Assembly: GCA_905234015.1 (NCBI GenBank) | Contig: CAJOFK010000014.1 | Coordinates: 1 to 32,662, forward strand | From: an uncultured Ruminococcus sp. | GTDB taxonomy: Bacteria; Bacillota; Clostridia; Oscillospirales; Acutalibacteraceae | Direction of reading: 5' to 3' | Length of the DNA stretch: 32,662 nt | Shown here: one piece after another, positions 1 through 32,662 of the stretch | How the letters are laid out: each line of letters starts with the position of its first letter | Numbering within the stretch: position 1 is the stretch's first letter | Notes under the pieces: model-generated | What the model was told of the DNA's origin: nothing | What the model saw: the letters and a program-made list of their open reading frames with translations, nothing else | The model's database searches: none | Translations under genes and position numbers: made by a program

Positions 1-22
1 AGTTGGGTTGGAGCTAAAAAAA

Positions 23-55
23 TAACGAGTCCAATGGACTCGTTACTTTTTTTGG
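23..55. terminator. Probable bidirectional terminator downstream of tRNA-Asn 3' fragment
   Basis: TAACGAGTCC-aat-GGACTCGTTA perfect 10-bp stem (23-32/36-45), flanked by A7 (16-22) and T7 (47-53). Confidence 0.8.
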
Positions 56-100
56 CTCCCCCAACTGGGCTCGAACCAGTGACATCATGATTAACAGTCG
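53..100 (-). other. 3' fragment of tRNA-Asn(GTT): putative prophage attachment-site core
   Basis: Minus strand reads gaCTGTTAAtcatgatgtcactggTTCGAGCccagttgggggaGCCA: anticodon loop CTGTTAA, T-arm ACTGG-TTCGAGC-CCAGT, acceptor 3' strand, encoded CCA. No D-arm or 5' half lies upstream, so it is a truncated tRNA. Confidence 0.8.
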
Positions 101-190
101 TACGGTATTTTTATTACTTTGGCTTATTTACTGGTGTTCAGAGGCTTTTTATAATTAACCTGTAGCAACCGTGTAACAATTTTAAGAACC

Positions 191-233
191 CCGCCCCCGA
201 TAGTTGGCGCTACCGGGGGCGGAGTATTTTTTT
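191..233 (+). terminator. Rho-independent terminator (would follow int in the circular excised phage)
   Basis: CCGCCCCCG (191-199) / CGGGGGCGG (214-222) plus TAG/CTA inner stem, then agtaTTTTTTT (227-233). Confidence 0.75.
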
Positions 234-274
234 AAAAGGAGTTGTTCAAATAATTCTATGATACAAAAAGGTAG

Positions 275-400
275 TAGTGAGCGCCCTTACGTCTGAGCGC
301 TCAGCGAATTAATCGCTTTATGTGTTTAACGAGCTCGGCTGATATATAGTTTTGTCCCTTACACTCATTATAAACTGTATATCCGCCTCAGCTCGGGGAC
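275..400 (+). ncRNA. Candidate structured noncoding element with a long stem and possible pseudoknot
   Basis: No ORF of useful length. Hairpins at about 279-318 (GAGCGC..GCGCTC; AGCGA-attaa-TCGCT). Imperfect ~21-bp stem 330-352/372-395, with loop GTCCC (354-358) complementary to GGGAC (396-400) directly after the stem. Strand is a guess: the one G.U pair (T347/G377) favours plus. Confidence 0.4.
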
Positions 401-454
401 TTAAATCATTGGAATCACCTTAACCTTTACTCTACTTATATTGAATAGTCGTAT

Positions 455-498
455 ATGATAACGCGGCTATAAGGAACGGGATAACCGCTGCTTATCAT
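455..498. repeat. Inverted repeat/hairpin just beyond the end of the Tad1-like gene
   Basis: ATGATAA-c-GCGG-c-TAT-(10 nt)-ATA-a-CCGC-tgc-TTATCAT. Confidence 0.55.
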
Positions 499-502
499 CG
501 TA

Positions 503-874
503 TTATTTTTTATATGTTCCGAGGACATTTCTTTCAATTCTGTCCTCTACTCTCTTATTCATCCATAAAAGAGCTTCTTCGATGTGAGTGAGTGCAATCG
601 CGTTTTCTCTTGTCGCAAATTCTCCCTCCTGAAAACCTTTCAGCCTGTCGCGGACAATCTCAAGCAAATCAGTATCAAGAACGCCGTGAATAGCCTTTTC
701 ATCCTTACGAGCTCCGTCCTGAAACTGAATAACAACTGTTACAGGGTTGTCATCGTTCTCGTTTTCGGGGCAGATGATTAAATAACGATGATTTGCCCCG
801 CCTTTTCCTTTTTCATCCATAGCGGATACAGAGTTAAGTTTTTCTCTTTTCTGAATGGTGTTTAATTCTCTCAT
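503..874 (-). CDS. Tad1/Acb2 hairpin-domain-like putative anti-defence (signal sponge) protein
   Basis: 123 aa; C-terminal half [41 protein letters not shown] matches the remembered Acb2/Tad1 hairpin pattern (GFQxGxFxxRENAxALTxxEEALxWLxxRxxDRxxRxVxGT), with an N-terminal beta-rich region (GGANHRYLI...[10 protein letters not shown]) as in Tad1. Confidence 0.72.
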
Positions 875-889
875 TTTAATAATCCTTTC

Positions 890-1765
890 TTATAAATAGT
901 ATCTCTTATTCCCTACGCCGATATAGGTCATACCCTTATATGTACCGCTCTCAATTTCGGAAATAAGCGTTACCGTGGTCCCGCCGAAGAGCTTAACATC
1001 TTTTCCAAGCTTATTATTGCTTACGGGCTGGGCGAGCACATCTCCCTTAAGCTTATAGGTGTGGAAAGCCGAAAGCCCTTTATCGTCAAGGTGCTTATTC
1101 ATAATCCACCCGGTAAAGTTACCGCTCTTGACTTTGCTCCAGCCGTAGCCGTCATCCTCGAGAAGCTGCACCTTAGCGCCTTTCTTGAGCTTTTTAAGGC
1201 ACTTTGAACTCTTCCCGACCGGATCTTTATAAGCGAGACGATATATCGCGCCGTCCTCAATCAGAGTGGCGGTCTTTTTCTTATTCTCCTCATACTCGGG
1301 ACGGATGAAGCAGTTTACCTGACGGTTATAGCGCGTCTGCTCGAGAACATAGCCGCCGTTCGTGTAGTTTGTGTTTGAGGTGTTGCCCTCAATCGTTTTG
1401 AACGAGGTCGAGTTTATAACCTCGGTAACAAGTCCGATATGAGTATGCGCGGTATGATTGCCCGAGAAATCGAAGATAACGAGGTCGCCCGGCTTAGGCG
1501 TTTCACTCCACTTGCGTTTCTGAGCCGCCATAACCGACATAACCACTCCGCAGCTTGCAACCTTCTTTCCTAAGCAGAATAAAGCCGCTGCGCCGAGCTT
1601 TTTGAATATGTACCAAATGAATACAACGCACCAGGGGTAATAGTCGCCGTGGACGTGCTGGCCGTAGTATTCGGTATTGAATATTACGTCATTGTTGCCG
1701 TCGTCCTTTGTGCCGAGGTACGACCGCGCTTTTTTAATAATCTGTTCAGCTGTCATTTTTTTCAT
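890..1765 (-). CDS. Endolysin: CHAP amidase with C-terminal SH3-like region
   Basis: WCVVFIWYIF (catalytic Cys) and HTHIGLV (catalytic His) CHAP motifs; SH3-like GYGWSKVKSGNFTGWIMNKHL. Confidence 0.85.
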   Translation of the reverse strand: MKKMTAEQIIKKARSYLGTKDDGNNDVIFNTEYYGQHVHGDYYPWCVVFIWYIFKKLGAAALFCLGKKVASCGVVMSVMAAQKRKWSETPKPGDLVIFDFSGNHTAHTHIGLVTEVINSTSFKTIEGNTSNTNYTNGGYVLEQTRYNRQVNCFIRPEYEENKKKTATLIEDGAIYRLAYKDPVGKSSKCLKKLKKGAKVQLLEDDGYGWSKVKSGNFTGWIMNKHLDDKGLSAFHTYKLKGDVLAQPVSNNKLGKDVKLFGGTTVTLISEIESGTYKGMTYIGVGNKRYYL

Positions 1766-2114
1766 CTCCGTTCACATAGTTATTGATATCCTTATTATTT
1801 TTCAAGAGATTTCTCATGTTTTCGAGAGCGTCGTCAACCCACCGGGAGAAGGTATCAAAACTGATTATTTTAGATATAAAAGAAAACTTAGTCAGAAACA
1901 TATCGTAAACGTATCGGAGCTTAATCTGCCCGGTACCGCCGCCGAGAGCCTTCTCCGCCTCGGTTACGGCATAAAGCAGCCACTCTTTAACCTTCTTATG
2001 CCGCTGCGCCTTCGGTAAGCTGAGATATGACGCTATAATCAGAATTGAAAAAGCAATAATCAGCAGCACTATAAGAATAACGTACCAGTTATTAAGTATA
2101 AATTCCATAATCAT
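1746..2114 (-). CDS. Phage holin, LL-H-like family
   Basis: N-terminal TM (WYVILIVLLIIAFSILIIASYL) then KEWLLYAVTEAEKALGGGTGQIKLRYVYDMF. Start moved to 2114 (MIMEF..., SD cgaaagga). Confidence 0.75.
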   Translation of the reverse strand: MIMEFILNNWYVILIVLLIIAFSILIIASYLSLPKAQRHKKVKEWLLYAVTEAEKALGGGTGQIKLRYVYDMFLTKFSFISKIISFDTFSRWVDDALENMRNLLKNNKDINNYVNGDEKNDS

Positions 2115-2302
2115 TTTATCCTTTCGAAAAGTTCTTTTTTCAGAATATCCTTGCTTATATGGGAGCAGCGCAGACACTTACGGTATACCCTGCCCGGGTG
2201 GTCGAACTCGCCCTGACAATCTTCACCTTTTTTGAATAAGCCGATTTCCGCGCTTTTCTTATAACAAGCGTCGTAATCTTTAGGAGTCATAATCGCTTTC
2301 AT
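2111..2302 (-). CDS. Small hypothetical protein in lysis region
   Basis: 63-aa ORF overlapping its neighbours in an operon. Confidence 0.5.
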   Translation of the reverse strand: MKAIMTPKDYDACYKKSAEIGLFKKGEDCQGEFDHPGRVYRKCLRCSHISKDILKKELFERIK

Positions 2303-2582
2303 CGTTGTTATCTCCCATATTAACCTCGACCTCGCCTAATTTAACGCTTTTGACTTTCGGTATTTTTAAGGTTAAAACTCCCGAAATAGCAATAATAAGA
2401 AGCAACACCGCGAAATTGCACCAGATTAATTCGCCCTGAACAGCGCCGCCGTTAAAGTTCACGGCCAGCGCTGCCGCGTCGAAAACAATCATATAAAGAA
2501 TTGCAAAGCATAAAGAAAGAGTTCTTGTTTTCGTTTTGCATATCCATTTCCAGAATCTTTTCATCTTCTTACTCCTGTTCAT
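2280..2582 (-). CDS. Two-TM small membrane protein (lysis region, holin-like)
   Basis: Two hydrophobic segments (TLSLCFAILYMIVFDAAALAV; IWCNFAVLLLIIAISGVLTL). Confidence 0.55.
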   Translation of the reverse strand: MNRSKKMKRFWKWICKTKTRTLSLCFAILYMIVFDAAALAVNFNGGAVQGELIWCNFAVLLLIIAISGVLTLKIPKVKSVKLGEVEVNMGDNNDESDYDS

Positions 2583-2868
2583 GGGCAGAATTATTTAAAT
2601 GCTTATTCATTTTTTTTAGAGCTTTTGTAACTTCGCCATTACAACCTTGCTGTTTTAAACCGTCAAGAATTGCGTTAATACAATAACACATTAGCGCCTG
2701 TTCTTTCTGCATTGTTTTTATTTTTGAGTTGATCTTCCGGATTTCCTGCTCATGCTTTTCATCGCTGCGTTTAATATTCTCGAAAATCTTATAACCGCCG
2801 ATTATCGCTCCGACTACTGTCCCTATTGCCACAATAATCGAAGCGAGCTGAACTATGTCAACAGTCAT
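2569..2868 (-). CDS. Holin-like membrane protein with one TM and coiled coil
   Basis: MTVDIVQLASIIVAIGTVVGAIIGGYKIFENIKR... The called ORF starts at 2991, but the N-terminal 41 aa overlap the upstream gene; internal ATG at 2868 preferred. Confidence 0.6.
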   Translation of the reverse strand: MTVDIVQLASIIVAIGTVVGAIIGGYKIFENIKRSDEKHEQEIRKINSKIKTMQKEQALMCYCINAILDGLKQQGCNGEVTKALKKMNKHLNNSAHEQE

Positions 2869-2887
2869 TATTCTGCCTCGCTTTCGA

Positions 2888-3928
2888 TTATGACGGAGAA
2901 TACTCATAGTGCATGGTGACGCCAGCCGGGAATGCGTTCTCTTCGATATAGATATCTCCCCATTCCGTTTCTGTTCCGGTGTAGTAAACATCGGTTAAGT
3001 GAATGCAGTCTTTAAACGCATTCGGACCGATATTTGTAACCGAGCTCGGGATAACTACACTCTGAAGCGCACAGCCTTCGAATGCGCTTTCTTCTATAGA
3101 TTCAAGAATATTCGGAATATTTATATTCCCCAGCTGAGAGCAGCCGTGGAATGCAAATTCGCCTATCGCTTCTACAGTATCAGGGATGTTAATTGAATAT
3201 AAAGCTATACAGCCATCGAAAGCATGGTCGCTAATCGTTTCCAGATTATTGCAATTTGATAAATCTACCTCTTCCAAACCATCCCACATATAGAAGGAAT
3301 ATCCTGCTATTTCCCCAACTTCTGCCGGTACAACTACGGACGTTCCGCTTCTTCCGATAAATGCAGCAAATTCCTCATCACCGCCGCCGGAGGATATCTG
3401 TTCGATTTTATCAGCATACTGACTGGTCGGCGTATTTTCCGGAACTTCAACGCCTTTATCAATAATAGCCTCGCGAATAGAAGTAAAATCCTCGTTATCC
3501 GCCTCAATTTCAGCAATAAGCTCGGCGCGGGGAGTTGCGTCGGTGCCGTCGGGAGAATCAAGGATTGCTAAATCAACGGCATTAGTCTTACCTACTACAC
3601 CGCCGTCCTTAGTCATTACTAAGAAGATTTTAACAGTTCCGGCGGTATCTGTGATGTCGAGAGTTACACCGACAGCCGCGGTATACTGCTTTTTACCCGA
3701 AAACGGCTGGGCCCCTGTTTCTTTAAGGCTAAGCGGGTATGTAAGAATACTCTCATCCGTAAGCTGTACCTTAAGCGCTACAGCACATGTCGTAATATCA
3801 ACCAGCTCGTTTATAAATTCGCCAGTTATGGCGATATTTAGCTCAGCGGTTCCGTTCTCGCCAATAAAGATTTTTTCATTTTCTGAATCTAAGGTTAAGA
3901 CCTTATTTTCTGTCATATAAAGTTTCAT
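2888..3928 (-). CDS. Tail/baseplate protein with BspA-type LRR_5 repeats (candidate receptor-binding protein)
   Basis: Repeats such as AFDGCIALYSINIPDTVEAIGEFAFHGCSQLGNINIPNILESIEESAFEGC are BspA LRR_5-like; position is downstream of the baseplate genes. Confidence 0.7.
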   Translation of the reverse strand: MKLYMTENKVLTLDSENEKIFIGENGTAELNIAITGEFINELVDITTCAVALKVQLTDESILTYPLSLKETGAQPFSGKKQYTAAVGVTLDITDTAGTVKIFLVMTKDGGVVGKTNAVDLAILDSPDGTDATPRAELIAEIEADNEDFTSIREAIIDKGVEVPENTPTSQYADKIEQISSGGGDEEFAAFIGRSGTSVVVPAEVGEIAGYSFYMWDGLEEVDLSNCNNLETISDHAFDGCIALYSINIPDTVEAIGEFAFHGCSQLGNINIPNILESIEESAFEGCALQSVVIPSSVTNIGPNAFKDCIHLTDVYYTGTETEWGDIYIEENAFPAGVTMHYEYSPS

Positions 3929-3961
3929 ATTTTTTGTCCTTTCATTTTTAATATCTACTCC

Positions 3962-4192
3962 TCACGGAGTTACTTCACTTTCAATAGGCGGTTCGGGCGG
4001 TTCAGGTCTCGGCACGTCCTTAATCGGCACTTCCTCATAGTTATCACGACTTTCGTCTTTACCAATATAAGGCGCTAGTGCAACCTCATTCTCAAAATCA
4101 TAGTAGTATTCATCGGTATCAATTTTGTGAATACACATTCCCTCGCTCGGAATAAGTTTTCTGAGTGTTACGGGAGTTGTTACTTCCTGCAT
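3962..4192 (-). CDS. Small hypothetical tail-region protein
   Basis: 76-aa ORF in operon with SD; proline-rich C-terminus. Confidence 0.5.
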   Translation of the reverse strand: MQEVTTPVTLRKLIPSEGMCIHKIDTDEYYYDFENEVALAPYIGKDESRDNYEEVPIKDVPRPEPPEPPIESEVTP

Positions 4193-4207
4193 AATTTATT
4201 CTCCTTT

Positions 4208-5506
4208 CTAAACTAAATTCCAATTCTTATTAGTAGCAATGGCTATTTCTTCAGCGGCCAGCCTTTGAGAATTACTACCTAAATATAACGTTTTTGCTGT
4301 TTCTCCGGTTAAATCTTTTAAAGCATTCAACATACCTAACATTATTTCTACAGAGAAAATCATATTACTAAAGCCTAAATATAAAGTTGAGTTGAAGTCT
4401 TGTTCTAAATAGACTCTTCTTAATGGAGGTCCACCTAATGAATACGTTTGAATTTGATTTATAGAATTTGGAAGGTGAATTTCTTGTAATGACGCGCAAC
4501 TATCAAAAACATAGAGTCCTATAACTTCTGTTCCGTGTGGCACGACAACCGTTTTTAAATTAACGCATCCTGAAAAAGCCCTCTCATCTATTGACAAAGG
4601 AGGTTGTAAAAATTCAATACTATTTAGTGACGCATATTTGTAACATAAATATGGGTAGATTTGTAGAACGTTTAATTGTAAATTTTGAAAAGTATCTCGT
4701 GCAAGAAACTTCTGCAACTCAAAATCTCCATTTCCTCTGACGCCTAAAACACTAACACCATTTCTTATATTCTCAGGCTGAATATTACTGTCAATCTCAG
4801 CAGTAACACCATTAACCGTCACTGCCGCTAAACCTACATTATCGCCTGTAGGTCTTATAGTTTGCTGTTGAGTTGTAGGTGTAACAGGGTCGGGAGTTTC
4901 AAGCGGAGGGACTCTGTTATTTAATTCCCTAATAGTGTCAGCCTGTAAAGCATTTTCAGCTTCAAGGTTAGATACTTCGCCCTCAAGCTCTCCAACCTGT
5001 GTGTTTAAGCCGCTGATTTCGCTGTTTTTTTCAGATATTGTTTGGTCTTTAGCCAGAACCTCAGCGGTCAACTCTGCTTTGTCCTCAGTTAAATCTGCAA
5101 CCTGCGCCCTCAAATCAGCAATAATTTCGTCAAACTCTGCCCTCGGAGTTAACGGTTTAAGGGTTTTCGTAGGTTCTTTGACGTTGATTTCCTGCTCGTT
5201 AGTACTGCCGATAACGTTTCCGTTATGCGTTATAATCATCATTAACTTTACAACCTGCGCCGCTTCCGTAAGGTCATTCGTAATTAAAAATGAAGCTTTA
5301 CCTTCGGCTGTCGGTATGTTGTAAGGCAGGTAGTCACCGTTCGGCAGGATAGCTCTTAACTCTACGTTGCAATCCTTGCGCGGATATTCGTCAATTTTAT
5401 CAGGAAAGATCATAAAAATTGTTGTTATTAAGTTGTCATTTCGATAGACAACATCATCCATACATAAGTCTATATGACGGCTGTTTTTAAGTGTCAGCTT
5501 ATTCAT
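4208..5506 (-). CDS. Tail fibre-like protein: BppU-like N-terminus, coiled coil, BspA-type LRR domain
   Basis: Heptad-like IADLRAQVADLTEDKAELTAEV...; QQQTIRPTGDNVGLAAVTVNGVTAEIDSNIQPENIRNGVSVLGVRG; RAFSGCVNLKTVVVPHGTEVIGLYVFDSCASLQEIHLPNSI. Confidence 0.7.
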   Translation of the reverse strand: MNKLTLKNSRHIDLCMDDVVYRNDNLITTIFMIFPDKIDEYPRKDCNVELRAILPNGDYLPYNIPTAEGKASFLITNDLTEAAQVVKLMMIITHNGNVIGSTNEQEINVKEPTKTLKPLTPRAEFDEIIADLRAQVADLTEDKAELTAEVLAKDQTISEKNSEISGLNTQVGELEGEVSNLEAENALQADTIRELNNRVPPLETPDPVTPTTQQQTIRPTGDNVGLAAVTVNGVTAEIDSNIQPENIRNGVSVLGVRGNGDFELQKFLARDTFQNLQLNVLQIYPYLCYKYASLNSIEFLQPPLSIDERAFSGCVNLKTVVVPHGTEVIGLYVFDSCASLQEIHLPNSINQIQTYSLGGPPLRRVYLEQDFNSTLYLGFSNMIFSVEIMLGMLNALKDLTGETAKTLYLGSNSQRLAAEEIAIATNKNWNLV

Positions 5507-5732
5507 CCTGCACCTCTATCCAGTCTTGCACTATCACATTATCATTAAGAGAATAATAAGGGTGATACTGCTTAGACCTGTCTGTCGGGTAAGGCTTACG
5601 CTCTAAGCGGTAGTAACCGTATTCGTTATAGAGCGATTCATCATTCGTGAAAACATCCTCGCCGTTAATTCTGAGAGGTCGAGGAGCGGGAGCTATTTTA
5701 CTCTCCGAAATCAATTCATAAAATCTTGTCAT
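5499..5732 (-). CDS. Hypothetical tail-region protein
   Basis: 77-aa ORF in late operon. Confidence 0.55.
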   Translation of the reverse strand: MTRFYELISESKIAPAPRPLRINGEDVFTNDESLYNEYGYYRLERKPYPTDRSKQYHPYYSLNDNVIVQDWIEVQDE

Positions 5733-5742
5733 TTTATTCTCC

Positions 5743-6228
5743 TTAAATCACCTTAAAGTAGTAATCGAGTAAATCTGTTGCGGCTTGAACCATAATTTCA
5801 GTTTCCTGCGGTTCGCCTTCGTCAACGTTCGGGTAAGGTTCTCCGCCGTTTGCTATATTGTTGATAATCGGGAAATAAGCTTCGCTGTTTTCATCAAAAA
5901 ATTCAAAGTAATCGTGCCCTGAAACGTACCACGTTTCTCCTTCATACTCAAATGTTTTAAATCCGTAATCGATCGTGTAATATGAATCGCCATTAAAATA
6001 ACAGTTAGTTTCTTCTCTTGAAACTATAATCGGACCGTACCAAGCGTTAACAGCATATCCGCTGTCATAATGGACTACTCCTGCGATTGCAAAACCAGTG
6101 TTTGTTTTAGTGTAAGTTCTGGTGTTAATTAAACAAATCTGAGTTCCTGCTTCGTAACATTCAAGCTCTGTGCGAACATCACCGCCGCCGCTCTGAGCAT
6201 TCGCAATTAATAATCTACGTCTTTTCAT
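5743..6228 (-). CDS. Hypothetical tail-region protein
   Basis: 161-aa ORF in late operon. Confidence 0.6.
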   Translation of the reverse strand: MKRRRLLIANAQSGGGDVRTELECYEAGTQICLINTRTYTKTNTGFAIAGVVHYDSGYAVNAWYGPIIVSREETNCYFNGDSYYTIDYGFKTFEYEGETWYVSGHDYFEFFDENSEAYFPIINNIANGGEPYPNVDEGEPQETEIMVQAATDLLDYYFKVI

Positions 6229-6230
6229 AG

Positions 6231-7985
6231 TCAGCTCCCGCTTGTAACTTTACCTGCAACAATCACGCCGTTCTTAATTGAGATTTCCCACGTTTCACCG
6301 TTATCAAATTCAGGAACACTGCCAATATACGAAGAAGTCGGAAGAGTTACCGTAATTGTGCCGCTGCTTGCAAAGGTTAGCGTAAGATAACATTCAAATT
6401 CACCGTTAGGGTATGTTAATGTAAGTGAGTTGATGTTAGTGCCTGCATATTCCGTGTTATCTTCAAGTGCTACAGTAGAGCCGCTTGTTATTGTTTTTGC
6501 TGAGGGAGTATAAGCCTTTTCCCAGCTCCAATAAGTCGGTTCTGACTGCTGTTCAAGTTTAGTTACATTCTGCAACCACGTTACGCCCTCAACCTCGGGA
6601 ATAGTTAAAACTTGCTTAAGCATATATGCTGTAGATGTGTTACCAGTACTTAACGGAAGTACTCTTAACTCAACGATAGTATCAGAATCAACCTCGAACG
6701 CCAAAGCCGCGGAGCCTGTAAGCTTAATCGGATAGACTGTATTAACATTAAGAAAACTTAAAGCGTTCAGAGCCGCCACAGTGGAAATAGTTTGTAAATC
6801 AGCTACGCGGTAAAGCTGTTTAGGGATATTGTCGAAAGTGACATTTTCTTCCCAATAATACGAAGTTGAGCCGACTCCTGAAATAATCCTTGTTAAAGTA
6901 AAGATTTTTCCGCCGTTTCCTGTGCCGATAGTTACTACAACTTTATCGCCGAGCTTGCCCTCAAATGAAGTCGGAACAATAAAGTTATTTGTTTCGGACG
7001 TGCTGTAATCCCATACGGTTATGTTAGGAACAGTGTTTAAATCAATAGTCTGAACTTTGTTCCAAGCAGAATAAGTGTTAGGAGTGCCCAAAGTAACATT
7101 TTGAACATACTTCTCGTTGGTAGATGTCGGGAATACTATCTCTCGTTTTACAGTAGTTCCCGAGTTTGGAATAACCGTCATTATACCCGAACCGTGTCCG
7201 TCGAGAGCTGTTGCCGCTAAACCTGTGAATTTAAGGAAATATAATGTTTTCGCGTCAATATAGGATTTAAAAGTACTATCGTCAAGGTCGCTGACTGTAG
7301 CTTCAACGTGTATCTGCTTACCCGAGATTACTTGCTGTAAATCACTTCTTAACTTTGAATAGTCAATAGGGAGTATAGCATTTAACTGCGCTTCGTCTGC
7401 GTCAAATCGAGCGTCTACATCGGTATATGTTCCTCTTGCATTTGTAACTTCGGTTTCTAAGTTATCAGCCGTTTGTGTAACGCTTTCAACATCGACCTCA
7501 ATGTTGTCAAGTCTACCGTCAAGGCTATTGAAAGTCCCTCTTGCTTCGGCTACTTCCTGTAAGATTTCTGATACGGTGCCGTAGCTTTCGGGAGTAACTT
7601 GCGCATTGTTACGGATAGATTCGCGCTTATGAACAACCATAGCGCACGAAGGATAGAGAAGCGAATCTACTCCGTTATCTGATGTCTTAATCTGAAACTC
7701 AACGAGCATAACGCCCGGGAGCATATCGTAATCATCTGTTGAAGATATATCAACTCTTACGGCGTTAATTGTACTGGTAATTTTTTCACATTCAACATCT
7801 TCGGCAACCAGACAGCCGTTCGTTACAAAGGTAGCGGTTACTGTTATGTTGTTTGATGTGATATCGAGCGGCTGGTCGTTTTTATAAAACGCAACCTTAC
7901 GGATATCTGAACCGTTCCGGTCGAGTTCGTGGGAATATGCCGCGTCGGTTGACGGATAGGCGCTGTCTATATTAACCTTTATCAT
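6231..7985 (-). CDS. BppU N-terminal domain-like baseplate upper protein
   Basis: MIKVNIDSAYPSTDAAYSHELDRNGSDIRKVAFYKNDQPLDI..VTATF; coiled-coil spacer; order after Tal. Confidence 0.7.
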   Translation of the reverse strand: MIKVNIDSAYPSTDAAYSHELDRNGSDIRKVAFYKNDQPLDITSNNITVTATFVTNGCLVAEDVECEKITSTINAVRVDISSTDDYDMLPGVMLVEFQIKTSDNGVDSLLYPSCAMVVHKRESIRNNAQVTPESYGTVSEILQEVAEARGTFNSLDGRLDNIEVDVESVTQTADNLETEVTNARGTYTDVDARFDADEAQLNAILPIDYSKLRSDLQQVISGKQIHVEATVSDLDDSTFKSYIDAKTLYFLKFTGLAATALDGHGSGIMTVIPNSGTTVKREIVFPTSTNEKYVQNVTLGTPNTYSAWNKVQTIDLNTVPNITVWDYSTSETNNFIVPTSFEGKLGDKVVVTIGTGNGGKIFTLTRIISGVGSTSYYWEENVTFDNIPKQLYRVADLQTISTVAALNALSFLNVNTVYPIKLTGSAALAFEVDSDTIVELRVLPLSTGNTSTAYMLKQVLTIPEVEGVTWLQNVTKLEQQSEPTYWSWEKAYTPSAKTITSGSTVALEDNTEYAGTNINSLTLTYPNGEFECYLTLTFASSGTITVTLPTSSYIGSVPEFDNGETWEISIKNGVIVAGKVTSGS

Positions 7986-8000
7986 TCTTTCACCTTCAAT

Positions 8001-9164
8001 TTATATTTTAATAAGGTCAGTCAGAGAAAGCTTTTTTTCGCCGAATTCGTGAGAGATATAAACTTCTCTAAGGCTGTCATATACTACTTTACTTACCTTT
8101 TCGGTAATAATAGTGCTGTTGCTGCACTGAATTCTTACGCTGTCGTAAAGCCCTACATATTTGAGCTTTTTAATCTGGTCGGCAGTATTGACTTTAATAT
8201 TCACGCTCGGCTGTGAAATTGTTATCCCCTTATTGTTGTAGGTCAAGCGAGCCGCTAAGAAAAGCACCTCTTTTATTCGGGCTTTTTCTTCCGGAGTTAA
8301 GCTCCCGCTTATGGTTTCATATGTAATGTCCGAAAACTTGCTTGACCTATCTTCAAAGAGAAATCTCTTATTATAGCTCGTCCCGATAAGAGCGTCCATA
8401 GCTTCGTTGTACTGGTCTGCGGGAAAGCTGTTAACTACAAGATAGCTTTTATCGTCGTCTCCTTTAACCGTAGCATACAATACTACTGCGTCGTACATTT
8501 CGGAATTGCTCATTTCCTGCTCGTAGTCGCTTAAACCGCTGCCGAATCTGAGCGGCGGGATTGATTTTAGGCTGCCGCGTTCTTTATAAATATAGATTTT
8601 TTCATTATTAAATCTGAACTCGCCGCCGAAGGTTTTAACAAAGCCGTTATCGCCGAAAAACACATCTTTAAAACTGAGCGGCGGTTTTATCTCCAGCGTT
8701 TTTTCCTCACTGTCAAAACCGTAAAGCTCAATAATATCGGAATAGCTGTGGTCGATATCCGAGGTACTTTTCCAATTCCGGTGAACGATTGCGCTCGAGA
8801 GAATCTGCGAGAGAACCGAGGAAGCCGAACCTCTTAACGTCCATGTTGAAACGCAGTCTGTTTTGAGGATGTTGTTAAAAAAGTTGCTTTTAATATGACT
8901 AGCTTCGATTGTAGCGATTCCCTGATTATCAACCTTGATATTCTCAATCTCTAAAAATTGCGTAGGATCCGTATGATTTGGCTTTACTCTTACGAGCAAA
9001 CCTGTTTCGAGCAGGTTATAAAGGCGGTCACCCGGGAGCACCTTTATTTGCGCTGTGTAGTTGCACTCGTCGTCTGTTGTCACTTCACAGCTGATACACT
9101 GATTAAGGAATCCGTAGCCGTTATACTTCCAACTCTGGGATTTATTGTATAAACGCGGTTTCAT
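8001..9164 (-). CDS. Tail-associated (Tal/prophage tail) protein
   Basis: Follows Dit; start moved to ATG 9164 (MKPRLYNKSQSWKY...), which overlaps the Dit stop (taATG). Confidence 0.65.
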   Translation of the reverse strand: MKPRLYNKSQSWKYNGYGFLNQCISCEVTTDDECNYTAQIKVLPGDRLYNLLETGLLVRVKPNHTDPTQFLEIENIKVDNQGIATIEASHIKSNFFNNILKTDCVSTWTLRGSASSVLSQILSSAIVHRNWKSTSDIDHSYSDIIELYGFDSEEKTLEIKPPLSFKDVFFGDNGFVKTFGGEFRFNNEKIYIYKERGSLKSIPPLRFGSGLSDYEQEMSNSEMYDAVVLYATVKGDDDKSYLVVNSFPADQYNEAMDALIGTSYNKRFLFEDRSSKFSDITYETISGSLTPEEKARIKEVLFLAARLTYNNKGITISQPSVNIKVNTADQIKKLKYVGLYDSVRIQCSNSTIITEKVSKVVYDSLREVYISHEFGEKKLSLTDLIKI

Positions 9165-9934
9165 TATAATCGTCTCCAGTTCGGAATTACTGTGATTTTG
9201 CTTATAAGAAAATCGGTCGCGGCAAAATTGAGCACGTTTTCCCCGGGCGTCAGCCACGGAAAGTAGTCGGCGGTTGTATTCAGATTCATATCTGTTGAGC
9301 CGTTGTGGCAGTTCTCGGTAGTGCTGTCAATTTCAATCTTATTTGTGATATTCTCAACGGTGAACGGGCTCCATTTGGCGCCGGACTTTGAAATTGTCAG
9401 ATCTCCCCCGCTTGTACTGAATTCAACCTTGATATAAGGAAGGGATGAAATATTCTCGGGGTTTTCGAGTGTAATCGCTGCGCTTGCGACCGGGGTACCG
9501 TATTCAAATACGATTTCCTCTGTGCCTTTATCGGAGTACCAAAACGGTTTTCTTGAAAAAGCAATTGAGGTATCGAGCATTTTAGCCGCTTTATACTCAA
9601 TCAAGTTTGACTGTTTCGGGATTGCGTAACAGAAATATCCGGGGTTATAAGAATCACGGAGAATTTTATAATCGCCGTATTCGCTGTAAAGCCAGTCCTT
9701 AAACTCCTGAACAAGCTGCCGGGTTGATTTGTGACCGTTCCAATAAGGAAAGGAATTGACCTCATAAGTTCTATCTACGTTCTTATAGCCGCCGTTATCA
9801 ATAAGAGCGGAGCCGTCGCCCTTAATTTCAACGAAATCCATATCGCGCTCGGCGACTTCGTACCCGGGGTTGCGTTTAATAACGTAGCCGAAAGACTGTA
9901 GATTTTTTCCGTTGTAGATTAAATCTTTAATCAT
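9164..9934 (-). CDS. Distal tail protein (Dit-like)
   Basis: DLIYNGKNLQSFGYVIKRNPGYEVAERDMDFVEIKGDGSALIDNGGYKNVDRTYEV is typical of the Dit N-terminal domain. Confidence 0.75.
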   Translation of the reverse strand: MIKDLIYNGKNLQSFGYVIKRNPGYEVAERDMDFVEIKGDGSALIDNGGYKNVDRTYEVNSFPYWNGHKSTRQLVQEFKDWLYSEYGDYKILRDSYNPGYFCYAIPKQSNLIEYKAAKMLDTSIAFSRKPFWYSDKGTEEIVFEYGTPVASAAITLENPENISSLPYIKVEFSTSGGDLTISKSGAKWSPFTVENITNKIEIDSTTENCHNGSTDMNLNTTADYFPWLTPGENVLNFAATDFLISKITVIPNWRRL

Positions 9935-12900
9935 CCGCCGTTCCCCCTGTTTATAGATACGATTTCCGCTGCTATACGCTGAGACATTGTATCTGATAAA
10001 TCATTAATATCATTCTTATCGTTTACCTGAACGTCGCCGAATGTAATCTGAATAATCGGCGAGCTGACGTCAACTTTCGGAGTGTTGTTAGAGTTTTTCG
10101 GCGCCGCTGCTATGAGTTTATGGTTAATAACAGAGTTAAAATCATAGCTGCCGCCCTGCGCTTTAGAAAGCTCGGTAAAAGAGTAAGCGGACTGAGCCGC
10201 TGCCGCGCCTTTATTTGCACTCTTAACGAAATCGTAAGCTGTGTTATATGCTTCCTTATTAGACTGCTCAATCGGCATTATAAAACCGTCAATCCAGTCA
10301 TACGAAAGCTTTTTCGTTTTCTTAGAAGGCGAGTGACTGTCCTGCGCCTTCTGAGCTCCGAATATTGCACTTGTAATAAATTTGCGTGCAGCTTCGGCGG
10401 CCAGAGCGCTTTTTATAAGAAGTTCTCCGATAAAACCGGCTGCGAAGCTCGCACCTAACCCGCTTGCTTTTTTTCTTACATAATCGAGTAAGTCAGTCGA
10501 TGAAGCTGCTTTAGCAAGTTTTTTCGAGTTCTTTTTAACCTTGTCTTTCTGCTCATCGGTAGGCTTTGTGCCTTCGGCAACAGCATCCGTAAGATTTTTC
10601 CCGCGGGATTTTGCTTTTTCCTTGTTATCTTCTGTATCGACTTTAGATTGCGCATTTCCAATGCTCTTCGCACTTTCAATCGCTTTATCAGTTACTGTTT
10701 GCCTATATTTTTTTAATGAATTCAGAGCGGCAACTTTTCTTTTTTTAGCAGCTTCAACTTGTTCTTTTGTGATTTCTCCTTCGCCTTTTTTTAAACTATT
10801 TGCTATTTTTTTATAATCAGCTTTAGCTACCTCATAGACTTTTTTAAATTTCTCTTCTTTTTCTTTGGTTTTTTCTCTATCGCTTAAAGCTTCTATTTCT
10901 GCTGATGAAAGAGCTTTTCCAACATATGTGCCTACTTCGGTAGCACTTTTTCCTACATTGTCGGCATATTTATTCAACTGAGTTATAGCTTCATTACGCC
11001 GACGTTCGGCTTCGGTAACCGTTGTTCGTGTAACATCTTGATCTCCGTTAGCATAAGCTTTTAGCTTTTTAAGGTACTTTTTTTGGTATTCCTTATACTG
11101 ATTGACTAACTGCGCTCCTGCAATTTTGTTAGTAGCATTACCTGCTAATGATATTTCCTCGCTGAGAGCTGTTAATGTTTTTTTTGCTGTTTTGTGATGT
11201 CCTTCAATAACAGCAGCAGATGCTTTTTCATAGTTCGCAATTAAGTCCCTATTTTTAGTGTATGTATTCCAAGCGTCTGTAACATCAGTTCTTGATTTTT
11301 CAAGGTCATCTTCTCTTTTGTCTACAATATTTTTTAATCTGATATATTCGGCATCAGTTGTCCCAGTTCCGAGAGCTCCGCTTTTATCTCCGCCGTGTTT
11401 TTTTAACTCTTTTTCTGCTTTTTTTAATCTTTTTTCGTCTTTATTTCGTTTTTCAATGGCGTCAGTGAATTTTTTATAATCCTGACTTTTTTTACCTCCT
11501 GATGCGGTTTTTACGGCTTTTTCATAGTCTTCCTTATAAGCGTTAAGCTTTGCTTCTTCCCTTTTTGCCTTGATAGTTTTCTTTATTTCTTTTCGAATAT
11601 CCTTATAATTTTGGATAATCTTACCATTCCACTCAAACTCAGTTCCGAGTGCGTCGCTTAAAGTGGAGGTGATGAACTTGGCGCGGGATTTATAGCCTTT
11701 TTTTACTTCGCCGTTTTTATCTACAATTTTATCCAGCTCTTCACGGAGACTATCGTAATGGCCATACTCGGCATCGATACCAGCGAGATTTTCGTCACGC
11801 GCTTCTTTTGCTTCGCTTAACGCTTTAGCATTTTCTTTTATTTCTCTATGTAAAGCTTTTTCCTCAGTTGTCCACTTAGATGTAGCTTTAGTATATTCGT
11901 CAAAAGCTCCTTTTGCTGCCCACGTTGCGCCAATCAACACCGTAAGACCCGCTGCTATTGCCCCGATAACATTAGCTTTCTGAGCAGTATTAAGGGCAAT
12001 CTGAGAGGCGGTTTCCGCGTCGGTAGCTGTTTTAAGAATACGCATAGCGGCAACAGTCTCGCCGAGAGCGGTTATAAACTGCTTAAGCTTAAATGCCGCG
12101 TAAATACTGCCGCCGATTTTAATAATTGCTTTTATATCGGCGATAACAGTATCGGCGTTATCGAGAATCCACTTTAAGTCCTTACCGAGCTTACGGCCGA
12201 GCCCCTGCGCCATTCTCTGAATCTCGGGGAGGTTCTTTTCAACATAAGAAAGCAACTCCTCAACAACCGGCAGCATACCGTCGCCGATAGCAATAGCGGA
12301 ATTTTGAATATTGGTTTTAAGAACCTCGGTTTTATGCGCCGCGGTGTTTGCCATTTTGTTATAGGCTTTTTCCGCAACTCCTGAGGAGTTTTTCATACCC
12401 TTTAATTCAGTATTGAATTTCTTAACTCCCGCTTTCATAAGCGCAAGCGCCGCGGAGCGGGCGTTTGATTTGCTGAACAGCTGACCGAAAGCAGTGTTAT
12501 TCTTGCCGACGGACTTATAGAGGATGTTAAGAACGTCCGCTACGCTCTTGCCCTCTTTCATAAAGTCGGCAAATGTCTTACCGGTTAAGTCTTTAAGCTG
12601 AGCGCCGAGACTGATTGCCGCGCCCTTGCTGTTATATTTAACCTTAGCAAGTTCATCAAAGAGGGATTTTAAGTATGTAGTGGATTGCGCCGCTTTAATA
12701 CCGCGGGCGGTAAGAATTGCATATCCTGCGCCGAGCTGCTCCAGAGATACGCCGTAAGCGCTCGCTACCGGGATAACCTTACCCATATACTGAGCGAGCT
12801 CGCCGACAAGCACTTTACCTTTGTTCTGAGTGTTGAGAAGTACGTTACTGATATGAGTAGTTTTTTTAGTGCTCAGCTGATAAGCGTTCTGAATCGTCGT

Positions 12901-13674
12901 TAAGAGGTCTACAGACTTAGCGATTTCAGTGAATCCGCCCTTAGAGAGCTTATATGCTTTCTTAACGAACGATACAGCCTTATCAGATGATACGCCCGCG
13001 GAAAGTGCGTCATAGACGGAAGTGGCGACGTCGTTCGCTGCCATTCCCGTTTCGTTGGAAACATCGAGTATTTCTTTTTTATAATTCTCGAAGTCAACCG
13101 TGTTTTCATCGAGTAAGGTTGTGACTTTAGCAAATGAAGTCTCAAAATCCGCTGCGTATTTGATTGCGGCACCTGCCGCGGCACCGAGTGCGCCGACTAC
13201 CGCGGCGCCGTACTTACCGACGGTTTTTACGCCCGCTTTAAGGCTGGTCTTATTGCGCTCGAGCACCTGACGGGACTGCTCGATTTTCTTATCGAACTCA
13301 GCCTGATTCTTCTTAACAGAGTTGAGCTCCTTTTCATAACCCTCGAGCCTGTTTTCAGTCGTCTCAACTTCACGCTGAAAAGCACGATATTGACCGTCGT
13401 CAATTTCGCCGTTTTTATAAGCGCGCTCAATATCCTGCTGAACAGCGTCAAGTTCTTTTAGCTTTTCCCTTGACGCTTCTATACTTGCTTTCAATACTTC
13501 CTGCTTCTGAGCTAAAAGAACGGTGCTGTTAGGATTGAATTTTAATGAGCGGTTGATATTATTAAGCTCGATATTAAGGTCTTTAGAAACTTTATCAGCA
13601 TTCTTAAGGGCTTTTCCGAGGTTAACGGTATTACCGCCGATTTCAATTGTGATACCTTTAATAGTTTTAGCCAT
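9931..13674 (-). CDS. Phage tail tape measure protein
   Basis: 1247 aa; coiled-coil N-terminus and TP901-type core (FETSFAKVTTLLDENTVDFENYKKEILDVSNETGMAANDVATSVYDALSAGV). Confidence 0.95.
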   Translation of the reverse strand: MAKTIKGITIEIGGNTVNLGKALKNADKVSKDLNIELNNINRSLKFNPNSTVLLAQKQEVLKASIEASREKLKELDAVQQDIERAYKNGEIDDGQYRAFQREVETTENRLEGYEKELNSVKKNQAEFDKKIEQSRQVLERNKTSLKAGVKTVGKYGAAVVGALGAAAGAAIKYAADFETSFAKVTTLLDENTVDFENYKKEILDVSNETGMAANDVATSVYDALSAGVSSDKAVSFVKKAYKLSKGGFTEIAKSVDLLTTIQNAYQLSTKKTTHISNVLLNTQNKGKVLVGELAQYMGKVIPVASAYGVSLEQLGAGYAILTARGIKAAQSTTYLKSLFDELAKVKYNSKGAAISLGAQLKDLTGKTFADFMKEGKSVADVLNILYKSVGKNNTAFGQLFSKSNARSAALALMKAGVKKFNTELKGMKNSSGVAEKAYNKMANTAAHKTEVLKTNIQNSAIAIGDGMLPVVEELLSYVEKNLPEIQRMAQGLGRKLGKDLKWILDNADTVIADIKAIIKIGGSIYAAFKLKQFITALGETVAAMRILKTATDAETASQIALNTAQKANVIGAIAAGLTVLIGATWAAKGAFDEYTKATSKWTTEEKALHREIKENAKALSEAKEARDENLAGIDAEYGHYDSLREELDKIVDKNGEVKKGYKSRAKFITSTLSDALGTEFEWNGKIIQNYKDIRKEIKKTIKAKREEAKLNAYKEDYEKAVKTASGGKKSQDYKKFTDAIEKRNKDEKRLKKAEKELKKHGGDKSGALGTGTTDAEYIRLKNIVDKREDDLEKSRTDVTDAWNTYTKNRDLIANYEKASAAVIEGHHKTAKKTLTALSEEISLAGNATNKIAGAQLVNQYKEYQKKYLKKLKAYANGDQDVTRTTVTEAERRRNEAITQLNKYADNVGKSATEVGTYVGKALSSAEIEALSDREKTKEKEEKFKKVYEVAKADYKKIANSLKKGEGEITKEQVEAAKKRKVAALNSLKKYRQTVTDKAIESAKSIGNAQSKVDTEDNKEKAKSRGKNLTDAVAEGTKPTDEQKDKVKKNSKKLAKAASSTDLLDYVRKKASGLGASFAAGFIGELLIKSALAAEAARKFITSAIFGAQKAQDSHSPSKKTKKLSYDWIDGFIMPIEQSNKEAYNTAYDFVKSANKGAAAAQSAYSFTELSKAQGGSYDFNSVINHKLIAAAPKNSNNTPKVDVSSPIIQITFGDVQVNDKNDINDLSDTMSQRIAAEIVSINRGNGG

Positions 13675-14298
13675 ATTTTTCTTCCAACTCTTTAAATGTT
13701 TTCATCCACACATCATAACGCTTGTCGGATATAATCCGCTCTCCGCGTTCATTGAATGTGTTATGACGCTCCTCGATAACGGGAAGCATTTTAAGCATTT
13801 GATAGTAATACTTTTCTTCGGAATGAATATCCTCTTCACGGTCGATTTTTGCCTGAATTTCAAGAAAATCAAAAACCGCGCCGATTGTTAAATCTTTAAA
13901 ATCCGAGACGGTTAAGCCTCGGCGTGTCGAGTACGCGAGAATTTCGAGCGAAGAAAAGTGAAAACGCGCGAAAGCCTCGCCTTCTTTTTTTTTACGGTTT
14001 GAGTTTTAAGATTATCGTAAATAAGCTCAACGAGGTCGGGCAGTATTTTAAAAACATCACCCAGCGCAAGCCCTTCCGTAAATGTTTCAAAATCCTCAAT
14101 ATCGCGGTCGGCGGTCTTTGCCAGCGTCCAGAGAAAACGAATATAATTAACGACATCGAGTTCCCCGGTGCCGCAAATGTTTTCGTAATCCTTTAAGAAC
14201 TTACGGTGAAAAGTGGTTTCATACAAGATTAGAGAGTAAGCGTTACTCTCTAATCTCATATTTTTACCGCCGATTTTAACGGTCTTAGTCATCGTCAT
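13667..14298 (-). CDS. Tail assembly chaperone, -1 frameshift product (GT-like)
   Basis: ORF 13912-14298 continues by -1 slip at A_AAA_AAG (complement of 13984-13990) into EGEAFARFHFSSLEILAYSTRRGLTVSDFKDLTIGAVFDFLEIQAKIDREEDIHSEEKYYYQ..., stop at 13667-13669. Confidence 0.8.
13912..14298 (-). CDS. Tail assembly chaperone, unshifted product (G-like)
   Basis: 128 aa between major tail protein and tape measure. Confidence 0.8.
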   Translation of the reverse strand: MTMTKTVKIGGKNMRLESNAYSLILYETTFHRKFLKDYENICGTGELDVVNYIRFLWTLAKTADRDIEDFETFTEGLALGDVFKILPDLVELIYDNLKTQTVKKKKARLSRVFTFLRSKFSRTRHAEA

Positions 14299-14863
14299 CC
14301 TCGCTGGGAAGTACGGGAATCGTTACGGTAGTGGGAAGTGTATCACACTCCTGCTTACTGTGTACGATACCGCTGCCTTCAAGCGGACGGGATGTAAGAT
14401 TATACTGCGGGAACTCAAACTCGATAGCCTCACCGGGTTTCTGTGACTTTGAGTTCTTAGTGTAACGGCTCGCAACGGTGTTGTAATAGGTATCAACGCT
14501 GTAGAGCTTATCGCCGTTAATCAGCTCTTTTGCTACGAGGAGCGCAAAGCGAGGCGGTGTTTTATTATCCGCTACTTCAACTACGGTACCGTCTGCAAGT
14601 ACAATCTTGTTAAGCCAGTCGGCGTCAACGCTGTCAAGAATATCAAGCAGAGTGAGATTATGAGTATATCCGCCGTTGTTATTAAACGACAGCACCACAT
14701 AACCGTCTGCGTGCTCTTCCTGAAGTTCACCCTGAGGCTCCGAGCTGATTTCTCTGCCGCCGGCCTTATCGGAATCGAGCCAAGTTACATTTCCGTATGT
14801 AACGGATGAAGGAGTAGAAGCTGTAATCATAGCGTAGCCGATACGCCTTAAAGTTTTTTCCAT
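14285..14863 (-). CDS. Major tail protein (phi13-type)
   Basis: Position and composition (RRIGYAMITASTPSSVTYGNVTWLDSDKAGGREISSEPQGELQEEHADGYV). Confidence 0.8.
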   Translation of the reverse strand: MEKTLRRIGYAMITASTPSSVTYGNVTWLDSDKAGGREISSEPQGELQEEHADGYVVLSFNNNGGYTHNLTLLDILDSVDADWLNKIVLADGTVVEVADNKTPPRFALLVAKELINGDKLYSVDTYYNTVASRYTKNSKSQKPGEAIEFEFPQYNLTSRPLEGSGIVHSKQECDTLPTTVTIPVLPSEDDDD

Positions 14864-14875
14864 ATGTTTTCTCCT

Positions 14876-15295
14876 TTACTCTGTGGATTTTATTAATTTA
14901 ATTATGCGTTTTTCATATTTATCGACCGCTTTTCTCTCAAGCGGTGCTATATGCTCAATCGGGGCGACGCGGGTACCGTTTCTCGCTTCGTGTCCTTTCT
15001 CGAGCAGATGAGTTAACTGATAGTGACTTCGGTTATAAACCTGTTTTTCATAGGTTGCAAACGACTTCTCGCTGACGCGGGTATTCCAGCTTTTCGCGTA
15101 ACTGCCCGGGGCGTAGCGTTTACCGCTCTTTCCGCTGCGCAGTTTAGTACCTTTTCGGCGCGGACTCTCCCGCCTTAAATCTTTCTTCAGCTCTTCCGAC
15201 GTTATATCAATCTCTTTTACGACACCTTCTTGAATTTCGGCACTGTACTTTTTGAGATTGTCACGAACTTCGGCAGATAAATCAAACTCTTTCAT
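14876..15295 (-). CDS. HK97 gp10-like neck/tail protein
   Basis: RKGTKLRSGKSGKRYAPGSYAKSWNTRVSEKSFATYEKQVYNRSHYQLTHLLEKGHEARNGTRV. Confidence 0.8.
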   Translation of the reverse strand: MKEFDLSAEVRDNLKKYSAEIQEGVVKEIDITSEELKKDLRRESPRRKGTKLRSGKSGKRYAPGSYAKSWNTRVSEKSFATYEKQVYNRSHYQLTHLLEKGHEARNGTRVAPIEHIAPLERKAVDKYEKRIIKLIKSTE

Positions 15296-15624
15296 TGAAT
15301 AAAGAACCTATATTCCGTGATGTAGAAGTTGTTTTCCCTGTCCCAGTAGCGGTCGGACATTTTAAAGAGGAAATCATTAGCTTTAAGCCACTTCTCAAGC
15401 TTAGGCTGAGAAGCGACGTCCTTACGCTCAGTTACCAGGTGGATTATTATTTCCGCCTGTGGGAAAACAATAACGCCGTCAGAGGTTATACTTCTGTCAA
15501 TGCCCTTCTGGTATACTACAACCGGGTTTGCTTTTGACTTAGGAAAATCTGCTTCATATGTCGGGAAATCGAGCGATTGTATACGCTCTGTAAAATCACT
15601 ATACGTCATCGGTTTCACCTTCAT
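15292..15624 (-). CDS. Tail terminator/completion-like protein
   Basis: Order in connector module; size 110 aa. Confidence 0.55.
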   Translation of the reverse strand: MKVKPMTYSDFTERIQSLDFPTYEADFPKSKANPVVVYQKGIDRSITSDGVIVFPQAEIIIHLVTERKDVASQPKLEKWLKANDFLFKMSDRYWDRENNFYITEYRFFIQ

Positions 15625-15955
15625 ATAAACCGCGCTGTGACAAGCTGAGCACCGTACTTTTCGGATATGTGTCGGTAAGCTGCTGCACCTGCTCTACCTT
15701 ATAGCGCGTGTTATCAATAACAACCGCCTTTTCGGTAGTCATATCCGCTGCGCGCGGAATATGTATCACGCGTTCAAGGTTGATATCGTTCTGATATGCT
15801 GCGTAGAAGCGTTTCACTCCGACAGTTCTATCCCCGAAACGGAATAGCCTTTCCGAGTTGGAAATAATACAGTCGTCATCGTCTGTTTCATAAACTTTAA
15901 CAATGCCGTCGTTAAAGGTAAGAAATTTGATTTTCTCATTCTTCTGAGTATTCAT
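15599..15955 (-). CDS. Head closure-like protein
   Basis: GVKRFYAAYQNDINLERVIHIPRA resembles head-closure proteins; module order. Confidence 0.65.
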   Translation of the reverse strand: MNTQKNEKIKFLTFNDGIVKVYETDDDDCIISNSERLFRFGDRTVGVKRFYAAYQNDINLERVIHIPRAADMTTEKAVVIDNTRYKVEQVQQLTDTYPKSTVLSLSQRGLYEGETDDV

Positions 15956-16232
15956 ACTGACTTACCTCGTATTCTTTCCGCAGGTCTATAATTTCACGCC
16001 GATAGTTATCGTCGAAAGCTTCTGTTACGTTGTTGTAATCGTAAAGAACGAAGTTAAGTAACAGAAACCGCGCTAAAGAGTCGTTATCTTCAAAGTCATT
16101 TTCGGTTAACTTAGGGTTAAACTTACGAAGGTGCCTTTTGCCGCTTGCGATACACAGCTGAAGCTTTTCGTCTGTACTGCTATCAGCACTCAAAATATCC
16201 AATTTACGCTTACAATCGTCTAACAGCGACAT
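15936..16232 (-). CDS. Head-tail connector (gp6-like)
   Basis: Module order; 98 aa, alpha-helical. Confidence 0.65.
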   Translation of the reverse strand: MSLLDDCKRKLDILSADSSTDEKLQLCIASGKRHLRKFNPKLTENDFEDNDSLARFLLLNFVLYDYNNVTEAFDDNYRREIIDLRKEYEVSQYEYSEE

Positions 16233-16257
16233 AAAGCCACCTCCAGTTTATTCTTTA

Positions 16258-17613
16258 TCACTCGTTAAGAGTGTAATAGGTTTTCTCCGCGTCAACAGTA
16301 GTATCCTCGGTAAGAACGTAGTTATCGCCTACCAACTCAAACCAGCCCTGCTCCGAGGGGTTTCCTGTGGGGTTGCTTACCTCGGTATATGTCGGGGTTT
16401 CTGCGGGTTCGTTGTTGTTATCGTCCGAAGCGGGAAGCTCCGTTACCTTAACCTTGAGCACCGCTGCCTTAAGCGCGGAGATATCAAGATAGATGAATGA
16501 GGTGTTATCCACCGGGAAGCCGTAAGCAAAGAGCTTAGTTTTATAAACGCGGTTATCCTCGAGCCACTGATACTCGTCGGAATACTCGATGTTAGCTTTC
16601 TGACCTGCAAAGAAAGGCTTATAGTTAACGATTTTACCGTTAACACAAACGCCGAGGATTGCGTCGCCTTCAGCAAGCTGCGCGGTCTGGAATACATGAG
16701 TCGGGAACGGGAAAATCTCGTTTCTGAATGTGCCGTCAGCTGCGCGGACGGTTGTTCCGGGAATAACCTTAGTAATATAATCCTTAGGATTAACGATAAG
16801 AGCTACCGCTGTGATAGTTCTGTATGTACCGTTCGGACGCTGAGCGAGACCGCCGATTATTCCGCAATACTCTTCAGCGTCGAAACTGTTTAGAGCTACC
16901 TTCTGCTTATCGGGATATACACCGCCGATAACTCCTGCTTCAAGGTCTTTAACCATAGAGATGGGCTGGTCCTTACCGCTGCCCTTAACAAAGCCGTATT
17001 CAAGGCCGTTAGCGATAGCTTCCGCGAGGATTTCTCTTGCATATGCGTCGATATACGCCGCACCGAGTTCGATAAGGTCCTTAGGAATGGGAATGAAAGC
17101 GGAGAGCTTAGAAACGCTGAAATCGAAAGCTTCAATAGAAGCACCCATCTCCTCAGCAATAGCTGATGTAATCTTATCCCACGCCGCGAGAGGAGCGGAA
17201 CCGTCGTGATACAGCCACTTTGTTAACGCGGTTGTATTCTGGAAATCGAGAGCCGCAAGTAAAGGGTGATTAGTTGTTACCTCACCGATAACACTTTCGA
17301 TAAATGTAATCGGGAACGTATTTTCAATACCGCTGAGAGCAGCTTTCGGATCTCCTGCCTTTGCGGCGTCGCGGAAGTCATCCCAGAACTTCTGTTCAAC
17401 AGATGTGAGCTGACGGATTCCGCGCTCGACGAGGATTTTCTTGTCCATCGCCTGAGTTGCCTCTTCAGCTAAGTCAACATATTTCTGCTCAACACTATCG
17501 GCGAATGTATCAATCGCCGTAGCGAGCAGCGTGTCGTCTTTCTTCTCAATAGCCTCGCGCATGTTTTTCGCAAGCTCAAGGCGTTTCTGCTTTAAAAAAT
17601 CTAAATTCTTCAT
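16258..17613 (-). CDS. HK97-fold major capsid protein with C-terminal extension
   Basis: 451 aa after protease; typical capsid sequence NTTALTKWLYHDGSAPLAAWDKITSAIAEEMGASIEAFDFSVSKLSAFIPIPKDLIELG. Confidence 0.9.
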   Translation of the reverse strand: MKNLDFLKQKRLELAKNMREAIEKKDDTLLATAIDTFADSVEQKYVDLAEEATQAMDKKILVERGIRQLTSVEQKFWDDFRDAAKAGDPKAALSGIENTFPITFIESVIGEVTTNHPLLAALDFQNTTALTKWLYHDGSAPLAAWDKITSAIAEEMGASIEAFDFSVSKLSAFIPIPKDLIELGAAYIDAYAREILAEAIANGLEYGFVKGSGKDQPISMVKDLEAGVIGGVYPDKQKVALNSFDAEEYCGIIGGLAQRPNGTYRTITAVALIVNPKDYITKVIPGTTVRAADGTFRNEIFPFPTHVFQTAQLAEGDAILGVCVNGKIVNYKPFFAGQKANIEYSDEYQWLEDNRVYKTKLFAYGFPVDNTSFIYLDISALKAAVLKVKVTELPASDDNNNEPAETPTYTEVSNPTGNPSEQGWFELVGDNYVLTEDTTVDAEKTYYTLNE

Positions 17614-17627
17614 TTAATTTTCCTTTC

Positions 17628-18416
17628 TTAGATTAAATCTTTAAATCTTTCTGATAATTTTTCAAAAAAGTCCTTATTGTCTAAGGGCTCATCATCGGGC
17701 TTCTTTGCGGGCGGCGCAGGTGGTGATTTACGCTGCTCTGCAAAATGTTCAATCGCTTGTTTAATCGCCTTCTTAGCTCCATCGGTACAGTAATGGCTTT
17801 TAAGCGACTGTTCGGCGATTTCTTGACTATCCTCAGTAACTTCAACGGGATTAGTGATTTCATCGCATAGACCGTATTTAAGAGCGTCCTCGGCACTCAG
17901 GAATGTTTCTTTATCCATAAGCTCATTGAGTAAGGTCTTATCGAGCTTGTCCCCTGCTTTTGCAAGGTACGCGGCCTTTGTACTCTCGTTTATTACATCG
18001 AGGTCATCAGCTGATTTTCTTAAATCTTTTGAATTCCCAAAAATGTCCCACATAGCATTATGTATAAACATCGTTGTATTACTCGGCATAACGATTTTAT
18101 CGCCCGCCATAGCAATAACAGACGCTACACTATAAGCAAACGCGTCAATATAAACTGTAACAAACGCACTTTGACGTTTCAAAATGTTATTAATTGCAAC
18201 ACCCTGTTCTACATAACCGCCGCACGAATTGATATAAACCTTTATTTCGCTTACGGGACCTGCTTCATTGATGGCTTTCTGAACGTATTCAGCTGAGGTT
18301 TTGCTTTCAACTTTTCCAAAAAAGCTGTCATAATCAGGCTGAATTTCTCCGTATAGATAGATTTCAAGGACCTTGTTTTCGCCCTGCTGTTTTACATTAA
18401 ACCTTTTATTCAGCAT
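17628..18416 (-). CDS. ClpP-like head maturation protease
   Basis: INSCGGYVEQGVAI...AFAYSVASVIAMAGDKIVM..MFIHNA: S14 serine protease motifs. Start moved to ATG 18416 (SD gaaggtggtg). Confidence 0.92.
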   Translation of the reverse strand: MLNKRFNVKQQGENKVLEIYLYGEIQPDYDSFFGKVESKTSAEYVQKAINEAGPVSEIKVYINSCGGYVEQGVAINNILKRQSAFVTVYIDAFAYSVASVIAMAGDKIVMPSNTTMFIHNAMWDIFGNSKDLRKSADDLDVINESTKAAYLAKAGDKLDKTLLNELMDKETFLSAEDALKYGLCDEITNPVEVTEDSQEIAEQSLKSHYCTDGAKKAIKQAIEHFAEQRKSPPAPPAKKPDDEPLDNKDFFEKLSERFKDLI

Positions 18417-19602
18417 TGTTCTCACCACCTTCCCCTGCAACAGCGATTTTCGCCGTCTGATAGTTTTTTGTAAGATAGTGTTCTTTTGCGAAAGGCTCAT
18501 TACTCGGCAACATTCCCGCGTAACTCTGCGCTTTTTCCGGCGTTAATACACTACAAGCTATTGCTTTATCAATGTTATTAGCGGAGGATATCGCGTCAAT
18601 GTGTTTCGCATAAGTGGTATCTATTAAAAGGAAGTTTCCTTTTACAAACTCTTTTTTCCCGTATCGCTTATCGGTGATTTCCTGAGCGAACGGTTTAGTT
18701 ATAGTGTCAATTGCGTTCGCAATAAACGTATCGACCGCGTCCGAGAGCTGAGAAGCTTCACCTCTCAAAATCGACGGAGGTATATGTAAAGCGTTTGCCG
18801 CTGTATTTACAGCTTCGGTGCGGAGTTTCTGAATATCATTGATTTCGTTATTTGAGCTTCTGTCCGCGTCGCTGCCGGGCTCATCATAGTGAAAGCCTTC
18901 ATAGAGCGGTAAGACCGCATTTTGCGCCTTGCAAAACTTATTAAACCGAATATCAAGGAGTTCTTTGTACTTCTCTTCAAAATCCTGCTCGCCCATAGCG
19001 AAGCTGTCTATATTCAAAATTCCTTTATGCCCGAGCGCCTTGCTATACCGCTGCTCTGCTGTATTCATAAGTGCTTCGTAACTTTCGCACATAGCTCTTA
19101 AAAGCCCTGTTAAGGCAACATTACTGTGTTTAAGGTAGATTACGTCAGAACCTCTGAATGTTTTCGAAAATGTATGACCTCGGGCGGAAACATTGTTGTA
19201 TTCATCATCCGAAATTGCGTTCTCGGTTTTTGAAAAACCGTCGGCAACCAATAACTGTAAATCGGATGTCTGTATAATCAGCGCTTCGCCTTTTAACAGC
19301 AATTTTGAGATGAATTGCGTAACAAATTCCGATTTGGTCTGATGTTTATTCGGATGATAATTCCAGAGGTAGTATTCTTCTCCCTTGTATTCCTCACCAT
19401 TTTGTGAGGTAACAAATTCACATTTTGAAATTGTCCGGGCTATAAGGTCTATAGCCGTAAACAGCGCTAATTCCGTCACGAAAAATTTTGACGTTTCAGC
19501 ATTTTCGAGATAGCTTTCTATATCTTTAAAAGTGAGCTTGCTTTCTCTTTTTCCGGGGGTAAAAATCTTTTTGAAAAATTCTACAATTGAAATATTTATC
19601 AC
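18406..19602 (-). CDS. Phage portal protein (HK97-like)
   Basis: YYLWNYHPNKHQTKSEFVTQFISKLLLKGEALI; NTAANALHIPPSIL. Confidence 0.92.
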   Translation of the reverse strand: MINISIVEFFKKIFTPGKRESKLTFKDIESYLENAETSKFFVTELALFTAIDLIARTISKCEFVTSQNGEEYKGEEYYLWNYHPNKHQTKSEFVTQFISKLLLKGEALIIQTSDLQLLVADGFSKTENAISDDEYNNVSARGHTFSKTFRGSDVIYLKHSNVALTGLLRAMCESYEALMNTAEQRYSKALGHKGILNIDSFAMGEQDFEEKYKELLDIRFNKFCKAQNAVLPLYEGFHYDEPGSDADRSSNNEINDIQKLRTEAVNTAANALHIPPSILRGEASQLSDAVDTFIANAIDTITKPFAQEITDKRYGKKEFVKGNFLLIDTTYAKHIDAISSANNIDKAIACSVLTPEKAQSYAGMLPSNEPFAKEHYLTKNYQTAKIAVAGEGGENNAE

Positions 19603-19608
19603 CTCTTT

Positions 19609-21261
19609 TTAGCAGGTATATACATCCATAAGCTTAGACGCTATCTGCATACGTTTAGGGGAATATCTATCTAGCTTTTCATTCTGTGTGAAAGCGTGAG
19701 CAAGCGCGAAAAAACCGTCTGTTTTCCTGGACTTAGCCTCTACCTTCTCAAAAAGCATATTACTTTTCTTGTCGTACTTGATTACAACGTTATTTGTGTA
19801 CCAACGCATAAGCGCGTCGTCGCCCCAGATTATATTGTGGTTAGCGAATGTTCGGGTTATTGTCGGCGCAATTTGCATAATATCCGATGGCCGAACCATT
19901 TTCAGGTTGTTTCTGCCCTTCTTATCGCAGTCAAAGCCTAATGCCGCGAGCGGTTTTTTCAGTAAGCTATAGCGATACGAATCTAACGCGCCGCCGATTA
20001 TTCGATAATTTTTCATCTGATTCATAAGCCAAAAAACAGGCGTTTCAGGATCTATCTCGTTTCCGTCAACGAATGTTAAAAGCCCTCGGCTTTCAAAATC
20101 TCTGAGCGGAGCTCTGATTCGCGATAAATCACGGCTTTGAGAACATATCCACGAATGAGTTAACCAGTAGTAGTTTTTATCAACTAAAAACAATAATCCG
20201 CACGACATAAAGTCGGTTGTTTTTGTGTAGTCTATACCGAAAACGCAAGGCCTTCCGTTCAAGTCGATAATCGGACGATTAGTCTGCTTTATATCTTCCC
20301 ATTTGGCAACAGGTTCGGCGACGCCGCTGCCGATACGGTTCATTCGCTTTGTTTTAAAAGCTGAATTCCCGAGGTGGTCGCGCTTATAATTGATGTACTC
20401 GCTGCGCAACTCGTTGAGAAGATACGGAAAATATCTGAGCGACGGATTAGCCTTATGCCAGTTCTTTTCGTCATCAATTTCCTTATCATCGTCAAGGCGG
20501 CATATGAACGGCAGCTGCCCGTTGTCGGGAATAACTCCGTTTAAAATCGAGAGCATATCCTCAAGCAAATGGTCTAAGGGACCGTCCCTGATATCTCCCA
20601 TTGTTGTCGCGATAGTCATTCTCGGCATAGCGACCTTTCCAAGTCCTGTTGTTATGACGTCAATTAGTTTATAATTTTCATATGCGTGGTACTCATCAAA
20701 ATCAACCTTACCCGGGCGCCCGCCGTCTTTTGTTTTCGGGTTCGATGTTCTATATCTGATTGTGGAATTCGTCTTTAGATTTGTGATTTCGGTTAAATTC
20801 CACTTAAAGTGCTTTTGCATTTTGTTTTTGCGCGATTCGAGCATTTCGTGAATGTCCATAAATGAACATTTCGCCTGGTCCTCAGAGGTCGCACAAATAT
20901 CTATATCGTATTTTCGTATTCCGTTGACGGGAGTAGTCAGCGCGAAATCTTCAAACGCTAAATAACCATTTTTTCCGCTGCCGCGTCCGAGTATAAGAAT
21001 TAGCTTAGGCCAGCGTAAAATTCCCGGCGCGGAATAGGTGCAATTGTGTAGAGTGAAAACGAATTTTTCCCACGGGAACAGGTCAAAATTAAAGTATTTT
21101 TGTAAATTTAAATACTTCTCAAGCTGCTCCTCGTCAACGTATATATTTTCATTTTCGAAGCAGTTTTCGACGTGTTTTACAAGCAGGATTTGCTCATTAC
21201 ATACAAGAAATTCACCGTTTTTAACGATGTTAATATATTCTTGAATGTTAGAGTTCATCAT
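19609..21261 (-). CDS. terL: Terminase large subunit
   Basis: LILILGRGSGKNGYLAFEDFAL (Walker A), VDFDEYHAYENYKLIDVITTGLG (Walker B-like), FGIDYTKTTDFMSCGLLFLVD nuclease motif. Confidence 0.95.
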   Translation of the reverse strand: MMNSNIQEYINIVKNGEFLVCNEQILLVKHVENCFENENIYVDEEQLEKYLNLQKYFNFDLFPWEKFVFTLHNCTYSAPGILRWPKLILILGRGSGKNGYLAFEDFALTTPVNGIRKYDIDICATSEDQAKCSFMDIHEMLESRKNKMQKHFKWNLTEITNLKTNSTIRYRTSNPKTKDGGRPGKVDFDEYHAYENYKLIDVITTGLGKVAMPRMTIATTMGDIRDGPLDHLLEDMLSILNGVIPDNGQLPFICRLDDDKEIDDEKNWHKANPSLRYFPYLLNELRSEYINYKRDHLGNSAFKTKRMNRIGSGVAEPVAKWEDIKQTNRPIIDLNGRPCVFGIDYTKTTDFMSCGLLFLVDKNYYWLTHSWICSQSRDLSRIRAPLRDFESRGLLTFVDGNEIDPETPVFWLMNQMKNYRIIGGALDSYRYSLLKKPLAALGFDCDKKGRNNLKMVRPSDIMQIAPTITRTFANHNIIWGDDALMRWYTNNVVIKYDKKSNMLFEKVEAKSRKTDGFFALAHAFTQNEKLDRYSPKRMQIASKLMDVYTC

Positions 21262-21559
21262 AGGTGTCGCCCTCTACCTCTTTGATAGTCAATCCGAGCT
21301 GATTTAGGATAGCTAACCGCTGCTTGTTGTATAACACCGCGTTTTTGACACTCGGGTTATCTTTTTCGTATTTCTTTCCGGTGGATGAAACGGCTTCATA
21401 TCTTAGTCCGCGCTTATTTATGTCAGCCTGCATAGCTCTTTCTTTTTTTGTGTAAAACATATAAGTGTCTACAACATCTAAAAGGCAGTCAACGTCAGCG
21501 CCTTTCGCTTCAAGTTGCTCAATCAAGGAAGCTTTAACTCTGGTTAAAGATATAGCCAT
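21248..21559 (-). CDS. terS: P27-type terminase small subunit
   Basis: DINKRGLRYEAVSSTGKKYEKDNPSVKNAVLYNKQRLAILNQLGLT. Confidence 0.85.
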   Translation of the reverse strand: MAISLTRVKASLIEQLEAKGADVDCLLDVVDTYMFYTKKERAMQADINKRGLRYEAVSSTGKKYEKDNPSVKNAVLYNKQRLAILNQLGLTIKEVEGDTYDEL

Positions 21560-21622
21560 TTTCTTCTCCTTTCCGGGGGAAAACCGCCTAAAAATTACTC
21601 ACGCGCGCGAGAGAGTTCCTTT

Positions 21623-21651
21623 GTCGTGGGTGGGCGTCGTTGTCGTGTCGT
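21623..21651. repeat. Four GTCGT/ACGAC iterations in the terS-HNH gap (candidate terminase recognition/cos region)
   Basis: GTCGT at 21623, 21636, 21642, 21647 in a 125-nt noncoding gap. Confidence 0.4.
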
Positions 21652-21684
21652 GTGAAAAAAACCCGATTTTTTACCCGGGGGTAC

Positions 21685-21990
21685 CTACCACCGCTCCTCG
21701 TTAATCATCTCGCGCTTGTGGTGTTCTTCGTAGTGGCATTGATCGCATAAACATTCGAGGTTGTTTAAGTCAAGCGCGAGCTCGGGAAACTCTTTGAGAT
21801 ACTTAATGTGATGAACATTAACGCCACGCCGAATTATTCCCCTGCGCTTACAACGCTCGCACTCGTTATGTGCAAGCTTTCTCTTAAGCTTGCGGAGTCT
21901 TATCCACTGTGTTGTATGATAAAACGGCGATGTGTCGCCGCTGCGGATAAGTTCTTTAAGCCACGCTACAGTTACACATTTTCTTATCAT
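21685..21990 (-). CDS. HNH endonuclease
   Basis: CERCKRRGIIRRGVNVHHIKYLKEFPELALDLNNLECLCDQCHYEEHH. Confidence 0.92.
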   Translation of the reverse strand: MIRKCVTVAWLKELIRSGDTSPFYHTTQWIRLRKLKRKLAHNECERCKRRGIIRRGVNVHHIKYLKEFPELALDLNNLECLCDQCHYEEHHKREMINEERW

Positions 21991-21996
21991 AATTCG

Positions 21997-22002
21997 ATTA
22001 TA
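21997..22002 (-). promoter_or_regulatory. -10 box TATAAT of probable late promoter
   Basis: TATAAT on minus strand, 6 nt before HNH ATG; no clear -35, suggesting activator dependence. Confidence 0.45.
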
Positions 22003-22004
22003 GT

Positions 22005-22048
22005 AAAAAAATATCGCGTACTACTGACAACTTACAGCAATACGCGAT
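22005..22048 (-). terminator. Strong Rho-independent terminator at end of early operon
   Basis: Minus RNA stem AUCGCGUAUUGCUG / CAGUAGUACGCGAU (14 bp, 2 G.U; arms 22013-22026/22035-22048) followed by ATTTTTTT; abuts stop codon at 22049. Confidence 0.85.
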
Positions 22049-22414
22049 TTAATAATATTCAATTCTGAGCTGCCGAATATTGAGGAACAGTTTCCACGCT
22101 CGTTCGAGATTTCGCCACACAGTTCGGTCGGATGTGTAATTCTCAAGGGCGTAATGAATAACCCGCTGCGATATTTCATTCCGTCGGAGTTTTTTATCGG
22201 CTTCGGTAAAATAAATTTCCCTAACCGCTGCCAGAGCTGATATATCTCCCCTCTCCGAAAGAGCGTTGAGCATACCGGCAACAGCGGACAAGTCAAGCCG
22301 TTCCGCTGTGGTTAAGTGTGTAAGTTTTTTAATCTCACTTTCGTCCGGTTCTCCCATTCGGGCATAGAACCTAAACGCCGAGATTATATAGTCCCGCACG
22401 TTGTTTTTTTTCAT
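22049..22414 (-). CDS. Putative late transcription regulator (ArpU/RinA-position protein)
   Basis: Last gene before terminator/late operon; C-terminus EISQRVIHYALENYTSDRTVWRNLERAWKLFLNIRQL is HTH-like. Confidence 0.45.
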   Translation of the reverse strand: MKKNNVRDYIISAFRFYARMGEPDESEIKKLTHLTTAERLDLSAVAGMLNALSERGDISALAAVREIYFTEADKKLRRNEISQRVIHYALENYTSDRTVWRNLERAWKLFLNIRQLRIEYY

Positions 22415-23171
22415 TTGCCTTTTTCCTATTTTCTTTGAACAATTTCACTTCACAATAATATCCGCCGTTCACATCGTTGTAGAAAGGACTGAGTTCTACT
22501 ATCCTGTAGCCCGGGTATAACTTTTCAATTACAGAAAAGTCCGTAAAGCTCGCAATCCGCTCAGCCTTCAGGTGAGAGATTCTGCCGGAGCGTGTTCTCT
22601 TAACAGGCTGATTCAGATTTCTTGAGCTATGATATTTCACCTTACCGCTCGACACGGGATTCTTGAGCATATATCTGACGAGAGCTTCAATACCTGTCTC
22701 GTTGAATTGCAGCGGCTTAACTGTTGTATAACCCTTCCCCCACTTTTCAGCAAGCACATCGAGTGGAATTCCGCCTGTTAAAATCATATGATGATGCAGG
22801 CGACCGTTACCGCTGCCGTTTTCTGTAACCCAGACATATTGAAACTTTTTTATCCCGCAATTCTTTGCGGCGGTTTTCAGTCGTCTTATGTATTTTTTCA
22901 TTTCTTTCTCGGCTTCCTCTACAGAAGCAGGAAGATGTTCATTATCGTAAGTCAGGTCAAGTCGGATGTCTTTCGAGGTGAAAGTTGAGTTTACTTCTCG
23001 GATAAGCTTTGAATCCGAGTTCTTTTTATTCAGCTTCGCTTGTCCCTCGGATGTTGCTTTGCTTTTCTTTCTTCGCTTTCCTGTTTTTGGCAAGCTATAT
23101 TCAGGATAGAAAAGCAAGTCTATTAAATTATTTCTCTGATAATAGGCGACTTCTCTATATTTGCGAATCAT
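22371..23171 (-). CDS. HUH-type rolling-circle replication initiator-like endonuclease
   Basis: YVWVTENGSGNGRLHHHMILTGG (His motif) and ALVRYMLKNP (Tyr motif YxxK); SD gagaggtagtcaATG. Confidence 0.82.
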   Translation of the reverse strand: MIRKYREVAYYQRNNLIDLLFYPEYSLPKTGKRRKKSKATSEGQAKLNKKNSDSKLIREVNSTFTSKDIRLDLTYDNEHLPASVEEAEKEMKKYIRRLKTAAKNCGIKKFQYVWVTENGSGNGRLHHHMILTGGIPLDVLAEKWGKGYTTVKPLQFNETGIEALVRYMLKNPVSSGKVKYHSSRNLNQPVKRTRSGRISHLKAERIASFTDFSVIEKLYPGYRIVELSPFYNDVNGGYYCEVKLFKENRKKANEKKQRAGLYNLGV

Positions 23172-23243
23172 TGACTACCTCTCAAACGTCATAACTTTAG
23201 GATTGATTACAAGCCCGTTAAATACTCTTTATAATATTTTTAA

Positions 23244-23269
23244 ACTCACCCGTCCGCGCCCGGGTGAGT
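23244..23269. repeat. Perfect 9-bp inverted repeat (candidate dso/nick hairpin) upstream of Rep
   Basis: ACTCACCCG-tccgcgcc-CGGGTGAGT, no T-tract on either side. Confidence 0.5.
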
Positions 23270-23386
23270 AACTGTATTTCAAAGAAGTAAGAAAACATCG
23301 AATGGCTTGTGTGAATATTATAACGGATAATTTATGTATAAGCCGCGCGGGAGCTTGATACCGTTTTGATTTTCTGCTGTCTCTAT

Positions 23387-23962
23387 CTACTCAGTTCCAT
23401 TCTCTTTTTCCTTAGTATTTTTAAGCGCGGTGGATGATAGATTCCAAATCTCTCCGAGTTTGTTCACAAAATCATCTGTAGTTTTTATAGGTGTAATTAT
23501 ACCCTCGAGCAGCAGCCCGCGCTTCACAGCAATATAGTATTCGTTTTTTGTCTCAGATGGTCTGAGTGTGAAAACAAGCGTTTCATATTTGGAGTCAGCA
23601 AACGGTTTCAAATACTCGCTGTTTATAAAAAACACACCGAGTTCTGTTTCGAATGGAATCAGGATGTTCGCCCCGACTTTCAGCGAAATATCCATTGGAC
23701 AAGCCGAAAACTCGTTGTCTGCAACGTCTTTGATTGATATATGTGTTAAGTCAAATACACTATCTCTTAACAACATTTTCTCTTTGTTTTTATCCGAGAT
23801 ATCATACATCACACAAAGAATCTCGGTTGTTACCTCCGGTAAGCCGTCTATTAAATACATAGCGTCACCGCTTGAAAGCCATTGTGCTTTCCTGTCTTTA
23901 TCTGAAAAGACCGCCATTTTCTTACTTTTAAGACAAAGGGAAATTATTGATTTCGTTTTCAT
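23387..23962 (-). CDS. Hypothetical phage early protein
   Basis: 191-aa ORF, in line with operon. Confidence 0.6.
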   Translation of the reverse strand: MKTKSIISLCLKSKKMAVFSDKDRKAQWLSSGDAMYLIDGLPEVTTEILCVMYDISDKNKEKMLLRDSVFDLTHISIKDVADNEFSACPMDISLKVGANILIPFETELGVFFINSEYLKPFADSKYETLVFTLRPSETKNEYYIAVKRGLLLEGIITPIKTTDDFVNKLGEIWNLSSTALKNTKEKENGTE

Positions 23963-23963
23963 T

Positions 23964-24284
23964 TTAACCTCCTGAAATTCTTAACTGCTCAGCTTTCAAC
24001 TGCTCCTTATAATTTCTGAACATAGTGAACCCGTCGCCGTAAGGATTATCGTCAAGCTCTATGCACTCAGCCGGGATAGAGTGATATATTGTATAATCGC
24101 CGTCGTCGCCGAAAGCTACGTCGGCGCAGGGCTTCCACTTGCCCGTTCTATAATCAGGCTTATGTACAACTGCCTCGATATGATGTCCGCGCCAGGCAGC
24201 GCGGTTGCTTCCGTCCTCGTTCTTCGGGCGGACTATAACTCGCTTCCGCTCGAGGCAAGCTTCTTTAAGTTCATTCGTAGTCAT
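23964..24284 (-). CDS. Hypothetical early protein
   Basis: Start moved to ATG 24284 (MTTNELKEACLERKRV..., SD aaggag), overlapping upstream stop. Confidence 0.6.
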   Translation of the reverse strand: MTTNELKEACLERKRVIVRPKNEDGSNRAAWRGHHIEAVVHKPDYRTGKWKPCADVAFGDDGDYTIYHSIPAECIELDDNPYGDGFTMFRNYKEQLKAEQLRISGG

Positions 24285-24424
24285 TAGCCGGCTCCTTTCC
24301 TTCCGCACCGCTTAAAGTTGACTTTTCCGCTGCGGCGCGTTATAATAGGATTATGATATTTAACTGAGCGCGTCGCTAAGGTTGCAGCCTTGCGGCGGGC
24401 TTTTCTTTTTGCCTTAATTTTCAT
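24284..24424 (-). CDS. Small basic protein not in ORF track (46 aa)
   Basis: MKIKAKRKARRKAATLATRSVKYHNPIITRRSGKVNFKRCGRKGAG; ATGA overlap with upstream ORF, taATG overlap with downstream ORF. Confidence 0.5.
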   Translation of the reverse strand: MKIKAKRKARRKAATLATRSVKYHNPIITRRSGKVNFKRCGRKGAG

Positions 24425-24705
24425 ACCTTGACCTCGCTTTTCTGATGTCGCGGAACGTCCTCGCGGGTACCGTTGCTGTGGCAGGCAACTATGAACGCCG
24501 CTGCGGTTGACTTAAGAACATATCCGATTCTTGCCGCTGCCGAGCTCAACCGGGCGAAAAGCCTCGAATGAATTGAACGCTTGATTATATAGCGCCGCGG
24601 CCTTCCGGCTACGCACTCAAGCGAGAACCGCGCTAAGTCAATCGGGATATCCGACTTGATTCTCTTAACTCTGCCGTCCTTGTTTACTTTGATTTTGATT
24701 TTCAT
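24421..24705 (-). CDS. Small basic hypothetical protein
   Basis: 94-aa ORF. Confidence 0.5.
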   Translation of the reverse strand: MKIKIKVNKDGRVKRIKSDIPIDLARFSLECVAGRPRRYIIKRSIHSRLFARLSSAAARIGYVLKSTAAAFIVACHSNGTREDVPRHQKSEVKV

Positions 24706-24723
24706 TTTATATACCTTCTTTCT

Positions 24724-24927
24724 TTAAAATAAGCTTAATTGATTATTATTTGACTTTTTTTCTCTCGGTTTATATTTCTTCCCCGTTTCGACGTCTCCAC
24801 ACTCGGATTCTACATAATCTTTACAATTAACAGCTTTATTGACACTATTTAAAACCTTGTCTTTAGAAGTACAATAATAGCAATCTCCTAAAACGCAGTA
24901 AGCACAATACCTACAGTATTTATTCAT
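24724..24927 (-). CDS. Small Cys-rich protein ending in QLSLF (clamp-binding-like)
   Basis: CRYCAYCVLGDCYYC...; C-terminal NNNQLSLF. Confidence 0.6.
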   Translation of the reverse strand: MNKYCRYCAYCVLGDCYYCTSKDKVLNSVNKAVNCKDYVESECGDVETGKKYKPREKKSNNNQLSLF

Positions 24928-25382
24928 TATTGTTCCAACTTACGCTCCTTTTCAAATCTAAGTTTCATTTGCGCTGGGTATAAATCAACCTCTGGCTTTC
25001 GCTTGCCTGTCCACCGTAAACCGCCACATTTACCTATACACTTATATCCGCTAGCTCTCAGGCTTGCTCCGTTTTCACTTTCGAGAATATAAGTAATCAC
25101 TTTTTTATATCCCATAGCTCGCGCCGCTCGCCACGCCGCTCCGTATAAAATGCTACAAGCGTTTTGAGTGCCGTCAGTACAACATCTTGTCACTTCTAAA
25201 GTTAATCCGTCATCGAGATACCGCGATACAGGTCTGCCTACTATGCAAACGCCGACAATATTTTTACCGTCTGTTGCACCGATAGAAAATTTATGTCCTA
25301 CAACTGGTCTATGGTGTCTGTGATATCGTTCTACAAAAGCATTAGCTTCAGCCAATGAAACGGGTACAATATCAAGTCCCAT
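24927..25382 (-). CDS. XF1762/GNAT-like protein
   Basis: MGLDIVPVSLAEANAFVERYHRHHRPVVGHKFSIGA... typical XF1762-family N-terminus. Confidence 0.7.
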   Translation of the reverse strand: MGLDIVPVSLAEANAFVERYHRHHRPVVGHKFSIGATDGKNIVGVCIVGRPVSRYLDDGLTLEVTRCCTDGTQNACSILYGAAWRAARAMGYKKVITYILESENGASLRASGYKCIGKCGGLRWTGKRKPEVDLYPAQMKLRFEKERKLEQ

Positions 25383-25818
25383 TTTTCCGCTCCCTTAACG
25401 CCTGTTCGGCGGCTTCTTTGGTAGGATACAGTAAATCATAATCATCCGGAAAAAAACCGTGAATACCAAAATTAACGGTATGAATTTTTACAGCTGGCTT
25501 AATAGGAAAACGCTCGCTAAAAATCTGCGCTATGGATTGAGATTCAAAAATTCTGTTTATTCCGTCTCTTGTTCTTGTTTCTGGATTATAATCAGAAATA
25601 AAATATAGATTCTTATCAAAAGAAAACGGCAGCTCAACAAATTGTGTGCGGTCTTTGAAATGTGGACAATCGTGTGCTTGCTCTTTTGCAAATTGTTCAA
25701 AATCTACACGTGCTGCTATAAATCCGACTTTATTACCAATCTCTTTGACTTCGTTATTTAATGCTTCAGCCCACGCTTTACACAACCCTAAATTTGCACA
25801 GCTTTTACAAGTTACCAT
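25372..25818 (-). CDS. Hypothetical phage protein with CxxC...C N-terminus
   Basis: MVTCKSCANLGLCKAW...; start moved to 25818 (SD aggagag). Confidence 0.6.
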   Translation of the reverse strand: MVTCKSCANLGLCKAWAEALNNEVKEIGNKVGFIAARVDFEQFAKEQAHDCPHFKDRTQFVELPFSFDKNLYFISDYNPETRTRDGINRIFESQSIAQIFSERFPIKPAVKIHTVNFGIHGFFPDDYDLLYPTKEAAEQALRERKNGT

Positions 25819-25999
25819 TATAATCTCTCCTATTCCAAAGATTTCTTGCAGCTCTTTTTGTTCCTTTGTCGCCAGAGAAAGCACCGCAGTCTTGACAAAT
25901 CATTCTATATCCATGTGGTGTGTACTTATAACTCCAAATTGCGCCGTATACAATGTTTTGACTATTGCAAAACGGACAAGGTTTTATCTTAATCATCAC
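25805..25999 (-). CDS. Lar-like zinc-ribbon (restriction alleviation family)
   Basis: IKPCPFCNSQNIV...CQDCGAFSGDKGTKRAARNLWNRR. Confidence 0.7.
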   Translation of the reverse strand: MMIKIKPCPFCNSQNIVYGAIWSYKYTPHGYRMICQDCGAFSGDKGTKRAARNLWNRRDYNGNL

Positions 26000-26000
26000 T

Positions 26001-26534
26001 CTACCTCCCCGATCTTAACATACAGAATAGCAATTCCGAAATAGAGCGTTTTCTGGACTGGATATGTGCAGGTCTAACAACTTCAAATCTCCATCCGTCC
26101 ATCTCTATCAGCGGAGTTGGATTGTAAAATTCGTCGATTTTATCCTTATAGCAAGACACCATAACCCCGAATTCATAAGGAATTTTTTTCTTGTTGTTCT
26201 GCTCCAGCTCAATTAACTTTTTCCACGTATCCATTGTGGTTACTATGTAATTACGGTCACATTCAATATTTAGCCCATTTCCGCTAAAGACATCTTCTAT
26301 GCAGCTTTTAACTTCGTATCCTATGAATTCACCACGTTCGATACCTGATATAGAATAGGTATTTGCAGGTTTAAACTGCATAAAATCAATGCGTTTTGGT
26401 TCCCCCTTCTTATGTCCGTAATCAAGGGTGACTTCGCTGGCATAGTGTTTCCCTATCCCTGACAAGCGGGTTGTTATTAGTAACTCACTAAGGAAGGCGG
26501 TTATTTCAGAGCGTCGTGTTTTTTCTGCCATCAC
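26001..26534 (-). CDS. MmcB/PD-(D/E)xK-like phage protein
   Basis: RIDFMQF...ISGIERGEFIGYEVKSCIEDVFSGNGLN: D...E-x-K pattern of the nuclease fold. Confidence 0.6.
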   Translation of the reverse strand: MMAEKTRRSEITAFLSELLITTRLSGIGKHYASEVTLDYGHKKGEPKRIDFMQFKPANTYSISGIERGEFIGYEVKSCIEDVFSGNGLNIECDRNYIVTTMDTWKKLIELEQNNKKKIPYEFGVMVSCYKDKIDEFYNPTPLIEMDGWRFEVVRPAHIQSRKRSISELLFCMLRSGR

Positions 26535-26629
26535 TCCACCTCCAACAGCTCGGGATTGTCGTGGATGTTGCCTATAACATAGCTGTCGTTAATATTAACC
26601 CGCTTACCGCGGAATAGTATCTCTCTCAT
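26531..26629 (-). pseudogene. Truncated YopX N-terminus-like mini-ORF (32 aa)
   Basis: MREILFRGKRVNINDSYVIGNIHDNPELLEVE; MREILFRGKR is the usual YopX-family start; ATGA overlaps at both ends. Confidence 0.45.
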
Positions 26630-26913
26630 TTCTCAATAACCTCAACAACGGCATTGTAGTAGATATAGCGTTTTCCGTTTAAATCAAAGAGGACTTTACT
26701 TTCATTCGACTGTATATCCATTTTCCCCTCATGAGTGGCGATGAGCTTTCCGCGATAATCATAAACATTAACTACACGGTAGAGCCCCCCGTCTATGTCG
26801 CTTGAAATACTCTTACAGCCTCGCTCACAACTGCTACAGCTTGAGCCTACGAACGCCGTAGCCAGTAAGCAGAAACCTATAACGATAAATGATATAATTT
26901 TTTTCTTTTTCAT
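26626..26913 (-). CDS. Small secreted/lipoprotein-like phage protein (DUF5052-like)
   Basis: Signal peptide with C-rich end; SISSDIDGGLYRVVNVYDYRGKLIATHEGKMDIQ. Confidence 0.6.
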   Translation of the reverse strand: MKKKKIISFIVIGFCLLATAFVGSSCSSCERGCKSISSDIDGGLYRVVNVYDYRGKLIATHEGKMDIQSNESKVLFDLNGKRYIYYNAVVEVIEK

Positions 26914-27101
26914 TTCTTTTTCCTCTCCTTATTCTCTCTTTCATAGACTTCTTTCGGCTTATAGAACGGACAGCGGCGGTCTTTACGGTGCTTAAAGCTG
27001 GTGCTGTTGAGGCACTTGCACCGCCCCGCGTCCTTACCGAAACAGTCCGCGGTCCCAATGTTCAGGCATATCGGATCCCGCGCGTTTAACATTGTTGTCA
27101 T
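26910..27101 (-). CDS. Small Cys-rich hypothetical
   Basis: 63 aa with 6 Cys incl. CPFYK. Confidence 0.55.
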   Translation of the reverse strand: MTTMLNARDPICLNIGTADCFGKDAGRCKCLNSTSFKHRKDRRCPFYKPKEVYERENKERKKK

Positions 27102-27110
27102 AACTGCCCC

Positions 27111-27239
27111 CTACATAAAGACGGCTGTTATAATCAGCCCTACCGTTGCCAGCGCGGACAGCGCTAAAAATAGAAGTTGAACGCCCCACATCACGGCCAG
27201 CCACCCCGGGCGGCGCCCGAGCTTACATATGATTTTCAT
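27111..27239 (-). CDS. Unlisted 42-aa single-TM microprotein
   Basis: MKIICKLGRRPGWLAVMWGVQLLFLALSALATVGLIITAVFM with strong SD ggggaggtactATG. Confidence 0.6.
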   Translation of the reverse strand: MKIICKLGRRPGWLAVMWGVQLLFLALSALATVGLIITAVFM

Positions 27240-27249
27240 AGTACCTCCC

Positions 27250-27531
27250 CTATGCTGTTTTATTCAGCTCGATATATCGGAGAATCTTCTCCGCTGCTAT
27301 GTCGAACTTTATATCGTCGCCGTTCTTATATGCCTTTAGGCGTTCGGGCGGAATAACGAACTTGAATTTCCCGCCCTCGGTCTGAGGTGAAACGGCTGTG
27401 CCGATCGGCAGCGACTTTTCTATAAGTCCGTACCGTACCAGCCCCGGGGCGATACCGAGATATTCCGCGGCGACCTTAACAGGTACGTTTACATACTCTT
27501 TCCCTGTTTCGGGGTTTATTAGAATGTTCAT
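27250..27531 (-). CDS. HTH/excisionase-like DNA-binding protein
   Basis: VNVPVKVAAEYLGIAPGLVRYGLIEKSLPIGTAV. Confidence 0.55.
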   Translation of the reverse strand: MNILINPETGKEYVNVPVKVAAEYLGIAPGLVRYGLIEKSLPIGTAVSPQTEGGKFKFVIPPERLKAYKNGDDIKFDIAAEKILRYIELNKTA

Positions 27532-27590
27532 GTATTCACCTTCTTTATATTAAGTCACGTTGCTCTTCGCGGTAATGCCTTGTGAGATCG

Positions 27591-27842
27591 TCAATAAACT
27601 TTTTTTACCTCATGCCCAAGGTTTCCTTTAATAATAAATTTAGCGCTTTCCACACTATATCCATAAGAGATTAAATCATCAAAATGTGGCAAAACATCTT
27701 TTCTTTTTACAGCAAATGAGTCAGCCCAATTTATAAGCGTTTCTGCATTATCATAAACAACTAATTCATTTTTTAGTTTTATTTCTGACAATGCTTCCAT
27801 AACTATTTCGTGTTTTTTTAGAAGATAATCTGAATAAGACAT
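27591..27842 (-). CDS. Hypothetical early protein
   Basis: 83-aa ORF with SD gaggtgag. Confidence 0.55.
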   Translation of the reverse strand: MSYSDYLLKKHEIVMEALSEIKLKNELVVYDNAETLINWADSFAVKRKDVLPHFDDLISYGYSVESAKFIIKGNLGHEVKKVY

Positions 27843-27863
27843 GTTCTCTCACCTCGTTTTATG

Positions 27864-27892
27864 TTGAATATTATATTTTTTTCTGTTATAAT
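27864..27892 (+). promoter_or_regulatory. Promoter of the plus-strand moron
   Basis: TTGAAT (27864-27869)-N17-TATAAT (27887-27892). Confidence 0.75.
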
Positions 27893-27916
27893 CACCTTAA
27901 GAAAGGTTGTGATTAT

Positions 27917-28216
27917 ATGAAAGTAGAAAACATATTTAACGAAAGTGAAATTGCTATGATTTTTGAACCACTCGCCAATTACGCTGCATTTAATACTACA
28001 GATTATCGACTTCCGTTAAAATTTGATGTAAAAATGAAGCTTTTAAATTCTATAATGGATAAAATTGAAGCTCTTAATCCGTTGACGATGTTTACAAAGC
28101 AGGAGTATTCTGTTTTGCTCGCCGCTCTGCTTCATTATGAAGATGTCGTTGATGAAAAAAGTCTGACACCAGAATTTTACAAGTTAGTGGAAAAGATAGA
28201 TAACCTAATCGGCTGA
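27917..28216 (+). CDS. Hypothetical 99-aa moron protein
   Basis: Opposite in strand to early operon; SD gaaagg; own promoter and terminator. Confidence 0.7.
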   Translation: MKVENIFNESEIAMIFEPLANYAAFNTTDYRLPLKFDVKMKLLNSIMDKIEALNPLTMFTKQEYSVLLAALLHYEDVVDEKSLTPEFYKLVEKIDNLIG

Positions 28217-28263
28217 TTTTCAGTTCTTCACGCTCAAAACAATGTCTAATCTGTTGACTTCTT

Positions 28264-28300
28264 CTAAAAGCTCTTTTTATTTTTATAAAAGGGCTTTTTT
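28264..28300 (+). terminator. Terminator of moron
   Basis: AAGC-t-CTTTTTAT...ATAAAAG-g-GCTTTTTTT hairpin with T-tract. Confidence 0.65.
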
Positions 28301-28325
28301 TGTTTTTTCCGTGCATGGTATCCCC

Positions 28326-28508
28326 CTAAATCAAGCCCAGTATTGCACGAGCTTTAGTTATATAGTAAGCTGCAGCGGGAGATTTTCCGCTCATAACGTC
28401 ATTAGAAAAACGGTAGACAAGCTCCCCGCCTGACAGTCCCTTTTTTTCTTCTAAATCCATAAGTTTAACCGTGTAGTCACATAATACTGTGTCATTTGAT
28501 AATCTCAT
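28326..28508 (-). CDS. Small hypothetical early protein
   Basis: 60-aa ORF in early operon. Confidence 0.5.
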   Translation of the reverse strand: MRLSNDTVLCDYTVKLMDLEEKKGLSGGELVYRFSNDVMSGKSPAAAYYITKARAILGLI

Positions 28509-28563
28509 AACGATACCTCTTTTATAGCTTTATGTTCAAGCGCTTTGAACTTTGGCGACTTAT

Positions 28564-28761
28564 TTACTGCGCATATAGATATTCAAGTCTCATACCCGGG
28601 AACAACTTATCTCTAACCTTTACCGCTTCGGGATAAGTAAATTCACTAGAACCGTCAATTTTGTTTTTTGCGGTCCTATCATCTCGACCTATAACAATAG
28701 CTATATCATGAGGTTTAAGGTTTGCTCTTGCCATTTCTGCAATTAAGTTTTTGTTCTGCAT
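28564..28761 (-). CDS. Cro-like HTH protein
   Basis: MQNKNLIAEMARANLKPHDIAIVIGRDDRTAKNKIDGSSEF; divergent from repressor; ATG 28761 has better SD spacing than 28770. Confidence 0.7.
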   Translation of the reverse strand: MQNKNLIAEMARANLKPHDIAIVIGRDDRTAKNKIDGSSEFTYPEAVKVRDKLFPGMRLEYLYAQ

Positions 28762-28784
28762 ATTCAACATATCCTTTCATTAAA

Positions 28785-28873
28785 TTTCCTAATTTGGATA
28801 TTCCTATAATATAATATATCCATTTAAGGAAAAAGTCAAGCCTTTTTTGAAATATTTTTCCATATTTGGAAAA
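28785..28873. promoter_or_regulatory. Three operator sites (TCC-N6-GGA) of the lysogeny switch
   Basis: TTTCCTAATTTGGATA (28785-28800), TATCCATTTAAGGAAAA (28817-28833), TTTTCCATATTTGGAAAA (28856-28873). Confidence 0.75.
28811..28839 (-). promoter_or_regulatory. Early (Cro-side) promoter
   Basis: TTGACT (28834-28839)-N17-TATTAT (28811-28816) on minus strand. Confidence 0.8.
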
Positions 28874-28879
28874 AATATG

Positions 28880-28908
28880 TTGACATTCTTTTCCTCAAGT
28901 GATATTAT
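28880..28908 (+). promoter_or_regulatory. Repressor promoter
   Basis: TTGACA (28880-28885)-N17-TATTAT (28903-28908). Confidence 0.85.
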
Positions 28909-28930
28909 TCGATTAAGGACGGTGAGTATA

Positions 28931-29260
28931 ATGTGGTTAGATGTTTTAAAAGAAATGAAAAAGACTTGCAAAAAGACTTCTCAACAGATAGCCAATGAGA
29001 CTGGTCAACCCAAAAGCACTATTGATAAATTGTTTTCAGGAAACACACGAGAACCTCGATTAACTTTGGTAATGAGTGTAGTCCATTGTATGGGTTTTTC
29101 ACTTGACGAATTAAGCAATAACAAGATTAATTCGTTTTTTTTAAATGAACATGAACAAAGAATAATTAAGGCTTATAGAAAAAAAGTAGAAATGCAAGAC
29201 GCAATTGATATTCTTCTCGGCATTGAAAAAGAACCCGAAAAAGAAAAGAAACGCGCCTAA
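28931..29260 (+). CDS. XRE-family repressor (CI-like), no protease domain
   Basis: MWLDVLKEMKKTCKKTSQQIANETGQPKSTIDKLFSGNTREPRL HTH. Called ORF start 28847 lies upstream of the promoter; ATG 28931 with SD preferred. Confidence 0.85.
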   Translation: MWLDVLKEMKKTCKKTSQQIANETGQPKSTIDKLFSGNTREPRLTLVMSVVHCMGFSLDELSNNKINSFFLNEHEQRIIKAYRKKVEMQDAIDILLGIEKEPEKEKKRA

Positions 29261-29300
29261 ATACAAACGCGTTGGAAATATTTTTTACTTGGAGTAGGTT

Positions 29301-29642
29301 ATGTATAAAAAAGAAGCAAATCACTTTATTAGAATGGTTCTTTCAGGTATAAGTATCGCCATAGGATCTATTTTATTTGTTTTAACTATCCTGTTTCATA
29401 ATATTTTATTATTTTATTTTGGTACAATTATTATTATTTTTGGTATATGCGTATTTGCTTTTTCAAAACTAGTATATTCGCAACCTACTGAAACATTTAA
29501 AACCGAAGAAAACAATAGCCAAATTGACTATATGAAAATGATTGAAGAAGAAATAGAGAATGAAGAAATAGAGAAAAATAGTGATAGCAATATCGTTCTT
29601 TCTATTATCTCTAATTTATATAGTGAGGATAAAAATGGATAA
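29301..29642 (+). CDS. Two-TM membrane protein
   Basis: FIRMVLSGISIAIGSILFVLTILFHNILLFYFGTIIIIFGICVFAF. Confidence 0.65.
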   Translation: MYKKEANHFIRMVLSGISIAIGSILFVLTILFHNILLFYFGTIIIIFGICVFAFSKLVYSQPTETFKTEENNSQIDYMKMIEEEIENEEIEKNSDSNIVLSIISNLYSEDKNG

Positions 29643-30156
29643 CATTGTAGATTATATTCAAGAATTAATTCTTAATTCAGATAAAGATTTTAAGCAAATT
29701 AAATTGAATATTATTGAAAACAAATCAGGATATGACAGTATAGTTATATCGTCCGAAATGACTACTTATAGACCTAAAGTATCTAACGCTCTTTTTGCAA
29801 GAATAAAAACATCAGGTAAAAAGCCTTACATTAGTTTTCGTAATAAATACATAAATTGGTTTATTGAAAACGATATTAATACATACTCTATAAAGTCTGA
29901 AACGGATTTTTTCAGAGTTCCTTTATCTGATTTTATGCTTGCTATTAATTTTGAAAAAAAGGATTTTTCTAAACTTGCTGTTCAAATATGCTTAGAGGCT
30001 ATGAATTTTCCTCAGTTTGGCTGTTGTGATAAATTCGTACAATGCTCTGACGCTAAAAAGTGTGTTCATTCAGATTTATTGTATTCAACTGCTTGTATGT
30101 ATAGGAAAAACTTAGAGAATAATAAAATTTTTTATGGTAAAAACAAAAACACTTAG
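29635..30156 (+). CDS. Protein with C-terminal Cys cluster
   Basis: MDNIVDYIQEL...FGCCDKFVQCSDAKKCVHSDLLYSTACMYRKNLENNKIFYGKNKN. ATG 29635 with SD gtgagg overlaps previous stop; ORF-track GTG start rejected. Confidence 0.7.
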   Translation: MDNIVDYIQELILNSDKDFKQIKLNIIENKSGYDSIVISSEMTTYRPKVSNALFARIKTSGKKPYISFRNKYINWFIENDINTYSIKSETDFFRVPLSDFMLAINFEKKDFSKLAVQICLEAMNFPQFGCCDKFVQCSDAKKCVHSDLLYSTACMYRKNLENNKIFYGKNKNT

Positions 30157-30165
30157 GAGAATAAT

Positions 30166-31284
30166 ATGACTGATTTAAAAATTGCCGTTATTGATGTAGA
30201 AACCCCTAATGGAAATAATGATTCTATTTGTTCTATTGGTATAACTGTTATAGAAAATAATAATGTTACCGAAGAAAAATATTTTCTCGTAAACCCTGAA
30301 ACTAATTTTGATTATCGTTGTATTAAGATTCACGGGATATCAGAAAAAGATGTTGCAGATGCATTTACATTTCCCGAGCTTTGGGAAAGAATCAAAGTCT
30401 ATTTTTCGGGTTATTTATTAGCAGGACATAATTTCACCTTTGATTTATCCTGTATTAATAAATCATTAAAAAAATACAATATAGATGTTTCTCCTTCATA
30501 TTACATAGATACATATACTATAGCCAAGGAAAACGTAACAAATACGAATGATTATAAGCTGACAACATTATGCAATACTTTTAATATTGAATTAAAGAAT
30601 CACCATAATTCTCTAGACGATTGCAGAGCTACTGCAAATTTATTGAAAGAATTGATGTCTAAATATGAAATAGATATTGATAACTATATAAAACAATATC
30701 CTTTCAAAGGAAAAACAATTAAAAAAAGCAAAAGAACGTATAGTGATACAACTCGTTCATTACAAGAACTACAAGGGATTTTATTTGGCATAACATGTGA
30801 CGGAATACTATCTGACGATGAAATATACGCTATTCAAAAATGGGCAACCAACCATAAGGAATTAAAAGGTAATTTCCCCTATGATAAAATATATTCCGCA
30901 ATAGAAGATGTGTTGGAAGATAATATTATTACAGAAGATGAACGAGATTATTTATTTTCTCTTTTTAATAATATTCTTAATCCTGTTGAATCAGATAATT
31001 TAACTGAAGAAATTTCTTTAAAAGGCGCTATTATATGCCTAACTGGTGACTTTGAGTGTATGTCAAAAAATGATTTTGAAATTACTTTATCGTCAAGAGG
31101 GGCAATTGTAAAAAAGAATGTTGTAAAAGATTTAAACTACCTTGTTGTAGGAAATAAAGGTAGTCAACAATGGTCTCAAGGAAATTACGGAAACAAAGTA
31201 AAAAAAGCTATGCAATATAATGAAAAAGGTTGTAACATTCAGATAATACCAGAGACTGATTTTTTAATCAGTATAGGTTATTAA
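30166..31284 (+). CDS. DEDDh 3'-5' exonuclease with TerB-like middle and C-terminal BRCT domain
   Basis: VIDVETPN, GHNFTFDLS, HHNSLDDCRAT (DEDDh); LKGAIICLTGDFECMSKNDFEITLSSRGAIVKKNVVKDLNYLVVG (BRCT). Confidence 0.85.
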   Translation: MTDLKIAVIDVETPNGNNDSICSIGITVIENNNVTEEKYFLVNPETNFDYRCIKIHGISEKDVADAFTFPELWERIKVYFSGYLLAGHNFTFDLSCINKSLKKYNIDVSPSYYIDTYTIAKENVTNTNDYKLTTLCNTFNIELKNHHNSLDDCRATANLLKELMSKYEIDIDNYIKQYPFKGKTIKKSKRTYSDTTRSLQELQGILFGITCDGILSDDEIYAIQKWATNHKELKGNFPYDKIYSAIEDVLEDNIITEDERDYLFSLFNNILNPVESDNLTEEISLKGAIICLTGDFECMSKNDFEITLSSRGAIVKKNVVKDLNYLVVGNKGSQQWSQGNYGNKVKKAMQYNEKGCNIQIIPETDFLISIGY

Positions 31285-31374
31285 AATAAAAAACGCCCTA
31301 CCCTGCTGGAACAGGATAGGACGATAAAGAAGATAATACAGCGGGATAAACCAGCTATACTAACTCCGTCGCAA
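31285..31374 (-). ncRNA. Small RNA with consensus promoter and Rho-independent terminator
   Basis: Promoter TTGACA-N17-TATAAT; TSS expected ~31373; hairpin 31334-31362; terminator stem 31294-31305/31312-31323 then T6. Confidence 0.75.
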
Positions 31375-31379
31375 GATTT

Positions 31380-31408
31380 ATTATAGTTGATTTTGCCCTC
31401 GCTGTCAA
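31380..31408 (-). promoter_or_regulatory. Perfect sigma-A-type promoter of the sRNA
   Basis: TTGACA (complement of 31403-31408), 17-nt spacer, TATAAT (complement of 31380-31385). Confidence 0.88.
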
Positions 31409-31420
31409 TTAAAGTGAGGG
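31396..31420 (+). promoter_or_regulatory. Hairpin sequestering int Shine-Dalgarno
   Basis: CCCTCGCT (31396-31403) pairs with AGTGAGGG (31413-31420), which contains the SD 6 nt before ATG 31427. Confidence 0.6.
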
Positions 31421-31426
31421 ATTTTT

Positions 31427-32647
31427 ATGCCTAAAATCTGTAAAAATCGAAAATGCAAAAGAGAATTGCAGGATGATTTTAAATTCTGCCCCTATTGCGG
31501 AAAAAATCAAGAGAAAGAAGTCCGCAATAATAAACGCCCTAACGGGACAGGCTCGCTGTATCAGCGCAAGGATATCAAGTCTCAACCGTGGGCGGCTTCG
31601 AGTACAATAACCGGAAAACGCGTTTACCTCGGCACATTTCCAACCCGAACGGCAGCGGTTAAGGCTCTGAGTGATTACGAAGCGAATCCGACCAACTCCT
31701 TTAACTTAACTCTCGCTCAGCTCCACGCTAAGTGGATGAAAAGCAAGTCCTATACCAAACTCGGAGAAAGCACGAAAAGCAACTATAAGACTTCGTGGGA
31801 TAAGTTGAAGCCGCTGTATAACCGAAAGTTTAAGGATTTACGAAAAGCCGACTATCAAGCGATCATTGATTATTACGAAGGACAGCACCAGAAGCGCGGT
31901 ACCGACGGAATGCTAATGTACATTGACAAGAACGGTAAGCACACCTATAAGGTTACTGATAAGCCGTATATTATAGACGGGCTAAAATTTTCGGCGCTGC
32001 ATAAAATAAAATGTCTGCTGACTAAGATGTACCCGTTCGCTATGGAGGATGATATTGTTAATAAGAATTACGCCTCATTCATAGAACTGCCCGACAGAAA
32101 CGAGGTCGAGAAAACGAGCTTCACGGACATACAGCTTGAAATCATTAGACAGAATATATATAAGGTACCTTTCGCTGATTATATTTACTGTTTATGCTAT
32201 TTAGGTTTTAGAGTATCAGAATTTTTGGAGCTGACAAAAGATAATTACTATATAAGTGATACGGGTATTCCGATTTTTGTCGGCGGTAAAAAAACGGAGG
32301 CTGGCACTAACCGTCCCGTACCAATTCACAAAAAAATTCGTCCGATTGTTAAACGTCAATTAGAAAAAAACGGTCAAACTATATTCTGTGACGAAAACGG
32401 GGAGGCTATGAATAAAGATAAATTTCGTGAACGCTATTTTTACCCCGCGCTTGACGCTCTCGGTATGCCGCGGACATTAACGCCGCATAGCTGCCGCCGG
32501 ACGTTCTCAACGCGGATGAGCGCCGCGGGAGCTCGCCCCGAGGATATCATCGCGCTTATGGGTCATACGTCATATGATACAGATATTAAACATTATATAA
32601 ATCAAGAAGCTGATACGCTGTATGAGGCGCTGAAGCTTATGGCATAA
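31427..32647 (+). CDS. int: Tyrosine recombinase/integrase with N-terminal zinc ribbon
   Basis: CKNRKC...CPYCG; AP2-like GSLYQRKDIKSQPWAA; catalytic LGFRVSEFLEL, HSCRRTF, GHTSYDTDIKHYIN. Confidence 0.95.
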   Translation: MPKICKNRKCKRELQDDFKFCPYCGKNQEKEVRNNKRPNGTGSLYQRKDIKSQPWAASSTITGKRVYLGTFPTRTAAVKALSDYEANPTNSFNLTLAQLHAKWMKSKSYTKLGESTKSNYKTSWDKLKPLYNRKFKDLRKADYQAIIDYYEGQHQKRGTDGMLMYIDKNGKHTYKVTDKPYIIDGLKFSALHKIKCLLTKMYPFAMEDDIVNKNYASFIELPDRNEVEKTSFTDIQLEIIRQNIYKVPFADYIYCLCYLGFRVSEFLELTKDNYYISDTGIPIFVGGKKTEAGTNRPVPIHKKIRPIVKRQLEKNGQTIFCDENGEAMNKDKFRERYFYPALDALGMPRTLTPHSCRRTFSTRMSAAGARPEDIIALMGHTSYDTDIKHYINQEADTLYEALKLMA

Positions 32648-32662
32648 GTCGAACCTCTCACG

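Follow-up and report, generated by a model that had tools for sequence, protein, structure and literature searches.

The gene at positions 503 to 874 of the window (the stretch analysed, a complete contig of 32,662 bp from a draft genome of 2.0 Mb) is best explained, with high confidence, as encoding a CbTad1-type signal sponge that would be made late, from the holin and endolysin transcript. It represents a tailed phage present as a prophage, probably of a gut Clostridia bacterium; an integrase is encoded at its right end, and the minus strand carries the structural genes. The open reading frame picked out by the sequence-only reading is borne out, as is its position at the end of a lysis operon, where holin and endolysin genes precede it on the same strand. 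The features that bear on this are:

54 to 79, minus strand: tRNA-like sequence, the T-arm/acceptor (3') end; candidate attachment site
503 to 874, minus strand: tad1, 123-aa Tad1 (CbTad1-type) signal-sponge protein with an ATG start (ORF, phmmer, PHROG, AlphaFold2, Foldseek)
883 to 888, minus strand: AAAGGA, Shine-Dalgarno-like, 8 nt before the tad1 ATG (sequence)
890 to 1765, minus strand: endolysin (CHAP and SH3_3), immediately upstream of tad1 (PHROG endolysin, 5.4e-28)
1746 to 2177, minus strand: holin-like protein (PHROG holin family 6918; weak Phage_holin_6_1 match)
16258 to 17613, minus strand, as tad1: 451-aa ORF, probably the major capsid protein, from its position after the ORF at 17628 to 18500

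From this position, we take the product of the last ORF to be probably the major capsid protein and a possible trigger of Thoeris.

Judged from its sequence, the tad1 product clearly belongs to the Tad1 family as a new member, the protein itself not being novel. A phmmer search matched residues 1-122 to CbTad1 from a Clostridium botulinum prophage at 8.5e-46 (PDB entries 7uav, 8kbg and 8smd), with 63% identity over the full length in a global alignment, and gave weaker matches to CmTad1 (2.2e-14) and gp184 (2.6e-8). PHROG 2428 matches the protein end to end (3.5e-33), and the Pfam family PF24729 (Acb2_Tad1_hairpin) is reached at 3.8e-6, with 27.4 bits marginally above the gathering cut-off of 27; NCBIfam and PADLOC returned no match for this protein. 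An AlphaFold2 monomer model built on 55 homologues (mean pLDDT 92.8) features strands at residues 15-18, 30-35 and 45-51 and helices at residues 67-83 and 89-114, the latter two corresponding to the C-terminal hairpin of Acb2/Tad1 type that had been recognised from the letters. Compared with the PDB by Foldseek, the model returns CbTad1 for all of its first ten matches at a TM score of about 0.90, those at the top (8kbf, 7uaw and 8smd) being complexes of CbTad1 with gcADPR, alone or together with cA3, followed by CmTad1 at about 0.8 and then by no significant match. The two computational checks proposed with the original assignment, a profile search against the hairpin family and a structural comparison with CbTad1, both came out in its favour, the former narrowly.

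The earlier preference for Tad1 over Acb2 (anti-CBASS 2), argued from a beta-rich N-terminal segment, holds because similarity to CbTad1 extends over the full length, N-terminal strands are predicted and the top structural matches are all Tad1. The model shows the Tad1 arrangement of N-terminal beta strands and two long C-terminal helices, and its three strands are at odds with the short, helices-only form of Acb2, a protein whose C-terminal helical hairpin is related to that of the window protein (PF24729) but which lacks the N-terminal beta part (PMC12043709). No Acb2 chain is among the sequence (phmmer) or fold (Foldseek) matches listed. Among characterised proteins, CbTad1 (PDB 7uav, 7uaw, 8smd, 8kbe and 8kbf) shares fold, length and key residues with the window protein, and differs in belonging to another prophage, the window gene lying in a lysis module. 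CmTad1 (PDB 8kbb-8kbd) shares the fold at 33-34% identity in the structural alignment. The founding member, Tad1 of the Bacillus phage SBSphiJ7, belongs to the same family with 38% identity over the alignment, but its gene lies amid hypothetical genes of a large phage. The residues R57, F82, N92, R109 and R113, which we take to be the ligand contacts of CbTad1, all have equivalents in the alignment (R56, F81, N91, R108 and R112); R56, F81 and N91 do not vary across the 55 homologues, and the two C-terminal arginines hardly do. The intact reading frame, the high identity to CbTad1 and the retention of every key residue make it very improbable that this is a decayed or repurposed Tad1 serving, for example, as a structural or lysis accessory protein, a reading that could appeal to the barely sufficient Pfam hairpin score.

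Tad1 is known as a phage protein that captures the alarm molecules with which bacteria shut down their infected cells. According to a review (PMC12043709), it assembles into a hexamer whose dimer pockets take up gcADPR and cyclic dinucleotides and whose trimer interfaces hold cyclic trinucleotides, all of them left undegraded. By analogy with CbTad1, the window protein would form a hexamer of three dimers, whose dimer pockets would bind the Thoeris signals 1''-2' and 1''-3' gcADPR without degrading them and whose separate trimer-interface sites would bind CBASS cyclic trinucleotides such as cA3. Sequestration of these signals would keep ThsA, and CBASS effectors such as NucC, switched off, and a protective effect would be expected on the same analogy.

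The start codon of tad1 lies 15 nt from the endolysin stop. The sequence-only reading had offered two ways to account for this position, a promoter of its own or protection late in infection. The former is not favoured, as the gap is too short to hold a promoter; none is seen within it, and the promoter-like sites of the region do not rise above chance. The same lack of room favours the latter option, and late co-expression with the lysis genes is the most likely arrangement, a timing to which gene order points. A hairpin downstream of tad1 scores no better as a terminator than shuffled sequences (z -0.36). Made late on the holin and endolysin transcript, alongside the virion genes, Tad1 would be produced together with a capsid protein able to trigger Thoeris. 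The major capsid protein of phage is known to activate staphylococcal and streptococcal Thoeris systems (PMC12578639), so that late expression would put the sponge at the source of the alarm.

The position after the endolysin had been called unusual, a judgement that does not survive comparison with related phages. We gathered relatives of Tad1 from both viral contigs and genome contigs, kept a non-redundant set of 54 with <93% identity and annotated their neighbours by clustering, HMMs and PHROGs. An endolysin gene lies directly upstream of Tad1 in five of the 54 (L014, L063, L064, L069 and L070), and in 16 of the 54 Tad1 is flanked on both sides by portal/minor-head and scaffold/major-capsid genes. 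Seventeen Tad1 loci have head genes of either kind no more than 2.5 kb away in the same orientation, and L023 is an extra Tad1 locus with a minor-head neighbour. Head-gene flanking was found with the same HMMs in 6/70 loci of the unrelated Tad2 family and in 0/14 loci of an accessory gene of the window prophage taken as the single control, a contrast that is inflated by the derivation of these HMMs from Tad1 neighbourhoods and that involves a small control set. A tree of 56 Tad1 proteins places the window copy with four head-module copies (98/89) and the head-module copy L011 with the lysis-module copies L014, L063 and L064 (97/96); in this tree the nearest relatives of CbTad1 (L044 and L065) are head-module copies. 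Such groupings, mixing head- and lysis-module copies, suggest repeated moves of Tad1 between the two kinds of late module.

That late positions are common among relatives answers the puzzle of a tad1 gene placed after the endolysin, and such placement is mechanistically sensible because capsid protein activates Thoeris (PMC12578639). We propose tentatively, and at rather less than even confidence, that late operons are a recurrent site for the anti-Thoeris sponges of Clostridia phages, mostly in the interval from minor-head to scaffold/major-capsid genes and, in second place, behind the endolysin, such that the antidote is made together with the capsid trigger, with Tad1 having moved more than once and Tad2 behaving alike in some phages. 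Given the HMM bias, the small control, the selection of the 54 loci by similarity to the window Tad1 and the fact that the gap between minor-head and scaffold genes may be a general insertion spot, we treat the pattern as a lead. If it holds at scale, it would suggest that phages schedule sponge production to coincide with the emergence of the capsid trigger. It is the sole result here that specialists may not expect, and a literature search, whose coverage excluded most subscription journals, found no publication describing it.

Which system this sponge opposes is less apparent from the host itself. In the host draft, which is 89% complete, neither ThsB_TIR (PF08937) nor SMODS gives a match, and a single TIR_2 gene encodes a membrane-TIR protein with a weak match to the ThsB profile. 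No ThsA was recognised among the neighbours of this gene when these were read by eye, and we reject it as a Thoeris system on these three grounds; the current target of Tad1 is consequently not apparent in this draft. Across the 59 genomes of host and relatives, ThsB_TIR is matched in 11, with Thoeris-type genes occurring in members of the host genus, and no SMODS nucleotidyltransferase rises above cut-off in any of the 59, which makes Thoeris a likelier opponent than CBASS even though the host draft shows none. These counts weigh against a Tad1 fold now acting mainly on CBASS or another cyclic-nucleotide system, a reading we consider unlikely despite the conservation of R108 and R112 and the reported binding of cyclic trinucleotides, and of some cyclic dinucleotides, by CbTad1-type proteins (PMC12043709).

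The host TIR gene also lends something to a different proposal, namely that tad1 serves mainly as a lysogeny moron, whose expression at the prophage terminus next to the attachment site would protect the lysogen from its own TIR or Thoeris signalling. Consistent with this, tad1 is the final gene ahead of the candidate site at 54-79, at the left end of the contig. ARAGORN found no complete tRNA there, and the 54-79 sequence occurs once in the draft genome with no second copy found, so the assembly lacks the second attachment site or the intact tRNA. The 15-nt spacing with no separate promoter and the chance-level promoter-like sites argue against this, and relatives of tad1 sit in head operons expected to be silent in lysogens; we regard the moron proposal as distinctly improbable and retain the late-made sponge.

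Several further loci merit mention. In L056 (5460-6351), a Tad2-like gene (PF11195, locus assigned by motif) precedes Tad1 by two genes in the same orientation, placing two unrelated anti-Thoeris sponges together in one phage. Among the genomes examined, L094 carries a canonical-looking ThsB (1518-2024; PADLOC, 1.4e-49) within a gene run (1518-6483, genome G029) that also holds an ORF resembling thymidylate synthase and one of 333 aa with a TIR domain at its end, a possible undescribed defence cluster. In G015, from the genus of the host, a 637-aa ORF (L099, 1698-3611, minus strand) matches ThsA (SIR2-STALD) in full over residues 10-480 (5.7e-127) and contains a C-terminal TIR domain at about residues 500-590, features that suggest a fused effector-plus-TIR Thoeris-like protein. 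Within the window, a 372-aa DEDDh exonuclease-like protein is encoded near the integrase (30166-31284, plus strand; PADLOC candidate defence model PDC-S48, 9.2e-35). Two large proteins are encoded on the minus strand between the tail and lysis genes, one with BspA-type leucine-rich repeats (2888-3928; LRR_5, 8.8e-31) and the other similar to it by eye (4208-5506), both of which are possible receptor-binding proteins.

Follow-up and report, generated by a model that had tools for sequence, protein, structure and literature searches.

Beyond a few model phages, little is understood, to our knowledge, of how a prophage silences its integrase gene without shutting down the lysogeny genes beside it. 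The locus described here raises the question of what a short structured RNA, predicted on the strand opposite the leader of an integrase gene, might contribute to that control. The window (the whole stretch of DNA analysed, 32,662 nucleotides) corresponds to one entire draft-genome contig and has the appearance of a prophage. Its minus strand carries structural and lytic genes, and the plus strand at its right end encodes, in order, a repressor of the HTH type, two genes of unknown function, gene X (an exonuclease whose C-terminus is BRCT-like) and int:

28847-29260, plus strand: HTH repressor (HTH_3; phrog_9425 repressor)
28880-28908, plus strand: promoter-like site near the repressor (11/12 with TG; promoter scan)
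30166-31284, plus strand: gene X, a DEDD exonuclease with a BRCT-like C-terminus (PF00929, E = 8e-26; phrog matches to polymerase exonuclease and NAD-ligase BRCT regions)
31427-32647, plus strand: int, a tyrosine recombinase of 406 aa and the proposed target gene (PF00589, E = 6e-16; phrog_1 integrase, E = 9e-44)

The repressor probably stands at the head of a lysogeny operon that ends with int. The promoter scan found no strong plus-strand promoter between the exonuclease gene and int, so int is probably the last gene of this plus-strand operon; likewise, no clear sense promoter for the int leader was mapped. Gene X and int are codirectional, and an antisense terminator adjoins the stop codon of gene X.

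In the gap between these two genes the original prediction had placed an undescribed minus-strand RNA of about 90 nt, whose parts we delimit as follows:

31380-31408, minus strand: promoter of the antisense RNA, TTGACA (31408-31403)-N17-TATAAT (31385-31380), overlapping arm 2 of the int leader
31287-31373, minus strand: antisense RNA of ~87 nt without an ORF, its start and end predicted
31329-31367, minus strand: 5' hairpin of the antisense RNA, present in the minimum-energy structure
31288-31323, minus strand: intrinsic terminator with a 13-bp stem (31323-31294) and TTTTTT (31293-31288), the conserved mark of the family

The promoter is as perfect as had been claimed (12/12 to consensus, 31408-31380). 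It ranks first among the 24 promoter-like sites in 28000-32662 and is the sole perfect site of the window, and no perfect site occurs in 30 simulated windows; the combination of promoter and terminator likewise has a single instance in the window and none among 30 simulated windows. The predicted terminator and its run of six T are present, with a stem of 13 rather than 12 bp, and the RNA is expected to end at ~31287; this puts its 3' end some 3 nt beyond the stop codon of the exonuclease gene, where one base had been proposed. The stretch 31374-31282 (minus) folds at -38 kcal/mol (z = -6.75), a value equalled by 0/200 shuffles, and both hairpins, including the second one predicted at the outset, belong to the minimum-energy structure. 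These stems are continuous on the minus strand only, as foreseen, the plus-strand reading being interrupted by C.A mismatches and having no T run after the terminator stem. Equally in agreement with the original prediction, no ORF of at least 20 aa overlaps 31285-31408 on the minus strand; nor is there one on the plus strand, where the small hydrophobic toxin of a type I toxin-antitoxin system would be expected, and an RNA antitoxin of that type was therefore rejected. A search of Rfam with the whole window, and with the local region at relaxed thresholds, returned no match above cut-off; the weaker ones, to PyrR (22.7 bits, cut-off 54) and the L10 leader, were judged to be chance. Chance matches were likewise all that BLAST returned when the region was compared with phages and plasmids.

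A DNA search of 400 genomes of the same family recovered the terminator at 85-97% identity in several of them, each time in the order gene X, antisense terminator, antisense promoter, recombinase. We therefore modelled the family by its terminator, building a covariance model from 20 sequences, in whose alignment 97% of cells are paired, six pairs have changed on both sides and the covariation is matched by 0/500 shuffles, and searching it in 400 family and 394 class genomes (the window's own terminator scores 66.4 bits). Among the matches of at least 43 bits in Clostridia genomes, 26/29 lie no more than 450 nt from a divergently oriented recombinase of the tyrosine or serine type, and the antisense promoter is present in every one of these 26; the remaining three are a locus at a contig edge, a locus with an inserted ORF and a locus with a farther recombinase. 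Matches below ~35 bits that lacked promoter or recombinase were treated as chance. The recurrence of promoter, hairpins and terminator in dozens of loci, together with the covarying terminator stem, argues well, through conservation, for the discrete small RNA that was predicted.

The cassette also occurs in cultured gut phages (Faecalibacterium phage Aster, Blautia phage Montmirail and Ruminococcus gnavus phage phiRgIBDN1) and in Enterococcus and Tissierellia contigs; viral contigs searched with the window integrase and exonuclease yielded no relatives. Approached in reverse, from 57 integrase regions chosen as the best PF14659 and PF07508 matches and scanned with a strict detector, the cassette appeared in 2, so that most recombinases of the family either do not have it or were missed by the detector; it is a widespread yet minority feature among those integrase regions. 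Gene X is codirectional with int and in most loci ends no more than ~10 nt from the antisense terminator. Its identity varies widely (L110, L116, L120, L122, L142, L146, L167, L174, L180 and L205), the products including IrrE-type peptidases, an Abi_2 protein, an ion channel, T5orf172, HicB-like and NYN proteins and an S24 repressor; the place that it takes in the lysogeny operon resembles a slot for cargo. Two arrangements depart from the usual one: in Enterococcus rivorum (L035) an HTH-like ORF stands where a recombinase would be expected, with the same promoter, arms and terminator upstream of it (2975-2997, minus strand), and in L004/L114 an antisense-direction ORF of ~1 kb (about 542-1486) lies between int and the conserved terminator.

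The original prediction was right to place the RNA between the exonuclease gene and int; what it overlooked is the complementarity of the RNA to the int leader, of which it is, judged by sequence, a predicted countertranscript. Three arms can be delimited in this leader:

31338-31345, plus strand: arm 1, the pre-emptor, ACAGCGGG, within the zone covered by the antisense RNA
31396-31405, plus strand: arm 2, CCCTCGCTGT, common to the 1:2 and 2:3 helices
31413-31420, plus strand: arm 3, AGTGAGGG, carrying the int Shine-Dalgarno GAGGG
31422-31426, plus strand: T5 run directly 3' of the 2:3 stem, making it terminator-like; the int ATG comes next, at 31427

In the window the 1:2 and 2:3 helices, the latter of 8 pairs, are mutually exclusive, and of the three arms the antisense RNA covers arm 1 only. 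Predicted folding of the nascent leader gives 1:2 at P = 0.88-0.89 before arm 3 emerges, and the full leader without antisense RNA favours 2:3 at equilibrium (P 0.75-0.90 once arm 3 is out). With a shorter leader (the window as locus L112), P(2:3) is 0.54 when free and 0.99 when the RNA-covered zone is blocked. Since the full leader prefers 2:3 even without the antisense RNA, in this folding model the ON state of the window's int leader must be kinetic, as in plasmid attenuators.

Although the 5' part of the antisense RNA has no sequence relation from one locus to another, it remains complementary to the int leader of its own locus. For 38 non-redundant loci with diverged arms, the 1:2 duplex has a mean energy of -22.8 kcal/mol with native partners and -14.6 kcal/mol with swapped ones, a difference reached in 0/100,000 permutations (z = -14.7), in a test that counts some inherited pairing more than once because loci may share ancestry. 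The 1:2 and 2:3 helices have bases in common in 37/38 loci. Across 34 loci, P(2:3) rises from 0.30 in the free leader to 0.84 with the RNA-covered zone blocked, which alone is weak evidence because 2:3 was defined from the downstream part; the informative control is a leader given the 5' zone of another locus, for which P(2:3) is 0.74 (p = 4e-9). The Shine-Dalgarno of the first start codon falls within arm 3 in 28 of these 34 loci, and a T-rich tail follows arm 3 in 19/34.

Strand preference was computed as well. In 35/35 loci the antisense RNA gives a better fold than its complement does, as is expected of a functional RNA on that strand and in keeping with the minus-strand continuity of the stems in the window; its 5' part folds better than its complement in 36/38. 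The 2:3 helix shows the opposite orientation: read on the sense strand it contains 41 G.U and 20 A.C (p = 0.0099), the excess that a hairpin in the sense RNA should produce.

From the anatomy, conserved position, native-partner complementarity and predicted switch computed here, we consider it rather likely that the minus-strand RNA is a cis-encoded antisense regulator that lowers expression of its own prophage's int through a leader switch like that of plasmid pT181. We infer transcription, read-through, timing and direction of effect along the following lines. As the last gene of the lysogeny operon, int would be transcribed by polymerase reading through from the exonuclease gene. While the leader is still being made, arm 1 would pair with arm 2, leaving the int Shine-Dalgarno free and allowing transcription to go on. 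In an established lysogen, abundant antisense RNA would bind the arm-1 zone; with arm 1 occupied, arm 2 would pair with arm 3, hiding the Shine-Dalgarno and forming, with the T5 run, a terminator-like hairpin, so that int would be off and the upstream genes still on. In a newly infected cell int would be made, because the antisense pool is not yet present, and the phage would integrate. Of the targets first proposed, int, immunity or the host, int is strongly favoured, both by the antisense relation of the RNA to the int leader and by the matching switch in that leader; immunity and host targets gained no support.

The weakest point of the leader switch lies in the 1:2 helix, which has no sense-strand G.U bias (47 G.U against 58 A.C) and whose energy is slightly better on the minus-strand reading in 28/38 loci, so that the 1/2 repeat may still have a role at the DNA level. 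Such a role would suit transcription interference, in which the strong minus promoter sends polymerase against read-through from gene X to int, the RNA product is inert and the promoter is tuned by the 1/2 repeat, acting as a DNA operator. The absence of a sense-strand bias in 1:2 is consistent with this explanation, as are the flanking of the antisense promoter by the 1/2 inverted repeat and the retention of the promoter in all strong recombinase-linked matches. However, interference does not need an antisense RNA that is structured on its own strand only, as in all 35 loci compared, or a covarying terminator stem, and the 2:3 hairpin, with its G.U bias on the sense strand and its place over the int Shine-Dalgarno, also speaks against it; we regard interference as improbable. 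Still less probable, in our estimation, is a trans-acting small RNA that serves other phage or host mRNAs and lies beside int by chance. The conservation of the terminator sequence (84% mean column identity) does go beyond the needs of folding, as a trans-acting RNA might require, but what the loci retain in the 5' part, where a seed site would be expected, is complementarity to their own int leader rather than a shared sequence, and the position upstream of recombinases is fixed. That the cassette is plain insulation, a terminator/promoter pair separating gene X from int or the remnant of a cargo gene slot, is the faintest of the prospects despite the ~1 kb ORF found between int and the same terminator in L004/L114, for it leaves native-partner pairing unexplained, and a terminator that works on the minus strand only (a stem broken by C.A and no T run on plus) cannot insulate int from gene X.

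The antisense leader switch that we prefer has counterparts in plasmids. In the pT181 RNAI/repC countertranscript-driven attenuator (Novick et al. 1989, reviewed in PMC5703833), an 87-nt antisense RNA acts against a leader whose pre-emptor base-pairs with one side, the 5' arm, of a terminator-like stem-loop carrying the ribosome binding site, and antisense binding lets that stem-loop form. By prediction, the window shares with pT181 a short structured antisense RNA complementary to the untranslated leader of its target and, immediately ahead of the start codon, a stem-loop (31396-31426) provided with ribosome binding site and U run; across loci, the likeness extends to a pre-emptor that lies in the antisense-covered zone and can pair with the stem-loop farther downstream, on its 5' arm (the permutation result and the shared bases given above). 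Unlike in pT181, the gene controlled would be a phage integrase, carried by a chromosomal prophage and known here from sequence alone, rather than a plasmid replication gene, and the sense RNA probably arises by operon read-through rather than from a dedicated promoter. The pSK41 RNAI/rep system (Kwong et al. 2006, reviewed in PMC5703833), in which an antisense RNA of ~83 nt with two stem-loops induces a stem-loop that hides the ribosome binding site, fits those of our loci that have no T run, although it controls plasmid copy number and no sequence relation to the window was shown. In pIP501 RNAIII/repR, antisense-induced leader attenuation is aided by a U-turn loop (PMC4981023), and a YUNR motif is found in the terminator loop, on one strand or the other, in 25/26 loci here; pIP501 differs in its 136-nt RNA, its role in plasmid replication, its dedicated sense promoter and its CopR protein. 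Membership of the cassette in the pT181/pSK41 plasmid replication families was rejected, its neighbours being recombinases (26/29 strong matches) and not plasmid Rep. By analogy, then, the logic is that of pT181/pSK41 antisense control, here placed on integrases, and no description of a leader switch on an integrase was found in the open-access literature searched.

The position of the RNA is familiar from Streptococcus. According to one study, S. pyogenes lysogens transcribe antisense RNAs upstream of int (SP119_SR034/071/086/106), for which the authors suggest silencing of the integrase in lysogeny (PMC6431027), no mechanism being given in the literature consulted; another set aside predicted prophage small RNAs, all of them adjoining integrase genes (PMC3675131). 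The word "undescribed" in the original prediction consequently holds for this sequence, which has no Rfam match, and fails for the position, where S. pyogenes prophages have antisense RNAs (RF02589; PMC6431027). We made the comparison through Rfam RF02589 (Spy779816), which is located upstream of int in Streptococcus phage 315.3 and stands in for the RNA coordinates of PMC6431027; DNA similar to this antisense locus is present in 251 Streptococcus phage records. Place and orientation are the same, between lysogeny genes and int and antisense to the int leader, with a hairpin and a terminator, whereas sequence similarity to the window is absent. At its gathering score the RF02589 model matches only the Streptococcus phage locus L109, with no match in the window or the scanned Clostridia loci, and the 1/2/3 switch was not found in L109, the one Streptococcus leader examined.

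The finding amounts to a specific, testable RNA mechanism that recurs beside both tyrosine and serine recombinases; it would suggest how the streptococcal antisense RNAs might act and would extend plasmid-style antisense control to integration. More tentatively, and with less than even expectation, these loci could represent a widespread, unrecognised class of antisense-RNA switches on the integrases of mobile elements across Clostridia. As the arms differ between elements, silencing by a given RNA would be confined to integrases of its own type, and incoming relatives would be kept from integrating, in the manner of plasmid incompatibility.

Several minor observations accompany these results. 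The terminator stem and loop are far more conserved than the rest of the antisense RNA, and the loop in the family is mostly TTCCAG, TTGGCG or CGCCAA. The window integrase begins with a zinc-ribbon-like extension (31427-31505, plus strand; PF13240, 20 bits, below the cut-off of 25), as do the integrases of L011 and L012, and zinc ribbons are also found at the start of several X genes. At the other end of the window, a 123-aa protein encoded at 503-874 (minus strand) has an Acb2/Tad1 hairpin domain (PF24729, 27.4 bits, cut-off 27) and is a possible anti-CBASS or anti-Thoeris nucleotide sponge. Finally, ~52-110 (minus strand) resembles by eye the 3' half of a tRNA-Asn gene, ARAGORN reporting no complete tRNA, and is probably the attL of the prophage.
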